Notes under the pieces: generated by a model
The model's input: only the letters and a program-made list of their open reading frames with translations
Told to the model about the DNA's origin: nothing
The model's database searches: none
Translations under genes and position numbers: made by a program
NCBI RefSeq assembly: GCF_003788585.1
Contig: NZ_AYKG01000001.1
Span: 62,001-126,000 of the forward strand
Length of the DNA stretch: 64,000 bases
Origin: Salinisphaera japonica YTM-1
Lineage (GTDB): Bacteria; Pseudomonadota; Gammaproteobacteria; Nevskiales; Salinisphaeraceae
Direction of reading: 5' to 3'
Shown: positions 1 through 64,000 of the stretch, one piece after another
Layout of the letters: the number at the start of each line of letters is the position of its first letter
Numbering within the stretch: the first letter of the stretch is position 1

Positions 1-152
1 CCCGCCGGCCCGGCCACATTACGCGCCACCGCGAGCTGTGCGGTGACCTGCGTGTTGTTCTCCTGAATATCGAAATCCAGGGCTACCGTATCCACGAGAT
101 AGGCCGGCGGCCGGTAGTCCAGCCGGTACTGTCGCTGCGGCTGATCCGTCAT
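1..152 (-). CDS. pepN: Aminopeptidase N, N-terminal fragment (cut by window edge)
   Basis: Only the first 50 codons are present. They read MTDQPQRQYRLDYRPPAYLV and continue with DTVALDFDIQENNTQVTAQL. This matches the start of gammaproteobacterial PepN, the M1-family zinc aminopeptidase that trims cytosolic peptides (E. coli begins with a similar YRHDYRAPDY...DLTFDL pattern). The zinc-binding HExxH region lies outside the window. The ATG is at 152-150, 34 nt after the stop of the upstream KAS III-like gene on the same strand, so the two may be cotranscribed. The identification rests on N-terminal similarity alone. Confidence 0.85.
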   Translation of the reverse strand, partial: MTDQPQRQYRLDYRPPAYLVDTVALDFDIQENNTQVTAQLAVARNVAGPA

Positions 153-186
153 AGCATGCTCTGTCGAAGGGTTTGAAAGACTGGCG

Positions 187-1308
187 TTACCGACGCTTCA
201 AGATCACGCTGCCGGCCGAGTAGCCGGCGCCGAAGCCGGCCATCACGCCGATCTCGCCGGCGGCCAGATCGGCGGCGTACTTGTGCAGCACGATGACCGG
301 AGAGGCCGAACTGGTGTTGCCATACTCGGCAAACACGCCCGGCAGTTCGTGGCTTTCGGCGCTGCGACCCAGTACGCGTTTGGCGATCAGCGTGTTCATG
401 TTGATATTGGCCTGATGCAGCCACAGCCGCCTGACATCCTCGGCGGCCAGGCCGTGCTCGGCCAGGTGATCGATGATCATCTCGGCGACCATCGGGCCTA
501 CGTCCTTGAATACGCGCCGCCCGTTCTGGACGAACAGCCGGTCGGCGTCGCTGCGGGTCTCGGTTTCCGAGCGGTTCAAGAAGCCGAAGTTGTTACGGAT
601 ATTGTTCGAGAACTTCGTCTGCAGATGCGTGCCCAGCACGTCAAAGCCCTGCCCGGGCCGCACGTCATCGGCGTGTTCGAGCAGTGCAGCGGTACATACG
701 TCACCGAAGATGAAATGACTGTCGCGATCCCGAAAATTCAGGTGCGCGGTACAGATTTCCGGGTTGACCATCAGCACGCGCCGCGCGGTACCGGCGCGGA
801 TCATGTCGGCGCCGGTCTGGATACCGAAGGCCGCCGAGGCACAGGCCACGTTCAGATCGAAACCGAACGCCCCACCGCCGAGATATTCCTGCACCTCGAC
901 CGCCAATGCCGGATACGGCCGCGGCAGATTGGAACAGGCCACGAGGATCGCATCGACTTCATCGGCGCGCCGCCCCGCGCTTTTCAGACAATCGTCGATT
1001 GCGGCCAGGGCCATCTCGCACTGGATCGACGGCTCGTCGTTGCCGCGCGTTCTAATCTGCGGGTGCATGACGTCCGGATCCAGGATCCCGGCCTTGTCCA
1101 CCACATAGCGGGATTCGATACCCGACGCCTTGGTGATGAATTCGGCGTTCGAATGCGACAGCGGTGCCTTCTGCCCGGCTGCGATCTCGTCGGCGTGTGC
1201 CGCGTTGTAACGATCGACATAAGCGTTGAACGAGACCACGAGCTCTTCGTTGGATATCGACTCGGGCGGGTTGTACAGCCCTGTGGCCGACAGTACGACT
1301 TGATTCAC
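187..1308 (-). CDS. Beta-ketoacyl-ACP synthase III-like condensing enzyme (PA3286/FabH2 type)
   Basis: This is a 373-residue thiolase-fold condensing enzyme. The Cys-His-Asn triad is readable: Cys156 in NVACASAAFG, His298 in LWLHQANIN and Asn331 in EYGNTSSASP. It is about 50 residues longer than housekeeping FabH (about 317 aa). Its N-terminus (TGLYNPPESISNEELV) resembles the P. aeruginosa PA3286 group, which condenses medium-chain acyl-CoA from beta-oxidation with malonyl-ACP and so feeds degradation products into fatty acid synthesis. The start is GTG at 1308, with AGGAG 8 nt upstream. Substrate specificity is inferred from family resemblance. A general FabH or OleA-like role cannot be excluded from sequence alone. 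Confidence 0.85.
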   Translation of the reverse strand: MNQVVLSATGLYNPPESISNEELVVSFNAYVDRYNAAHADEIAAGQKAPLSHSNAEFITKASGIESRYVVDKAGILDPDVMHPQIRTRGNDEPSIQCEMALAAIDDCLKSAGRRADEVDAILVACSNLPRPYPALAVEVQEYLGGGAFGFDLNVACASAAFGIQTGADMIRAGTARRVLMVNPEICTAHLNFRDRDSHFIFGDVCTAALLEHADDVRPGQGFDVLGTHLQTKFSNNIRNNFGFLNRSETETRSDADRLFVQNGRRVFKDVGPMVAEMIIDHLAEHGLAAEDVRRLWLHQANINMNTLIAKRVLGRSAESHELPGVFAEYGNTSSASPVIVLHKYAADLAAGEIGVMAGFGAGYSAGSVILKRR

Positions 1309-1384
1309 GCTGATGCTCCTCGTTCGGCTAATTCTTGTGCGGGCGTCATTCTGGCCCGGCCCTCTCGGACCGACAATAGCGCGA

Positions 1385-2827
1385 TCAAGCGCTCATGCCG
1401 GTTTCACGCAGCGCGCGGTCGATGAACGGCACGACGTTTTGCTCGTGTCGAACCGACAGATGCGAGCCGTCATACCATTGCATATGACATTCATCCCAGT
1501 GACGCCAGAGCGCCGACGGCTGCTCGGGCGAGATCAGCTGATCGGCCGTGGCGGCAAAAATATAGCGCCGCTCGCGCGGCACCCGGCACGGCATGGCCAG
1601 CGGCGAGACCGCGCCCATGCGCGCGTTGACCGAATCCACCGACAAGCCACATGCCTCCAGATAGTCGGCGTGCGCGGTGGGCAAGTGTTGCCACAGCGTG
1701 GCCGGGATATCGGTCATCGGGATACCGGCGATCACGCAGGCCAGATCCGGCTCGAAGCAGGACAACAGCGCGGCGTGATAGCCGCCCAGCGAATAACCCA
1801 GCACGCCGATCCGAGCGTCTGGATCCTGCTCGCGAATCCAGGCGATACAGCTGCGCAGATCACACAGCGCCTGGGCCTGGGCATGCACCAGATCACCCAG
1901 CGGGCCGTCGAGAAACCGCCCACCGGTCAGAAACGTGGCGCGTCGCGGCCCGTGTAGCGGCAGAATCGGCATCATCAGGTTCATGCCCATGCGGCCATGC
2001 AGCTTGGGCACGTCGAACAGCTGAAAATCGATCGCCCCATGCCCCATGCGGTAGCCGTGTACGCAGAGCAGCCAGGGCTGGCCGGCGGTTTTGTCGCTGC
2101 GTACCACGCGGGCACGCATCAGGCGATTGGCCTTGTGATCGGCCCAGCGTGTCGCGCCGGGCCAAGCGGTCTCCGGGGCATAGGCTGAAGGTGCGGTCAG
2201 CCATTCATACGCCACCCCGGCCGTCTTGGCGTGCTTGATACGCGGGGCTTCGCCAAAGACACGCGGGGTGGCGTGCATCGCGGCCGGCCGCTCCAGCCAG
2301 CCGTCGCGCGCGGCCAGATCGCCCCAGGCGCGCAGCTCGGCCACATCCTGGTTCACGGCCTTGCCGCGCGGGACACGGGCACAGTTGACGAAAAAACCCA
2401 GCAAGGCGCCATCGCCGGCCACCTTGTTGATCAGTGCCAGTTTGCGGGTTGGCGGCTCGATGCCCGGTGGCACCGGATGCTGTACCCGCAGCGCCCAGCC
2501 CGCGATCAGATACGTCGCGATCCCGCCGGCCAGAAGGACGACAAACACCAGCCAGCCCACCCAATAGCCAACGATCAGCGCGAGCAGTGCACTCACCGGG
2601 CCGGTCAGAGCCATGTGATAAAGCAGCTGTCGATCGCCGGCGTAGAGGAACTGCCCGGACCCGGTCGCGATGAGCACGACCCCCGGCACGGTGCCGACAA
2701 TCGCGACCCACCAGGGCGCGGTCCAGCAGCTGGCAAGCCAGACGATGCCCACCGCGAGCACCACGATGGCCGATTTGAAGCGCCGCGGCTGCCAGCGCAT
2801 CGGCGACGGATCGGGTAAAGACTGCAT
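1385..2827 (-). CDS. Membrane-anchored alpha/beta hydrolase family protein
   Basis: The protein has 480 residues with two parts. Residues 18-110 carry three to four hydrophobic segments (for example FKSAIVVLAVGIVWLASCW and LLALIVGYWVGWLVFVVLLA). The rest is an alpha/beta-hydrolase domain with nucleophile Ser346 in GVLGYSLGGY, a likely acid at Asp429 (ATADQLIS) and His456 (DGSHLSVRH). An HGYRMGH segment near residue 257 would form the oxyanion region. The domain probably faces the cytoplasm or periplasm from a membrane anchor. The ATG at 2827 shares one base with the stop of the upstream small membrane gene (TGATG), indicating translational coupling. The open frame extends further upstream, but this start gives the sensible N-terminus. 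The substrate is unknown. Confidence 0.75.
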   Translation of the reverse strand: MQSLPDPSPMRWQPRRFKSAIVVLAVGIVWLASCWTAPWWVAIVGTVPGVVLIATGSGQFLYAGDRQLLYHMALTGPVSALLALIVGYWVGWLVFVVLLAGGIATYLIAGWALRVQHPVPPGIEPPTRKLALINKVAGDGALLGFFVNCARVPRGKAVNQDVAELRAWGDLAARDGWLERPAAMHATPRVFGEAPRIKHAKTAGVAYEWLTAPSAYAPETAWPGATRWADHKANRLMRARVVRSDKTAGQPWLLCVHGYRMGHGAIDFQLFDVPKLHGRMGMNLMMPILPLHGPRRATFLTGGRFLDGPLGDLVHAQAQALCDLRSCIAWIREQDPDARIGVLGYSLGGYHAALLSCFEPDLACVIAGIPMTDIPATLWQHLPTAHADYLEACGLSVDSVNARMGAVSPLAMPCRVPRERRYIFAATADQLISPEQPSALWRHWDECHMQWYDGSHLSVRHEQNVVPFIDRALRETGMSA

Positions 2828-3153
2828 CAACGAAGTACCAGGCCGTAGATTAGGGACGCAATCACCGCCAGCAGCAACGTGGCCTCGCCGGCCCAGAGTG
2901 CCGGGTGTCTGCGCTCGAACAGCCAGCTTGCACCCAAAGCGATCAAGAACACCACCAGACCCAACTCGGTCGCGGTGACGATATCGTCCCAACCGGATGG
3001 ATCCGCACCCGGCCCGGCGTGGCCGATGCCCGCGGCCAGACACAGCGCCCCGCCGATCAGCGTGGCCACCAGCGCCAGCCCCGCGATAAGACGGTTGAAC
3101 ACGCGCAGAACAGTCAAACAGGCTCCCGGCCACTTAATGACAGCAGCTGGCAT
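2827..3153 (-). CDS. Small membrane protein of unknown function
   Basis: The protein has up to 108 residues and three predicted hydrophobic helices: around 20-42 (LIAGLALVATLIGGALCLAAG), 64-80 (LGLVVFLIALGASWLF) and 90-107 (ATLLLAVIASLIYGLVL). I do not recognise a family. The ATG at 3153 lacks a clear ribosome site. An in-frame TTG 12 codons later follows GGGAG at 5 nt spacing and would give a 96-residue protein, a plausible alternative start. The stop overlaps the start of the membrane-anchored hydrolase by one base, so the two are likely made together. Confidence 0.55.
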   Translation of the reverse strand: MPAAVIKWPGACLTVLRVFNRLIAGLALVATLIGGALCLAAGIGHAGPGADPSGWDDIVTATELGLVVFLIALGASWLFERRHPALWAGEATLLLAVIASLIYGLVLR

Positions 3154-3189
3154 AGTAGACGCAAATTTTTATCAAGCCCAAGCACCGCG

Positions 3190-3711
3190 ATGTCCGATCA
3201 CTATATGCAGCCGGCCGTCGTCTTCTCACACGGCAAGGAAAGCGGGCCGTGGGGGTCAAAGATCACACGGCTGGCCAAAAGCGCCGAAGCGCTCGGCTAT
3301 CGCGTGGCCTCGATCGATTATCAAGGTGAGGATGATCCGGCCGCGCGTCTCGACAGGCTGTTGGCCCATAATCCACAGGGCACGCCGCTGGTGCTGGTCG
3401 GCTCGTCCATGGGCGGTTATGTGAGCGCGATGGCGGCCGCCCGGCTCAACCCGACCGCCCTGTTTCTCATGGCACCCGCACTGTATATGGACGGCTACCC
3501 CGGGGATCCGGCCGGCTGCCCGCGCGATACCGAAATCGTGCACGGCTGGGACGACGATATCGTGCCGCTGGCGTCCAGCCTTGCCTTTGCCAAACGCCGT
3601 CGTGCCCGCCTGCATCTCGTGGCCGACGGCCACCGGCTGGCCGAATCGCTGGATTTCATTGACGCACTCTTCCGTGCCCAGCTTTTGCGCGTGCGCCCGG
3701 TCGACGATTGA
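3190..3711 (+). CDS. Small alpha/beta hydrolase (YqiA-like)
   Basis: The protein has 173 residues, a minimal alpha/beta-hydrolase fold without a lid. The nucleophile is Ser73 in LVGSSMGGYVS. A probable acid lies in HGWDDDIVP (about residue 122), and the base is His148 in VADGHRL. An SHGKESGPWGSK segment near the N-terminus would be the oxyanion loop. It resembles short esterases of the YqiA type, but the substrate is not inferable. The ATG at 3190 was chosen because upstream in-frame sequence is antisense to the small membrane gene and has no homology-like character. No strong ribosome site is visible. A repeat element starts 18 nt after the stop codon. Confidence 0.75.
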   Translation: MSDHYMQPAVVFSHGKESGPWGSKITRLAKSAEALGYRVASIDYQGEDDPAARLDRLLAHNPQGTPLVLVGSSMGGYVSAMAAARLNPTALFLMAPALYMDGYPGDPAGCPRDTEIVHGWDDDIVPLASSLAFAKRRRARLHLVADGHRLAESLDFIDALFRAQLLRVRPVDD

Positions 3712-3729
3712 TGGCCGGTCGAAAAAATT

Positions 3730-4001
3730 GTCCGCGAATGAACGCGAATATGCGCAAATGAATACAGGCGGTTATCCGCAGATTGACGCCGATGTACGCA
3801 GATGAAAAGAGGAAGGTTCGCAGGCGGATAGATGACGTAACGCTGTGCCCGAAGCGTTACAGACCGATCGAGAAACAAGGCGGGTATTGGAAATCAACGC
3901 TTTGTCGCCATGCCGGACGACAGCTTTCACGCTTGTCTTTCCAATCTTCTCTTCTGTTATCCGCTTTCAATCCGCGGATTATCGTCGTCTCATTTGCCGA
4001 C
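3730..4001. repeat. GTCCGC-bounded inverted-repeat element, copy A
   Basis: The 272-bp element begins GTCCGCGAATGAACGCGAAT and ends CATTTGCCGAC, the imperfect inverse. The left arm is two runs of three roughly 10-nt units: CGCGAATGAA, CGCGAATATG, CGCAAATGAA, then a 14-nt spacer, then CGCAGATTGA, CGCCGATGTA, CGCAGATGAA. The interior shares AGGCGGATAG and GTTACAGA, in the same order and at the same offset, with the copy at 7542. The right end overlaps the last codons of pyrD. Apart from this element the intergenic stretch holds no gene I can support. Confidence 0.8.
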
Positions 4002-5033
4002 CGTCTTCTTTTGATGCGAGGCGTCACGCGCCGCGATGGCCTGGGCGGCCTCGCCCACCAGGCCTGGGCCGCGATAGATGAGCCCGGTATAGAGCTGTAC
4101 CGCGCGGGCGCCGGCGGCGATCTTGGCCGCGGCGTCGGCCCCGCTCATGATGCCGCCCACGCCGATGATCGGGATATCGTCTCCCAGGCGCTCATAAAGC
4201 GCGGCGATCACCTTGTTCGAGGCCTCGCGCACCGGGCGGCCGGATACGCCGCCGGCCTCATCGCGCCAGCGCAGCGCCAATCCGTCGCGCGCGGTCGTGG
4301 TGTTGGTCGCAATCACGCCGTCGATGGCGTGTCGGCGCAGCCGGGCCACGATGGCATCCAGGCCGGCGGCGTCCAGATCCGGAGCAATCTTGACCGCCAG
4401 CGGGACGTAGCGCTTGCGGGTCTCGCACAGCCGGTTGCGCTCGGCGACGATCGCGCCCAGCAGGCTGTCCAGTGCATCGCCGGCCTGCCAGTCACGCAGG
4501 CCGGCGGTATTGGGCGACGAGATATTGATCGTCACGTAGTGTGCCTGGTCATAGACCATCGACAACGCCGTGGTGTAATCGCTGACCGCACGTTCGGGCG
4601 GCGTGGCCTTGTTCTTGCCGATATTGATGCCGATCAGGCCGTCGTAGCGCGCTCCAGCCACGTTCTTGACCAGCGCCGTCGCCCCGGCGTTGTTGAAGCC
4701 GAAACGATTGAGCAGCGCGCGCTGCTCGGGCAGGCGAAACAGCCGCGGCCGGTCGTTGCCGGGCTGCGGCACCGGCGTGACCGTGCCGACTTCGATGAAG
4801 CCGAACCCCATCGCGGCCAGGCCATCGATATGGGCCGCGTTCTTGTCCAGGCCTGCTGCAAGACCAACCGGATTGGCCAGCTCAAGCCCCATCACGGACA
4901 CCGGGCAGGCCGCCACGCGCGTCCCGTAAAGCGCATGCGTCACCGGGCGCGCCCGATCAGCCAGCGCCAGCGTTCGCTCGTGTGCCCGCTCGGCGTCCAT
5001 GGCAAACAGCGCGGGGCGAAGCAACGAATACAT
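3990..5033 (-). CDS. pyrD: Dihydroorotate dehydrogenase, quinone-dependent (class 2)
   Basis: PyrD oxidises dihydroorotate to orotate in pyrimidine synthesis and passes electrons to membrane quinone. The N-terminus, [21 protein letters not shown], is the amphipathic quinone-tunnel helix typical of class 2. The FMN/substrate region includes [18 protein letters not shown]-like [14 protein letters not shown], the catalytic-serine loop [12 protein letters not shown] and GVGGI near the end. The length is 347 residues, against 336 in E. coli. I used the ATG at 5033; an in-frame GTG lies 9 nt upstream. The last codons, including the TGA stop, lie in the right end of repeat copy A, so the C-terminal tail may have been replaced. 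Confidence 0.95.
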
Positions 5034-5116
5034 AGACAACACGGCCGGGAAAAAACACGCCTATTGTGACGCCTTGCCCGGGCCAGCGCACGGCTGAATC
5101 CAAAGCTGCGCGATGC

Positions 5117-5131
5117 GATAATACGGCGATG
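5117..5131 (+). promoter_or_regulatory. Candidate leaderless promoter of dusA
   Basis: The hexamer GATAAT (5117-5122) lies exactly 6 nt before the dusA ATG (5129), so transcription would start at or next to the A of the start codon. No Shine-Dalgarno sequence is present. The -35 region is weak (CTGAAT at 5094, 17-nt spacer). Confidence 0.45.
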
Positions 5132-6154
5132 AGCTTACACGCCACGCAACGCGATATTCCCGCCGGTGCCCGCCTGTCGGTCGCGCCGATGATGGCCTGG
5201 ACAACGCCGGCACAGCGCTATTTCATGCGCCGGCTGACCCGCCATGCGCTGCTGTACACCGAAATGGTCACGACCAAGGCGCTGATCCACGGCGATACCG
5301 AGCGCTTTCTGCGGTTTCATCCCGACGAGCATCCCATCGCCCTGCAGCTGGGCGGTTCCGAGCCCGGCGAGATGGCCCATTGCGCCAGGCTGGCCGAACA
5401 GGCCGGGTTTGATGAGGTCAATATCAATGTCGGCTGCCCGTCGGATCGGGTTCAGAACGGCGCTTTTGGGGCCTGCCTGATGGCCGAGCCCGCGCTGGTT
5501 GCCGATTGCGTGGCGGCGATGAAGGCAGCGGTAGATATTCCGGTCACGGTCAAGACACGAATCGGTATCGATCACCAGGACAGCTATGGGTTCCTGGCTG
5601 ATTTCACGCACCGGATACATGCCGCCGGCGCCCAGCGCCTGATCGTGCATGCGCGCAAGGCCTGGCTGTCGGGCCTGTCGCCCAAGGAAAACCGGGATAT
5701 TCCGCCGCTGGACTATGCGCGGGTGCACCGCCTGGCTGCGGATTTCCCCGACCTGCCCATCAGCATCAACGGTGGCTTCGTCGATCTGGCGGCCAGCCAG
5801 GCACAGCTGGTTCATGTCGACGGTGTGATGATCGGGCGCGAGGCTTACAAGAACCCCTACATCATGGCCGATGTCGACAGACAGTTCTTCGGCACGGCCA
5901 CGCCGCGCGTGACGCGTCATGAGGCGGTGGCGGCCATGCGCGGCTATATCGCTGATCACCTGGCCGCCGGTGGCGCGCTACGCGATATCACGCATCATAT
6001 GCTGGGCCTGTTTCACGGCCAGCCGGGCGGGCGTCGATGGCGACGGACGCTATCCGAGCAGGGCAACCAGGCCGGTGCCGGGCTTGACGTGCTGGACGCG
6101 GCCCTGGCGGCGGTTACGCCAGAACAACCCGCCGAGACGGCCGCCGCCGGCTGA
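5129..6154 (+). CDS. dusA: tRNA-dihydrouridine(20/20a) synthase DusA
   Basis: The protein has 341 residues. It reduces uridine to dihydrouridine in the tRNA D-loop using FMN and NADPH. Visible family motifs are LSVAPMMAWT at the FMN-binding start, ALQLGGSEP, the catalytic cysteine segment NVGCPSDRVQNGAFGACLM, VKTRIGIDHQDSY, LIVHARKAWLSGLSPKENR (a DusA-type signature), and ISINGG plus DGVMIGREAY for phosphate binding. The reading frame is open further upstream, but the ATG at 5129 gives the normal length and sits 6 nt after a -10-like hexamer. It is divergent from pyrD. Confidence 0.95.
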   Translation: MSLHATQRDIPAGARLSVAPMMAWTTPAQRYFMRRLTRHALLYTEMVTTKALIHGDTERFLRFHPDEHPIALQLGGSEPGEMAHCARLAEQAGFDEVNINVGCPSDRVQNGAFGACLMAEPALVADCVAAMKAAVDIPVTVKTRIGIDHQDSYGFLADFTHRIHAAGAQRLIVHARKAWLSGLSPKENRDIPPLDYARVHRLAADFPDLPISINGGFVDLAASQAQLVHVDGVMIGREAYKNPYIMADVDRQFFGTATPRVTRHEAVAAMRGYIADHLAAGGALRDITHHMLGLFHGQPGGRRWRRTLSEQGNQAGAGLDVLDAALAAVTPEQPAETAAAG

Positions 6155-6238
6155 GCTGGCGATCATCGAGGCGCCAGACATAGGCAACAGCGGCTGCCTG
6201 TCGCACAATACGCCCCGCTCATCCTTCAGGACAGATTC

Positions 6239-6724
6239 ATGGTCATCTTTCATACCAACCTCGGCGATATCCATATCGAGGTCGACGAAACCAATGCCCC
6301 GATCACGGCCGAGAACTTTCTGGCCTATGTGCGTGACGGTTTCTATGACGGGGTGATCTTCCATCGCGTGATCGCCGGGTTCGTGGTTCAGGGCGGCGGC
6401 TTCGACGGCGACTTCAACCAGAAACAGACACGCGCGCCGATCAAGAACGAATCCAGCAACGGGCTGGAAAATCGTCGCGGCGCGCTGTCGATGGCCCGCA
6501 CCCAGGATCCGAATTCGGCCACTGCCCAGTTCTTCATCAATCTGGCCGACAACGAGCAGCTCGACGGCATGGGCGCACGCCCCGGCTATGCCGTGTTTGC
6601 CCATGTCACCGAGGGCATGGACGTGGTTGACGCGATCGCTGCCAAGCCGACAGGCGCAGTCGGGCCGTTTCGCCAGGACGTGCCGCAGGACACGGTCGTC
6701 ATCGAATCGGCCGACGTCCGATAG
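6239..6724 (+). CDS. ppiB: Peptidyl-prolyl cis-trans isomerase B (cyclophilin)
   Basis: This is a 161-residue cytoplasmic cyclophilin that speeds proline isomerisation during folding. It has the core motifs FHRVIAGFVVQGG (active-site Arg and Phe) and MARTQDPNSATAQFFIN. There is no signal peptide, which fits PpiB rather than periplasmic PpiA. The ATG at 6239 has AGGA 8 nt upstream. The stop is 14 nt before lpxH, an arrangement also found in Pseudomonas-type genomes, so the two form an operon. Confidence 0.95.
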   Translation: MVIFHTNLGDIHIEVDETNAPITAENFLAYVRDGFYDGVIFHRVIAGFVVQGGGFDGDFNQKQTRAPIKNESSNGLENRRGALSMARTQDPNSATAQFFINLADNEQLDGMGARPGYAVFAHVTEGMDVVDAIAAKPTGAVGPFRQDVPQDTVVIESADVR

Positions 6725-6738
6725 TCAGCGATAGCCCG

Positions 6739-7563
6739 TTGACTGCTCCGTCGCACAGGCCAGAGGCCAGCCCGTGGCCTGACACCACGCACCTGCTGGC
6801 TGACGTGCACCTGACCGGTGACGACACGCCGGCCGCGCGTCGGCTCGCCGGTTATCTGGCCGGCCCGGCCCGTGAGGCCGCGGCGGTTTATATCCTGGGC
6901 GATCTGTTTGATGTCTGGGTCGGCGACGATGTCAGTTTTGAGGCCCACCAAGGCACACTGGACGCCCTGGCCGCGCTGAGTGCGGCCCGCGTGCCGCTGT
7001 ATTTTCAGCGCGGCAATCGTGATTTCGCCGTCGGCACCCGGTTTTTTGCCCATACCGGCGCCCGGCCCCTGGCCGATCCGGTGGTGCACCGGATCGCCGG
7101 CCAGCCTGTCCTTCTGGCCCACGGCGATATCTTCTGTAGCGACGACCTTGCCCATCAGAAGTTCCGGCGGCGCTATACCAATGCAATCTGGCGGGCCCGC
7201 ATGCTCAGGATGCCCGCGGGGCTGCGACGGATGATCGCCCGCAAGGCCCGCGCCCGCTCGCAGGCCAGCAAGCAGCGCAAGGCCGCCGATATCATGGATG
7301 TGAATATCGACACCGTGACCCGTTGGGCACAAGACACAGAAACGTTTCGAATCGTTCACGGTCACGTGCACAAACCGGCCGATCATCGCCACGCCAACGT
7401 GCATCGACACGTACTGGCCGACTGGCGCCCGGATCAGGCCGAAATCCTGACGCTCAGCCGATCAACCATCAGGCGCCGCGCGCTGGATGACGATGGGCGC
7501 TTCTTGGACGAATCGGGTCGGGAGAATGATTCGTCTGATTCGTCCGCGAATGAACGCGAATAG
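6739..7563 (+). CDS. lpxH: UDP-2,3-diacylglucosamine diphosphatase LpxH with repeat-derived C-terminal tail
   Basis: LpxH hydrolyses UDP-2,3-diacylglucosamine to lipid X, a step of lipid A synthesis at the inner membrane. The metallophosphoesterase motifs are in order: LLADVHL, GDLFDVWVGDD, RGNRDF, AHGDIF and HGHVHKPADH. The start is TTG at 6739. No ATG or GTG lies in frame before the first motif, and a stop lies just upstream, so this non-ATG start looks forced. The protein has 274 residues, about 30 more than usual. The excess is a polar C-terminal tail. The last codons (SSANERE and the TAG stop) are read from the left end of repeat copy B, so the original stop has been lost or displaced. 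Confidence 0.9.
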   Translation: MTAPSHRPEASPWPDTTHLLADVHLTGDDTPAARRLAGYLAGPAREAAAVYILGDLFDVWVGDDVSFEAHQGTLDALAALSAARVPLYFQRGNRDFAVGTRFFAHTGARPLADPVVHRIAGQPVLLAHGDIFCSDDLAHQKFRRRYTNAIWRARMLRMPAGLRRMIARKARARSQASKQRKAADIMDVNIDTVTRWAQDTETFRIVHGHVHKPADHRHANVHRHVLADWRPDQAEILTLSRSTIRRRALDDDGRFLDESGRENDSSDSSANERE

Positions 7564-7796
7564 ACGCAAATAAAAAGAAGGCAATCCGCAGATTAACGCC
7601 GATGGACGCTGATTAAGAAGACGATTATGTCCAGGCGGATAGGCCGTCGAGTCGTTGCGCGACCGCGTTACAGAATGAACAGAGAGATCGACGATTTTTT
7701 GAAAAAAAAACGTCCGGCGAGATGATCCAGTAGGTTGCTGGCGTCTTTTGTCGCCCTCTTCTTTTATCCGTCTTTAGTCGGTGTCAATTTGCGGAC
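7542..7796. repeat. GTCCGC-bounded inverted-repeat element, copy B
   Basis: The 255-bp copy starts GTCCGCGAATGAACGCGAAT (7542) and ends TCAATTTGCGGAC (7796). The left arm again has two groups of three decamers: CGCGAATGAA, CGCGAATAGA, CGCAAATAAA, then CGCAGATTAA, CGCCGATGGA, CGCTGATTAA, with a 12-nt spacer. The interior shares AGGCGGATAG and a GTTACAGA block with copy A at matching offsets. The first 22 bases are translated as the end of lpxH. Confidence 0.8.
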
Positions 7797-8172
7797 AGGA
7801 ACTTCTTCCGGGCCGCAATGACTCGCAGGCTGCAGCGCCCGCAAGCCAATCTGCGTCATCTGCGCCACGAGGCTGTCTCTTTTGACGTCGTCCGCAAATG
7901 AACGCGAATTAGCGCAAATGAATACAGACGGTCATCCGCAGATTGTCCAGATTTCACGGATCAAAAACGGTTAGATAAACCGGCCCGTAAGCCAAGAATC
8001 TGTGCCGTCTGCGACCTATCTTCTTCTTTATTCGCGCTTTTTGGCGTTCATTTGCGGACAGGATCTTTTTCCGGGCAGCGACGACTCGCTGGCTGACGCG
8101 CCCGTAAGCAAATCTGCGTCATCTGCGAAATCTGCGGATTGTCTGCTTTTCCATTGCGGTTCATTCGCGGAC
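7797..8172. repeat. Direct duplication of repeat flank plus solo right arm
   Basis: The sequence following copy B (from 7797, beginning AGGAACTTCTTCCGGG and running through CAATCTGCGTCATCTGCG) recurs 263 nt later, after copy C (from 8060, beginning AGGATCTTTTTCCGGG). The second copy continues into a right arm ending GGTTCATTCGCGGAC at 8172. This indicates tandem duplication or stepwise insertion. The 624-nt stretch between lpxH and the DUF455 gene is filled by these repeats, and I see no gene in it. Confidence 0.7.
7890..8059. repeat. GTCCGC-bounded inverted-repeat element, copy C (short)
   Basis: The 170-bp element starts GTCCGCAAATGAACGCGAAT (7890) and ends GGCGTTCATTTGCGGAC (8059). The inverted arms are long, and CGCAAAT and CGCAGAT units are visible. 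It is shorter than copies A and B and lacks their AGGCGGATAG interior block. Confidence 0.75.
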
Positions 8173-8187
8173 GATCGTTCAAACCCG

Positions 8188-8994
8188 CTAACGCCGAGAG
8201 CGCCCGGCATCGCGTTCGGTCAACTCGTCGATTTCCGGCTCGGAGAATTTGGCCTCGCGACGGGCCTCGAGGTTGTAGGGCCCCGGCGGGCCGCCGTTCA
8301 TGTATTCGTCGAGCAGGGCGAAGAATGTGGTATCCGGGTCCAGCCCCCGCGGTTCGGCCAGGTAACGAAACCAGCGGGTGCCGATCTCGACGTGGGGTAC
8401 TTCTTCTTCCAGGATCTGTTCGAAGATCGCCACGCTCTCGTGGTCGCCGACCTGTTTGAGTTTTTGGATCATGCCGGGCGTCACATCCAGCCCCCGGGCT
8501 TCCAGCACGCGCGGCACCAACGCCATGCGCACCATCGGGTCGTGCGCGGTCTTGACCGCCATCTCCCACAGGCCGTCGTGGGCATCGAAATCACCGTAGG
8601 TGAAACCGAAATCGGCCAGGCGGGTGTTGAGCATGTCGAAGTGACGTGATTCGTCGGCGGCCATCGACAGCCAGTCGGCGTAGTAGGCTGCGGGCATGCC
8701 GCGATAGCGATAGGCCGCATCGAGCCCCAGGTTGATCGCGTTGAACTCGATATGCGCGATGGCATGGATCAAGGCCGCACGGCCTGTTTCCGATCCCAGC
8801 CCGCGGCGCGCCACCTTGGACGGATGCACCAGCGCCGGTCGCTTGGGCCGACCGGGCACCGGCACGGCCACGCCTTCACCGCTTGATGCGGCCATGCCGC
8901 TGGAATCCGCGGCATGCAGTTCGCGTGTGACCCGGCATTTCTCGGCCGGGTCACAAGTCATGAGCGCGGCATGGATATCGTCGGGCTGCATCAT
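8188..8994 (-). CDS. DUF455 family ferritin-like protein
   Basis: The protein has 268 residues. It matches the DUF455 pattern of ferritin-like (diiron-type) helical proteins: HPSKVARRGLGSETGRAALI, HAIAHIEFNAINL, MAADESRHFDMLN, and EEEVPHVEIG. The conserved Glu and His residues in those helices (E-x-x-H spacing) are the likely metal ligands. The biochemical role of the family is not established to my knowledge. tRNA hydroxylase MiaE is a related four-helix fold, but the motifs here fit DUF455 better. The start overlaps the metZ stop (CGATGATG; ATG at 8994 or 8991), so it is coupled to metZ. The stop codon lies 15 nt from a repeat right arm. Confidence 0.8.
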   Translation of the reverse strand: MMQPDDIHAALMTCDPAEKCRVTRELHAADSSGMAASSGEGVAVPVPGRPKRPALVHPSKVARRGLGSETGRAALIHAIAHIEFNAINLGLDAAYRYRGMPAAYYADWLSMAADESRHFDMLNTRLADFGFTYGDFDAHDGLWEMAVKTAHDPMVRMALVPRVLEARGLDVTPGMIQKLKQVGDHESVAIFEQILEEEVPHVEIGTRWFRYLAEPRGLDPDTTFFALLDEYMNGGPPGPYNLEARREAKFSEPEIDELTERDAGRSRR

Positions 8995-10196
8995 CGACCC
9001 AGGCCTCGGGCCAGATCGGCCTTGATATCTTCGATGTTCTCCAGCCCGACAGAAACACGCACCAGTCCCTCGCGGATGCCGGCCCGCTCGCGATCGGCCG
9101 GCGAGATCCGGCTGTGCGTGGTCGATGCCGGGTGCACGATGGTCGTTCGGGTATCGCCCAGATTGGCCGTGATCGACAACATCTCGGTGGCATTGATCAG
9201 CGCGAAGGCGGCCTCGCGCCCACCGGCCAGGTCGAAGGAGACGATACCGCCGAAGCCGCCCGGCTGTTGGCGCTTGGCCAGCTCGTGCTGGCTGTGCGAG
9301 GCCAGCCCCGGATAATAGACCTTGGCGATGCCTGGCTGGTTTTCGAGCCACTCGGCCAGCGTCATCGCGGCCCGGCAATGCGCCTGCATGCGCACTTCCA
9401 GGGTTTCCAGCGCCTTGTAGAAGATCCAGGCGTTGAACGGGCTCATGCTGGGCCCGCAGGTCCGCAGGAATCGAAAGACCTGGTCGCCCACCACATCGGC
9501 ATCACCGACGACCGCACCGCCAAGTGCTCTGCCCTGGCCGTCGATATACTTCGTGGCCGAGTGGGTCACGATATGTGCGCCCTGCTCCAGCGGGCGCTGC
9601 AAGGCCGGCGTACAGAAACAGTTATCGACCACCAGCCAGGCCCCGTGATCCTCGGCCAGCTGGCCGAGAGCCGCCATGTCCACGATCTCGGTCAGCGGGT
9701 TGGAGGGGGTCTCGACGAAAAGCATCTTCGTCGCCGGCGTAACCGCCGCGCGCCAGGCATCGACATCATCCGGGGCGACATAGCTCGTGCTGATGCCGAG
9801 CTTGGCCAGATAATTGTTGAAAAGCCCGATCGTGGAGCCGAACAGCGTATGCGAGGCCACGATATGATCGCCGGCCGATAACGTCGCCAGGCAGGTGGCC
9901 AGAATCGCGGCCATGCCCGAGCCTGTGGACACGCTGCACTCACCGCCTTCCATGGCCGCCAGGCGCTTGTTGAAGGCATCGACCGTGGGATTGGTGAAGC
10001 GCGCATAGATATTGCCCGGCTCATCACCGGAAAAACGCGCCGCACAGGCCTCGGCCGAGTCGAACACGAAGCTCGAGGTCATATAGATCGCGCTGCTGTG
10101 CTCGCCCTCGTGGGTGCGATGCGTGCCGGCACGCACGCCTTTCGTGGCGGTGCCCCACTCGGCGTTCCAGCTCGGTTCAAAGTCGCTGTCGCTCAT
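8991..10196 (-). CDS. metZ: O-succinylhomoserine sulfhydrylase
   Basis: The protein has 401 residues, a PLP enzyme of the Cys/Met metabolism family that converts O-succinylhomoserine and sulfide to homocysteine. The PLP lysine lies in THSATKYIDGQGR. Other family motifs are NIYARFTNPTV, GSGMAAI, VVDNCFCTPALQRP, and SITANLGDTRTTIVHPASTTH with the substrate-binding Arg. Placement directly after cvpA-purF supports metZ over cystathionine gamma-synthase, as in Pseudomonas. The ATG at 10196 was preferred over upstream in-frame starts because AAGAGGA lies about 8 nt before it. Confidence 0.88.
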   Translation of the reverse strand: MSDSDFEPSWNAEWGTATKGVRAGTHRTHEGEHSSAIYMTSSFVFDSAEACAARFSGDEPGNIYARFTNPTVDAFNKRLAAMEGGECSVSTGSGMAAILATCLATLSAGDHIVASHTLFGSTIGLFNNYLAKLGISTSYVAPDDVDAWRAAVTPATKMLFVETPSNPLTEIVDMAALGQLAEDHGAWLVVDNCFCTPALQRPLEQGAHIVTHSATKYIDGQGRALGGAVVGDADVVGDQVFRFLRTCGPSMSPFNAWIFYKALETLEVRMQAHCRAAMTLAEWLENQPGIAKVYYPGLASHSQHELAKRQQPGGFGGIVSFDLAGGREAAFALINATEMLSITANLGDTRTTIVHPASTTHSRISPADRERAGIREGLVRVSVGLENIEDIKADLARGLGR

Positions 10197-10227
10197 CGTT
10201 GTCGTCCTCTTGGCCATCCCGGGCACA

Positions 10228-10256
10228 AACAAAAACGCCTGCGAAAGCCGCAGGCG
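10228..10256 (-). terminator. Rho-independent terminator between purF and metZ
   Basis: On the minus strand an 8-bp stem CGCCTGCG/CGCAGGCG is followed by TTTTTGTTTG. It lies downstream of purF and about 30 nt before the metZ start. It could end purF transcripts or act as an attenuator in the metZ leader. Confidence 0.7.
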
Positions 10257-10355
10257 AGCAACATGTCAGACCCGTTTAGCGGCATTTCGACCGTCCATGA
10301 TGGACAATCCGCGCCCGCAAGCTGTTTCAAATCGGCGCATTGACGGAAGATATGG

Positions 10356-10390
10356 GCGGGGGCTTTCATGTCGAGCAAACAAGCCCCCGC
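10356..10390 (-). other. Strong stem-loop after purF
   Basis: A perfect 10-bp stem GCGGGGGCTT/AAGCCCCCGC with a 15-nt loop starts 16 nt beyond the purF stop. It has no U-tract. It could protect the mRNA 3' end or belong to the structured purF-metZ spacer (210 nt), which also holds GTCCATGATGGAC and the terminator-like hairpin at 10228. No gene is seen in the spacer. Confidence 0.5.
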
Positions 10391-10406
10391 AGGGTCTTAC
10401 TACGGG

Positions 10407-11918
10407 TCAACTGTCGTTATGGATCTCCAGAACCGCATTATCCTTGCGGCGCCGCTCTTCCTTGTTTTCGTCCGAGCGCGAGGTTTCCAGGGCCTGCAGG
10501 TACTCGGGTGAGACATCCGGGGTGATATAGCGCCCGGTGAACACAGAATCCTCGTATTCCTGGATCGCCTCGTTGCCCAGCCCCACGGCCCGTTTCAAGT
10601 CCGCCAGGTCCTGATAGATCAGCCGGTCGGCGCCGATCACCGAGCAGATCTCTTCATCGCTGTGCCCGTGGGCAACCAGCTCGGAGGCACTGGGCATATC
10701 GATGCCGTAGACGTTGGGATAACGCACCGGCGGTGCCGCGGAGGCGAAATACACCTTGTTGGCCCCGGCATCGCGCGCCATGTCGATGATCTGTCGCGAC
10801 GTGGTGCCGCGCACGATCGAATCGTCGACCAGCAGTACGTTCTTGCCCGCAAACTCGAGATCGATCGGGTTGAGCTTCTTGCGCACCGATTTAACCCGCT
10901 GCTGCTGGCCGGGCATGATGAAGGTCCGCCCGATATAACGGTTCTTGATGAAACCCTCGCGGTATTTCACGTCGAGCTGATTGGCCAGCTCCACGGCCGC
11001 GGTACGGCTGGTCGAGGGGATCGGGATCACCACGTCGATATCGTGATCGGGCCACTCACGCTGGATCTTCTCGGCCAGGAACGTGCCCATGCGCAGCCGC
11101 GCCTTGTAGACATAGACGTTATCGATGACCGAATCCGGGCGCGCGAGATAGACGTACTCAAAGATACACGGCGAATGCACCGGATTATCGGCACACTGCT
11201 GGACCTGAATCTGGCCGTCGAGCGTGATGACCACAGCCTCGCCCGGCTCGATATCGCCGATTCGCTCAAAGCCCAGGGCATCGAGTGCGACCGACTCGGA
11301 GGCGATCATGTAGTCCGTGCCGTCTTCGGTTACGCGCTTGCCGTAGACCACCGGGCGGATGCCGTTGGGATCGCGAAAACCCACCAGGCCATAGCCCGTG
11401 ATGAGGGCGGTGGCCGCATAACCGCCGCGGCAGCGCCGATGCACGGCCGATACGGCCTTGAAGATATCGTCCGGTGCCAGTTCCAGGCGCTCGCTGAGCA
11501 TCAGCTCGTGGGCGAAGACGTTGAGCAGGATTTCCGTGTCCGAATCCGTGTTCAGATGCCGTCGATCCGAGCGGTACAGCTCTTTGGCCAGCGTTTCTGC
11601 ATTGGTGAGGTTGCCGTTATGCGACAGGCAGATCCCATAGGGCGTATTCACATAAAACGGCTGGGCCTCGGCGGATGAATCCACGCCGGCCGTGGGGTAT
11701 CGCACATGGCCCACGCCGGCGTTGCCGACCAGCCGTAGCATGTGATCGGTGCGAAACACGTCGCGCACCAGGCCGTTTTCCTTGCGCAGATACAGCCGGC
11801 CGTTTTCGGTGGTCACGATACCCGCGGCATCCTGGCCGCGATGCTGAAGTACCGTCAGGGCGTCGTAGATGTCTTGATTGACCGGGGAGGTCGAGACCAT
11901 CCCAACAATGCCGCACAT
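10407..11918 (-). CDS. purF: Amidophosphoribosyltransferase
   Basis: The protein has 503 residues and carries out the first committed step of purine synthesis, making phosphoribosylamine from PRPP and glutamine. The start MCGIVGMV gives the Cys2 nucleophile of the Ntn glutaminase domain after Met removal. [11 protein letters not shown] follows. The phosphoribosyltransferase half holds [12 protein letters not shown] and the PRPP loop [17 protein letters not shown]. Length and motifs are those of the E. coli-type enzyme. It lies 36 nt downstream of cvpA, the standard cvpA-purF pair. Confidence 0.97.
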
Positions 11919-11954
11919 AAGCGAGTCGCTCGGTTGAGTAAGACGAGGGTCGTG

Positions 11955-12500
11955 TCAGTTGATCGATGCGCTGGCGGGATTGCCATCGCCGGCTGCACCA
12001 TCGGTGGCGTCCGGAAACGTGATTGCGCCGGCGACATTGGGCGGCAGATACCCGCGGGCCCAGATTGCGCCGTGTTCCAGCTTGGCGATGAAGATCGAGT
12101 TCTGCCACCAGGCATCCCGAGGAACCGAGGTCACGCCGGCCAGCATCACGAGCAGCACGAGTACAGCCACGCCCCGGGCCACGCCGAAGGCAATGCCCAG
12201 CACTCGATCGGTGCCCGCCAGGCCGGTACCCGAAACAAGTTGGCCCAGGAAGTAATTGAGGATCGCACCCACGATCAGTACACCGATGAAGACCGCGGCG
12301 AACGCCACGACCAGGCGCGCCGAATCCATGTCGATCCAGTCGACGAGAAGCGTCTCGACCGTCGGGGCAAAACGAAAGGCGACGAAAAAAGCCACGATCC
12401 AGGTTGCCAGCCCCAGCACCTCGCGCAGAAAACCGCGAAAGAAGCCGATGATCGCCGATAGCACGACGACGATCGCGATGATGACATCGATCCAGATCAT
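11955..12500 (-). CDS. cvpA: CvpA family membrane protein
   Basis: The protein has 181 residues and four hydrophobic helices (starting WIDVIIAIVVVLSAIIGFFRG), with FxRGFLREVLGLATW characteristic of CvpA. The family is needed for colicin V production in E. coli and has roles in envelope homeostasis, but its molecular function is not settled. It is placed before purF, as in most gammaproteobacteria. The C-terminal tail is polar. Confidence 0.92.
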   Translation of the reverse strand: MIWIDVIIAIVVVLSAIIGFFRGFLREVLGLATWIVAFFVAFRFAPTVETLLVDWIDMDSARLVVAFAAVFIGVLIVGAILNYFLGQLVSGTGLAGTDRVLGIAFGVARGVAVLVLLVMLAGVTSVPRDAWWQNSIFIAKLEHGAIWARGYLPPNVAGAITFPDATDGAAGDGNPASASIN

Positions 12501-12561
12501 GACGGCTCGTTGTAACCCCGTGAGACCGCGATCATACCAGAGCCGCGCGTCTCGGGATCAT

Positions 12562-12588
12562 GCGGGACAGCCCTGAACGCTGTCCCGC
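12562..12588 (-). other. Perfect 10-bp hairpin between the SPOR gene and cvpA
   Basis: GCGGGACAGC/GCTGTCCCGC with a 7-nt loop lies in the 102-nt spacer just after the SPOR gene stop. There is no U-tract on either strand. It is possibly a processing or stability element, or a weak terminator. Confidence 0.5.
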
Positions 12589-12602
12589 GACCACACTGAT
12601 GG

Positions 12603-13430
12603 TTAAGGCAGATTTCGCACCAGCCCGTTGCGGCCTTGCTGCGAAAGCTTGTCCGCGGCATCGCGTGCTTGGCCCTCGTTGGAAAACGGACCGATGTTCA
12701 CGCGATACAGCGTGCGGCCGTTGATCGTGGCCGGCGTGTAGGAGGCCGAGAAACGGCCGCCCAACGAACGCGCCAGGTCTGCGGCGTTGGATTGCTTGGA
12801 GAAACTGCCCACCTGCACAACCCAACCGCTGATGCTGTTGCGCTGGCCGGCGCTCGAACTCGACGTGTTGCTGCTCGAGGTCGTGTCGCGCTGACTGGCA
12901 CGGCCTTGGGTCGAGGCGCCGTAATCGCTGCCCGATTGTGACGAGCGCTGCGGGGCCGGCTCGGGCTCGGGCGCCGGTGTGGGCTCCCGCTCAGGTTCCG
13001 GCTCGCGCGACTGCTGCGGCTCTGACGTACGCTGCGACTGGCTGGCACGCGGCGCCTCGTCGTCGGCCGGCGCGTTGCCAGCGTCGTCGCTCGCCTCGTT
13101 GTCAGCGTCATTCTGGCGGCCGGCGACCGGCGGCGTTTCGAAGCTTTCGTCGTCGGCCTGATCGGTATCGGCGCTGTCATCGCGCTGGGGCGAAACCGCT
13201 TCGGGCATATCCGGCGTGTCGTTCGCGTCGGTCTCGTCTTCGCCCTGGTTATCGCCTTGTGACTCCGACTGGGTCTGACCATCGGGATCCACGGTATAGA
13301 CACGCATATCGCCCGACTTGTCGGCCTCGTTGTTGCCGCCCATGCACTGCGACAGCAGCACCGGCACGAGCACGCCGATGGCGATGATGATCACGACGCC
13401 GATCAGGCGTTTTTTCATTACGTCATTCAT
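12603..13430 (-). CDS. SPOR domain cell-division-type protein (DedD-like)
   Basis: The protein has 275 residues. It has a single N-terminal membrane helix (about 8-26, IGVVIIIAIGVLVPVLL) and a long, disordered, Asp/Glu/Gln/Ser-rich linker (about 30-195) with PEPEREPTPAPEPEP repeats. A C-terminal SPOR domain (about 198-275) holds GWVVQVGSFSKQSNAADL and RVNIGPFSNEGQARDAADKL. SPOR domains bind denuded septal peptidoglycan. The position between folC and cvpA matches dedD, so a septum-located inner-membrane protein is likely. The start ATG overlaps the folC stop by 4 nt (ATGA). A second in-frame ATG (MKKR) lies four codons later. Confidence 0.88.
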   Translation of the reverse strand: MNDVMKKRLIGVVIIIAIGVLVPVLLSQCMGGNNEADKSGDMRVYTVDPDGQTQSESQGDNQGEDETDANDTPDMPEAVSPQRDDSADTDQADDESFETPPVAGRQNDADNEASDDAGNAPADDEAPRASQSQRTSEPQQSREPEPEREPTPAPEPEPAPQRSSQSGSDYGASTQGRASQRDTTSSSNTSSSSAGQRNSISGWVVQVGSFSKQSNAADLARSLGGRFSASYTPATINGRTLYRVNIGPFSNEGQARDAADKLSQQGRNGLVRNLP

Positions 13431-14677
13431 GTCATTGGATCCCGAACCTGGGCCACCGTATAGAAAGAACCACAGACCACAATACAGTCGGCCGCGTCAG
13501 CCACCGACCGCGCGGCCGCCAAACCTGCTGCCGGACTGGCAAAACCGGCCTGTTCATTGCCCTGGCCAAGCCGTGAGCCAAGCTCGGCCGCGCTTGCCCC
13601 ACGCGGCGTCACACCGGACAGATCCACCGGATACCACTGATCGACGTGTGGCGCCAGCATCGCCCCGATCTTTTCGATCGGCTTGTCGACGAGCATGCCG
13701 ATCACCAGATGTACCCGGTCAAACGCCCGGTCGGTCAGCGTCTCGATCAGTCGCGCGATGGCGGCTTCATTATGACCGACATCATAAACGATGGCGGGCG
13801 ACGACATGTGCCATTCTCGTCGTCCGGGCAACCGCCGCTGGGCGTGTGCCGCCCGTGCGATATCCGCAGCACTCACCGACAGACCCAGCCGATGCACGAG
13901 CGCCACGCTGGCGGCCATGTTGTCATCGAGCACGTCGGCCTCGACGGCGGCCGCCACGGCCTGCTGGCCGTCGCGGATCCGCCACTGCCCGTCCACGCGC
14001 CGGATATCGAATGCTTCGCCGATGGGTTCAAAGCAGGCACCGATCGTCGCCGCCTGCGCGGCGAGACTGGCCGGCCGGTCCCGCTCGCTGCAGAGCGCCG
14101 GCTTGTCGGCCCGATAAATACCGGCTTTCTCGGTGCCGATCGCCTCGCGGGTATCGCCCAGCCAGTCGGTATGATCCAGGCCAATAGACACCACGAGCGC
14201 GATATCGGCATCCACGATATTCACCGCATCGAGACGTCCGCCCAGGCCGACCTCAAGGATCGCGATATCCACGCCGGCACGCTTGAACAGCCACAGGGCC
14301 GCGAGCGTGCCCCATTCGAAAAACGTCAGCCGGGTATCACCGCGCACGGCTTCGATCGCCGTGAACGCAGCGATGAAATCGGCATCGCTGGCGGGTGCGC
14401 CGTCGACGGTCACGCGCTCGTTATAGCGCCAAAGATGCGGCGAGGTATAGCAGCCCACCCGGGCGCGCGAGCCGATCAGCCCGGCGGTCAGAGCCACGCA
14501 ACTGCCCTTGCCGTTGGTGCCGCCGATCACCACCGACTGCCGCGCCGGGCAACGAAGGCCCAGCGCATCGGCCACGCGCCCGACCCGATCCAGGCCCAGC
14601 TCGATCTCGCTCGGATGCGCGGCCAGCTGGGCGTCGAGCCAGGCACCGAGCGTTGCCTGCCCGGCTGGCGTGTTCAA
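13427..14677 (-). CDS. folC: Dihydrofolate/folylpolyglutamate synthase
   Basis: The protein has 416 residues. It adds glutamate to dihydropteroate and to folates using ATP. Mur-ligase-type motifs are the P-loop [14 protein letters not shown], the omega loop region [27 protein letters not shown] and [11 protein letters not shown], with [11 protein letters not shown] in the C-terminal domain. The start is TTG at 14677, overlapping the accD stop (TTGA). No upstream ATG is available without running into accD, so a coupled non-ATG start is likely. Confidence 0.93.
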
Positions 14678-15648
14678 GAGGTGCCGGACTCCGTGGGCGC
14701 GGACGGTGTCTCGGCTTGGGCCGACGCCTCGGCTGCGGGCGCGCTATCGACCGTGTCGCCGACCGGTGCATCGTCTGCGGCGGCCAGCGTTGGCGCCTGA
14801 TGGGTAAACATCGAGACCACACCGTGAATACGATCGCGCAGCTGTTCGCGCTCGACGATCATGTCGATCGCGCCGTGCTCTAGCAGGAACTCGCTGCGCT
14901 GAAAGCCTTCTGGCAAGGTCTGTTTCACGGTCTGCTCGATCACGCGCGGGCCGGCAAAACCAACCAGCGCCTCGGGCTCGGCCACGTTGATATCGCCCAG
15001 CATGGCGAAACTGGCCGCCACGCCGCCCATTGTCGGGTGGGTGAGCACCGAGACGAACGGCAGGCCGCGATCGGCCAGGCGTGACAGTGCGGCGCTGGTT
15101 TTGCCCATCTGCATGAGCGAGAACAGCCCTTCCTGCATGCGCGCGCCGCCCGAGGCCGAGAAGAACACGAACGGGGTTTCGCGCTCGATGGCTTCGTGTA
15201 CACCGCGTACGAACGACTCGCCAACCACGCTGCCCATCGAGCCCCCCATGAACTTGAAATCCATGGCGCCGGCCACGATCGGCAGGGTCTTGAGCTGGCC
15301 GGCCATCATGACCACGGCCTCGCGTTCGCCCGAGTCTTTCTGTGCCGCAGACAGGCGATCGCGATATTTCTTGGAATCCCGAAACTTGAGCGGATCCTTG
15401 GGCTCAAGACCGGTGGCCAGCTCCTCGCGCGGGTCGGCGTCGAGAAACAGATCGAGGCGTTGCCGGGCGCGCAGCCGCTGATGGGCGTTGCATTTGGGAC
15501 AGACATGCAACGTGCGCTCCATCTCGGCGGTGTAGAGCACTGCCCCACAGCTGCCGCATTTGGTCCACACGCCTTCCGGCACGCTGTTCTTGCTGCGCGG
15601 GCCGTCGCCCCGCATTTTCGACGGCATCAGTTTTTCGAGCCAGCTCAC
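14674..15648 (-). CDS. accD: Acetyl-CoA carboxylase carboxyltransferase subunit beta
   Basis: The protein has 324 residues and is half of the carboxyltransferase that makes malonyl-CoA, pairing with AccA. The N-terminal zinc ribbon ([20 protein letters not shown], then PKC) and the crotonase-type core ([43 protein letters not shown]) are intact. A C-terminal extension of about 35 residues is Ala/Thr/Glu-rich and low complexity. The start is GTG, overlapping the trpA stop by 4 nt (GTGA). The position after trp genes and before folC is the usual one. Confidence 0.97.
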
Positions 15649-16526
15649 GCGTGTTCACCCTTTTCTGTCTGCTTGACCTTGCGCTTGTCGTCGCGCACGT
15701 CGATCGCCGCGCGCATGTCGCCCAGCGTACGCGACAACGCGCGGCGCGCGCCCGCTTCGTCGTCCAGATGCTCGGCGATCTGGCCGACCAGCACGCTGCC
15801 CACAACCACGCCGTCGGCAACATCGGATACGTCGGCTGCGTTGGCCGGCGTGCGCACGCCAAACCCCACGCCAACCGGCAGCTTGCTCGCCCGTCGGATC
15901 GGCGCGATCTGGCCGGCCAAGGCATCGGTATCCAGACTGGCCGACCCGGTCACACCCTTGAACGACACATAATAGATATAGCCGCCGGCGTTTTCGCAGA
16001 TCATCTTGATCCGCGCTTCGCCGGTCGTCGGCGCGATCAGGCACACCGGCGACAGGTTGGCCGCCGTCAGGCTGGGCACGACCTCGGGTGCCTCCTCGGC
16101 CGTGAGATCGACGATCAGCACACCATCGACCCCGGATTCGGCCGCGCGAGCGGCAAAATCGTCCAGGCCCATCCGATCGATCGGGTTGTAGTAGCCCATC
16201 AGTACCACGGGCGTGGTGGCATCGTCTTCGCGAAAGCGGGCCACCATCGACAACACGTCGCGCAGGCTGGTGTTGTGCGCCAGCGCGCGCTCACAGGCTG
16301 CCTGGATCACCGGGCCGTCGGCCATGGGATCGGTGAACGGCACGCCCAGCTCGATCACATCCGCCCCGGCTTCGACCAATGCGTGCATGAAGCCCGGCGT
16401 GGCCGCCGGCTGCGGGTCGCCGGCGGTCAGGTAGGGGATCAGCGCCGTGCGCCCGGCGGCCTTGAGATCAGAAAAGCGCTGCGTCAAACGATTGACGGCG
16501 GGCTCGGTCGGTTCAACAACACTCAA
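15645..16526 (-). CDS. trpA: Tryptophan synthase alpha chain
   Basis: The protein has 293 residues from the TTG start. It cleaves indole-3-glycerol phosphate to indole for TrpB. Catalytic Glu and Asp lie in [42 protein letters not shown] and GFGVRTP (phosphate site) are present. The start is inferred: TTG at 16526 overlaps the trpB stop (TTGAG) and has AGGAG 7 nt upstream inside trpB. No ATG or GTG precedes the conserved [21 protein letters not shown]. This leaves a slightly long N-terminus and a charged C-terminal tail compared with the E. coli 268 residues. Confidence 0.93.
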
Positions 16527-17779
16527 AGCGTTTCTCCTGCGGCCTCGGCAACGCTTGCCATATCCTTGTCGCCCCGCCCGGACAGGTTCAACAGGATCGA
16601 TTGCTCGGGCGACATCGTGGCGGCCAGGCGCTGGGCATAGGCGATGGCGTGGGCGGTTTCCAATGCGGGCATGACGCCCTCGATGCGCGTGCATTCGTGG
16701 AAGGCGGCGAGCGCTTCGGTGTCGGTCACGCTGACATAGTTCGCGCGGCCGATATCCTTGAGCCAGGCGTGCTCAGGGCCCACGCCGGGATAATCCAGCC
16801 CGGCCGATACCGAGTGCGTGCCCATGATCTGGCCGTTGTCATCCTGCATGAGATACGTGCGGTTGCCGTGTAACACGCCCGAGCGCCCGGCCGAGAGCGG
16901 CGCCGCGTGACGCCCGGATTCGATCCCGTCGCCGCCGGCCTCCACGCCGTAGATCTTGACCGAGTCGTCGTCCAGGAACGGATAGAACAGGCCGATGGCG
17001 TTCGAGCCGCCGCCAACACAGGCCACCAGCGCATCCGGCAGCTTGCCGGCACGCTCCAGCATCTGGCGGCGCGACTCGCGCCCGATCACGGCCTGGAAAT
17101 CACGCACCATCGCCGGATACGGCGCCGGACCGGCCACGGTGCCGATGATATAGAAGGTGTCGTCGACGTTGGCCACCCAGTCACGAAGCGCCTCGTTCAT
17201 CGCGTCCTTGAGCGTCTTCGAGCCGGACTCGACGGGGCGGACCTCAGCACCCAGCAGACGCATGCGATAGACGTTGGTGGCCTGACGACGCATGTCCTCA
17301 CTGCCCATGAACACCACACACGTCAGGCCGAGGCGTGCCGCCACGGTGGCCGTGGCCACGCCGTGCTGGCCGGCGCCGGTTTCGGCGATGATGCGGGTCT
17401 TGCCCATGCGCACGGCCAGCATGGCCTGGCCGATACAGTTGTTGATCTTGTGCGCGCCGGTGTGATTCAGGTCTTCACGCTTGAACCAGATCTGGGCGCC
17501 GCCGGCTTTCTTGGACAGTCGCTCGGCGTGATAGATCGGCGTCGGCCGGCCCACGAAGTCAGCCATGTCGGCATCCAGCTGCGCCTTGAAGGCCGCATCT
17601 TTCTGGGCCTCGGCGTAGGCCTTGGCCAGCTCGTCCAGTGGCGCCATGAGGGTTTCGGCCACGAACCGGCCGCCGTAGGGCCCGAAATGACCGCGCAGAT
17701 CGGGCGTGTCACGCCAGGCGTGCGCATTGGCACCGGCCGGGTTTTCAACAGAAGGGTTCGTGTTCTGGGTCGTACTCAT
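16523..17779 (-). CDS. trpB: Tryptophan synthase beta chain
   Basis: The protein has 418 residues, a PLP enzyme joining indole and serine to tryptophan. The PLP lysine lies in [12 protein letters not shown]. Other conserved segments are [36 protein letters not shown], the phosphate loop [10 protein letters not shown], and [16 protein letters not shown]. An N-terminal extension of about 25 polar residues precedes the core. The ATG overlaps the trpF stop by 4 nt. Confidence 0.97.
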
Positions 17780-18408
17780 GACTGACCTGCCTTGTCTACT
17801 GCGTTGATGAACGCGTGCATCTTGTCGGCCGACTTGCGGCCCGGGGCATCTTCGACCCCGCTACTGACATCCACGGCATACGGCGCCAGCGCGGCGATCG
17901 CCTGCCCGACGTTGCCGGGATGCAACCCGCCGGCCACCACGACCGGCAGGCCCACGGCCGACAGATCGATCTGCCAGTCGAAGGTCTCGCCCTGCCCGCC
18001 CGGCTGCCCGCGCCGATTGCCATCGAGCAGGAGCGCGGCCGCATCGTGGTAATCGTGGGCGGCCTGCAATACGGATGCGTCCGTCTCACCCATGGCAACC
18101 GCCTTCATGTAGGGCTTGCCGAACGAGCGACAGAACGCCGGCGTCTCGTCACCGTGGAACTGCAGCATATCCAGTGTTACCGATTCCACGACCTCACTGA
18201 CCATTGTGGCGTCGTCGTTCATGAACAAGGCCACGCGGCTGACAAACGGGCCGATCGCCTGGCTGATCGATACGGCGCGCGCCGCATCCAGCCGCCGCCG
18301 ACTGTTGTGCGCAAACACCAGCCCGAGCGCATCGGCCCCGGCTGCGACGGCCGCCCGGGCATCGTCGGCCGAGCACAGACCACAGATCTTGGTGCGCACG
18401 TGTGTCAT
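17776..18408 (-). CDS. trpF: Phosphoribosylanthranilate isomerase
   Basis: The protein has 210 residues, a TIM-barrel isomerase of tryptophan synthesis. The active-site Cys lies in [11 protein letters not shown] and the Asp in [29 protein letters not shown] forms part of the phosphate site. It heads the trpF-trpB-trpA coupled set. trpC, trpD and trpE are not in this window. Confidence 0.96.
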
Positions 18409-18453
18409 GGCGTCAATTACTCGAAGCGTTTCATCGCCGGTTGGGCGACGATT

Positions 18454-19257
18454 CTACCAGCCCGCGGGCCCGACCGCCGGCCCCGGCAGATCGGTATCCG
18501 GCGGATAGCTGACATGGCGCAACGACAACCCTGCGGCTGGCGCGGTCATGCCAGCCCGACGACGATCGCGGCCAGCCAGCAGCCGGGCGGTCCAGGCCGG
18601 ATCGGCCTCGCCGCGGCCGATCACAGCCAGCGTGCCCACGATATTTCTGACCATATGGTGCAAGAACGCATTGGCCCGAATATCCAGGCGCAGCCAATCG
18701 CCCTCGCGGATCACCGAAATCTGTTGCACGTCGCGCACGGGGCTCTTGGCCTGGCAGCCGGCCGCACGAAACGCGCTGAAGTCATCTCGCCCCAACAGAT
18801 GGACGGCCCCGGCCGCCATGGCCTCGTGATCGAGTCGGTGATGCACGTGCCAGGCCCGGTTGCGCCATAGCGCCGAGGGCGCCTCGCGATCGGTGAGCCA
18901 GTAACGATAACTGCGTGCTGTGGCCTGAAACCGGGCATGAAACGTCTCGGGCACCGGCACGAACCACTGCGGGGCGATATCGTCCGGCAGATAACGGTTG
19001 GTGCCGAGCAGCCAGCTGCGTGCTCGCCGGTCGGCATCGGTGTCGAAGTGCACGATCTGGCCCTGGGCATGTACGCCGGTGTCGGTACGGCCGCTGCACA
19101 CCACGCGGATCGGGCGATCGGCGACCCGCGACAAGGCCGTCTCCAACGTGTCCTGGACGCTTGCCGCATGCGGCTGGCTCTGCCAGCCGTGGTAGGCGGT
19201 GCCGTCGTATTCGATACAGGCGGCCCAGCGTGTCACGGCGTTCATGGCGTCGTTCAT
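18454..19257 (-). CDS. truA: tRNA pseudouridine(38-40) synthase
   Basis: The protein has 267 residues. It makes pseudouridine at positions 38-40 of the tRNA anticodon stem-loop. The catalytic Asp is in VVCSGRTDTGVHAQGQ. IEYDGTAYHGWQSQP at the start and FLHHMVRNIVGTL toward the end are standard TruA motifs. It lies 3 nt after the fimV stop. Together with fimV and trpF it keeps the Pseudomonas order. Confidence 0.95.
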   Translation of the reverse strand: MNDAMNAVTRWAACIEYDGTAYHGWQSQPHAASVQDTLETALSRVADRPIRVVCSGRTDTGVHAQGQIVHFDTDADRRARSWLLGTNRYLPDDIAPQWFVPVPETFHARFQATARSYRYWLTDREAPSALWRNRAWHVHHRLDHEAMAAGAVHLLGRDDFSAFRAAGCQAKSPVRDVQQISVIREGDWLRLDIRANAFLHHMVRNIVGTLAVIGRGEADPAWTARLLAGRDRRRAGMTAPAAGLSLRHVSYPPDTDLPGPAVGPAGW

Positions 19258-19260
19258 CGG

Positions 19261-21114
19261 CTAGATTTCGCCTAACAGGCGTTCGGCGTGTTCACGCTGC
19301 GATTCATCACCACGGGCCTGGACGTCGAGCAAGAGCTCGCGGGCCGATTCCGGATCACTCATATCGATATACATACGGGCAAGATCAAGCCGGATACGGA
19401 TGCTGTCATTGGTGGCCGCCGCGCCGGCGTCTGTACTGGAGGACGGCGTATCGTACAGATCGAAAGCCTCCGGATCGATCAGATCGACCGTGGGCTCACG
19501 AGCCTCGTGATCGGCCTTGCTGTCGCGCGGCGCAACTGGCGCGTCTCGCCCCGGCCCGGTACCGGCTGTCGCCGAACCGTCGAAAACCACCGTATCGCCC
19601 GGCGCGCCGCGATCGTGCCGGCGCTCGACCGGGCGGATCGTGGTCGGCTGGAAGGTCAGCCCCGGCACCGGACTCGATGTGTTGTCGCCGGCGTCCGAGC
19701 GCTCTGTCTCTTGCGGTGCCGGCGCGCGACTTTCAGGCGGCGGCGCGGCGGGCACGTCACGCGTCTCGACAGATCCCGCTGGCGGCGTATCGTCGACCGT
19801 GGCCCGTGATGACGGGGTGGCCCGATTGGTCGTGCCGGCCAACCAGGCGGGTTGTTCGGGCTCGGTTTGACGGGCCGAACGCGGTGCCGCCCTTGAGGCA
19901 GAGGCCCGCGTGCCGGCGGCGTCGTCTTGCATCATCGATAGGCTTTGCTTGTTCTTGTCGCGCTGGCGCAGCCAGAGCATGGCCAACAAGAACAGCACCA
20001 GGATAATCACGAGGTTACGCGGGCGCAGCAGGCCCGGGCCGGCGTCGCGGCGTACCGGCGCCGTGGCTGGCGGCGGCGTGCTTGCCGACGTTTGAGCCGG
20101 CGCGTCCGTGCGAGACGGCTCCGGCGGCGTATTCGCAAATGGTGCAGCCCGCGCGGCGGGTGCCGCCGTCTCTGGCCACGGGGTATCGCTTTCGATGATC
20201 AGCGTGCCGAAGGCCGCGCCCGGCGCGTCGACAGCCCCCGCGGTTTCGGCGGCGCCGCGGTTCGACGTCACGGTTTGTGGCGTGCCGGTGTCCGGGAGCG
20301 TGGCCATCGCCTCCGGTGGTGGCGGGGCCTCGCCGGTCGCAGCCACCGCGGGCGCGGTCTCGTGCGGCGCATCTGTTGTCGGCGTTTCAAGGCCGGTTTG
20401 GGCACGCTGGCGCGAGACGGCCTTGATCGTGGCGTCGTCGGGCACACTCAGGCGTGCGCCCTGGCGCAACGACGACGGCCCGGCAGCAAGCGCTTCCGGG
20501 TTGGCCTTGTAGATCGCCCAGGCTGTCTGCGCTGCGCTGGCCCCGGGCGGCTGGTAACGGCCGGCGATGCGCCAGAGCGTGTCACCGGCACGTACCGAAT
20601 AGGCGGCCGGCATCTCGGCTCGTTCGGCCGGGCGAGTTGTACGTTCAGCAGGCGTGGCCGCGGGCCCTGTCGCCGGCGTTGTACTATCGGCCGGATCGAG
20701 AAACGCGGTGTACTCGTGCAGCGCGCCGCCCGAAGCCGTATCCACGCGAACCACGAAAGAAAAGAACGGCTCGTTGATCGGCCGGGCGCTGTCGATACGC
20801 ACCTGAAGCTGATCGCCACCCTCGGCGCCGGTTGCAAAACGCAGCCGATCGATGAAGGCCGGCCGCGGGATACCGAGCTGCTCGAAGCGCTCGGTCGAGG
20901 CCATGCCGATATTCAGTGATTCATCCGGCCCAACCTGGCGTAGCTCGAACGTGGCAGCAAACGGCTCGCCCAGCGCCGAGTTCACCTGTATTCCAGAAAA
21001 CGACAGTGCGTGGGCTAAACCCGGCAGGCCAGCCAACAACAGCACAGCCGCGCCCAAGATATTGTGCCAACGCCAGATGCCGCCCGCCCCTTGGTGGCCT
21101 GCCCGATGCTGCAT
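19261..21114 (-). CDS. fimV: FimV-family peptidoglycan-binding pilus/polarity protein
   Basis: The protein has 617 residues. A Sec signal (VLLLAGLPGLAHA) precedes a FimV N-domain starting LSFSGIQVNSALGEPFAA. A LysM peptidoglycan-binding domain (SVRAGDTLWRIAGRYQPPG) follows, then a Pro/Thr/Ala-rich linker and a membrane helix (NLVIILVLFLLAMLWLRQR). The end is a short TPR-like FimV C-domain (SIRIRLDLARMYIDMSDPES). Family members organise type IV pili and polar proteins. This one is shorter than P. aeruginosa FimV (over 900 residues). The start was set at the ATG at 21114, next to a G11 tract that serves as the only ribosome-site-like sequence. Confidence 0.88.
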   Translation of the reverse strand: MQHRAGHQGAGGIWRWHNILGAAVLLLAGLPGLAHALSFSGIQVNSALGEPFAATFELRQVGPDESLNIGMASTERFEQLGIPRPAFIDRLRFATGAEGGDQLQVRIDSARPINEPFFSFVVRVDTASGGALHEYTAFLDPADSTTPATGPAATPAERTTRPAERAEMPAAYSVRAGDTLWRIAGRYQPPGASAAQTAWAIYKANPEALAAGPSSLRQGARLSVPDDATIKAVSRQRAQTGLETPTTDAPHETAPAVAATGEAPPPPEAMATLPDTGTPQTVTSNRGAAETAGAVDAPGAAFGTLIIESDTPWPETAAPAARAAPFANTPPEPSRTDAPAQTSASTPPPATAPVRRDAGPGLLRPRNLVIILVLFLLAMLWLRQRDKNKQSLSMMQDDAAGTRASASRAAPRSARQTEPEQPAWLAGTTNRATPSSRATVDDTPPAGSVETRDVPAAPPPESRAPAPQETERSDAGDNTSSPVPGLTFQPTTIRPVERRHDRGAPGDTVVFDGSATAGTGPGRDAPVAPRDSKADHEAREPTVDLIDPEAFDLYDTPSSSTDAGAAATNDSIRIRLDLARMYIDMSDPESARELLLDVQARGDESQREHAERLLGEI

Positions 21115-21117
21115 GTT

Positions 21118-21128
21118 CCCCCCCCCCC
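21118..21128 (-). promoter_or_regulatory. G11 homopolymer at the fimV ribosome site
   Basis: Eleven consecutive G residues on the coding strand lie 3 nt before the fimV ATG. Such tracts slip during replication and would change spacing or upstream frame. An in-frame TTG extension (21177) reads through the tract and would be switched in or out of frame with fimV by slippage. Confidence 0.6.
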
Positions 21129-21186
21129 AAGCGGCTCGGTCCGGTGCCGCTGCGCCCCAGGCTGTCTTTATTATCAAATGCTTACA

Positions 21187-22263
21187 TCAACGTAGCATAT
21201 CGACGATCGCGCCTCCCATCTCTTGGGTGCTGGCGACCTGCGTCTCATCGTCCATGATGTCGCGGGTACGAAGTCCGCGATCGAGCACGGCGCCGACCGC
21301 GGTCTCGACCTTGTCAGCCAGGTCGCCGCGCTCGAGCGTATAGCGCAACATCATCGCCACCGAGAGGATCGTGGCCAGCGGGTTGGCCACGCCCTGTCCC
21401 GCGATATCGGGCGCGCTGCCGTGGACCGGCTCGTACATGCCACACCCCGCGGCATCCAGCGACGCTGAGGGCAGCATGCCGATCGAGCCGGTGAGCATGG
21501 CGGCCGTATCCGACAGGATGTCGCCGAACAGGTTGGTGGTCACGATCGTGTCGAACTGCTTGGGGGCCCGCACCAGCTGCATGGCGGCATTATCCACGTA
21601 CATATGCGACAGCTCGACGTCCGGATACGCCGTGGCCAGCTCGTTCATCACGTCGCGCCAGAGCTGGGAGACATCCAGCACGTTGGCCTTGTCCACGCTG
21701 CACAGCCGCCCGCCGCGAGCCCGGGCGATCTCGAAGGCACGGCGGCCGATACGCACGATCTCGTCCTCGTCGTAGCGCATGGTGTTCCAGGCTTCGCGCC
21801 GGCCGGCATCGGTGGTGCCCTGGCCGGCCGGTTTGCCGAAATAGATGCCGCCGGTCAGCTCGCGCACGATCATGATATCCAGCCCGGCCACGATCTCTTT
21901 CTTGAGCGAGGAGGCATGGGCCAGCTGCGAGTAGAGAATCGCCGGGCGCAGATTGGCGAATAGCCCCAGCTCGGATCGAAGCCGCAACAGACCGGATTCC
22001 GGACGCTTGTCGCGCGGCTGGCTGTCCCATTTCGGCCCGCCGATCGCGCCGAACAGAATCGCATCGGCCTCGCGGGCTGCGGCCAGCGAGTCCTCGGGTA
22101 ACGGATCACCCGCGCTGTCCACGGCCGCGCCGCCGACCAGCGCTTCGTCGAGCTCGATATCGAGCCCGTGATCGTGGGCCAGCACGTCCAGCACGCGCAC
22201 CGCCTCGCGACAAATCTCGGGCCCGACCCCATCGCCGGGCATGACCAGAATACGTGACGTCAT
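21187..22263 (-). CDS. leuB: 3-isopropylmalate dehydrogenase
   Basis: The protein has 358 residues. It oxidatively decarboxylates 3-isopropylmalate in leucine synthesis. [24 protein letters not shown] (substrate loop), VDKANVL (catalytic Lys), [14 protein letters not shown] and [14 protein letters not shown] (NAD site) are all present. The ATG has AAAAGGA about 8 nt upstream. The 340-nt gap to leuD is filled by repeat copy E, so leuB may be expressed partly apart from leuCD. asd, which often follows leuB, is absent here. Confidence 0.97.
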
Positions 22264-22289
22264 TGATGCGTCCTTTTAAGGAAAAATTC

Positions 22290-22565
22290 GTCCGCGAATG
22301 AACGCAAATTGAAAGTGAACAAGACGAAGACAATCCGCCGATGAACGCCGATTTCCGCCGATGAAGACAAGATCATCCGCAGATTCCACAGATTTAAAAG
22401 ATAGCAAAGCGGATGGCTCAAGAGAGCGGCAACGACACAGGGCACGCCGTACTTCAACGCCAATCTGCTAAGTCTGCGGATGACCGTCTTCATTCATCGG
22501 CGGCCATCGGCGTTCATCGGCGGATTGTTTTTCTTGGTTGCGCTCATTCGCGTCTATTTGCGGAC
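22290..22565. repeat. GTCCGC-bounded element, copy E, with about 105-nt inverted arms
   Basis: The element starts GTCCGCGAATGAACGC (22290) and ends GTCTATTTGCGGAC (22565). The two arms align for about 105 nt when one is reverse-complemented, both carrying ACAATCCGCCGATGAACGCC, a second CCGCCGATGAA block and ATCATCCGCAGA-type blocks. About 65 nt of unrelated sequence lies between. The RNA could fold into a long hairpin between leuD and leuB. The 77-residue open frame in the right arm is a by-product and is not called. Confidence 0.85.
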
Positions 22566-22603
22566 CGTCTCTATTGCGTTTCGCGCCTGAACAAAGCCTA
22601 GGG

Positions 22604-23248
22604 TCAAAGTTCGCGGAACAGCCACGGCTTCTGGTGCTTGCGCTCGGCCTCGAAGGCCCGGATCGCCTCGGCCTGTTTGAGCGTTTCGCCGATATGATCC
22701 AGGCCTTCGAGCATGCTGGCGCGGCGATGCGCGTCGACGGCAAAGCCATAGCTCGGCCCGTCGGCCTGGCTGATCAGTTGTTCGTTCAGGTCGATACGCA
22801 GGGTCAGGCCGGCCGGGTTGTTGGCGGCTTCAAACAGCGCGTCGACTTCGTCGTGGGCCAGCACGATCGGCAGGACACCGTTCTTGAAACAGTTGTTGTA
22901 GAAGATATCGGCAAAGCTCGGGGCGATAACGGCCCGGAAGCCGAAATTCTCGAGCGCCCAGACCGCATGCTCGCGCGAGGAGCCACAGCCGAAGTTCTCT
23001 CGCGTAAGCAGGATCGAGGCCCCGCGCCAGGGATCCTGATTCAACACGAAATCCGGGTTTTCGCGGCGCTGGCCGATATCCACGTCCAGCCCGCCGGCGT
23101 CCAGATACCGCATATCGTCGAACAGATACGGCCCGAAGCCGGTCTTGCGGATCGATTTCAGGTACTGCTTGGGAATGATGGCATCGGTATCGACGTTGGA
23201 TTGATCAAGTGGCGCGACCAGGCCTTCGTGAATCGTGAATGCTTGCAT
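22604..23248 (-). CDS. leuD: 3-isopropylmalate dehydratase small subunit
   Basis: The protein has 214 residues, the swivelling domain that completes isopropylmalate isomerase with LeuC. Motifs [36 protein letters not shown] and [17 protein letters not shown] are present. It begins 4 nt after the methyltransferase gene that separates it from leuC. Confidence 0.97.
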
Positions 23249-23252
23249 GGGG

Positions 23253-24044
23253 TCAGTCCTGTTCGGGTTTGCGGGCGATCAGTCGCAGCCGCACATAAGG
23301 GGCATGCCAATGGCCGTTGGCATCAGCCAGTTCCGGGCGTAAACGCTCGACCACGTCACAGACATAGGCGTCGCGCTCGGCTCCGGCGGTAAACGCCATG
23401 ACAAAAGGCCGGGCCAGCGTGGTCAGCCAGTCGGCCATGTCGCTGGGCAAATCAGTCGGGCGCTCGAAGCATTCGATCCGCTCGATGCTGAACCCAGCGT
23501 TTTCCAATCGATCGCGATAATCAGCTTCGGTCGGGAAAAACCACGGATCGAGCGCATCCGCGTCATGGCCCCGAGCTTCTGCCTCGGCGCGAAGCGCGGC
23601 CTGTATCGGGGCAATGTTGCCCGTCGCGCCGAACTCAGCCACGACACGCCCGCCCGGGCGCAGCACGGTCTTGATGCCGGCAATCACGGCATCGGGATCG
23701 TGTTTCATCCAGTGCAGCGCGGCATTGGAAAACACGGCGTCGTAGCCGGTGCCGGCCGTGCCCGTGGCCAGATCGTGGCCGTCGAGCACCATCGCGGGCA
23801 CGCCTTGCTCACAGGCCGCGGCCACCATGGCCGGGCTGGCATCGACGCCGGTCACGGCCACGTCGCGTGCCAGCAGACGCAGGCTCATGGTGCCATCACC
23901 ACAGCCCAGATCGAGCACGCGCTCGCCGGGGGGCGGTGCCAGCCAGTCGACCAGGTCAGCGGCCAGATCGACCACGAAGCCGGCATGCTGGCCGTAGTCG
24001 GCCGCCGACCAATCGCGATCGGCGTGTTCGGCCGACCGGCTCAC
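23253..24044 (-). CDS. Class I SAM-dependent methyltransferase inside the leu operon
   Basis: The protein has 263 residues. The Rossmann methyltransferase motifs are clear: motif [16 protein letters not shown], acidic motif [13 protein letters not shown], and the catalytic-side [12 protein letters not shown] followed by [16 protein letters not shown]. The pattern NAALHW is typical of trans-aconitate-type and UbiE/BioC-like methyltransferases. It starts at a GTG overlapping the leuC stop (GTGA) and ends 4 nt before leuD, so it is made as part of the pathway operon. A similar gene accompanies leu genes in Pseudomonas, between leuD and leuB. A role on an isopropylmalate- or aconitate-like acid is inference. 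Confidence 0.8.
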
Positions 24045-25450
24045 GCGGTGACGTCCAGTTCGCGGATATCCACGAAATGACCGTAGACCGCGGCCGCGGC
24101 CACCATGGCCGGGCTGACGAGATGGCTGCGCCCGCCCTTGCCCTGGCGGCCCTCGAAGTTACGGTTCGAGGTCGAGGCACAGCGCTCGCCGGGCATGAGG
24201 TTGTCGTCATTCATGCCCAGACACATGGAGCAGCCGGCATCGCGCCATTCAAAGCCCGCGGCCTTGAAGATCGTGTCCAGGCCTTCTTTCTCGGCCTGAA
24301 GTTTCACCAGCCCTGAGCCGGGCACGACCATGGCCAGCTTGATGTTCGGCGCGATCTTGCGGCCCTCGAGGTACTTGGCGGCCACGCGCAGATCCTCGAT
24401 CCGGGCGTTGGTACACGAACCCAGAAAGATCTTGTCGAGCATGATCTCGGTCATGGGCACGCCGGGCGTGAGATCCATGTAATCCAGCGCGCGTGTCCAG
24501 CCGTTGGCCTGGCTGGTGTCCCGGGCGTCTGTCGGGTTGGGCACGCGTGCGGTGATCGGCACGACCATTTCGGGCGAGGTGCCCCAGGTGACCTGCGGCG
24601 CGATCTCGCTGGCATCCAGCGTGACCACGCGATCATAATCAGCGTCATCGTCGGAGACGAGCGTGCGCCAGTAGGCCTCGGCGGTCTCCCAGTCACTGTC
24701 CTCGGGGGCATAGTTGCGCCCGCGCATGTAGTCGATGGTCTTGTCGTCCACCGCCACCATACCGGCGCGCGCGCCGGCCTCGATGGACATGTTGCACATG
24801 GTCATGCGCCCTTCCATCGACAGATCACGAATCGCCTGGCCGCCGTATTCCAAGACATAACCCGTGCCACCCGCGGTACCGATCTTGCCGATGATGGCCA
24901 GCATGATGTCCTTGCCCGAGATACCCGGCGCGGTCTGGCCGTCCACGCGTACCAGCATGGTCTTGGAGCGCGCCTGGGGCAGTGTCTGGGTGGCCAGTAC
25001 GTGCTCGACCTCCGAGGTGCCGATCCCGAAGGCTAGCGCCCCGAAAGCGCCGTGAGTAGCGGTGTGTGAATCACCACAGACGATGGTCATGCCCGGCTGG
25101 GTCGCGCCCTGCTCGGGGCCGATGATATGCACGATGCCCTGGCGCGGGTCGCCCACGCCGAACAGACGCACACCGAAATCGTTGCAGTTGATCTGGAGTG
25201 CTTCGACCTGGGCCCGCGAAATCGGGTCGGCGATACCGCCGTCGCGATTGGCCGTGGGCACGTTGTGGTCAGGCACGGCGAGATTGGCGCTGACACGCCA
25301 CAGGCCGCGATCGGCCAGGCGCAGGCCCTCGAACGCCTGGGGCGAGGTCACCTCATGCACCATGTGACGATCGATATACAGCAGCGCGTTGTCGCGGTCG
25401 GCGGTCACGCAGTGCTCGTTCCAGATTTTTTCGTACAGCGTCTGTGCCAT
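24041..25450 (-). CDS. leuC: 3-isopropylmalate dehydratase large subunit
   Basis: The protein has 469 residues, an aconitase-family [4Fe-4S] enzyme that isomerises 2- to 3-isopropylmalate with LeuD. Cluster cysteines lie in [13 protein letters not shown] and [26 protein letters not shown] is the substrate-site signature. [33 protein letters not shown] is present across residues 130-160. It is first in the leuC-methyltransferase-leuD-leuB run and divergent from the LysR regulator. Confidence 0.97.
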
Positions 25451-25529
25451 GGGTGGGCTCCTGTGCCGGGCGTGTCGCGATCATAGGCTCGGGCTGTCGA
25501 TGACTCAAATGAATCTTTATGCGCGCTCG

Positions 25530-25544
25530 ATTCCAATTCGGAAT
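25530..25544. promoter_or_regulatory. Palindrome between leuC and LysR gene; likely LysR operator
   Basis: ATTCC-AATTC-GGAAT is a perfect 5-5-5 palindrome and contains a T-N11-A core as in LysR-family sites. It overlaps a TTCCAA -35-like hexamer (25531) for the LysR gene, 18 nt from its TAGAAT -10. This placement fits autorepression plus control of divergent leuC. Confidence 0.6.
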
Positions 25545-25554
25545 GCATCGGGCC

Positions 25555-25569
25555 TAGAATAGGCCCATG
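25555..25569 (+). promoter_or_regulatory. Candidate leaderless promoter of the LysR gene
   Basis: TAGAAT (25555-25560) lies exactly 6 nt before the ATG (25567). A TTCCAA -35-like hexamer is 18 nt further up. No ribosome site fits between the -10 hexamer and the ATG. Confidence 0.5.
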
Positions 25570-26472
25570 CGCATCGATGCCTTGCAAGCCTTCGTGGCTA
25601 TCGCCGAGACCGGCTCGTTCAACGAGGCCGCGGCCCGACTGCATCTGAGCCAGCCCGGTATCAGCAAGCGCGTGGCCGCACTCGAGGCGCGCCTGGGCTA
25701 TCGGCTGCTGGATCGCGTGGCGCGCGGGGTGAGCCTGACCGAGGCCGGCCGTGCCTACCTGCCCTATGCCCGAGAGACGCTGGCCGCACTGGCCGACGGG
25801 GATCGCGCGCTTGCGAACCTGAACACGCGTATCGAGGGCGAGCTCTCGATCGCGCTGTCGCATCACGTGGCCATGCATCGCATGCCGCCGGTGCTGCGTG
25901 CTTATATCGCCGATTTCCCCGCGGTGGACCCACAGATCGTCTTCGAGGATTCAGAAGCAGCCTGTGAGCGGGTTGTGGCGGGCACGAGCGAACTCGCCGT
26001 GATCACCCTGCCGCGCATCGATCATCCGCGGCTCGTCACCACGCCGATCTGGCACGATCCGCTGGGGATCTATGTCAGCCCCGAGCACGAGCTGGCCGAT
26101 GGACGGGCGCTGAGCGTCGACGAATTGGCACAGGTGCCCGCGGTTCTGCCCCCGGTGGAAAGCCATACCTACGCGATCCTGCGTGACGCCTTCGCAGCGC
26201 ATCAGGCAGCGCCGCAGGCCCGCATGACCAGTCATTCGCTGGAGACATTGGCCATGCTGGCCGGGGTGGGTTTGGGCTGGACGATTCTGCCCAAGGCCAT
26301 GCCACATGCGCTCTATGAGCCGCGCGTGCCGAAGCTCGTCATGTCGCGCACCCTCGGCGTGGTGCGCCACCCCCAGCGGCATCTTTCCAATGCGGCCCGG
26401 GCGCTTCTAGGGCGTATTGAGGTTTCATACGAGTCCGCGCCAAGCGCTGTTTTACGGCAAGACGAGGCGTAG
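25567..26472 (+). CDS. LysR-family regulator, probably of leucine genes
   Basis: The protein has 301 residues. The N-terminal winged HTH is classical: RIDALQAFVAIAETGSFNEA, AARLHLSQPGISKRVAALEA, LGYRLLDRVARGVSLTEAG. A LysR substrate-binding domain follows, with ELSIALSHHVAMHRMPPVL and LAGVGLGWTILPK. It is divergent from leuC over a 116-nt spacer with a palindromic operator, the same arrangement as the LysR gene beside leuC in Pseudomonas. Control of leuC by a leucine-pathway intermediate is therefore likely. About the last 20 codons, from GRIEVSYES onward, are encoded by the inserted inverted-repeat element, so the native stop is lost. Confidence 0.85.
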   Translation: MRIDALQAFVAIAETGSFNEAAARLHLSQPGISKRVAALEARLGYRLLDRVARGVSLTEAGRAYLPYARETLAALADGDRALANLNTRIEGELSIALSHHVAMHRMPPVLRAYIADFPAVDPQIVFEDSEAACERVVAGTSELAVITLPRIDHPRLVTTPIWHDPLGIYVSPEHELADGRALSVDELAQVPAVLPPVESHTYAILRDAFAAHQAAPQARMTSHSLETLAMLAGVGLGWTILPKAMPHALYEPRVPKLVMSRTLGVVRHPQRHLSNAARALLGRIEVSYESAPSAVLRQDEA

Positions 26473-26694
26473 CCCGCGCCGCGCAGTCATTCTGCGCTAG
26501 TGGGCTGGAACGCTGTATTGCCGTAAGACAGCGCTTGTCCCGAAGGGTTGGGCCGCCCATAAAAAATCGAAGATGGGCGCCCTGCGGCGTTGCGAGTCTT
26601 GATCGTGACACGCCACGATGCGGCGACTCGCGCCTTGCAGGACACGATTTGCGGACGCCAACGCGGGCTCGTATGAAACCTCAATACGCCCTAG
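26407..26694. mobile_element. 280-bp inverted-repeat element (MITE-like) flanked by CTAG
   Basis: Terminal inverted repeats span 26411-26439 and 26690-26662. The first 23 bases (GGCGTATTGAGGTTTCATAC and then GAG) are identical and there is one mismatch in 29. CTAG sits directly outside both ends (26407-26410 and 26691-26694), as expected for a 4-bp target duplication of the YTAR type seen with IS5-family transposition. Inside are two further imperfect hairpins: AAGCGCTGTTTTACGGCAA against its inverse near 26516-26536, and CCTGCGGCGTTGCGAGTC against its inverse near 26622-26640. No transposase is encoded. Confidence 0.75.
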
Positions 26695-27605
26695 CGCGTC
26701 TCGAGGCCGAGCGCTGAGGCGCGCTGGGACACCATCCGCCATTGGCCGTCCTCTTGCACGAATGACGCCGCGCGGCGGGCCACGCCCCCGGCATCGTCTG
26801 GCTGGCGATAGGTCGCACGCGCGCGACCGGGCGCATCGATGGCCACTTGTATATCGCGGATTGGCCCCGCGGGCTGCCCCGGCGCGTCGAAGATCTCGCG
26901 GGCGGCGCTCAGCCACTCGGCCCGGCTCTGGCCGTTGGCCGGCGTGAAATCATCGCTATAGCTGGCCAGCCAGGCCTGGAAATCGCGGTTCGCGCGGGCG
27001 GCGGCTCGGTCTCGCAGGACGTCTGCGATTGCGGCCTGAGGGCGCGATACGGCCGGGCTTTCGACAGCCGGGCGGCCGACGTCATCAAGTGCCGGCAGCA
27101 TGTCGCCCAGCCGCGCGCGGCGCTCAGCCCCTTCGCTGCCGGCGGCCGTGTAAGCCCGTTGTGCCAGGGCCAGATACACATCCCCCAGGTTGCGTTTGAT
27201 GGCCGTGTCGTCGGGGGCGAGCGTGCTGGCGTCTTCCAGGGCCGCCCGGGCGTCAGCCAGCTGGCCGGTGCGCGCAAGCAGCACGCCAAGATTGTTGGCG
27301 ATGTCCGCACGCTCGGGGTACTCGGCCCGCAAGCGGCTGACAATCGACAGCGCGGCCGCGTTGGCGCCGGTTGCCGCCAGCGCGCTGGCCTTCAAAAACC
27401 GTGTCTGGGCCTCGTTGTCGTGTTCGGCCAGGCGTTGATCGGCACGCTGCACGGCCAGGCCGGCGTTGCCTGTCTCGAGTGCGGCATGAATCGATTCGAT
27501 TGAGCCGCTTTCGACATTCTGGCCACTCTGGTCACCTTGGGCGACCGCGGGGCCGCTGGCCAGCAGCCCGGCGAGCAACACGAACCGCGCGCTGCGCGAT
27601 CCCAT
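26691..27605 (-). CDS. Exported TPR protein with C-terminal NTF2/SnoaL-like domain
   Basis: The protein has 304 residues. A signal peptide (RFVLLAGLLASGPAVAQG) is followed by TPR-like repeats (about 40-140), including ADIANNLGVLLARTGQLADA and AIKRNLGDVYLALAQRAY. The C-terminal domain (about 190-300, DFQAWLASYSDDF, EDGQWRMVSQ) resembles the NTF2-like domain found on L,D-transpeptidase-associated proteins. I do not know its function; a periplasmic binding or scaffold role is possible. The ATG at 27605 shares one base with the aroC stop (TGATG). The TAG stop is part of the CTAG bordering the inserted element. Confidence 0.7.
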   Translation of the reverse strand: MGSRSARFVLLAGLLASGPAVAQGDQSGQNVESGSIESIHAALETGNAGLAVQRADQRLAEHDNEAQTRFLKASALAATGANAAALSIVSRLRAEYPERADIANNLGVLLARTGQLADARAALEDASTLAPDDTAIKRNLGDVYLALAQRAYTAAGSEGAERRARLGDMLPALDDVGRPAVESPAVSRPQAAIADVLRDRAAARANRDFQAWLASYSDDFTPANGQSRAEWLSAAREIFDAPGQPAGPIRDIQVAIDAPGRARATYRQPDDAGGVARRAASFVQEDGQWRMVSQRASALGLETR

Positions 27606-28705
27606 CAATCGATCGTGCCGGGCACGGGCGACATGCCGGGCACCACGTCGGCATTCTGGCCGCGATGACGCAAGGCGTGATCGAGCAGCGTGATGGCCAG
27701 CATGGCTTCGGCGATCGGCGTGGCACGCAGGCCCACGCAGGGATCGTGGCGCCCGGTGGTATGCATCTCGGTGGCCTGGCCGGTGGTGGTCACGGTATCG
27801 CCGGGAATCGTGATGCTGGAGGTGGGCTTCAAGGCCATGCTCGCGTGGATCGTCTGGCCCGAGGATATGCCGCCCTGAATACCGCCCGAGTGGTTGGTCT
27901 TGAACCCGGCCGGCGTCATCTCGTCGCGGTGCGCCGAGCCGCGCATGGCCACCACGTCGAAGCCGTCGCCGATCTCCACGCCCTTGACCGCGTTGATGCT
28001 CATCAGCGCCTTGGCGATATCGGCATCCAGCCGGTCGAATACCGGCTCGCCCCAGCCGGCCGGCACACCGGCGGCCATGACCTCGATACGTGCGCCCACA
28101 GAGTCGCCGTCACGCCGGATCTGGTTGATATAATCTTCCAACTCGGGAATTCGGGCCGGCTCGGCACAGAAAAACGGGTTGGTACGTGCGGCGGCCGGGT
28201 CAGGGGCGCCCAGTTTGATGGTCCCGATCTGGGAAACATAGCCCGTTATATCGATACCGTAGCGATCCGCCAGCATCTTGCGCGCCACGGCCCCGGCGGC
28301 AACACGCACGGCTGTCTCGCGCGCCGAGGAGCGCCCGCCGCCGCGATAATCACGAAAGCCGTATTTCTGGTTATAGGCATAATCGGCGTGATTGGGCCGA
28401 AACACGTCCTTGATCTTGGAATAGTCGCGCGAGCGTTGGTCGGTGTTCTCGATGATGATCGCGATCGGCGTCCCGGTGGTCCGGCCTTCGAACACGCCGG
28501 AGACGATGCGTGCCTCGTCGGCCTCGCGGCGCTGGGTCACATAGCGCGAGGTGCCCGGCTTGCGCCGATCCAGATCGATCTGCAACAGGGCTTCGTCGAT
28601 CTCGATGCCGGGCGGACAGCCGTCGATCACGCAGCCGATCGCCGCGCCGTGGGATTCGCCGAAAGAGGTGACGGTGAAATGCTGGCCCCAGGTATTACCG
28701 GCCAT
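27605..28705 (-). CDS. aroC: Chorismate synthase
   Basis: The protein has 366 residues. It eliminates phosphate from EPSP to give chorismate and needs reduced FMN. Signatures [39 protein letters not shown] and [17 protein letters not shown] are present. It lies two bases after prmB, a common gammaproteobacterial pair, and is coupled to the TPR protein downstream. Confidence 0.97.
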
Positions 28706-28707
28706 GG

Positions 28708-29646
28708 CTAGCCTGCCTCGTGCTGTGTGGCGACCCAGGCCGCCAGATCTTCGGCCTCGAGTGCGCCGATGCCCATGCCGCCCCGCTCCAGCTCGATCCA
28801 GGTGACCGGCAAATCCGGGTATTTTTCTTCCAGCAGATAGGCCGAGGCCCCGACCTCGATGATCAGCAGACCGTCCTCGGCCAGATAATGCGGCGCGCCG
28901 AACAGAATCTTTTCGACCAGATCCAGATCATCGGCATCGCCGTGGAAGGCAAAGCCCGGCTCGTGCTGAAACTCCGGATCCAGCCCGGAATACTCGTCTT
29001 TAGTCACGTACGGCGGGTTGGTGACGATCAGATCAAAGCGCTGCTGGGCCAGGCCGTCATAAATATCGGCTTTGACCAGCTCCAGCTGTGGGCCCACGTC
29101 GTGCTTGTCGCGGTTGATTTCGGCCACAGCCAGCGCATCATCGCTGGCGTCAGTTGCCACGACGCGCGCATCGGGAAAGGCCTCGGCACAGGCGATGGCG
29201 ATTGCCCCGCCGCCGGTGCACAGATCCAGAATCGCCAGCGGCTCGCGATGACCCAGCCAGGGCTGGAAGCCGGCCTCGATCAGCTCGGCGATCGGCGACC
29301 GCGGGACGATCACGCGCTCGTCGACAAAGAATTCCAGCCCGGCGAACCAGGCCTTGCCGGTGATATAAGGCGCCGGCAGGCGGGTGTCGATACGGCGCTG
29401 GATGATCGCGATCGCGGCGCCGCGCTCGGCGTGTGTGAGCTGCGACGCCAGATAGGCGTCCGGCAGATGATGATCCAGGCCCAGGCTGTCCAACACCAGA
29501 TGGGCGGCTTCATCGATCGCATTATCGCTGCCGTGACCATAAGACAGGTCAGCGGCCACGAAGCGCGAGGCGCCCCAACGGATATAATCGACGATTCGCG
29601 TGAGCGACGTGGTGACGTCGTCCATCGGGTCTGTTGCATCGGCCAT
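28708..29646 (-). CDS. prmB: 50S ribosomal protein L3 N5-glutamine methyltransferase
   Basis: The protein has 312 residues. It methylates a glutamine of ribosomal protein L3. The SAM motif [16 protein letters not shown] and the glutamine-methylating NPPY motif ([10 protein letters not shown]) are present. The N-terminal helical domain ([20 protein letters not shown]) and [10 protein letters not shown] match PrmB rather than PrmC, as does adjacency to aroC. The ATG at 29646 gives the usual length (E. coli 310). Longer in-frame upstream sequence is discounted because it overlaps the divergent promoter region. Confidence 0.93.
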
Positions 29647-29776
29647 GCGCGGTTCATCGCTTGTCGGATCAGCGCCGTAGGATAAACCACATTGATCGCT
29701 TTCGCGGACGCCCGGCGATTTCCTCGTCGCGGCCGAGCCGCCTACACTGCGTTTGCGCCAACCCATAACCTGCCTC

Positions 29777-30652
29777 ATGCCCACTGCCCCAAACGCCAGC
29801 CCCGGCGATCGTCTTTTCGCGGGTCTGCTGTCCTGTCTGCCGACCCGGCTGATCTCGCACGGCGCGTTCTGGCTGGCCGACAACACCACCCCGTGGCTCA
29901 AGCGCGCGCTCATCGGCGCGTTCCTGAAAGGGTATCCGGCCGTTGATATGCAGGAAGCCGCCGAGCCCGACCCGGCCGCCTATGCCTCGTTCAATGCGTT
30001 TTTCACCCGTGCGCTGGCTGCCGGGCAACGCCCCGTGCCGGCAGCGGGTAATGCGCTGGCCTGCCCGGTCGACGGCCAGCTCGGTGCGTTTGGCGATATC
30101 GAATACGGACGGATCTTCCAGACCAAGGGCCTGGCCTATGATCTGGCGGAATTGCTGGCCGATCCCGATCTGGCCGCGCGGTTTGCCGGTGGGCGCTACG
30201 CCACGCTGTATCTGGCCCCACACGACTATCACCGCGTGCATATGCCGCTGGCCGGGCGGCTGCTATCGACGCGCTACGTGCCGGGCCGGCTGTTTGGCGT
30301 CAACCCACGCTGCGTGCGCGCCGTGCCGCGCCTGTTCACGCGAAACGAGCGCCTGGTGAGCGTATTCGAGACCGCGGCCGGGCCGATGGCCGTCGTGATG
30401 GTGGGGGCGTTCATCGTGGGCGGCATCCACGACGTGGCCACAGGCCGGATCTGCCCGCCGCACCGCCGGTCACCGCGGCGCACTGACTTTGATGACAAGG
30501 CTCCGGCCTATGCGCGCGGCGACGAAATGGGTCATTTCTGTCTGGGGTCGAGCGCTATTCTGGTCTTTGGCCGTGACGCGGTGGACTTCGCCCCCGAACT
30601 GGCCAGCGGCCAGGCCGTGCGCTTGAATCAATCGCTCGGCCGGCGCCGATAG
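29777..30652 (+). CDS. psd: Phosphatidylserine decarboxylase proenzyme
   Basis: The protein has 291 residues. The inner-membrane enzyme makes phosphatidylethanolamine and self-cleaves to form a pyruvoyl group. The cleavage motif is LGSS in HFCLGSSAILVF, a variant of the E. coli LGST, with cleavage expected between Gly and Ser. YLAPHDYHRVHMPLAG (catalytic Asp/His) and YVPGRLFGVNP are also conserved. The ATG at 29777 is preferred to an upstream in-frame TTG. It converges on epmA, with stops 9 nt apart. Confidence 0.95.
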   Translation: MPTAPNASPGDRLFAGLLSCLPTRLISHGAFWLADNTTPWLKRALIGAFLKGYPAVDMQEAAEPDPAAYASFNAFFTRALAAGQRPVPAAGNALACPVDGQLGAFGDIEYGRIFQTKGLAYDLAELLADPDLAARFAGGRYATLYLAPHDYHRVHMPLAGRLLSTRYVPGRLFGVNPRCVRAVPRLFTRNERLVSVFETAAGPMAVVMVGAFIVGGIHDVATGRICPPHRRSPRRTDFDDKAPAYARGDEMGHFCLGSSAILVFGRDAVDFAPELASGQAVRLNQSLGRRR

Positions 30653-30660
30653 ATAGAAGC

Positions 30661-31602
30661 TCAGCGCGCCGGCCAGGCGAACGGAATGACCTCGGCCAGA
30701 CGTGGCTTGCCCGTCAAGAGCGCCAATAACCGATCCACGCCCAGAGCGACACCGGCGCATTCGGGCAGGCCGGTGGCCATCGCGGCCAGGAGTCGCTCAT
30801 CGATCGGTGGCTCGGCCTGGCCCTGCTCGATGCGCACGTCCTGTTCGCGCTGCATGCGTTGTCGTGCCAGCCGGGGATCGGTGAGCTCCTTCGCCCCGTT
30901 GGCCAGCTCGATGCCCTGCCAGAAACACTCGAAGCGCTGACCCACGCGTGCGTCATCGCCGTCGAGCGCGATGAGCACGGCGTCATCGGCCGGAAAATGG
31001 GTGACGATCTCTGGGCCCTGGGTCCCCAGGCGGGGCTGAACCACCAGGCCCATCAACAGATCGAGCCAGAAAACACGATCACCGCGGGCTTCGGGCGGCG
31101 TCACACCATGGGCATCGGCACACCGCTCGAGATCATCCAGCGAGGCTGTTAACGGGTCGAGGGCGAGCGTGTCGGTAAACACGGCGCGGTATGTCCGCTG
31201 GCGCCCCAACGCAGGCGCGCCGGCGGCGGCCAGCACCGTACCGAGCGTATCAACGGCATCCTGCATCGAGCCCCCGAGCTCATACCACTCGAGCATGGTG
31301 AACTCGGGGTTGTGCCAGCGCCCGACCTCGCCGGCCCGAAAGACATGGCCCAGCTGATAGAGCGAGCGCCGTGTCTCGACCAGCAGGCGTTTCAGCCCGT
31401 GCTCGGGCGACGGTACGAGATAGCCCGCCCCGCCCACGGCCAGACACTCAAGCGCGCGCTCGCACGGCGCGGCCGGCGACAACAGGGCCGTGTCGACCTC
31501 CAGCATGCCGCGGGCGGCCATTTCGTCGCGCAACGTGGCCAATAGGGCCGCGCGCTCGGCCAGCATTTCTGGCACAACACCGCTGGCGCCAGTCAGCGCC
31601 AC
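30661..31602 (-). CDS. epmA: EF-P (R)-beta-lysine ligase
   Basis: The protein has 313 residues, a class II lysyl-tRNA synthetase paralogue without the anticodon domain. It attaches (R)-beta-lysine to EF-P. The catalytic-core motif VFRAGEVGRWHNPEFTMLEWY and motif 3 (GVALGVDRLLALL) are present. RG-FECFWQGIELANGAKELTD binds lysine. The start is GTG at 31602, 7 nt after the efp stop, so efp and epmA are cotranscribed. The partner aminomutase gene epmB is divergent next door. Confidence 0.93.
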   Translation of the reverse strand: MALTGASGVVPEMLAERAALLATLRDEMAARGMLEVDTALLSPAAPCERALECLAVGGAGYLVPSPEHGLKRLLVETRRSLYQLGHVFRAGEVGRWHNPEFTMLEWYELGGSMQDAVDTLGTVLAAAGAPALGRQRTYRAVFTDTLALDPLTASLDDLERCADAHGVTPPEARGDRVFWLDLLMGLVVQPRLGTQGPEIVTHFPADDAVLIALDGDDARVGQRFECFWQGIELANGAKELTDPRLARQRMQREQDVRIEQGQAEPPIDERLLAAMATGLPECAGVALGVDRLLALLTGKPRLAEVIPFAWPAR

Positions 31603-31609
31603 GAGCCGA

Positions 31610-32182
31610 TCAGCTCTCGCTGGCGCGCGAGACGTATTCGGCCTTGCGTGTATCCACTCTCAACAGCTCGCCTTCTTCGATGAACAACGGCACCTGAACC
31701 ACGGCACCCGTTTCCAGCGTGGCCGGCTTGGTGCCGCCCGATGAGGTGTTGCCACGCACGCCCGGATCCGTCTGGGTGACCCGCGAGATGAGGAAGTTCG
31801 GCGCATCGACCTGTAGTGGCACCCCGTTCCAGAGCGTGACATCGCATTTGTCTTCGGCCTGGATCCACTTGGCCGCATCCCCAACCGCTGCCTCACTGGC
31901 CTGGTACTGCTCGAAGCTGGCCGGGTCCATGAAGTGATAGAACTCGCCGTCGTGATACAGAAACTGCAGATCCAGGTTGAATACGTCCGCGGCCTCGACG
32001 CTGTCGCCCGATTTGAAGGTGCGCTCTATGGTGCGGCCGGTCTTCAGGTTACGCACCTTCACGCGGCTGAACGCCTGGCCCTTGCCGGGTTTGACGAACT
32101 CGTTCTCGACGATGCTGTACGGGTCGCCGTCCAGAATGATCTTCAGACCGCCCTTGAACTGTTGCGTTGAATACTGCGCCAT
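31610..32182 (-). CDS. efp: Elongation factor P
   Basis: The protein has 190 residues. It rescues ribosomes stalled at polyproline. The modified lysine (equivalent to E. coli Lys34) is in the tip loop [21 protein letters not shown]. The three beta-barrel domains and C-terminal motif [21 protein letters not shown] are intact. The tip sequence and flanking genes agree with beta-lysylation by EpmA/EpmB rather than rhamnosylation. Confidence 0.97.
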
Positions 32183-32247
32183 GGCTCGAACATCCTCATA
32201 TGCTGTCGCGCCTGTCTCGGATCAGGCAGCGCGAATCGTGGAACGGG

Positions 32248-32262
32248 TAAAATAAGCCCATG
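32248..32262 (+). promoter_or_regulatory. Candidate leaderless promoter of epmB
   Basis: TAAAAT (32248-32253) lies exactly 6 nt before the epmB ATG (32260). No ribosome site is visible, and the -35 is not obvious. A second ATG two codons later is also possible. Confidence 0.4.
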
Positions 32263-33303
32263 GCGATGTCTCCACCCCAAGCGACTGGCCCGCACGTTGC
32301 GGCGCGCAGTCTATCGTATCCGGTCACGGGCTGGCAGCAGGCCATGCGCGAGGCGATCACCGACGTCGATACGCTGTTTCATACCCTGGCCCTGCCCGTG
32401 ACCTACAAGCCGGCGGCCCGGCGCGCCGCCCAGCTGTTCGGGCTTCGCGTGCCGGCGGGCTACGCCGCGCGTATTCGAACCGGTGATATCGACGATCCGC
32501 TGCTGCGTCAGGTGTTGCCGCTTGGCGCCGAAACCGAGTCGAAACCCGGCTTTGGCGCAGATGCCGTGGGTGATCTGGCAAGTGACGCTGGCGACGGCCT
32601 CTTGCACAAGTATCACGGGCGCGCATTACTGATCACCACCGGGGCCTGCGCGGTGCACTGTCGCTATTGTTTCCGGCGCCATTTCGACTACGGCGCGCAC
32701 CACGCCGGCGGCTCTCACCTGCGCGAGGCCCTGGCCCGTATCGCCGCCGATGACACCCTGGCCGAAATCATCCTGTCCGGCGGCGATCCGTTATCGCTGA
32801 CCAACGAACGACTCACGGTGATTGGCAAGGCGCTGGACGCCACGCCCCACGTCGCGCGGATCCGCATGCATACGCGCACCGCGATCGTCCTGCCCGAGCG
32901 TATCGATGATGGCCTGATCGCCTGGGTGGCGGCCCGCCGCGCCCGTGTCGTCGTCGTCATCCACGTCAATCACGCCCAGGAGCTTGCGCCCGGCGTCGTC
33001 GAGCGTTTGACCGCCCTCAAGGCCGCCGGCGCGACATTGCTCAACCAAGCCGTGCTGCTGGCCGGCGTCAACGACGACCGCGACAGCCAGGTCGCGCTCA
33101 GCGAAGCTCTGTTCGCGGCCGGCGTCATGCCTTACTACCTGCATCTGCTGGATCGCGTGGCCGGCGTGCATCATTTCGAGGTCGACGAAACCCGGGCCGC
33201 GGCACTCATGCGATCCGTGGCCGCCGTATTGCCAGGCTATCTCGTGCCCAAGCTGGCCCGTGAACTGCCGGGCGACTCGGCCAAGCGTGTTGTTGGCGTT
33301 TGA
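32260..33303 (+). CDS. epmB: EF-P beta-lysylation radical SAM lysine 2,3-aminomutase
   Basis: The protein has 347 residues. It converts L-lysine to (R)-beta-lysine for EpmA. The radical SAM CxxxCxxC motif is in TGACAVHCRYCFRRHFDY. ILSGGDPLSLTNERL and RIRMHTRTAIVLPERI match the EpmB/YjeK group. It is shorter than catabolic aminomutases, as expected for this group. It is divergent from efp over a 77-nt spacer. EpmC (YfcM) is not in the window. Confidence 0.95.
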   Translation: MAMSPPQATGPHVAARSLSYPVTGWQQAMREAITDVDTLFHTLALPVTYKPAARRAAQLFGLRVPAGYAARIRTGDIDDPLLRQVLPLGAETESKPGFGADAVGDLASDAGDGLLHKYHGRALLITTGACAVHCRYCFRRHFDYGAHHAGGSHLREALARIAADDTLAEIILSGGDPLSLTNERLTVIGKALDATPHVARIRMHTRTAIVLPERIDDGLIAWVAARRARVVVVIHVNHAQELAPGVVERLTALKAAGATLLNQAVLLAGVNDDRDSQVALSEALFAAGVMPYYLHLLDRVAGVHHFEVDETRAAALMRSVAAVLPGYLVPKLARELPGDSAKRVVGV

Positions 33304-33322
33304 GGGGTTGTTCTCTCGATCG

Positions 33323-34146
33323 GTCCGCCAATGGACGCGAGTGAGCGCGAATGTGGGGTTTGCGGCTCGCCGTGATTTGGCGTCCGGCCGCTATGTCACG
33401 GCGCGTTAGTCGTCTGCGACACAAGCGTGCGCGGGCCGCGGACCGCGCGCTCTTGTCGAGTCGTATGTCCTGGCGTGGCCGTTGCCTCGATGGACGCCAT
33501 GGGCCAGGCGGTTTTGGGGTTTGAGGCTGCGTTCTTTTGTTTGTCCGCAAATGAACGCGAATCCACGCAAATATGGGCTTCGGGGGGCGCGGGGCGATGG
33601 CGTTTGAGAGCAGACGCCCGGGGCGTTGGCCGCTTGCGAAACGAAGGCTCGCGTGGGCCGCGGACCGGTCTGCTTTCATCGAGTGGCATGTCCTGGTTCG
33701 GTCGTTGCCTTAATAAACGCAAATAAGCGTTGCGGCATCTGCGTTCATCCGGTGACGGCGTGGCGTACGTTTGAAGTCCGGCAAGTTCCAAGAACAGGCC
33801 GTGGGCTCAGCCGTGCCTGAAACGACGAACCGTTCGCCTGTAGCAAGAGCAGCGCGACGACGCCGTATTCAGGCGCGCCACGAAACTCATATTCGCGTGG
33901 ATTCGCGTTCATTTGCGGACAACAGTCTTCAAGAAAAAGACTCAGGCTCTCTGAACAACCAACAGCTATTGGCGTTCATCCAAAAACACACGCCGTGTAT
34001 CCAGCGTAGGTCAGACGTCGAACAAAGCCTGCCGGCTCGAAACCCCTGAATTGCCAAGCCAGAAGGCGGCAACAAAAAGTGCGACGACGCCAAGCCCGGG
34101 CGTACCCCGAAGCCCAAATTTGCGCTCATTCGCGTTTATTTGCGGA
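33323..34146. repeat. Outer GTCCGC-bounded composite element (copy F)
   Basis: The left end GTCCGCCAATGGACGCGAGT (33323) and right end CGCGTTTATTTGCGGAC (34146) enclose a second complete element. The left segment (33323-33500) and the inner left segment (33543-33720) align as direct copies, for example CGCGGGCCGCGGACCG, TCGAGT-type and ATGTCCTGG blocks. The two right ends align likewise. The whole 882-nt space between epmB and lolD is repeat-derived and contains no gene I can support. Confidence 0.7.
33543..33920. repeat. Inner GTCCGC-bounded element (copy G), nested in copy F
   Basis: The 378-bp element starts GTCCGCAAATGAACGCGAAT and ends GATTCGCGTTCATTTGCGGAC (20 of 21 terminal bases are complementary to the family terminus). 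It is less decayed at its ends than the outer copy, consistent with a later insertion. This subfamily is GC-richer and lacks the CGCAGAT decamers of copies A, B and E. Confidence 0.7.
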
Positions 34147-34185
34147 CAACAATCCTAAAGAACACAACTCGTGCCCTAGAAAGAA

Positions 34186-34899
34186 CTAGCGAATGACAGA
34201 ATCCGCGACGGTGGCCTTGTCGACCTGGGCCAGGTGGCCGTCGGTCAGGGTCCAGATCTCATCCATGCGCTGGGCCAGGCTGCGATCATGGGTCACCATG
34301 ATCAGGCTGGTGTTGTGCTCGGCGTTGAGCTCGAGCATCAGGTCGAACACGCTGGCCGCGGTGCGATGATCGAGATTACCCGTGGGCTCGTCGGCCAGGA
34401 TACAGGCCGGCTGGGTGACCAGGGCGCGCGCCACGGCCGCGCGTTGACGCTCGCCGCCGGAGAGTTCCGTGGGCTTGTGCTCCAGCCGATCGCCCAGCCC
34501 GACCTTGTCCAGCAGATCGCGGGCCCGAGCCAGCGCCTGTTTGTTCGAGCCGCGCCGGATGAGCAGCGGCATGGCCACGTTTTCGGCGGTGGTGAACTCG
34601 GGCAACAGATGATGGAACTGATAGATGAAGCCCATGCGCTCGTTGCGCAGGCGGCCTCGCGCGGCATCGGACAGGCGTGTCATGTCCTGGCCGGCGATCT
34701 CCACCGTGCCGCGGGTGGGCACGTCCAGCCCGCCAAGCAGATGCAACAAGGTGGATTTGCCCGAGCCGGAGGCACCGATCACGGCAATACGCGCCCCCGG
34801 GGTCACGTTCAGACTCACGTCCGAAAGCACCGTGATCGGCTCGCGTACCTCGGTGAAGGTTTTGGTCACGCCCTTGGCGGCCAGTACGTAATCACTCAT
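34186..34899 (-). CDS. lolD: Lipoprotein-releasing ABC transporter ATPase
   Basis: The protein has 237 residues. It powers release of outer-membrane lipoproteins from the inner membrane to LolA. Walker A is GASGSGKST, signature LSGGERQRAAVARAL, Walker B CILADEPTGNLD, and the H-loop MVTHD. LPEFTTAENVAMPLL is a LolD-type Q-loop region. The ATG at 34899 lies 8 nt inside the end of the permease gene, so translation is coupled. Confidence 0.95.
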   Translation of the reverse strand: MSDYVLAAKGVTKTFTEVREPITVLSDVSLNVTPGARIAVIGASGSGKSTLLHLLGGLDVPTRGTVEIAGQDMTRLSDAARGRLRNERMGFIYQFHHLLPEFTTAENVAMPLLIRRGSNKQALARARDLLDKVGLGDRLEHKPTELSGGERQRAAVARALVTQPACILADEPTGNLDHRTAASVFDLMLELNAEHNTSLIMVTHDRSLAQRMDEIWTLTDGHLAQVDKATVADSVIR

Positions 34900-36142
34900 A
34901 GCGCAGTGCCTCGGCCGGCTGGATTCTCGCGGCCCGCCAGGCCGGATACAGCGTGGACAGGAAGGCAAGGCCCAGCGCCAGCGCCGAGATCTGCCAGACG
35001 TCGTGCCAGTGCAGCTCGCCCTTCAGCTGGCTGATGTAATAGACGTCGGCCGAGAACAGGCTGGTATGCAGCACGCTCTCCACGAACGGCACGATATGCA
35101 CCATGTTCACGGATAGCAGCACGCCCAGCACCACGCCGATGATCGTGCCGATCACGCCGATGAGCATGCCCTGGGTGATGAAGATCGTCATCACCGATCG
35201 CGGTTTCATGCCCAGCGTGCGCAGGATCGCGATATCGCCCTGCTTGTCGGTGACCACCATGACCAGCATGGATACGATATTGAAGGCCGCCACGGCGATG
35301 ATGAGACTCAGGATGATGAACATCATGGTCTTTTCCGTGGCCACGGCGTGGAAGAAGTTGGCGTTCTGGCGGGTCCAGTCCGTCACGCGATAGCGATACG
35401 GCAGCGTGTTGGACAGCTCCTGGCTGACCTTCGGGGCGGCGAACAGATCATCCAGACGCAGCCGCAGGCCGGTCACGCCCGTGCCCATGTGATATAGCTT
35501 CTGGGCATCGCCGATCGACATCAGCACCATGCCGCTGTCGTACTCGTACATGCCGACCGAGAAGATCCCGCCGACGTGGAAGCGTCGAAAGCGCGGCACG
35601 ATGCCGGCCGGGGTAACGGTGGCCTGGGGAATGAGGATATCCACATCGTCACCGACGCCCACCCCGAGCTGATTGGCCAGATCGACGCCGAGCACGATGT
35701 TGTACTTGCCGGGCACGAGCGAGTCGAACGAACCGGCCACCATATTGCCGGCCACATCGGATACGTCGGCTTCGAGCTTGGGATCCACGCCCCGCAGCAG
35801 CGTGCCGGAAATCGCACGCCCCGAACGCACCATGCCCTGGCCCGAGACATACGGCGCCGAGGCTTTGATCTCGCCGTTGCGCGAATCTACACGTTCGCGC
35901 AACGACTTCCAGTCTTCGACCGCGCCGTCGGCGGACTGTACTTCGACGTGCGCGGCCATGCCGAGAATACGGTCGCGCAGCTCCGACTCGAAGCCGTTCA
36001 TGACGGACAAGACCGTAATCAAGAGCATCACGGCGAGCGCGATGCCACCCATCGATATCGCCGAGATGAACGATATGAAATGATTACGGCGCTTGGCGCG
36101 CGTGTAGCGCAGGCCGATATAGAGTTCGAGGGGTCTAAACAT
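34892..36142 (-). CDS. Lipoprotein-releasing system permease, LolC/LolE family
   Basis: The protein has 416 residues. It has an N-terminal membrane helix after LYIGLRYTRAKRRNHFISFIS, a large periplasmic domain, and three C-terminal helices (around MFIILSLIIAVAAFNIVSMLV, GVIGTIIGVVLGVLLSVN, ISALALGLAFLSTLYPAW), the MacB/FtsX-type layout of LolC and LolE. DIAILRTLGMKPRSVMTIF is a conserved coupling helix. Only one permease gene is present beside lolD, so this may be a single LolF-like subunit or the second gene may lie elsewhere. Confidence 0.9.
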   Translation of the reverse strand: MFRPLELYIGLRYTRAKRRNHFISFISAISMGGIALAVMLLITVLSVMNGFESELRDRILGMAAHVEVQSADGAVEDWKSLRERVDSRNGEIKASAPYVSGQGMVRSGRAISGTLLRGVDPKLEADVSDVAGNMVAGSFDSLVPGKYNIVLGVDLANQLGVGVGDDVDILIPQATVTPAGIVPRFRRFHVGGIFSVGMYEYDSGMVLMSIGDAQKLYHMGTGVTGLRLRLDDLFAAPKVSQELSNTLPYRYRVTDWTRQNANFFHAVATEKTMMFIILSLIIAVAAFNIVSMLVMVVTDKQGDIAILRTLGMKPRSVMTIFITQGMLIGVIGTIIGVVLGVLLSVNMVHIVPFVESVLHTSLFSADVYYISQLKGELHWHDVWQISALALGLAFLSTLYPAWRAARIQPAEALRYE

Positions 36143-36271
36143 CGCCGCGCATTTAATCACAGTGGCCGGTCGGGGGATACGAACATTTCGGCGACGGCCT
36201 GTGCTGCAACCCGGTCGACGCGCCGGCGTATCCTGAATCGACCGGCCTGATAACGAGACATATCGATTGCA

Positions 36272-37309
36272 ATGAGTACACCCTTCTGGCCCGCTGAATG
36301 GGCCCCGCAGGCGGCCATGCTCATGGTCTGGCCCCGCCGCGACGGCGACTGGGGCAACGGCCTGGTTGATGCCCGGAACACGCTGCAGGCCGCGATCAAC
36401 GCGCTGGTGGCGCGCCAACCGGTCATTCTGGTCGCCCCGGATCCCGACGCTCGATATGACATCGGCCAGCGCCAGTCCGACGGCCGTCTGGCGCATGACG
36501 GTCTGTGTGTGGCCGAGGTGGCCGCCGACGATATCTGGGCCCGCGATACCGGCCCGATCACGGTGATCGTTGACGGCCAGCGCCGGTTTCTGGATTTTCG
36601 CTTCGACGGCTGGGGCGGCAAGTTTTCAGCCCGTGCCGACGACGCGCTCTGTGCCCAGCTCCATGCCGGCGGCTGGCTGGGCGCCGATCCGCTGGATCGT
36701 CTGGATATCGTGCTGGAAGGCGGCTCGGTCGAATCCAACGGCGCCGGTACGGTGCTAACAACCACGCGTTGTCTGCTTGCCGGCAAGCGTAACGCCGACC
36801 TGGATCAGGCCACGCTTGAAGACCGGCTGCGGGACACGCTGGGCGCCCATACCGTGCACTGGCTGGCGCACGGTGATCTGCTGGGCGACGATACCGATGG
36901 TCATATCGATACCCTCGTGCGCTTTGTCGACGAGACCACGCTTGTCTACCAGGCCTGTGACGACGAAACCGATGCCCACTACGAAGAACTGGCCGAATTG
37001 GCCCGTGCGTTGTCGGTGCTGACCCCGGCCGAGGGCGGCACTTATCGCCGGGTGGCGCTGCCGCTGCCCGCGCCGCAGTATGATCCCGACGACGGCCATC
37101 GCCTGCCCGCCGGCTATGCCAATTTCCTGATCGCCAACGGCTGTATTCTGATGCCCGTCTTTGCCGACCCGGCCGATGATATCGCGGCCGCCCGCCTGGC
37201 GGACTGTTTTCCCGATCGTCGGCTCATCCGTATCGACAGCCGCGCACTGATTCGCCAGCACGGCGGGCTGCACTGCGCGGCCATGCAGATACCGGCGCTG
37301 CCGATCTAA
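36272..37309 (+). CDS. aguA: Agmatine deiminase
   Basis: The protein has 345 residues. It hydrolyses agmatine to N-carbamoylputrescine. Guanidine-modifying fold motifs: WAPQAAMLMVWPRRDGDWG at the start, DDIWARDTGP, the loop LEGGSVESNG, GDDTDGHIDT and the catalytic cysteine near the end in HGGLHCAAMQIP. It is followed 14 nt later by aguB, giving a two-step putrescine route. The ATG lies 6 bases after a CATATCG that may be part of a promoter. Confidence 0.93.
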   Translation: MSTPFWPAEWAPQAAMLMVWPRRDGDWGNGLVDARNTLQAAINALVARQPVILVAPDPDARYDIGQRQSDGRLAHDGLCVAEVAADDIWARDTGPITVIVDGQRRFLDFRFDGWGGKFSARADDALCAQLHAGGWLGADPLDRLDIVLEGGSVESNGAGTVLTTTRCLLAGKRNADLDQATLEDRLRDTLGAHTVHWLAHGDLLGDDTDGHIDTLVRFVDETTLVYQACDDETDAHYEELAELARALSVLTPAEGGTYRRVALPLPAPQYDPDDGHRLPAGYANFLIANGCILMPVFADPADDIAAARLADCFPDRRLIRIDSRALIRQHGGLHCAAMQIPALPI

Positions 37310-37323
37310 TCAAGGAGTCGTTG

Positions 37324-38190
37324 GTGAAGATCGCGATCGCCCAATACGCCTGTGCACCCGAGGCCCACGTCAACCTGGCCACCGCCGAGCGCCATATCGC
37401 TGCCGCGGGTGCCGCCGGTGCCGTGCTTGTCATTCTGCCCGAGCTGCACAACACACCCTATTTCTGTCAAATCGAGGATCCAGCGCGCTTTGATCACGCC
37501 GAAGCCATCCCCGGGCCCTCGACCGAGCGTCTGGGCGCAGCCGCGGCGGCAGCCGGCGTGGTCGTGGTGGCCTCGTTGTTCGAGCGCCGGGCGCCCGGGC
37601 TGTATCACAACACGGCCGTGGTGCTGGATCGTGACGGCACGATCGCCGGGCGCTATCGAAAGATGCATATCCCCGATGATCCGGAATATTACGAAAAATA
37701 TTATTTCACGCCGGGGGATCTGGGGTTCACGCCCATCGACACCTCGATCGGCCGGCTCGGCGTGATGGTCTGCTGGGACCAGTGGTATCCGGAAGGCGCG
37801 CGGCTGATGGCACTGGCCGGGGCCGAACTTCTGATCTATCCCTCCGCCATCGGCTGGGATGACGCGACCGACGACGCTGAAGAGCAGCAGCGCCAGCTGG
37901 GCGCCTGGCAGGGCGTACAGCGCGGGCATGCGATCGCCAACGGCCTGCCCGTGGCGGCCTCGAACCGTGTGGGCATCGAGGGCGAGGCCGATACCCAGAT
38001 TCGCTTCTGGGGCCACAGCTTCGTTTATGGCTGCCAGGGCGAAACCCTGGCGCAAGGCGGCGAGACGGGCGAGCTGGTTGTCGCCGATATCGATATGCAT
38101 CGTAGCGAGCAAGTCCGGCGTATCTGGCCGTTCCTGCGTGATCGGCGGATCGATGCGTTTGCCGATCTGACCCGCCGTTATCGCGACTGA
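37324..38190 (+). CDS. aguB: N-carbamoylputrescine amidase
   Basis: The protein has 288 residues, a nitrilase-fold enzyme cleaving N-carbamoylputrescine to putrescine, CO2 and ammonia. The Glu-Lys-Cys triad is in LPELHNTPYFCQ, YRKMHIPDDP and MVCWDQWYPEGAR. The start is taken at GTG 37324, six bases after AAGGAG. An in-frame TTG one codon earlier is too close to the ribosome site. It forms an operon with aguA. Confidence 0.94.
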   Translation: MKIAIAQYACAPEAHVNLATAERHIAAAGAAGAVLVILPELHNTPYFCQIEDPARFDHAEAIPGPSTERLGAAAAAAGVVVVASLFERRAPGLYHNTAVVLDRDGTIAGRYRKMHIPDDPEYYEKYYFTPGDLGFTPIDTSIGRLGVMVCWDQWYPEGARLMALAGAELLIYPSAIGWDDATDDAEEQQRQLGAWQGVQRGHAIANGLPVAASNRVGIEGEADTQIRFWGHSFVYGCQGETLAQGGETGELVVADIDMHRSEQVRRIWPFLRDRRIDAFADLTRRYRD

Positions 38191-38232
38191 CCGTCTTCGG
38201 CATGGCCTGGGTCATGCCATAATCCGCGCGCT

Positions 38233-41200
38233 ATGGCCGACACTCGATCGAAAACCGTCTTGTCCCGAACTGATATGCCCCGCCCGCTGGCGCCGCCGGC
38301 CACCGCGCCCGGCGCCAGCCAGCGCTGGCAGAACCTGCCGGGGGCGGCCGGCGCGCTCGCACTGGCTCATACGGCTGACGCGCGCCAGGGACTCACGGTC
38401 GCCGTGGTGGCCGACGAACACCGGGCCTATCGTCTGGAGGAAGAGCTGCGTTTCTTCGCCCCGGATGATCTGGCGATCCATCACTTTCCGGATTGGGAAA
38501 CCCTGCCCTACGACGTGTTCTCGCCGCATGCGGATATCATCTCGCAGCGGCTGGGCCTGCTGGTCGAGCTGCCGCGAATGGGCCGGGCCATTGTCATCGT
38601 GGCCGCTGACACGCTGCTCCAGCCATTGCCGCCGCAATCGTTTGTCGCCGGCCGGGCCATGGCGTTCACCGCCGGCCAGCAGCTGGATTTTCATGCCCTG
38701 CGCGCCCAGCTGGAGGCTGCTGGCTATGCTGCGGTTTCTGAGGTGCGTACCCACGGCGAGTTCGCAGTGCGCGGTGCGGTGATGGATCTGTTTCCCACCG
38801 GCGCCGAGCAGCCCTATCGGCTGGATCTGTTCGACGACGAGATCGAGACCATCCGCGCCTTCGACCCGGAAACCCAGCGCTCGACCGACAAGATCGAGAC
38901 CATCCGATTGTTGCCGGCGCGCGAATTCCCGTTGGACGAGGACGCGATCAAGGCGTTTCGCTCGCGCTATCGCCAGGCCTTCGACGGCGACCCCGGCGCC
39001 AGCGCGATCTATCGGGATGTCTCTCGCGGCGTGCCGCCGGGCGGCATCGAGTCGTACCTGCCGCTGTTTTTCGACGACACCGCCATGATCGGCGACTACC
39101 TGCCTGGTGATGCCTGTCTTATCGAGCTGGGCAACGTCAATCAGGCGCTGGATACGGCCTGGGCCGCCATCGCCGATCGCTACGAGCAGCGCCACGTCAA
39201 CCCGGAGCGCCCGATCCTGGCGCCCGAGGTGGCCTTCGTTACCCCGGATACGCTCAAAACGCTGTTCGATGGCCATACCGCGGTGACAATCGCCGCCGAT
39301 GACGACGGCCAGGGCCAGCGCTTTGACGCCGCCCGCGTGCCGAAACTCACCGGCGCGGACGTCGCGGCCACCGGCAAGGCGCTCAAGGAATTCTTCGAGA
39401 CGTTCGACGGGCGCGTGTTGATCACCGGCGACTCGGCCGGCCGGCGCGAGGCCATGCGCGACTGGCTCACCCAGCTCGGCATGGCGCCGGCCCGCGCCGA
39501 GTCCTGGCACGATTTTCTGACCCAGAACAAGCGTATCGCCGTGACCACGGCGCCCCTGGAGGCCGGCTGCGTGCTGGCCGGCGACGGCCTGGCGATCATT
39601 GCCGAAAACGAGCTGACGGGCGCCCGCCCGCCGGCCAAACGCCGACGCCGGCGTGAAACCCGAGACCCGGAAACCGCGATTCGTGAGTTGACCGATCTGG
39701 CGCCCGGCGCGCCGGTCGTGCATCAGGACAACGGCGTGGGCCGCTATCAGGGGCTGATCAAGCTGGCCGCCGGTGGCGTCGAGAACGAGTTCGTCACCAT
39801 CGCGTATGCCGGCGGCGATCTGCTCTATGTGCCGGTCGCGTCACTGCATCTGGTGCATCGGTTCACCGGCGGCGATGCCGATACCGCGCCGCTGCACAAG
39901 CTGGGCAACGAGCGCTGGTCCAAGGCGCGCAAGAAAGCCGCAGAAAAAGCCCGCGACACGGCCGCCGATCTGCTCGAGATCCAGGCCAAGCGAGCTTCGC
40001 GTCAGGGCGTTGCCATGAGCCCGGACGAAAACGATTATCAGACGTTCGCGGCCCAGTTCCCGTTCGAGGAAACGCCGGATCAGCAACGCGCGATCGACGA
40101 GGTGATGGCCGACCTGTCGCGCGCCAATCCCATGGATCGCGTGATCTGTGGCGATGTCGGCTTTGGCAAGACCGAGGTCGCGCTGCGCTCGGCGTTCGTG
40201 GCGATCTCCTCCGGCTATCAGGTGGCCGTATTGGTACCCACGACGCTTCTGGCCCAGCAGCATTATCAGAGTTTTTCGGATCGCTTTGCCGACTGGCCGG
40301 TGCGTGTTGGCGCCCTGTCGCGCCTGCGTACCGGCAAACAGCGCGAAACCATGCTCGAGGACATGGCCAACGGCAAGCTGGATATCGTCATCGGCACCCA
40401 CCGCCTGCTCGGCAAGGACATCAAGTTCGAAAAGCTGGGCCTGCTGATCGTCGATGAAGAACACCGCTTTGGCGTGCGCCACAAGGAGCGCATCAAATCG
40501 TTGCGTGCCCAGGTGGATCTGCTCACGCTGACCGCCACACCGATTCCGCGCACGCTCAACATGAGCCTGACCGGCCTGCGCGATCTGTCGATCATCGCCA
40601 CCGCCCCGGAGTCGCGCCTGGCTATCGAGACGTTCGTGTCGCGTTACGACGGCGTGCTGATCCAGGAAGCCGTGCGCCGCGAGATGCGCCGCGGCGGCCA
40701 GATCTATTACCTGCACAACAAGGTCAAGGACATCGAGCGCAAGGCCGCCGACCTGGCTGAATTATTGCCCGAGGCACGGATTCGTATCGCCCACGGCCAG
40801 ATGCATGAGCGCGAGCTCGAAGACGTGATGCTGGATTTCTATCATCGCCGTTTCGATATCCTGCTCTGCACAACGATCGTGGAATCGGGCATCGACGTGC
40901 CCAGCGCCAACACCATCATCATCGACCGCGCTGATTCCTTTGGCCTGGCCCAGCTGCACCAGCTGCGTGGCCGCGTGGGCCGCTCGCATCATCGTGCCTA
41001 TGCTTACCTGCTGACGCCGGAAGAATCGGCGATGACCGCGGATGCCCAGAAACGCCTGGAGGCGCTGGCCTCCTTGCATGACCTGGGCGCGGGCTTTGCC
41101 CTGGCGACCCATGATCTGGAGATCCGCGGCGCCGGCGAGCTGCTGGGCGAAGGCCAGTCCGGTCAGATCCAGGAGATCGGCTTCGATCTGTATCGCCAGA

Positions 41201-41745
41201 TGCTCGACCGGGCCGTGGCCGCCTACAAGCGCGGTGAGGTGCCCGAGGCCGATGCCGACGCGCTCATGGGCGCCACCGAGGTCGAGCTGGGGGCCACGTC
41301 TCTGTTGCCCGAGGACTATATTCCCGACGTGCACATGCGTCTGGTGCTTTACAAACGTATCAGTGCCGCCAAGGACGCCGAGGCCCTGCGCAAGCTGAAG
41401 ATCGAGCTGATCGATCGTTTCGGCCTGCTGCCGCCGCCGACCGAAACCCTGTTCGCAGCCACCGCGCTCAAGCTTCAGGCCGCGCCGCTGGCCATGGCCA
41501 AGATCGAGGGCGGCCCGGATGTCGGCCGGCTGCACTTCGGCAAGGCCAGCAAGGTGGATCCGGCCACGCTGATCACCCTGGTACAGGCTGACACCAAGGC
41601 TTATCGCTTGGAAGGTGATTCCAAACTCGTGTTCTTCCGCGACATGCCGGATGTTGAAACCCGGGTCGAGCGGATCGCCGAGCTGCTGGAAAAGCTCGGT
41701 GCCAAGCGAATCGCCCAGACCGAGAAGGTGCTCGAAACCTCTTGA
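38233..41745 (+). CDS. mfd: Transcription-repair coupling factor
   Basis: The protein has 1170 residues. It removes RNA polymerase stalled at DNA lesions and recruits UvrA. In order: a UvrB-like N-terminal module, the RNA-polymerase-interacting domain (about 490-560, PVVHQDNGVGRYQGLIKL), and a RecG-like translocase with Walker A DVGFGKTEVALR, DEEH (IVDEEHRFGVRHKERIK), LTATPIPRTLNMSLTGLRD and QLRGRVGRS. A TRCF C-domain follows (ADALMGATEVELGATSLLPE). A CATAAT hexamer lies 9 nt before the ATG, and there is no clear ribosome site. It follows aguB by 42 nt. Confidence 0.96.
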   Translation: MADTRSKTVLSRTDMPRPLAPPATAPGASQRWQNLPGAAGALALAHTADARQGLTVAVVADEHRAYRLEEELRFFAPDDLAIHHFPDWETLPYDVFSPHADIISQRLGLLVELPRMGRAIVIVAADTLLQPLPPQSFVAGRAMAFTAGQQLDFHALRAQLEAAGYAAVSEVRTHGEFAVRGAVMDLFPTGAEQPYRLDLFDDEIETIRAFDPETQRSTDKIETIRLLPAREFPLDEDAIKAFRSRYRQAFDGDPGASAIYRDVSRGVPPGGIESYLPLFFDDTAMIGDYLPGDACLIELGNVNQALDTAWAAIADRYEQRHVNPERPILAPEVAFVTPDTLKTLFDGHTAVTIAADDDGQGQRFDAARVPKLTGADVAATGKALKEFFETFDGRVLITGDSAGRREAMRDWLTQLGMAPARAESWHDFLTQNKRIAVTTAPLEAGCVLAGDGLAIIAENELTGARPPAKRRRRRETRDPETAIRELTDLAPGAPVVHQDNGVGRYQGLIKLAAGGVENEFVTIAYAGGDLLYVPVASLHLVHRFTGGDADTAPLHKLGNERWSKARKKAAEKARDTAADLLEIQAKRASRQGVAMSPDENDYQTFAAQFPFEETPDQQRAIDEVMADLSRANPMDRVICGDVGFGKTEVALRSAFVAISSGYQVAVLVPTTLLAQQHYQSFSDRFADWPVRVGALSRLRTGKQRETMLEDMANGKLDIVIGTHRLLGKDIKFEKLGLLIVDEEHRFGVRHKERIKSLRAQVDLLTLTATPIPRTLNMSLTGLRDLSIIATAPESRLAIETFVSRYDGVLIQEAVRREMRRGGQIYYLHNKVKDIERKAADLAELLPEARIRIAHGQMHERELEDVMLDFYHRRFDILLCTTIVESGIDVPSANTIIIDRADSFGLAQLHQLRGRVGRSHHRAYAYLLTPEESAMTADAQKRLEALASLHDLGAGFALATHDLEIRGAGELLGEGQSGQIQEIGFDLYRQMLDRAVAAYKRGEVPEADADALMGATEVELGATSLLPEDYIPDVHMRLVLYKRISAAKDAEALRKLKIELIDRFGLLPPPTETLFAATALKLQAAPLAMAKIEGGPDVGRLHFGKASKVDPATLITLVQADTKAYRLEGDSKLVFFRDMPDVETRVERIAELLEKLGAKRIAQTEKVLETS

Positions 41746-41768
41746 GCCATCGTAGGCCCGGCGCTATT

Positions 41769-41783
41769 GTTGAATTATTCAAC
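41769..41783. promoter_or_regulatory. Palindrome upstream of the toxin-antitoxin pair
   Basis: GTTGAAT-T-ATTCAAC is a perfect inverted repeat with 7-bp arms, 18 nt before the antitoxin ATG and overlapping the likely promoter. It is AT-rich in a GC-rich context. This is the expected position for an autoregulating RHH antitoxin operator. Confidence 0.65.
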
Positions 41784-41801
41784 ATACGCCGGAGCCCGGT
41801 C

Positions 41802-42035
41802 ATGAGCACCGTCAACTACTCGGTTCCCGAAGACATCAAGGCCGCCTTCAACAAGACGTTCGAGGGCCAGAACAAGAGCGCGATAGTTGCCGAGCTGATG
41901 CGTAAAGCGGTTCAAGAGGCAGAGCGCAAGACTCGGCAGCGCGCGATTTTCGAGGAGATCGATGCCCGTCGGCGCGACAATCCGCCTGCCTCGTTGGATG
42001 AAATTCTGGCCACCCGTGATGCTATGCGCGAATGA
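41802..42035 (+). CDS. Ribbon-helix-helix antitoxin (VapB-type)
   Basis: The protein has 77 residues. The N-terminal strand and two helices (TVNYSVPEDIKAAFNKTFEG, NKSAIVAELMRKAVQEAER) have the pattern of an RHH DNA-binding domain. The charged C-terminus would wrap the toxin. The ATG at 41802 has GGAG 7 nt upstream; the longer frame upstream covers the operator palindrome and is discounted. The last codon overlaps the toxin start (ATGA). Confidence 0.8.
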   Translation: MSTVNYSVPEDIKAAFNKTFEGQNKSAIVAELMRKAVQEAERKTRQRAIFEEIDARRRDNPPASLDEILATRDAMRE

Positions 42036-42463
42036 ATATCGTGCTCGACGCCAGTGTCGTGTTGAAGTGGTTGTTGCTAGGCGTACAACACGAAGACGAG
42101 CAAGACGATGCGGTGACGATTTGCGAGTACGCATTTACCGGAAAAGTCACGCTCTGCCAGCCTGTTCATTGGCTTGCTGAAGTCGGCGCCGGCATGGCAC
42201 GGCTTGCACCGGATACGGCTGCCTATACCATCGGGCGCCTCGACCAGCTGCGTGTTCCGACGATCGAGCGAGCCACGATCTGGCGCCTGGCAACGACCCT
42301 TTCAGTTGATCTTCCGCATCACCTGTTCGATACGCTGTATCACGCCGTCGCTCTGGAAACCGATAGCGTTCTGATCACGGCCGATTATCGGTATCTGACC
42401 AAGGCGAGCCATCTCGGTGCCGTCGCCGGGCTGGCCGACTGGCGCGATGTCCTCGCTGAATAA
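42032..42463 (+). CDS. PIN-domain toxin (VapC-type)
   Basis: The protein has 143 residues, a PIN-fold ribonuclease. Acidic residues expected at the Mg2+ site appear in NIVLDASVVLKWLL, HWLAEVGAG, LFDTLYHAVALET and LITADYRYL. It belongs with the preceding RHH antitoxin, with which it overlaps by 4 nt. Family members cut tRNA or rRNA; the target here is not inferable. The pair sits alone between mfd and the purine-salvage genes, which run on the other strand, as expected for a transferred two-gene cassette. Confidence 0.85.
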   Translation: MNIVLDASVVLKWLLLGVQHEDEQDDAVTICEYAFTGKVTLCQPVHWLAEVGAGMARLAPDTAAYTIGRLDQLRVPTIERATIWRLATTLSVDLPHHLFDTLYHAVALETDSVLITADYRYLTKASHLGAVAGLADWRDVLAE

Positions 42464-42480
42464 CGGCCGAGACGAAATAC

Positions 42481-43227
42481 CTAAAGTGTGGGCACCACAG
42501 CCTGCAGCAAACGCTCGATATCGGCCATCGCCGCGGCCAGCGTGGCTTCGATTTCGGCGTGTATGGCCAGGCCGCCCGTGCGCCCGGCGGCCTTGTTGAC
42601 CACGACCGCACAACAGCCATAGGCCAGACCGGCTTCGCGCGCGAGTGCGGCTTCGGGCATGCCCGTCATGCCCACGATATGACAGCCATCGCGATCCATG
42701 CGATCGATCTCGGCCGCGGTTTCCAGACGCGGGCCTTGTGTGATGCCGTGCACCCCGCCCTCCATCGCATCCAGACCCCGTCCCGCCGCGCTGTCGCTGA
42801 GCCGGCGGCGAAGCGTGCCGTCGTAGGGCTCGGTGAAATCGATATGGTCCAAGCCGTCGGTGGCCGGGTCATCATAGAAGGTATGCTTTCGCGCCCAGCT
42901 ATAGTCGATGATCTGGTCCGGAATCACGATACGCCCGGGTGTGGCCTCGGCCGCGATGCCGCCCACGGCCGCGATCGCGATCACCCACTCACAGCCGGCA
43001 GCGGCCAGTGCGGCGATATTGGCGCGATAGTTGATGGCGTGCGGGGCGATCTTGTGGCCTGCGCCGTGGCGCATGAGAAAGACCACGTCCTGGCCGGCAT
43101 ACGCGCCGTGCACCAGCGGGCCCGAGGTCGGCCCGTAGCGTGTCTCGACGACCGCCGGCGGCGCGGCAGGCGCCACCCCGGCCAGATCGGCCAGCGCCGT
43201 ACCGCCGATGATGCCGATACGACCCAT
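42481..43227 (-). CDS. S-methyl-5'-thioinosine phosphorylase (MTAP/PNP family)
   Basis: The protein has 248 residues. Family motifs IGIIGGTALADL, RHGAGHKIAPHAINYRANI, TQGPRLETAAEI and GMTGMPEAALARE are present. The base-binding segment reads AVVVNKAAG, with Asn where adenine-specific MTAPs carry Asp. Asn is what 6-oxopurine PNPs use, so methylthioinosine or inosine-type substrates are favoured. In Pseudomonas this enzyme follows methylthioadenosine deaminase. The ATG at 43227 lies 1 nt after the hypoxanthine phosphoribosyltransferase stop, so its hypoxanthine product can be used by its neighbour. Confidence 0.85.
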   Translation of the reverse strand: MGRIGIIGGTALADLAGVAPAAPPAVVETRYGPTSGPLVHGAYAGQDVVFLMRHGAGHKIAPHAINYRANIAALAAAGCEWVIAIAAVGGIAAEATPGRIVIPDQIIDYSWARKHTFYDDPATDGLDHIDFTEPYDGTLRRRLSDSAAGRGLDAMEGGVHGITQGPRLETAAEIDRMDRDGCHIVGMTGMPEAALAREAGLAYGCCAVVVNKAAGRTGGLAIHAEIEATLAAAMADIERLLQAVVPTL

Positions 43228-43228
43228 C

Positions 43229-43819
43229 TCAGGCCGCGCCCTCGCCGGACGTGCCCGGCTGGCCGATGGCCCAAACACCGGGCAGCTGGCGATAATAACC
43301 CTTGTAGTCCATGCCGGCGCCAAAGACATAGCGGTCGGCCACGTGGCAGCCCACATAGTCGGCGTGGACACCGTTGGCGCGTCGGTCATGATCCTTGAGC
43401 AGCAGCATGGCCGTGCGCACCGAGGCCGCGCCCTGTGCCTTGATGGCCGCCAGGATAGCCGCCAGCGTATGGCCCTCGTCGAGAATATCGTCGACGATCA
43501 ATACGTGTCGGTCGGCCAACCGCAGGCCGGGGCTGACTTTCCAGACCAGCTCGCCGCCCGAGGTCTCGCCCCGATAACGTGTGGCGTGCAGGTAGTCCAG
43601 CTCGAAGGGAAAGTGCAGGCGTTTGCCGAGTTCGGCCGTGGCCTGCAGCCCGCCCAGCATCACACAGATCACCACCGGGTCCAGCTCGGCCAGATCTGCG
43701 GTCACGGCATTGGCCATCCGGTCATAAGCGGCCCCGATCTCATCGGCCGGTATCAGGCAGTCGGCGCCGGCATAGACGCTCTGTGCTTCTTCATAGCGTT
43801 GTCGATCGAAACCGCTCAT
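43229..43819 (-). CDS. Hypoxanthine-guanine phosphoribosyltransferase
   Basis: The protein has 196 residues. It salvages hypoxanthine or guanine to IMP or GMP with PRPP. The PRPP loop is HVLIVDDILDEGHTLAAI. The N-terminal DCLIPADEIGAAYDRMANAV fits the hprt group related to Pseudomonas Hpt. The ATG overlaps the MscS gene stop (TGATG). It forms a functional pair with the methylthioinosine phosphorylase. Confidence 0.9.
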   Translation of the reverse strand: MSGFDRQRYEEAQSVYAGADCLIPADEIGAAYDRMANAVTADLAELDPVVICVMLGGLQATAELGKRLHFPFELDYLHATRYRGETSGGELVWKVSPGLRLADRHVLIVDDILDEGHTLAAILAAIKAQGAASVRTAMLLLKDHDRRANGVHADYVGCHVADRYVFGAGMDYKGYYRQLPGVWAIGQPGTSGEGAA

Positions 43820-45102
43820 CAGGATCCTTGTTCGCCGGGGTTGTCCGGGCCCGCCTTGCCTCGGGCATGCGCACGCTCGCGGGCGACGGCCTCTCGTCGC
43901 TCGGATTGTACCTTTTGTGTATCAATGTCTTCTTCTTCGTCGCTATCGCTATCGCCCGCCTCGGCCTCGGCCGTCGGGCTCAATGGGGGCTCAGTCTGCG
44001 CCGATATCAGATCCTCGGGCAGCTCGATACGCTGCGTGGGCAGCGATACCACGGCACCGTGTTCGCGGATGGTGTCCTGGGCCCGCTGCAGCACGCTCTG
44101 TTTGATTGCCAGATACTCGGCCCAGTCAGTGGTTACGGTATAGCAATAGATCAGCAGATCCAGCGAGGAATCGCCGAAGGAATCGAGATAGGTAAGGATC
44201 ACCTGCTGGGAGTCGATGGCGTCGTCGGTATCCAGCATTTCGCGGATCGCCGCCACGATATCCGGCACACGGGCCGCGTCTTCATAGCGCACCGAAATCT
44301 TTTCGTTGATCAGCCGGTGCGTCATGCGCGAGGGATTCTCCAGCGCCACGTTGGAGAACACGGCGTTGGGCACGTACAACGGGCGCATATCGAAACGACG
44401 CACGGTCGTCGCCCGCCAGCCGATGGCCTCCACCACGCCTTCGATATCGCGATCCGGCGAGCGTATCCAATCGCCCACCGAAAACGGCCGGTTCAAATAG
44501 ACCGTCATGCCGCCAAAGATATTGGCCAGCACGTCGCGCGCGGCAAAGCCCACGGCGATCCCCCCCACGCCAGAAAACGCCAGCAGGCTGGACGGCGACA
44601 CCCCGAACTGCTGAAGCAGCACCAGCATGCCGATGACCAGCACCACCGCACGCGCCAACTTGGCCAGGGCATCGGCACTGGTGTTGTCCAGATGCTTGTA
44701 GCGCGAGGTTGCCCGGACGAGCGCGTTCTTTTCCACCGAGCCGATCAGCCGGAACGCGAACCAGAGGAAAACCAGCGCGATCAGCACCCCGCGTATCGTG
44801 GGCACGTACTCGCGCCACGGATGATCCGCCGCGGTCCCGATACGAATCGCCAGCGTGATGCCACCGATCCACAGCAGCACCTGCAACGGGCCGTTCACAC
44901 TGCGATAGAGCGCGTCGTCCCAGAGATTGCGCGTCGCCAGCACCTTGTCGTGCAGCAGACGCAGAACGATGCGCGTGGCGACGTCGAGCAGCGCGGTAAT
45001 CGCGACGATCGCGACCAGATCGACCAACGTGCCCCACTCGTTCTTGAGCGACAGATACTGCGAGGCGAAGTCGCGATAAGCGGCGGTGACTTGATCGATC
45101 AC
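43819..45102 (-). CDS. MscS-family mechanosensitive ion channel
   Basis: The protein has 427 residues. Four to five membrane helices are followed by the MscS pore-lining helix and beta domain: LLAFSGVGGIAVGFAARDVLANIFGG and MTVYLNRPFSVGDWI, then YVPNAVFSN, NPSRMTHRLI. The last 60 residues are strongly acidic then basic (DSDSDEEEDIDTQK) and probably disordered in the cytoplasm. It resembles YnaI/YbdG-type medium-size members rather than MscS itself (286 residues). The start is GTG, overlapping the nagZ stop (GTGA). Confidence 0.9.
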   Translation of the reverse strand: MIDQVTAAYRDFASQYLSLKNEWGTLVDLVAIVAITALLDVATRIVLRLLHDKVLATRNLWDDALYRSVNGPLQVLLWIGGITLAIRIGTAADHPWREYVPTIRGVLIALVFLWFAFRLIGSVEKNALVRATSRYKHLDNTSADALAKLARAVVLVIGMLVLLQQFGVSPSSLLAFSGVGGIAVGFAARDVLANIFGGMTVYLNRPFSVGDWIRSPDRDIEGVVEAIGWRATTVRRFDMRPLYVPNAVFSNVALENPSRMTHRLINEKISVRYEDAARVPDIVAAIREMLDTDDAIDSQQVILTYLDSFGDSSLDLLIYCYTVTTDWAEYLAIKQSVLQRAQDTIREHGAVVSLPTQRIELPEDLISAQTEPPLSPTAEAEAGDSDSDEEEDIDTQKVQSERREAVARERAHARGKAGPDNPGEQGS

Positions 45103-46127
45103 GCCGTGGCCAGTCGATGCGCAAGCACGCGGGCGCGCTCGCGTCGCGCGTGATCTTCGAGGCGACGGGCGCGGCTGTGCTCAAGCCGCGTCGCAAACTG
45201 CTGGCGTCTTGTCTGGCCGGTCGCAAGACGATCGCTCACCGCATCAAGTGCTGTCAGCGCTGCCTCGCGATCGTTACAGACCGGCAGAAAATCACAGCCG
45301 GCGGTCAGGGCACGGCGCACGCGGGTAGCCACATCGCCGAAAGCAACGGCCCCGCCCATGCTCAGATCATCACAGAACACACAGCCGTCGAAGCCCAGGC
45401 GCTGGCGCAGAATCTCTTGAATCCAGACCGACGACAGGCTGGCCGGGCTGGCATCGATTGCCGGGTAGTGCACATGCGCCATCATGATCGAGGCGATGTC
45501 TTGATCGATGAGTGCCGCAAACGGCTGCCAATCCTCCGCCAGCGCTTCTGCGTCGCGCGTGTCCACGGGCAGCTCGGCGTGTGAATCGGCCGCCACCCAC
45601 CCGTGGCCGGGAAAATGCTTGGCCGTGGCCAGGCTGCCCCCCTCGCGCAGGCCGCTGATGAACCCCGTCGTCAGCGCGATTACGGCATCGGTTTTATCTG
45701 AAAACGCACGGTGCCCGATCACGCTGGATTGGCCATAGTCCAGATCCGCGACCGGCGCCAGGGGCAGATCAATGCCGGCCTCGCCCAGTTCGCGGGCCAT
45801 CAGCCAGCCGAGATCTGCTGCCGCGGCCACGGCATCGCCGGGCGCATCGTTGTAATACCGGCCGAGCGCGGCCATCGGTGGAATAGCCGTGAAACCCTCG
45901 CGGAATCGCTGGACTCGCCCGCCTTCGTAATCAGCCATGATCGGCAGATTGCTGCGTGCCTGACGAATTTCTTTCGTTAGTTCAATAAGTTGCGCACGAC
46001 ATTCAAAGTTGCGCGTGAACAGGATGACACCGCCCACGCCCGGCCGACACAACAGGTCGCGATCGTCTGCGGTCAGTGTGGTCCCGGCAACATCGACGAT
46101 CAGCGGGCCGAGTGCGGCCTCACTCAC
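45099..46127 (-). CDS. nagZ: Beta-N-acetylhexosaminidase NagZ
   Basis: The protein has 342 residues, a cytoplasmic GH3 enzyme of cell-wall recycling that removes GlcNAc from muropeptides. The acid/base loop KHFPGHGWVAADSH and nucleophile Asp in VFCDDLSMGGAV are both present. LIVDVAGTTLTADD at the start and DYEGGRVQRFREGFTAIP also match. It starts at GTG 46127, overlapping the CYTH gene stop (GTGA). Confidence 0.95.
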   Translation of the reverse strand: MSEAALGPLIVDVAGTTLTADDRDLLCRPGVGGVILFTRNFECRAQLIELTKEIRQARSNLPIMADYEGGRVQRFREGFTAIPPMAALGRYYNDAPGDAVAAAADLGWLMARELGEAGIDLPLAPVADLDYGQSSVIGHRAFSDKTDAVIALTTGFISGLREGGSLATAKHFPGHGWVAADSHAELPVDTRDAEALAEDWQPFAALIDQDIASIMMAHVHYPAIDASPASLSSVWIQEILRQRLGFDGCVFCDDLSMGGAVAFGDVATRVRRALTAGCDFLPVCNDREAALTALDAVSDRLATGQTRRQQFATRLEHSRARRLEDHARRERARVLAHRLATA

Positions 46128-46609
46128 GCCGTGGGCTCCGCCGGCCAGTCACGATACGGCGCAAACGCCAGCGCATGATTGTAGTAGCGCTTGTCATCGG
46201 TGATCTCTTGGCCCAGCCAGTCGGGCCGGGTAAAGGTTTCGTCGGCGGCTTCCAGCTCGATTTCGGCAACGATCAACGGGGCGTTGGCCCCTTCAAAGAC
46301 ATCGATCTCCCAGGTATGACCGTCGTGCTCGACCCAGTAGCGTGTCTTTTCGACCGGTTCTGTCAAACAGAGCGAGGCCAGCATCTCGCGGGCATCAGGC
46401 AGCGGAATCTCGTACTCGTATTCTGCGCGCGCGCTGCCGATGACCGCGGCCTTGATATTCAGATTGGCCGCCTCGTCCTCGATGCGTACCCGTACCGAGG
46501 CTCGGCCCGAATCGTTGAAATAGCCCTGGGCAAAGTGTTTCTGCTGGTAGGCGGCCTCGCGCCAGGCCTCACCGGCAACGAGAAACTTGCGCTCGATTTC
46601 TATAGCCAC
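46124..46609 (-). CDS. CYTH domain protein, probable inorganic/thiamine triphosphatase
   Basis: The protein has 161 residues. The N-terminal IEIERKFLV is the ExExK signature of the triphosphate tunnel fold. Further charged strands (SVRVRIED, EYEYEIPLPDAREML, KTRYWVEHDGHTWEIDVF, LIVAEIELEA) line the tunnel. The small single-domain form is typical of bacterial tripolyphosphatases; the substrate is unproved. GTG at 46609 is the start, with AAGGA upstream. Its G is also the last base of the rlmD stop (TAGTG). Confidence 0.85.
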   Translation of the reverse strand: MAIEIERKFLVAGEAWREAAYQQKHFAQGYFNDSGRASVRVRIEDEAANLNIKAAVIGSARAEYEYEIPLPDAREMLASLCLTEPVEKTRYWVEHDGHTWEIDVFEGANAPLIVAEIELEAADETFTRPDWLGQEITDDKRYYNHALAFAPYRDWPAEPTA

Positions 46610-47943
46610 TACGTGTCCTTTCGTTCGAAGACCGCCATGGACTCGATATGTGCGGTGTGCGGAAACATATCCATCACCCCGGCGCCCGCCAGGCGGTACC
46701 CGTGCTCGTACACCAGGCGCTGGCCGTCGCGGGCCAGCGTCGCCGGGTGACAGGAACAATAGACGATGCGCGAGGGCGCACGCGCCGCGATCAGATCAAT
46801 GACCTCGGCCGCCCCCGACCGCGGCGGGTCGATCAATACCTTGTCGACATGTGCCGGCAGCCAGGCCGGCGTATCGGCCGGCTCGAACAGATTATCGACG
46901 TGCGCCTGGATGTTCGTGCAGCCGTTGTGGGCCGCATTGGCCCGGGCGCGCTCGACCAGGCCGGCCTCACCTTCGACGGTGACCACATGCGCCGCTTGTC
47001 GAGCCAGCGGCACCGAAAAATTACCCAGCCCGGAGAACAGCTCAAGCACTGTATCGTCCGCTGTCACGTCCAGGGCCTCCAGGGCAGCATTCACCATCGC
47101 CCGGTTGATACCGGCGTGGATCTGGACGAAATCGTTGGGCAGAAAGAACAGGCGGGCGTCAAAGGCCGGCAGGTCGTAATACAGGGCAGCCGCGGCCTCG
47201 TCGATCGGCGCGATGGTGTTTTCATTACCGGGTTGCAGGTGGATCTGGAAGCCGTGCTCGTGGCCGAATGCCGCAAGAATCGCCAGATCGTCGGCCGTTG
47301 GTGCATCGAGCACTCGAAAGACAAGTGCCGTGGCGTTATCCGCGGCCGCCACCTCGATTTGCGGCACACGCTCGCGAATAGAGAGCCGGTCGATCATCCG
47401 CGCCAGGTCGAGCAGGCGATCGCCGATGTGGGGCACCAGCACTTCGCAGCGCGACAGCTCGGCGATGAAGGGCGCCCCGCGCTCGCGAAAGCCGACCAGC
47501 GTACCGCCTTTCTTGGGCACGTATTTCACACCCAGCCGGGCACGGCGACGATAGCCCCAGCGCTCGGCCACCAGCGGCGCCAGTACGCGCTCGGGTTCGA
47601 TCTGGCCCACGCGGGCCAGCGCATTCATCAGCTGCGACTGCTTGAAGCCGAGCTGCGCCTCGACGCTGGCGTGCTGCAGCGCACAACCGCCACAAAGACC
47701 GAAATGACGACAGCGCGGCGTCACGCGCGCCGATGACGCTGAAAACAGCGTGGCCATCGCGGCTTCTTCGTACTGTTTCTTGATCTTCGTGGGCTGAAAC
47801 AACACCTGCTCGCCGGGCAGCGTATCGGCCACGAAGATCGCCTTGCCGTCGACATGACCGACCCCACGCGCATTACTGGCCAGATCGGTGATCTCGACGA
47901 CGCCATGTTCTTTTTTGCGGGCGCGCTTGCCTTTACCGCTCAT
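46609..47943 (-). CDS. rlmD: 23S rRNA (uracil-1939) C5-methyltransferase
   Basis: The protein has 444 residues. It makes 5-methyluridine 1939 in 23S rRNA. An N-terminal TRAM domain (VVEITDLASNARGVGHVDGKA), the [4Fe-4S] cysteines CRHFGLCGGC, and a SAM domain with VLELFSGLGNFSVPLA, then DPPRSGA and the catalytic cysteine in IVYCSCHPATLARD are all present. The ATG at 47943 overlaps the exonuclease-like gene stop (ATGA). The longer upstream frame runs through that neighbouring gene. Confidence 0.95.
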   Translation of the reverse strand: MSGKGKRARKKEHGVVEITDLASNARGVGHVDGKAIFVADTLPGEQVLFQPTKIKKQYEEAAMATLFSASSARVTPRCRHFGLCGGCALQHASVEAQLGFKQSQLMNALARVGQIEPERVLAPLVAERWGYRRRARLGVKYVPKKGGTLVGFRERGAPFIAELSRCEVLVPHIGDRLLDLARMIDRLSIRERVPQIEVAAADNATALVFRVLDAPTADDLAILAAFGHEHGFQIHLQPGNENTIAPIDEAAAALYYDLPAFDARLFFLPNDFVQIHAGINRAMVNAALEALDVTADDTVLELFSGLGNFSVPLARQAAHVVTVEGEAGLVERARANAAHNGCTNIQAHVDNLFEPADTPAWLPAHVDKVLIDPPRSGAAEVIDLIAARAPSRIVYCSCHPATLARDGQRLVYEHGYRLAGAGVMDMFPHTAHIESMAVFERKDT

Positions 47944-48584
47944 GAGGGCTCCAACGCCGCCAGCTGTGTTTCCAGATCGGCGCGGCGTGCCGGATGCAGC
48001 CGGCGTGTAGCGTGTGCCAGGCGCCACCACAGGCGCGTGCGCGCCGAGGCCCGGGCAGCGATCGACCCGGGCGCGATCGCCGCCGGCACGTCGTGCGCGG
48101 CGAAGATCGCCCGACATTCGTCCTCGAAGGCACGATCGGGTGCAGGATGGTCGGCGGCCGTGGGCGCGACCCACCCGGCCAGACGATGCGTCGCGGCACC
48201 TGCAAGCGCGCGTGGCAGTTGGCGGTCCGTGGCGACGCAGCGGGCCAGAAGCGTGGCGACGTCATGCCCGTCCCAGTCGACCAGATCGGCGCGTGTCGCC
48301 GGCATGACATCCACCAGCGCATCGAGTAACGCGGATTCGCTGCCCAGGGCCTGGCGCGACAGATCGACGCGGCGAACGTGCCCGCGCTCGACGATCACCA
48401 CACACAGCCGATCGATGGCGGCCAGGTGAGCCGGTAGATCCCACCGGCCCCAGCGCTGGGTATGCAGCTGCTCGACCGCCCGCGTGATCCCGGCATCATC
48501 TAGATCGTCGTAATCGGCCAGGCGCCGGGCGGCATCGATATCGAGCACCGCCTGGGCGGCGATCACCACAGTGGGGCGACTCAC
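47940..48584 (-). CDS. Degenerate PolB-type 3'-5' exonuclease-like protein
   Basis: The protein has 214 residues. Its layout (VVIAAQAVLDIDAARRLA, then LPAHLAAIDRLCVVIVERG, then LVDWDGHDVATLLARCVATD) follows the predicted PolB-type exonuclease that often lies between cysM and rlmD. In that family the first motif is FDIETVPD-like with catalytic Asp and Glu. Here those positions read A and Q, and the second and third motifs are also eroded. It is therefore probably not a nuclease. The gene is open over its full length and coupled at both ends (GTG start in GTGA with cysM, ATGA with rlmD), so it is likely kept for another role. The assignment is by pattern and position only. Confidence 0.5.
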   Translation of the reverse strand: MSRPTVVIAAQAVLDIDAARRLADYDDLDDAGITRAVEQLHTQRWGRWDLPAHLAAIDRLCVVIVERGHVRRVDLSRQALGSESALLDALVDVMPATRADLVDWDGHDVATLLARCVATDRQLPRALAGAATHRLAGWVAPTAADHPAPDRAFEDECRAIFAAHDVPAAIAPGSIAARASARTRLWWRLAHATRRLHPARRADLETQLAALEPS

Positions 48585-49480
48585 GGTTTATCGTAAACGC
48601 CCGTGGACAGATACCGATCGCCGCGATCACAGATGATCATGGCGATTGTGGCGTTCTCGACTTCCCGGGCCAGCGAGAGGGCGGCAAACACGCTGCCGCC
48701 GGAGGACGGGCCCGCGAAGATACCTTCCTCTTTGGCCAGGCGTTTCATGGTGGCCTCGGCATCGGCCTGCTCAACGTCGATGACCCGATCCACGCGCTCG
48801 GCCTCGAAGATCTCCGGCAGATACGCCTCGGGCCAGCGCCGAATACCGGGAATCTTGGATTCACCGGCCGGCTGTACGCCGACGATCTGAATATCCGGGT
48901 TCTTTTCCTTGAGATAACGCGAGCAACCCATGATGGTGCCCGTGGTGCCCATGGTGGCCACGAAATGCGTGATCCGGCCGCCGGTGGCGTTCCAGATCTC
49001 GGGCCCGGTGGTCTCGTAGTGCGCCCGCGGGTTATCCGGATTGGCGAACTGGTTGAGCAGCATGCCCTCGCCGGCATCGGCCATCTGCTGTGCCTGATCG
49101 CGCGCGCCTTCCATGCCGTCGCTTTCAGACACCGAGATGATTTCGGCACCGTAGGCCCGCATGGAGGCGCGCCGTTCCTCGCTCATGTTCTCGGGCATCA
49201 AGAGCTTCATCTTGAAGCCCTGCATGGCAGCCACCATGGCCAGCGCGATGCCTGTATTGCCCGAGGTCGCCTCGATCAACGTATCGCCCGGCTTGATGTC
49301 ACCGCGCTCGGCGGCGCGAGTAATCATCGAGTACGCCGGCCGATCCTTGACCGACCCCGCGGGATTGTCGCCCTCGAGCTTGGCCAGCAGCGTATTGGAC
49401 GAGCCGTTTCCGGCCAAGCGTTGCAGACGGACCAGCGGCGTATGGCCGACCTGATCATTGAGCGTTGGATAATCGTTCAT
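48581..49480 (-). CDS. cysM: Cysteine synthase B
   Basis: The protein has 299 residues, a PLP enzyme making cysteine (or S-sulfocysteine from thiosulfate) from O-acetylserine. The PLP lysine lies in NPAGSVKDRPAYSM. EATSGNTGIALAM and the phosphate loop MGTTGTIMG are present. RRWPEAYLPEIF at the C-terminal side is a CysM rather than CysK feature. No ribosome site is seen; a promoter lies directly before the ATG. Confidence 0.93.
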   Translation of the reverse strand: MNDYPTLNDQVGHTPLVRLQRLAGNGSSNTLLAKLEGDNPAGSVKDRPAYSMITRAAERGDIKPGDTLIEATSGNTGIALAMVAAMQGFKMKLLMPENMSEERRASMRAYGAEIISVSESDGMEGARDQAQQMADAGEGMLLNQFANPDNPRAHYETTGPEIWNATGGRITHFVATMGTTGTIMGCSRYLKEKNPDIQIVGVQPAGESKIPGIRRWPEAYLPEIFEAERVDRVIDVEQADAEATMKRLAKEEGIFAGPSSGGSVFAALSLAREVENATIAMIICDRGDRYLSTGVYDKP

Positions 49481-49486
49481 GCGCGA

Positions 49487-49514
49487 AGTGTAGCAGCGAG
49501 ATAAACGGTGTCGA
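49487..49514 (-). promoter_or_regulatory. cysM promoter, apparently leaderless
   Basis: On the minus strand, TCGACA (49514-49509), 16 nt, TACACT (49492-49487), then 6 nt to the cysM ATG (49480). The match to the sigma-70 consensus is good (5/6 and 4/6). The spacing puts transcription start at the start codon. Confidence 0.6.
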
Positions 49515-49553
49515 GATGGATCGATTTCGGCGCGTTACAAAGCGATCGAAAGA

Positions 49554-50318
49554 TCAGGCGATCTGGCGCCGCCCGGCTGCCATGGCCGCGCTCATCTCGG
49601 TGACGGCCGCATCAAGACCCACGAACACCGCCCGTGCGATCAGCGCGTGGCCGATATTGAGTTCCACGATCGGCGCGATCGCTGCGATCTCGGCCACGTT
49701 GTCGACATGCAGCCCGTGCCCGGCGTGCACCTCGAGACCCAGCGATTCGGCCTGCACGGCTGCCGCCATGATACGCGCAAGCTCGGCCTGGCGTGTCGTC
49801 GTATCGACGGCATCGGCATAGGCCCCGGTATGCAGTTCGATATGATGCGCCCCGGCGCGGGCCGCGGCCTCGATCTGATCCGTATCGGGGTCGATGAACA
49901 GCGCGGCCTGGATGCCGGCAGCTTGCAGACGGGCCAGCCCGTCAGCCACCCGCTGGCCCTGGCCGACGATATCCAGCCCGCCTTCGGTGGTCAGCTCCTC
50001 GCGCGACTCGGGCACGAGACAGCAATCGCGTGGCGCATGGCGCACCGCGATATCGAGCATCTCCTCAGTCAACGCCATTTCCAGATTCACCGGCATGTCG
50101 TCGCCGATGGCACACAGGCTCGCCACGTCGTGGTCCTGGATATGGCGGCGATCCTCACGCAGATGGATCGTGATGCTGGCGGCACCCGCGCCCATGGCCA
50201 GGCGTGCCGCGGTACCAACGTCCGGATAAGGCGTGCCCCGGGCCTGGCGCAGCGTGGCAACGTGATCGACGTTGACCCCGAGACGGATCGGGGGCGTGGG
50301 GGCAGCGATATCGGTCAT
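49554..50318 (-). CDS. pdxJ: Pyridoxine 5'-phosphate synthase
   Basis: The protein has 254 residues. It condenses 1-deoxyxylulose 5-phosphate with 3-amino-2-oxopropyl phosphate to form pyridoxine phosphate. [55 protein letters not shown] and [11 protein letters not shown] are the TIM-barrel active-site segments. It shares one base with the recO stop. The recO-pdxJ order is conserved. Confidence 0.97.
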
Positions 50319-51061
50319 CAGTGATCGTCCGTGCGCGGCAACGGTTGCCGGGTATCGGCAAACTGCTGCATGGCTTTGAGCGTAGCGACCGATTTTAACG
50401 GTTTGCTGCCCAGATGGGGGGCCAGCGCGGCCTGGAGCAGGTCACGCGCCTCGCGCAGGCGGGCGCGCTGTGTCAGCCGGCCTTCGGCAAGATCAATCAG
50501 TGTGGCGCCGGCCACGCTCGGTTCGTTGCTCGCGACCGTGGCCATCGGCCAGACACCGGATTCCGGCTCATAGCGATAGCGCGCATCGGCTTCGATGGGC
50601 GCATCGAGCGCGTCGTGCGTCAGGGTGAGGCCATAACCCAGTTCCTCGAGCAGATCCCGCTCGAAGAATCGCAGTGCCACGATGGCCGGGGCACCGCCGG
50701 CCATCGTCTGCAACAGGGCTTCGAAGGTGTCGAACAGCGGTGGGTGCGGATCGTCACGGGCAGTCAGGCGCATGATCAGCTCGCTGGCATAAAGCCCGCC
50801 CATCAACGTGTTGCCGGCCAGCGTATAGCGCGTGACGTAATTGATATCGCGCAGGGTATACAGCTCGCCCGTACCAGCCCACGACAGATCGAGGCGTGAA
50901 AACGGCTCGAGCAGGCCGCGCCAGCGCGATTTGGCACGCCGTGCGCCCTTGGCGGCCAGGCCCACGCGGCCATGCTCTCGTGTGAAGGCTTCCACGATGA
51001 AGCTGGTATCGCGCCAGGCACGTCGATGCAGCACCAGCGCCGGTTGCAGATCCACGCGCAT
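50318..51061 (-). CDS. recO: DNA repair protein RecO
   Basis: The protein has 247 residues. It helps RecR load RecA on SSB-coated DNA. The N-terminal OB fold shows [38 protein letters not shown]. The helical C-domain has [25 protein letters not shown] and [16 protein letters not shown]. The zinc cysteines seen in some RecO proteins are lacking, as in many gammaproteobacteria. It lies 57 nt after era. Confidence 0.93.
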
Positions 51062-51118
51062 CGCGCTTATGCCGCTCCGACGCCGGCCGGTCCCGGATGG
51101 TCGCTCATCACACCTGGA

Positions 51119-52024
51119 TCAATGGCCCAGCTCGCGCACCGCGGCCTCGGAGTCGATCCAGTTGTCCCGAACCTTGACCCAGAGGCGCAGATCCACGCGA
51201 TGATCCAGCCGGTGCACGAGATCCAGTCGCGCCGCACGCCCGATCTTCTTGAGCATCGCCCCGCCCTTGCCGATGACGATCGATTTGTGGTTATCCCGTG
51301 CGACCCAGATACAGGCATGAATCTCGAGCTGCTCCGGGCCGGACTCGAACGATTCGATCTCGATGGCCACCGAATACGGCAGTTCCTGCTGCAGAAACAG
51401 TGTGAGCTTTTCCCGCACCGCTTCCGCCGCCAGAAAGCGCATGTTGCGATCGGTGTACTCGTCTTCGGGAAAGAGATACGGCCCGTCGGGCATGCGCGAA
51501 GTCAGCTCGTGCATGAGGGCCGGCAGATTATCCCGGCGCTGGGCCGACAGGGGCACCACGAAATCGAAGGCGCGCTGGGTGCTGGCTTTTTCCATGAACG
51601 GCAGCAGTTCGGTCTTGTCCTTGAAGCGATCGGTCTTGTTGACGATCAGCCCGACCGGGCAAGGCAAGCGCGCAAGACGCGCCAGGGCGGCAGCATCCTC
51701 ATCGCGCCATTGGCCGGCTTCGACCATGAACAACACAACATCGATGCCCGCCAGGCTGGCCACCGCGGTTTCGTTCATCACGCGGTTCAGCGCGGTCTTT
51801 TGCTGGCTGTGCATGCCCGGCGTGTCCACCAGCGCGATCTGGGTCTCGCCCTCGGTCAACACGCCGATGATGCGATGCCGGGTTGTCTGTGGCTTGGGCG
51901 TGACGATCGAGACCTTCTCGCCGACCAGCGCGTTGACCAGCGTGGATTTACCCACGTTGGGCCGGCCCACGAGGGCCACCATGCCGCTGCGGCGTTGTGT
52001 GTCCGGGGTTGAATCCTGGCTCAT
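51119..52024 (-). CDS. era: GTPase Era
   Basis: The protein has 301 residues. It assists 16S rRNA maturation and 30S assembly. G1 VGRPNVGKSTLVNAL, G2 region TRHRIIGVLT, G3 DTPGM and G4 NKTD are present. The C-terminal KH domain contains IVIGKGGAMLKKIGRAARLDL. It is translationally coupled to rnc (ATGA), linking rRNA processing and assembly factors. Confidence 0.97.
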   Translation of the reverse strand: MSQDSTPDTQRRSGMVALVGRPNVGKSTLVNALVGEKVSIVTPKPQTTRHRIIGVLTEGETQIALVDTPGMHSQQKTALNRVMNETAVASLAGIDVVLFMVEAGQWRDEDAAALARLARLPCPVGLIVNKTDRFKDKTELLPFMEKASTQRAFDFVVPLSAQRRDNLPALMHELTSRMPDGPYLFPEDEYTDRNMRFLAAEAVREKLTLFLQQELPYSVAIEIESFESGPEQLEIHACIWVARDNHKSIVIGKGGAMLKKIGRAARLDLVHRLDHRVDLRLWVKVRDNWIDSEAAVRELGH

Positions 52025-52728
52025 GAATCGGTCCTGGTAAGTACGGCCAGCATCTGGCGTGCGGCATCCTGTTCGGCCTTGCGACGGCCGGCGCCCTGCC
52101 CGTCCACGGCCTGCTCGGGGGCCTGTAGACGACAGCGGGCGATGAAAGTCTGGGCATGGTCGGCGCCGCTAACGCTGACCACGTCGTATTCCGGGCGCGG
52201 CAGGCCGCGGGCCTGGAGCCATTCCTGTAGCTGGGTCTTGGCGTCCTTCAGGCTGGCGGCACTGGGCAGATCACTCAGCCGATCGGCATAGAGCGACAGG
52301 ATCACGTTCTTGGTGGCCTCAAAGCCGGCATCACAGTAGACCGCGCCCAGCACCGCCTCCACCGCGTCGGCGCCGATCGAGGCACGCCGCCGGCTACCGG
52401 TCTGTTGCTCGCCCGGGCCCATCACCAAAAGATCCGACAGATTCAGCTCTTCGGCGATCGCGGCCAGCGTCTTTTCGCGCACGAGCGCGGCCCGAAGACG
52501 CGACAGATCCCCCTCCGGGGCCTGCGGCTGGGCCTCGAACAAGGCCGCGGCGATCACGAAATTCAGGATGCCGTCGCCCAGAAATTCCAGGCGCTCGTTG
52601 TGATTGGCGGCCGCGCTGCGATGGGTGAGCGCTCGGGCCAGCAGGCTGCGATCGGTAAACTGATGATTGATACGATCTTCGAAAGCGGCACGAACCGCGG
52701 CACGTTGGGCAGGGTCGACGTCAGGCAT
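52021..52728 (-). CDS. rnc: Ribonuclease III
   Basis: The protein has 235 residues, a double-strand RNA endonuclease for rRNA and mRNA processing. The catalytic signature NERLEFLGDGILNFVIA, with EAVLGAVYCDAG later, and a C-terminal dsRBD (DAKTQLQEWLQARGLPRPEYDV) are present. The ATG at 52728 overlaps the lepB stop (TGATG). An in-frame TTG directly before it is not needed. Confidence 0.97.
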   Translation of the reverse strand: MPDVDPAQRAAVRAAFEDRINHQFTDRSLLARALTHRSAAANHNERLEFLGDGILNFVIAAALFEAQPQAPEGDLSRLRAALVREKTLAAIAEELNLSDLLVMGPGEQQTGSRRRASIGADAVEAVLGAVYCDAGFEATKNVILSLYADRLSDLPSAASLKDAKTQLQEWLQARGLPRPEYDVVSVSGADHAQTFIARCRLQAPEQAVDGQGAGRRKAEQDAARQMLAVLTRTDS

Positions 52729-53492
52729 CAATGCAACAGCGTGCCGATTCGCGAAAACCGGATATCGAAGTCTGAAACATTCACACTCAGCCAGATCATG
52801 AACGCCCGGCCGACCAGGTTGTCCTCCGGCACGAAACCCCAGACGCGTGAATCCGCGCTGTTGTCGCGGTTATCGCCCATGGCGAAGTACTTGCCTTCGG
52901 GCACGGTCACGCTGACCTCTGGCCCGGCGCGACCAACCACGTGCAGCATCTCGTGATCCGGGCCATCGGGTAGATGTTCGATAAACAGCCGCATGTCGTC
53001 ATAGACATCGGCATCCGCGCCCGTATACAGCCCCTTGTCGTCACGCGGCACGGCGTTGCCGTTGATATACAGCTGCTCGCCGCGATAGGTGATCGTGTCG
53101 CCCGGCAGGCCCACAATGCGCTTGATATAGTCCACCGACGGATTCTTGGGGTATCGAAAGACCACGACATCACCGCGCTCGGGCTCGCCCGTGGGCACGA
53201 TCTTCGTGTGGGTGACCGGCAGGCGCAGGCCATAGGAAAATTTGGAGACCAATACGAAATCGCCCACCAGCAGCGTGGGCACCATCGACTTCGAAGGGAT
53301 CCGGAACGGCTCGAACACGAAGGCACGCAATACCAGCACCGCGATCAATACCGGAAAGAACGAGTGTGCGAACTCGATCGCCCAGTTGCCGTTCTCGTTC
53401 TTCTCGCGGCGTTTGGACCAGACGAGCTTGTCGCCGATCCAGACCGCGCCGGTCACGAAACAGGCCAGCGTCAACCAGGCTTCAAAATCCAT
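52728..53492 (-). CDS. lepB: Signal peptidase I
   Basis: The protein has 254 residues. It cleaves Sec signal peptides at the outer face of the inner membrane. Two N-terminal helices (LTLACFVTGAVWIGDKLVW, FFPVLIAVLVLRAFVF) are followed by the Ser nucleophile in PSKSMVPTLLVGDF and the Lys base in YIKRIVGLPGDTI. The conserved box GDNRDNSADSRVWG follows. It sits between lepA and rnc as usual. Confidence 0.97.
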   Translation of the reverse strand: MDFEAWLTLACFVTGAVWIGDKLVWSKRREKNENGNWAIEFAHSFFPVLIAVLVLRAFVFEPFRIPSKSMVPTLLVGDFVLVSKFSYGLRLPVTHTKIVPTGEPERGDVVVFRYPKNPSVDYIKRIVGLPGDTITYRGEQLYINGNAVPRDDKGLYTGADADVYDDMRLFIEHLPDGPDHEMLHVVGRAGPEVSVTVPEGKYFAMGDNRDNSADSRVWGFVPEDNLVGRAFMIWLSVNVSDFDIRFSRIGTLLH

Positions 53493-53532
53493 GCGCTAGA
53501 AACCCCTTGCCAGACCGGCCCGAGCCACCGGT

Positions 53533-55332
53533 TTATTTGTCGTCATCGGTCGAGAGTACCGCCAAAAAGGCTTCCTGCGGAATCTCGACGCTGCCGAGCT
53601 GTTTCATCCGCTTCTTGCCCTCTTTCTGTTTCTCGAGCAGCTTGCGCTTGCGCGAGACGTCGCCGCCGTAACATTTGGCGGTCACGTTCTTGCGCATGGC
53701 CTTGACCGTCGAGCGCGCGATGATGCGCGTGCCGATGGTGGCCTGAATGGCCACGTCGAACATCTGGCGCGGCACGATATTCTTGAGTTTTTCGACGATG
53801 GCCTTGCCGCGGCCATAAGACATGTCGCGATGCACGATATGCGCCAGTGCGTCCACGCTCTCGCCGTTGATCAACACGTCCAGGCGTACAAGATCGGCCG
53901 CCTGGAAACGCTTGAAGTCGTACTCGAACGAGGCAAAGCCGCGCGAGACCGATTTCAGCTTGTCGAAGAAATCGAGCACGACCTCCGACAATGGCATCTC
54001 GAACTCCATCTGGACCGAGCCGCCCATGTAGGCCATGTTCTTCTGCACGCCGCGTTTTTCCATGCACAGCTGCATGACCGCGCCGATGAACTCCTGGGGC
54101 ATCAGGATCGAGGCATGGATGATCGGCTCGCGGATCTCATCAATCTCGCCGACCGGCGGCAGCTGCTGCGGGTTGGAGATCGCCAGCTCTTCACCGGCAT
54201 GGGTGGCCACCTGATAGACCACTGTGGGCGCAGTGGTGATCAGATCCAGACCGTACTCGCGCTCCAGGCGCTCCTGCACGATCTCCATGTGCAGCATGCC
54301 CAGAAAGCCGATACGAAACCCAAAACCCAGTGCCGCCGATGTCTCCGGCTCGTAGTTGAGCGACGAGTCGTTGAGACGCAGCTTGGCCAGCGCGTCACGA
54401 AAATCCTCGTAATCATCGGAGTTGATCGTGAACACGCCGGCAAAGACACGCGGCTGGACCTGTTTGAAACCCGGCACCCGCTCGGCGCAGGGCCGATAGG
54501 CATGGGTGAGCGTGTCGCCGACCGGCGCGCCGTCGATATCCTTGATACCGGCGATGACATAGCCGACTTCACCCACTTCCAGCGCATCGCGCGACTGTTT
54601 TTTCGGCGTGAAAATCCCGACATCGCCGACTTCATATTCGCGCTCGGTCGACATCACTTTCATGCGATCGCGCTTGGCCAGGCGGCCGTTACGAATACGC
54701 ACCAACGACACCACGCCCAGATAGTTATCGAACCACGAGTCGATGATCAGGGCCTGGAGCGGGGCATCGGGATCACCGGTCGGTGCGGGCACGCGCCGGA
54801 TGATCGCCTCGAGCACGTCGGTGATGCCCTGGCCCGATTTGGCCGACACCAGCAGGCGATCGGTGGCCTCCAGGCCAATCACATCCTCGATCTGCTGGGC
54901 CACGGCGTCCGGGTCCGCCTGGGGCAGATCGATCTTGTTGAGCACCGGCAGGACTTCGAGATTCTGCTCGATGGCCGTATAGGTATTGGCAACGCTCTGT
55001 GCCTCGACGCCCTGTGAGGCATCGACGACGAGCAGCGCGCCCTCACAGGCGAACAGCGAGCGCGAGACCTCGTAGGAGAAATCCACGTGGCCGGGCGTGT
55101 CGATGAAATTGAGCTTGTAGGTCTGGCCGTCGATCGCGGTGTAATCGAGTGTCACCGCCTGCGACTTGATGGTGATGCCACGCTCTCGCTCGAGATCCAT
55201 TGAATCGAGCACCTGATCCGACATTTCTCGCTCGGTCAGGCCATGACACTCACGGATGAACCGATCGGCCAGCGTCGATTTGCCATGATCGATATGCGCG
55301 ATGATCGAGAAATTACGGATATGTGACTGCAT
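53533..55332 (-). CDS. lepA: Elongation factor 4 (LepA)
   Basis: The protein has 599 residues, a ribosomal translocase-like GTPase. G1 [14 protein letters not shown]3 [12 protein letters not shown] and G4 NKIDLPQAD are present. EF-G-like domains follow, and the LepA-specific C-domain includes [20 protein letters not shown]. It starts downstream of a promoter-like TATACT and a hairpin in the spacer from mucD. The next gene, lepB, is 40 nt on. Confidence 0.97.
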
Positions 55333-55363
55333 AGAGTCGGGCGACGCGTCCGGGGGATAGACA

Positions 55364-55388
55364 ATCGCCCCGGACGTGCCGGGGCGAT
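55364..55388 (-). other. 10-bp GC hairpin in the lepA leader
   Basis: ATCGCCCCGG/CCGGGGCGAT with a 5-nt loop lies 32 nt before the lepA ATG. There is no U-tract, so it is not a standard terminator. It would lie in the 5' leader if transcription starts from the TATACT at 55410-55405. Confidence 0.5.
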
Positions 55389-55404
55389 GCGATACAGGCG
55401 ATGC

Positions 55405-55410
55405 AGTATA
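55405..55410 (-). promoter_or_regulatory. Candidate -10 hexamer (TATACT) before lepA
   Basis: TATACT on the minus strand, 5 of 6 matches to TATAAT, in GCGCGTATACTGCATCG. The -35 is not clear because an A8 tract lies about 12 nt upstream. It would give a leader of about 65 nt containing the hairpin at 55364. Confidence 0.35.
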
Positions 55411-55437
55411 CGCGCCTGGCCGGCTTTTTTTTAGCGC

Positions 55438-56967
55438 CTATCGCAGTCTTTCAGTTTCCGGCTCGCTCAGGGACAGCGCGATATAGCGCCGCACCCCGTC
55501 GCGCAACACCAGCAGGGCCACGCTGTCGTCGGCGTTGTGCAACGCCTTGAGCACTTCAGCCGGCCGGGCCACCGGGCGCGAGCCCACGCTCAGGATCACA
55601 TCGCCCTGCTGCAGGCCGGCCGCGCTGGCCGGCCCGTCGGCCAGGCGCTGAATCCGTACGCCCTGTCGATCGATGCCGAGCGTTTGCTGTTCCTGCTTGT
55701 CGAGTGGCGCAAGCGTCAGACCGAAATTACCGCCGGCCTCGGACGGCGCCTGAGCCGCACCGGACGTGGCAAAGGTCGCCGGCAGGGCTTCGATCTTGAG
55801 CTGGATGTTTTTCTTATTGCCGTCGCGCAGCACGGTCAGCTCGGCGCGCTCGCCCGGCAGAACACGACCGACCAACGGCGGCAGATCAGCCGCCGAGTCG
55901 ACGCCGTGGTTCTCGAAGGACAGGATGATGTCACCAACCTTCAGCGACGAGCCGGCCGCCGGACTGTCGGCCATGATCTGTGTCACCAGCGCACCCACCG
56001 GACGATTCAGATTGAACGACTGGGCCAGCTTGCGATCGACATCCTGAATCTGCACGCCGAGCCAGCCACGCACGACTTCGCCGTGGTCACGCAGCTGACG
56101 GGCCGCATTCATCGCGGCATCGATCGGGATCGCGAACGATACGCCCTGATAGCCGCCGGTGTCGGAATAGATCTGTGAATTGATGCCCACGACCTGGCCA
56201 GCAAGATTGAACAACGGCCCGCCCGAGTTGCCGGGGTTGATCGCCACATCGGTCTGTAAAAACGACACATAGCGATTATCGGCCAGGTTGCGATTCTTGG
56301 CCGATACGATGCCCGCCGTGACCGAGGTCTCGAAACCGAAAGGCGAGCCGATCGCCACGACCCAGGAGCCGACGTTCAGATCGTCGGGCTGGCCGACCTG
56401 AACGGTCGGCAGATCCTTGGCATCGACCTTGAGTACAGCAATATCGCTATCGGCATCGGAGCCGACGAGCTTGGCCACGAGCTGGCGACGATCATTGAGC
56501 TTGACCACGATCTGGCCCGCGCCGGCCGTCACATGTCGATTGGTCAGAATATAACCATCGGACGAGATGATGAAGCCCGAGCCCAAGGAGACATGATCTT
56601 CCGGGGCCGGCATCTGTGGCATGTTGCCGCCGGGCGGATGATCCTGAAAGAACCGCTTCAACCAATCGCCTAGCTCACCGGCATTCGGCCGGCCTTGGCT
56701 GCTGCCCGGTGACTGCCCGCCAGCCGCCGGCTTGGGTGGCATGGCACTGACGTTCACAACCGCCGGTGAAACCTGTTTCACCAACTCGGTAAAGTCGGGC
56801 AGGCCCTGCACGATAGGCTCGGCCGGCTCGTTGGATTTTGCCTGTACTTCGGCGTCGAACGGCTGCCCGCCGGGCTCGGCGCTGTCGCTGCCACAACCGG
56901 TCAGCCCCAGACAGACTGAGAGCGCGCCGATGGCGAGCGCACGGCCAACAATAGAAATATCCTGCAT
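55438..56967 (-). CDS. mucD: Periplasmic serine protease Do-like (MucD type), predicted lipoprotein
   Basis: The protein has 509 residues. The catalytic triad is His145 (TNRHVTAGA), Asp175 (DADSDIAVL) and Ser248 (NPGNSGGPLFN), followed by two PDZ domains (about 290-385 and 410-500). The N-terminus ends in LGLTGC with Cys25, a lipobox, so the protease may be tethered to a membrane, unlike soluble DegP. A Gly/Pro/Gln-rich loop (about 78-120) precedes the protease core. It lies after rseB, so it belongs to the sigma-E region and probably degrades misfolded envelope proteins. Confidence 0.93.
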   Translation of the reverse strand: MQDISIVGRALAIGALSVCLGLTGCGSDSAEPGGQPFDAEVQAKSNEPAEPIVQGLPDFTELVKQVSPAVVNVSAMPPKPAAGGQSPGSSQGRPNAGELGDWLKRFFQDHPPGGNMPQMPAPEDHVSLGSGFIISSDGYILTNRHVTAGAGQIVVKLNDRRQLVAKLVGSDADSDIAVLKVDAKDLPTVQVGQPDDLNVGSWVVAIGSPFGFETSVTAGIVSAKNRNLADNRYVSFLQTDVAINPGNSGGPLFNLAGQVVGINSQIYSDTGGYQGVSFAIPIDAAMNAARQLRDHGEVVRGWLGVQIQDVDRKLAQSFNLNRPVGALVTQIMADSPAAGSSLKVGDIILSFENHGVDSAADLPPLVGRVLPGERAELTVLRDGNKKNIQLKIEALPATFATSGAAQAPSEAGGNFGLTLAPLDKQEQQTLGIDRQGVRIQRLADGPASAAGLQQGDVILSVGSRPVARPAEVLKALHNADDSVALLVLRDGVRRYIALSLSEPETERLR

Positions 56968-57073
56968 TGATTGCCCCGAGACGTCATTGGCTCATGACAC
57001 GGCGGTGCCATGTATCCCTATGCCTTCATCTTGTCGTGCTCATGGCCACAGGACAAGCACGTATGCGGCTTGC

Positions 57074-58117
57074 TCAGCTACCCGGCGCCGCGGCCTCGCG
57101 TTTGGCCGAGGAGATCGCGTTCTTGGCACGTACCAGATTCTCGGCGATACGCTTGGCGGTCGCGGCCGGAACCTCACCCACCACCGTAATCTGTGAATTG
57201 CCCACGATATTGCCGTAGGCGTTGACCGCGCCCATCCGCGTCGCGCCGTTCAGCGGCGCCCGCAGACCGGCTGGCGCGATGAATGCCGACACGGTGGCCA
57301 CACCGTCGGTGAACAACATCTGTCGTACCGAGGCATCCGGCGTGACCTGGCGCACGCCGTTTTCGGCAAGGCGAAACCCCGGCGGCAGATTACGAATATG
57401 CCAATCGTCATCGTCTTCGTCGCCGGCGCTATCGTCGGCCAGATGAACCGACTGATGACGCACTACTTTGAACCCGCGCACGTCGTAGCTTGATACGAAT
57501 GCATCATCGGGCACGCTCTTGGGGAACGCGACGTCGGTGAACATCAGCTGTTCCAGCCGGTCACCGTCATAGCGTAACGACAGCTTGAGCGGCAGATCGG
57601 TCTGTTTGTCGACCCACATCCGATAGCCGTATCGGTAATCGTCGGTTGGTTTGATCGAAACGATACGACAGGTGCGCCCGGCAAACCGCGTCGTGCCCTC
57701 AACGGCCACGTTGTAATATGTCTTGAGCTGCTCCGGCGAGAAGTGCGCCACGCTGCCCAGCAGCGTCTTCGGTGCGTGCTCGGATATCAACACCAGTTGG
57801 CGTTCGGGCAGGATCGAGGTGACCTCGTCGCCCTTGCGGATCACCTCACGCGCCTCGCCGCTTTGCGACACCAGGCGCTCTTGCTCGGTGCCATCGTGCA
57901 GGCGGTGCACGACCCGCACCGTATCCACGTCGCCACTGCGCAAGTAGACGATCGTGCCGCGGTAGGTGACTTTGCGCACGGCCGCCGCCGCGTCGCTCAG
58001 CAATCGAATCGAGCTCGCCGTGGTGGACGGGCCATCCGTATCCGGGGCCGCCCACAGCGGCGGCGCGACTGCCACCGCGCATAACGAGACAGCGAACGCG
58101 ACCAGCGTCCGGGTCAC
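57074..58117 (-). CDS. rseB: Sigma-E negative regulator RseB/MucB
   Basis: The protein has 347 residues with a signal peptide (LVAFAVSLCAVAVAPPLWA). It is a LolA-like N-domain (VTYRGTIVYLRSGDVDTVRVVHRL, RFAGRTCRIVSIKPTDDYRYGYRMWVD) plus a smaller C-domain near PDASVRQMLFTDGVATVSAF. Periplasmic RseB binds RseA and shields it from proteolysis. It starts at GTG, overlapping the rseA stop by 4 nt. No mucC follows; the 106-nt spacer to mucD holds only a 17-codon open frame with CxxC-like residues that I do not call. Confidence 0.9.
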   Translation of the reverse strand: MTRTLVAFAVSLCAVAVAPPLWAAPDTDGPSTTASSIRLLSDAAAAVRKVTYRGTIVYLRSGDVDTVRVVHRLHDGTEQERLVSQSGEAREVIRKGDEVTSILPERQLVLISEHAPKTLLGSVAHFSPEQLKTYYNVAVEGTTRFAGRTCRIVSIKPTDDYRYGYRMWVDKQTDLPLKLSLRYDGDRLEQLMFTDVAFPKSVPDDAFVSSYDVRGFKVVRHQSVHLADDSAGDEDDDDWHIRNLPPGFRLAENGVRQVTPDASVRQMLFTDGVATVSAFIAPAGLRAPLNGATRMGAVNAYGNIVGNSQITVVGEVPAATAKRIAENLVRAKNAISSAKREAAAPGS

Positions 58118-58887
58118 TGTGTTGCGCCCTGCCCGTACGTGGCGACACGCACATAAGCCGGCGTGGTGCTCGACATGCCATAGCCGCGCGCCATGCCGTT
58201 GTGATCCACGAGATACCCGTTGAGCTCTTCACGCACGGCCGGATCATTGACCGACCATCGATCAGAGGCGCTTGTCGATGCCTGGGCAGAAACATTGCGC
58301 ACGCTGGCCGACGACGATGCATTCGCGGCTCGGACGGTGCCGAAATCCACGAGTTGATCGTTCCACTGTGCGCTGCCAAAGCCCGTGCGCGCGCCACGCG
58401 TGGCGGCGGCCGTGTCGGCGCTACTCGTGGCCACGTTTCTCGACGTGCGCGCCGAGCTGGGATTAGTGGTCGCCACGGTGCCGGCTGACGTGCTTCGACC
58501 GCTCTGCCCGAACGGGCTGGCCGATACGAAGACCACGCCGGCCACGGCTGCGGCCATGCCCATGCCAGCCATACCCTGCCAGGCGCGGCTTCCCAGTCGC
58601 CGGCGCGATCTTGTCGCCGTGGACGGTGCTGTGCTGGCCGACGTGACCATCGGCACGACCGTCTCTCGTTGATCCTCTGACTCGATGGCCTGCATGACAC
58701 GGTTCGAAAAACCCAGATCCAAAGCGATCGGTTTCTCGGTTTCCGCGGCACGCAGCGTCGTTCGAATCCAGTTCTGACGGCTCCAGCTATCGCGCGCCGT
58801 TTCGTCGCGCAGCAACTGGGCCAGCACTGCCTCGATATCGTCACTGCTGGCTTCGCCATCCAGAAACGCAGACAACCGCTCGTTCAT
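58114..58887 (-). CDS. rseA: Anti-sigma-E factor RseA/MucA
   Basis: The protein has 257 residues. The N-terminal cytoplasmic anti-sigma domain (ERLSAFLDGEASSDDIEAVL, WSRQNWIRTTLRAA) is followed by a transmembrane helix (about 105-125, MGMAAAVAGVVFVSAS) and a long Ala/Ser/Thr-rich periplasmic region. The C-terminal portion (about 215-250, PAVREELNGYLVDHNGMARG) resembles the RseB-binding end of MucA. It is about 40-60 residues longer than E. coli RseA or MucA. The ATG at 58887 has GAGG 5 nt upstream; a GTG one codon earlier is less likely. Confidence 0.88.
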   Translation of the reverse strand: MNERLSAFLDGEASSDDIEAVLAQLLRDETARDSWSRQNWIRTTLRAAETEKPIALDLGFSNRVMQAIESEDQRETVVPMVTSASTAPSTATRSRRRLGSRAWQGMAGMGMAAAVAGVVFVSASPFGQSGRSTSAGTVATTNPSSARTSRNVATSSADTAAATRGARTGFGSAQWNDQLVDFGTVRAANASSSASVRNVSAQASTSASDRWSVNDPAVREELNGYLVDHNGMARGYGMSSTTPAYVRVATYGQGATQ

Positions 58888-58894
58888 CACAACC

Positions 58895-59470
58895 TCACTT
58901 GTCCGACAGGGACAACAACTTCTCCTCGATCGCAGCCCGGGCCCGGAATATCCGGGACCGCACGGTGCCCACTGGGCAATCCATCGACTGCGCGATTTCT
59001 TCGTAGCTCATACCGTCGATCTCGCGCAGCATGATTGCCGTGCGCAGATCCTCCGGCAGCTCGCGAATTGAAGCGATCACCGCATCGCGAATCTCCTCGC
59101 TTTCGAGCAGCGCCTCGGGCGTGTCCTGCTCGGAAAACCGATCCATGTGGCCGAAGGCTTCGGCGTCGGCCACGTCGACATCCTGGCTTGCCGGGCGCCG
59201 TGCCCGAGCCACCAGATAATTCTTTGCAGTGTTGATCGAAATGCGATACAGCCAGGTGTAGAACGCGCTGTTGCCCTTGAAATTGGGCAATGCGCGATAC
59301 GCCTTGATAAAGGCTTCCTGAGCCACATCGGGCGCATCGGCACTGCTGACATAACGCGCCACCAGCTTGATGACCTTGTGCTGGTACTTGCGTACCAGCA
59401 GCTCGAAAGCACGCGAATCGCCCGCCTGGGTGCGCGCCACGAGCTGTTCGTCGGATGCGTCTTCGCTCAT
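58895..59470 (-). CDS. rpoE: RNA polymerase sigma-E factor (RpoE/AlgU)
   Basis: The protein has 191 residues, an ECF sigma factor. Region 2 (FELLVRKYQHKVIKLVARYV, DVAQEAFIKAYRALPNFKG, FYTWLYRISINTAKNYLVA) and region 4 (LREIDGMSYEEIAQSMDCPVGTVRSRIFRAR) match RpoE/AlgU closely. It heads rpoE-rseA-rseB-mucD. Two promoters are visible upstream, one of sigma-E type, implying autoregulation. Confidence 0.96.
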   Translation of the reverse strand: MSEDASDEQLVARTQAGDSRAFELLVRKYQHKVIKLVARYVSSADAPDVAQEAFIKAYRALPNFKGNSAFYTWLYRISINTAKNYLVARARRPASQDVDVADAEAFGHMDRFSEQDTPEALLESEEIRDAVIASIRELPEDLRTAIMLREIDGMSYEEIAQSMDCPVGTVRSRIFRARAAIEEKLLSLSDK

Positions 59471-59563
59471 TTAGCGACAACGCAACGCGCGACGAGGGCA
59501 TGTCGGCTGGTAATAACGTGTCTCGACCTCGCTAATCGATTCCACCACGGCGGTGCTGTCGTG

Positions 59564-59590
59564 ATAGACCACGGCCGAAGCGAAAAGTTC
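59564..59590 (-). promoter_or_regulatory. Sigma-E-type promoter of rpoE
   Basis: GAACTT (59590-59585), 16 nt, TCTAT (59568-59564), about 90 nt before the rpoE ATG. This matches the E. coli/AlgU consensus (GAACTT with a TCTGA-like -10) and is preceded by an A/T-rich run, as usual. Confidence 0.75.
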
Positions 59591-59668
59591 TATTTTTTTT
59601 AATCCGATATGCATTGCAGTCGCTGATTAGCCACGGGCCGGGCCGCGGGGTCGTTGGCAAGCGGCTAT

Positions 59669-59697
59669 ATTCTAGCGGCCTACCCGCGCCTCGTCAC
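59669..59697 (-). promoter_or_regulatory. Sigma-70-type upstream promoter of rpoE
   Basis: GTGACG (59697-59692), 17 nt, TAGAAT (59674-59669). It would provide basal transcription feeding the sigma-E promoter. The 237-nt spacer to the next gene otherwise shows nothing I can call. Confidence 0.5.
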
Positions 59698-59707
59698 AGT
59701 CGCGCGT

Positions 59708-61075
59708 TCAGCGCGAACACAGCTTGCCGGCGCGTGCAGAGACCTCATCATTCAGCCAATCAGCGATATCAGCGAGCGCACACGGACTGTCACGTAACGG
59801 CAGATGCCCCCCACCTGCCACCGCCACGCCGTACAAGGCTGGGCTTTCGACGATAGCCGTCTCGATCAAATCGGGCGGCGTCACGATATCTTGTTTGCCA
59901 TAGACCAGCCGCCCCGACACGGCATGAAAAGACGCCAGCACCGGCTTGTTCGCGACAGGCCAGTCCCGGCAAGCCTCGCTGCTGTCGGCCGGGCCGAGAT
60001 AAGCCGTGATATCGAGTATCGGCGCCGATTTGGATCGCCCGGCCACCGTGCGCAAGCCGGCCAGGCTGCACCGCATGCTCCAATAGGCCGGTGCATGTGA
60101 TGCGCTCGTCTTGCCAAGCGCGGCCACCGGCCTCAAAAGCGGCGCCAGCACCGCGGTATCGCCGAGCGCTTGGCGTAGCCGACCGGCAATCGCGGGTGCC
60201 GTATCCGGCGCATAACTGGCAAAGAGAAGCCCGGTGAGCAGCGTATCCGGGGCAACGCTCAGGCGCTGGCTCGGGTATGGGATCGTTGCCCACGCGGCTT
60301 CGATGGGGGCGCGGCCGAGAGTGGCGAGCCAGGCCGCCAGCGTCGTGCGTATCGAGGGTACGCCGAGGCGGCAGGCCAGCCGTGCGTTACAACGCGTGAT
60401 CACGGCATCGACCGCACGCTGTGTCACGCGGGCGGAAAACGCGGCGCCGCCCTGCTCGTGCATCGCGGGCGATTCGAGTATCAGGCTTTCGATATCGCCG
60501 GGATACGCGGCGGCCAGCGCGCGCACCACGAACGCGCCGAAGGACTGGGCCCAGAACACCGCCGGGCCTTGACCAAGGGCCTCGACCAGCGCATGCAGAT
60601 CACGAACCGCGGCCGATACCGACAGCGCTCGGGCCGTGGCCGCTCCGAGCCTGCGACGACATGGCGCCAGACGCTCGCCCTCGTTACAGGCAACCCGGGG
60701 CAGGCTCTGCCCGGTCGAGCGCGGGTCGAACAGCACGATATCGCGCGGCCAGCCTGCGTATTGCTGGAAACGCTGCCAGTCAGCCAGCCCTGCCGCGTCG
60801 AGTCCGGCCGGGGCACCCGGCCCGCCCGGCACGAATATGACCGGATGATCGCTGATACGATCCGGCCGGGCCTGAAGCCGTGCCACCGCCAGGCGCACCG
60901 GCTGGCCGGCGATGGCGTGTCCCGGCCGCAGCGTGGCACAGCGCAGCGTCGCGGCACTCACGGCCGGCTCGATTTCGGGACAGGCGCGCCACGTCAGCGC
61001 GGCGTCTGCCGCGGCCGGGCTGGCCGATCCCAGGGCCAGGAGCACGATCAGCCAAGCGATAGGTCGCTCGATCAA
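59708..61075 (-). CDS. Secreted alpha/beta hydrolase (TAP/proline iminopeptidase-like)
   Basis: The protein has 455 residues with a signal peptide (IAWLIVLLALGSASPAAADA). The oxyanion loop VIFVPGGPGAP and LFDPRSTGQSLPRVAC are typical of exported peptidase-type hydrolases. The nucleophile elbow is FWAQSFGAFVV (A-x-S-x-G rather than G-x-S-x-G). The C-terminal catalytic His would be in VAGGGHLPLRD. Several cysteines (for example RVACNEGERLAPCRRR, KLCSR) suggest disulfides, fitting a periplasmic or secreted location. The substrate is unknown. The stop overlaps no neighbour; its start overlaps the ygfX stop. Confidence 0.78.
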   Translation of the reverse strand: MIERPIAWLIVLLALGSASPAAADAALTWRACPEIEPAVSAATLRCATLRPGHAIAGQPVRLAVARLQARPDRISDHPVIFVPGGPGAPAGLDAAGLADWQRFQQYAGWPRDIVLFDPRSTGQSLPRVACNEGERLAPCRRRLGAATARALSVSAAVRDLHALVEALGQGPAVFWAQSFGAFVVRALAAAYPGDIESLILESPAMHEQGGAAFSARVTQRAVDAVITRCNARLACRLGVPSIRTTLAAWLATLGRAPIEAAWATIPYPSQRLSVAPDTLLTGLLFASYAPDTAPAIAGRLRQALGDTAVLAPLLRPVAALGKTSASHAPAYWSMRCSLAGLRTVAGRSKSAPILDITAYLGPADSSEACRDWPVANKPVLASFHAVSGRLVYGKQDIVTPPDLIETAIVESPALYGVAVAGGGHLPLRDSPCALADIADWLNDEVSARAGKLCSR

Positions 61076-61533
61076 AGCGAATCGGCATCGGCCGCGACAT
61101 GCTGCGGGGCCCGGATACGAGCGCGGACACGCAGGCGCCGATGTGTATCGGCCGCCACGGCATCGACCGGCACGACCAGAAAATACGGCAGGCGGCGCGT
61201 GTTATCGCGAATCGTCAGCTGCACCCAGGCCGGCCCCCAGCAGCGTGCGACGACACACTGGCCGTAGCCGATGTCGCCGTTCACGCGGATCCAGGCCACC
61301 CGGTTATCCAGCGTCCAGCGAAATCGTCGCCATGCCCGGGGGTGGCGGCCGGTCACACGCCGATGCTGATCAATCGCGTGCCACAGGCCGGGCAAGAGCG
61401 CGATCGTTATCCAGGGCAGTTTGACGGCACAGACGAGCAGCGCGGTGCCCGCCAATAAGTGACCGGCCAGATTGGCCCCGACCAGCACACGCGATGTCGA
61501 AAACGTGGCTTCGATCGATTGCAGGCCCTGCAT
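61072..61533 (-). CDS. YgfX/CptA-like inner-membrane protein
   Basis: The protein has 153 residues. Two adjacent hydrophobic helices near the N-terminus (VLVGANLAGHLLAGTALLVCAVKLPW, ITIALLPGLWHAI) are followed by a soluble domain with LTIRDNTRRLPYFLVVPVDAV. It fits the YgfX family, which is encoded beside sdhE and was described in E. coli as CptA, acting with SdhE/CptB. Its position directly after sdhE is the main support; sequence match is moderate. Confidence 0.65.
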   Translation of the reverse strand: MQGLQSIEATFSTSRVLVGANLAGHLLAGTALLVCAVKLPWITIALLPGLWHAIDQHRRVTGRHPRAWRRFRWTLDNRVAWIRVNGDIGYGQCVVARCWGPAWVQLTIRDNTRRLPYFLVVPVDAVAADTHRRLRVRARIRAPQHVAADADSL

Positions 61534-61542
61534 CGCCGATGC

Positions 61543-61797
61543 TCAGGCCTCGTTCTGACGGATCTCGAATTCGCGCATTCGGGCGAGCAGTGCCGTCTGT
61601 GTCGGGTTATCAGCTTCCATGCGGCCCATCAGCAGGTACCACAGATCCGGGTCTTCTCGGTCCAGCAGGGCCAACAGCTCGGCGTGTTCTTCGTCGCTGA
61701 GGCCTTCGTATTCTGCGCTCACGAAGCGGGCCAGAAGCACATCGAGTTCTTTCATACCGCGCCGGCACAACCAGCGGACACGCTTCAATTCGCTCAT
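61543..61797 (-). CDS. sdhE: Succinate dehydrogenase flavinylation factor SdhE
   Basis: The protein has 84 residues. It promotes covalent FAD attachment to SdhA. The RGxxE motif is RRGMKELD near residue 13, and the acidic helix DEEHAELLALLDREDPDLWYLLMG matches the family. It lies just downstream of sdhAB, separated by a probable terminator, and may also work with the YgfX protein next to it. Confidence 0.93.
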   Translation of the reverse strand: MSELKRVRWLCRRGMKELDVLLARFVSAEYEGLSDEEHAELLALLDREDPDLWYLLMGRMEADNPTQTALLARMREFEIRQNEA

Positions 61798-61818
61798 GCT
61801 ATATCTCTGTTAAACGCT

Positions 61819-61855
61819 AAAAGACCCCGCAACGAACAGGCCGCTACAGGGTCTT
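61819..61855 (-). terminator. Probable terminator after sdhB
   Basis: On the minus strand, AAGACCC/GGGTCTT (stem) with a 21-nt loop runs into UUUU. It lies 22 nt after the sdhB stop and before sdhE. The long loop makes it a moderate call. Confidence 0.5.
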
Positions 61856-61877
61856 GCAAGAATCAACCGCGGGTTGA

Positions 61878-62657
61878 TCAGCCGCGACGCTCGACCAACA
61901 GTTTCTTGGTCTCGGCGATCGCGCGTGCCGGATTCAGGCCCTTCGGGCAGGTGTTGGCACAGTTCATGATCGTGTGACACCGATAGAGCTTGAACGGATC
62001 TTCCAACTCGTCCAGACGCTCGCCGGTGGCTTCGTCGCGCGAGTCCACGATCCAGCGATAGGCCTGCAGCAGAACGGCTGGGCCCAGATAACGCTCCGGG
62101 TTCCACCAGTAGCTCGGGCACGCCGTGGAGCAACAAGCACACAGGATGCACTCGTAGTAGCCGTCGAGCTTGGCGCGGTCTTCCGGCGTCTGCAGACGCT
62201 CGCGGCTGGGCTTGGCGGTATCGGTCTTGATCCAGGGCTCGATGGATTCGAGCTGTGCATAGAAATGCGTCAGATCGGTGACGAGATCCTTGACGACCGG
62301 CATGTGCGGCAACGGATAGATCCGTACATCGCCGTCGATGTCTTCGGTGCGCATCGTGCAGGCCAGCGTGTTCTTGCCGTCGATGTTGAAGGCACACGAG
62401 CCACACACGCCTTCACGACAGGAACGACGAAACGTCAGCGTGGGATCCAGCTCGTTCTTGATCTTGATCATTGCATCGAGAACCATCGGCCCGGTGCGAT
62501 CCAGATCGATCTCGTAGCTGTCGACGCGCGGGTTCTGCCCTGCCTCGGGCTCCCAGCGATAGACGCGGAAGGTTTTGACGCGCTTGGCATCCTTGGGCGC
62601 GGCGTAGTGCTTGCCCTTGGAGATGCGAGAGTTTTTCGGCAGTCGAAATTCAGCCAT
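61878..62657 (-). CDS. sdhB: Succinate dehydrogenase iron-sulfur subunit
   Basis: The protein has 259 residues and is part of complex II. The [2Fe-2S] ligands lie in [20 protein letters not shown] and AC, the [4Fe-4S] in [15 protein letters not shown], and the [3Fe-4S] in [17 protein letters not shown]. The ATG at 62657 starts [10 protein letters not shown] and is 66 nt after the sdhA stop. A slightly longer frame exists upstream, but it runs into the spacer. Confidence 0.97.
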
Positions 62658-62723
62658 GGGTGGCCTCCATATCGGCGCTAGAGTCTCGGTGCGCCGTGGC
62701 ACACCGAGCAGCGGCAAGCGTTG

Positions 62724-64000
62724 TTAGTAGACACGTTCCTTGGGCGGGATATGTTCCATCTCGTCGGTCATCGGCTGCAGATGCACCGGTCGATAGTCGA
62801 TATCCACCTTGCCATCACCGCGATACCAGGTCAGCGTGTGCTTGATCCAGTTCTCATCGTCGCGCTCGGCGAAGTCCTCGTGCGCGTGCGCGCCCCGGCT
62901 CTCGGTTCGGTTGGCCGCCGCCGTCATGGTCACGATGGCACACTCCAGCAGGTTCTGTAGCTCCATCGTCTCGACCAGGTCGCTGTTCCAGGTCATCGAG
63001 CGATCGGTCACCTGCACGTCGGCGAATTTCGCAACCTCTTCCGTAATCACCTCGACACCCTTGTTGAGGCTGTCGGTATTGCGGAACACGGCGGCATAGC
63101 GCTGCATGGAGGCCTGGAGATCATCACGCAGCTTGGCCGTGGGCGTGCCGCCCTCGGCGAAACGCAGCTTGTCGAAGCGTGCCAGAGCGGCTTCTTCCGA
63201 TTTCGTGGTGTCGGCATGCAGGCGCGAGCCGGGTTCCAGCAGTTCAGTGCAGCGTTTGGCGGCCGCACGGCCGAAGACCACGAGATCCAGCAATGCGTTC
63301 GAGCCCAGACGATTGGCGCCGTGAACCGATACACACGCGGTTTCGCCCACGGCCATCAGGCCCGGCACGATCGAGTCGGGATCGCCGTCCTTGAGCGTGA
63401 CAACTTCGCCGAACGGATTGGTCGGGATACCGCCCATGCAGTAGTGCACGGTCGGCAGCACGGGGATCGGCTCTTTGGTGGCATCCACGCCCGAGAAGAT
63501 CTTGGCGGTTTCGGTGATGCCGGGCAGGCGCTCGTGCAGCACTTCGGGGCCCAGATGCTCAAGATGGAGCATGATGTGGTCTTGCTTGTCGCCCACACCC
63601 CGGCCTTCGTTGATTTCGATGGTCATGGCGCGGCTGACCACGTCGCGCGATGCCAGATCCTTGGCGTTCGGCGCATAGCGCTCCATGAAGCGCTCGCCTT
63701 CGGAGTTGGTCAGATAACCGCCTTCGCCGCGCGCGCCCTCGGTGATCAGACAGCCCGCGCCGTAGATTCCGGTCGGGTGGAACTGCACGAACTCGGGATC
63801 CTGGATCGGCACGCCGGCACGCAGGGCCATGCCCATGCCGTCGCCGGTGCAGGTATGGGCCGAGGTGCAGGAGAAATAAGCACGCCCGTAACCGCCCGTG
63901 GCCAGAATGACCTGATGGGCACGGAATCGATGCAGCTGGCCGCCCTGGAGATCCCAGGCCAGCACGCCGCGGCACTCGCCGTCTTCGGTCATCAACAGAT
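62724..64000 (-). CDS. sdhA: Succinate dehydrogenase flavoprotein subunit, C-terminal part (cut by window edge)
   Basis: The last 425 codons are present, and the N-terminal FAD-binding region and flavinylated His are beyond the edge. Visible are [39 protein letters not shown], the active-site [21 protein letters not shown] (active-site Arg region), and a C-terminal helical domain with [20 protein letters not shown]. The last residues PPKERVY match SdhA ends. It precedes sdhB, as in sdhCDAB operons; sdhC and sdhD are outside the window. Confidence 0.97.

Follow-up and report, generated by a model that had tools for sequence, protein, structure and literature searches.

The intergenic stretch between epmB and lolD was occupied by a gene-less repeat element that carried a second copy of the same family in its middle. 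The window analyzed was a 64,000-nt stretch of Salinisphaera japonica YTM-1 DNA, and this part of it (33297-34168; Table 1) is best read as a non-autonomous element of about 445 bp, nested by insertion of its own kind into its middle. A nested repeat taken alone is an ordinary event; the interest here is that it opens onto a family pairing a small nuclease-like gene, GxxExxY (TIGR04256, PF13366 PDDEXK_3), with gene-less palindromes. We favor, with moderate confidence, the account that the element is a non-autonomous, nested member of a GxxExxY-linked family in which GxxExxY (or a complex) moves arm-bounded DNA; confidence stays moderate because a GxxExxY gene carried only as cargo could give the same association.

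The arm order across the stretch was left, left, right, right, in agreement with the original prediction, and the arms were located at 33324, 33544, 33919 and 34146. The inner ends had been described as nearer to consensus, and this was the case: no mismatches to the arm consensus were present in either inner arm, compared with two in the outer left and one in the outer right arm. When the window was searched with a 22-mer arm allowing up to 3 mismatches, 8 arms were found against a shuffled expectation of 0.00. The two left segments and the two right segments proved to be direct copies, as had been claimed; 33279-33497 matched 33502-33720 with 68% identity over 222 columns, and 33851-33959 matched 34078-34186 with 72% over 109 nt. 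The predicted ends were right as arm positions, but about 20 nt of each copy lay outside its arms, extending the inner copy to approximately 33520-33945 and the outer copy to approximately 33297-34168; the inner-copy edges were estimated from alignment and carry an uncertainty of tens of nucleotides. The first 7 bases of the outer copy overlapped the end of epmB. When 33520-33945 was removed, the outer copy aligned end to end with the inner copy (289 of 399 identical), and the alignment score of 112 was far above the shuffle mean of 15 and maximum of 27.5 (200 shuffles). The region 33309-34164 as a whole was a diverged palindrome (58% self-complementary), and the inner-copy arms were 90% complementary over 50 bp, forming terminal inverted repeats of the kind used to recognize a MITE. 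The distance from outer to inner arm was 220 nt on the left side and 227 nt on the right.

Table 1. Positions of the nested element, its neighbors, the other arm clusters of the window and the two GxxExxY genes of genome G000 (L, left arm; R, right arm; a and b, arm types).
Feature	Position	Strand	Arms	Basis or context
Outer copy, left half	33297..33519	.	left arm 33324-33352	alignment to left half of inner copy
Inner copy, lying centrally within the outer one	33520..33945	.	left arm 33544-33572, right arm 33891-33919	
Outer copy, right half	33946..34168	.	right arm 34118-34146	
epmB, upstream neighbor, convergent	32260..33303	+		TIGR03821, E=9.7e-124
lolD, downstream neighbor, convergent	34186..34896	-		TIGR02211, E=6.5e-95
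Further cluster	3700..4033	.	a arm 3731, b arm 3775; no right arm above threshold	
Further cluster	7523..8185	.	La 7543, Lb 7585, La 7891, Ra 8058	
Further cluster, two-layered La-Lb-Rb-Ra	22287..22604	.	22291, 22334, 22524, 22564	between leuD and leuB
GxxExxY gene, copy 1	G000:C16:30795-31136		between arms C16:30725 and 31171	beside carB (confirmed) and carA (by eye)
GxxExxY gene, copy 2	G000 C10:49842-50177		b-type arms	between two metH parts (by eye)

Each arm was approximately 30 bp long and was made of three 10-bp repeats (CGCVAATNNA), written in full as GTCCGC-VAATNNACGC-VAATNNACGC-VAAT. The repeat length is about one turn of the DNA helix, and from their sequence the arms read like sites where protein would line up along one face of the DNA. 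With one mismatch allowed, the TCCGC-type arm pattern had 150 matches in the 3.26 Mb genome that holds the window (G000) and none with the reversed control; these hits can overlap, so the arms are fewer than the hits. Clusters of arms were counted in the window and in 38 of 40 fetched stretches, a sample that is arm-rich because the stretches were picked from listed arm places (about 100 of 153). Both arm kinds were present in 43 of the 53 clusters counted, and none of these 43 started with a right arm or ended with a left arm. Every cluster with two left and two right arms (11/11) had the order LLRR, and LRLR was not observed. Many clusters were two-layered; in these an a-type arm (CGCVAAT) came first and a b-type arm (CGCMGAT) lay inward of it. 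The distance between the a and b arms was mostly 39-46 nt; smaller groups at 32-36 and 49-53 nt would be equal to one 10-bp repeat fewer or more, and there were a few outliers. Arm types were mirrored in 4 of the 11 LLRR clusters; by eye, at least one of the others (L055) has an additional arm below the thresholds. Left and right spacings agreed within 10 nt in 4 of all 11 LLRR clusters (permutation p=0.057). Nested insertion, the reading put forward in the original prediction, is thus the simplest one, because the outer copy, once the inner one is taken out, matches the inner copy colinearly from one end to the other and because the L L R R order recurs in the genome without a single LRLR case.

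The gap between epmB and lolD was 882 bp here, compared with approximately 80 bp in G011 and approximately 40 bp in G010. G011 was the nearest relative compared (its EpmB was 90% identical), and its roughly 80 bp held no arm, indicating a gain of the structure in this lineage. The same comparison was made at the remaining clusters of the window. At 3700..4033 the gap was 334 bp here and 168, 80 and 25 bp in G011, G010 and G001, respectively (slightly wider query gaps for the last two); at 7523..8185 it was 661 bp here and 165 bp in G011; between leuD and leuB it was 316 bp here and 33, 173 and 361 bp in G011, G010 and G001. No arm above thresholds was detected in G011, G010 or G001 at the sites matching these three clusters, and the past mobility that had been proposed is backed by such absence at matching sites in relatives. 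The leuD-leuB gap of G001 (G001:C11:56750-57500, L135) contained another repeat, its AGGGCCTGTTGATGTTTCGTG-like ends present in both orientations. A sister-family element with AAAGG arms was present in G054, where the stretch measures about 230 bp, and absent from G053 (7 bp) and G056 (11 bp). In the flank comparisons (22287-22604, 7523-8185 and 3700-4033 against G011, G010 and G001; G054 against G053 and G056), the insertions were clear and the junctions inexact; no target-site duplication was visible at 22287-22604 against G011 or at the G054 site, the flanks being too diverged for an exact junction. A genome with the outer copy only, which had been suggested as a check on nesting, was not found; among the matches listed in 13 congeners, only arm-sized pieces (up to approximately 55 bp) matched outside the element's own genome.

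In G000, the GxxExxY gene was bracketed by arms of the same type as those of the epmB-lolD element, and the two GxxExxY copies of this genome matched its two arm families, a and b. TCCGC-type hits were present in 20 of the 85 genomes of the order. PF13366 was hit in 28 of the 85: 14 of the 20 that had TCCGC-type hits and 14 of the other 65 (Fisher p=0.0002). For the flank comparison, one GxxExxY gene was taken from each of 20 genomes of the order; inverted arms exceeded all 20 shuffles at 19 of these genes. By eye, 6 of the 20 had AAT arms, 11 had AAAGG arms (variants in G057), 2 had CAGATT arms and 1 had CAGGAT arms. Genomes with AAT arms (G000, G003, G006, G008, G010 and G061) contained 12-150 TCCGC-type hits and no AAAGG hits; the 11 genomes with AAAGG arms contained 11-133 AAAGG hits and no TCCGC-type hits, except for one in G009. 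The scattered gene-less arms were therefore of the same type as the GxxExxY arms in 6/6 AAT and 11/11 AAAGG genomes, counts that cover these two arm types. G009 belongs to the window's genus, yet had AAAGG arms; G061 had AAT arms, and its genus-mates G053, G054, G056 and G057 had AAAGG arms. Both genomes differed from their genus-mates and still matched their own GxxExxY, indicating that the type of the arms goes with the protein and not with the host lineage. G021 was an exception: 6 TCCGC-type hits were observed, though the only GxxExxY found there had other arms. G051, G061 and G077, which belong to another family, contained 78-119 TCCGC-type hits, and most of their relatives had none.

The GxxExxY protein tree grouped by insertion site: 6 carAB rows (support 84/92), 7 nuoFG rows (96/95), 3 gcvHP rows together with one other (90/86) and 2 sufBC rows (100/99). 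Several of the sites were named by eye and some were confirmed (carA/carB of G008, carB of G000). The GxxExxY elements (L111-L130 and the G000 copies) were located between adjacent genes of core operons, including carA-carB, nuoF-nuoG, gcvH-gcvP and sufB-sufC; further sites were between pyruvate dehydrogenase E1 and E2 and between metH parts (several neighbors by eye). A broken GxxExxY gene lay between arms before carB (by eye) in G072 (C27:15354-15802, L074) and looks like a degenerate version of the carAB element.

GxxExxY and its arms were also found together beyond the order. The carAB-type protein alignment was scanned against species genomes, and the best 80 of 238 relatives, mostly MAGs, were kept. 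By their titles, the relatives span many phyla, Planctomycetota, Chloroflexota, Bacteroidota, Nitrospirota and Acidobacteriota among them. At 68 of 77 testable loci from these best 80 of 238, the flanking inverted repeat was above the 20-shuffle maximum, where chance would give about 4. Most of the arms consisted of iterated 9-10-bp motifs, e.g., CACGGATGA, CACAGACTT and ACAGGATNN. One locus from a KSB1 MAG (L203) had nearly 200 bp of alignable inverted repeat on each side of GxxExxY with more than one iterated arm set; judging from this locus, arms may also be nested around the gene-bearing form in other phyla.

The GxxExxY protein matched PF13366 with E=1.6e-40. Residues E29, D68, E78, Q92 and Y96 were invariant in 55 relatives, and K80 was conserved in at least 90% of them. 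The best fold match of the predicted model (pLDDT 92) was SSO0001 (Foldseek E 6.7e-5, Z 10.3), a Cas4 protein, and lambda-type exonucleases came second by Foldseek; the next VIA rows, with Z of 7.8 and less, could reflect a common arrangement only. The family profile, the fold and the conserved acidic and lysine residues all place the protein in the PD-(D/E)XK group, and it is predicted to be a one-domain PD-(D/E)XK protein with a Cas4/lambda-exonuclease-like fold, a putative nuclease. GxxExxY had no match in PADLOC and a single weak one in PHROGs (phrog_5928, E=0.0023, unknown function), and at E 0.1 its sequence matched no solved structure. A plasmid or a phage was considered as the vehicle and rejected: the nested element was without a match in plasmids, and at E 1e-5 GxxExxY was matched in 8 of 72,556 plasmid records and in none of 50,697 phage records.

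We infer that GxxExxY is the mover. In the working proposed here, GxxExxY, or a complex containing it, would bind the arms and cut there, and the arm-bounded DNA would be moved by a process of cutting and repair; gene-less copies would be moved in trans. The dyad center of a resident copy would itself be a favored target, which would produce nested L L R R arrays. The insertion lay near the middle of the outer copy in all three long arrays compared (the window, C13 and C6). A broader proposal is put forward tentatively, at a level below that given to the account of this element: GxxExxY elements might be an undescribed and very widespread class of bacterial mobile DNA in which a lone Cas4-like nuclease recognizes inverted arms of helically phased 10-bp repeats, homes into gene junctions of core operons and moves center-preferring gene-less copies in trans. 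The arm code would differ between protein clades and travel with the protein, and a sister class with a four-helix-bundle protein would use iterations of about 7 bp.

The arms could instead be moved by another factor, an unknown or housekeeping recombinase, with GxxExxY as a passenger gene caught between them. Genomes rich in arms and without a GxxExxY hit are consistent with such a passenger; these were G051, G077, G002 and G079 (15-119 TCCGC-type hits) and G035, G043, G049, G055, G063 and G064 (15-41 AAAGG hits). A different small protein, a PF05635 four-helix bundle, was also found between inverted arms (15/20), many of them with units of about 7 bp. The passenger explanation is nevertheless rather unlikely, though a serious contender, since the arm type tracks the GxxExxY type in every AAT and AAAGG genome, G061 and G009 included, and since inverted arms bracket GxxExxY at most of the testable loci from many phyla. 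G077, which is a single contig, had 119 TCCGC-type hits and no GxxExxY hit; loss of the gene following a burst, or the action of another factor, would account for this.

Outer-to-inner arm distances in the C13 array were 251 and 250 nt, and its outer and inner copies were identical at 400 of 492 positions (score 245; maximum of 100 shuffles, 31). The C6 array contained four left arms and two a-type right arms, with distances of 256 and 255 nt when the outermost arms were paired. Units at C13 and C6 were 70-86% alike within a locus compared with 52-68% between loci, pointing to a near source of the inner copy there, by self-insertion or by local duplication. Under local duplication, slippage or recombination would have doubled each arm of one palindromic element, so that L L R R arose without transposition, and both the higher likeness within C13 and C6 and the unequal arm numbers of C6, which show that arm number can change independently, favor this course of events. 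It would need two matching events, one on each side, where one insertion explains both; the outer and inner copies are colinear, and elements as such were gained at new places. In the window, moreover, the left units were 67% alike, no more than the best units at other loci (66%). Local duplication is accordingly considered unlikely as the origin of the array. The inner copy of the window had its highest score with its host copy (112; the C13 and C9 elements reached 70-93), but by identity over aligned bases the order was reversed, with 0.72 to the host copy and 0.76-0.82 to the C13 and C9 elements, whose alignments were gappier. The near-source reading is accordingly confined to C13 and C6.

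A compact form, composed of GTCCGC and three 10-bp repeats, a short loop and the mirror image, was found in G061 and G077, which represent two other genera (20 chosen copies). The loops of these 20 copies differed from copy to copy, unlike those of a fresh MITE burst, and arms within an element were no better matched than arms between elements (permutation p 0.14 and 0.97). The two arms of a compact copy thus changed independently at free positions, which suggests DNA sites read by protein rather than a hairpin kept as such, although in G000 the match within elements was slightly above that between elements (a arms, 0/5000 permutations; b arms, p 0.049). A functional structured RNA or terminator under selection, with the repeat order as part of its fold, would suit the location between convergent genes, the strong folding of the inner copy as RNA (z=-7.0), the 5 terminator-like sites found against 1.5 expected and the slight within-element matching in G000. 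This explanation is improbable and was rejected; no Rfam 15 match above the gathering threshold was present in the window, any inverted repeat folds well, the pairing tests were mixed, with none of the matching repeated in the compact copies, and the element is absent in relatives. A RAYT (Y1) transposase acting on REP/BIME-like repeats would fit short dispersed palindromes, and a Y1 gene exists in G000, but this candidate was rejected as highly improbable because no arm lay near the sole Y1 gene (C11:36376-36696) among the about 100 of 153 arm places listed, G072 and G027 had arms and no Y1 hit, Y1 was present in 63 of the 85 genomes whatever their arm content, and the arms are three 10-bp iterations, unlike the short GTAG hairpin.

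We searched the literature for precedents; bioRxiv and most subscription journals were outside the reach of this search. Within it, the arm sequence strings were not found, nor was anything on PDDEXK_3 or Salinisphaera repeats. The text available from papers found on GxxExxY, TIGR04256 or PF13366 (PMC8934634, PMC12085832, PMC9756366) gave no function, and no paper found explains the arms flanking GxxExxY or the scattered gene-less copies. The GxxExxY gene and the scattered gene-less palindromes with common phased arms apparently form a widespread, undescribed family, and the match of the ends to those at GxxExxY may be a pointer to a class of mobile DNA that has been little studied. The link makes a concrete test possible, namely whether a one-domain nuclease moves or maintains the arms. 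If it does, DNA would have a way to move that involves no classical transposase. The arm code, changing as it does with the protein, would offer studies of DNA recognition a natural series, and successive insertions at a single point are recorded in the nested arrays.

Among known systems, the elements resemble MITEs and other non-autonomous bacterial repeats in being short and gene-less with inverted ends, in having many intergenic copies and in sharing their ends with a gene-bearing element; the enterobacterial RU elements are an example of such repeats in the accessible text of PMC2759123. They differ from MITEs in their arms, which are phased iterations, and in their partner GxxExxY, which is no known transposase; a target duplication could not be read, and neither species (among the matches listed) nor, for compact copies, loci have interiors in common. 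The element is therefore filed as MITE-like by its working rather than by proven membership, with no target duplication resolved and GxxExxY a putative mover. In relation to the TIGR04256/PF13366 family, the family's gene is bracketed by the same arms in G000, and the epmB-lolD element is gene-less. REP/BIME repeats with RAYT are likewise dispersed intergenic palindromes in multi-unit clusters, but the arm make-up differs here and no Y1 link was seen among the arm places listed. A REP is a single hairpin of 20-40 nt with a GTAG or GGAG head; on reading the compact copies, GTAG or GGAG preceded TCCGC in 0 of 20. PF05635 four-helix-bundle genes of the same order (L221-L242) had inverted arms at 15 of 20 testable loci among 22, two of which are pieces of one gene, and many of these arms were iterations of about 7 bp, e.g., GGGAATC or GTGAGGC, by eye. 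The intervening sequences of 23S rRNA, as described in the accessible part of PMC4990558, enclose a small S23/four-helix-bundle ORF by inverted repeats, sit in rRNA genes and are excised from the RNA by RNase III. The same text describes them as sporadic, thought to be horizontally acquired and called selfish, and refers to earlier suggestions that such sequences are left over from transposition or from mobile elements. As far as that text goes, GxxExxY elements share with them a small ORF within inverted repeats; unlike the intervening sequences, they lie between genes, and their linked protein is of the PD-(D/E)XK kind.
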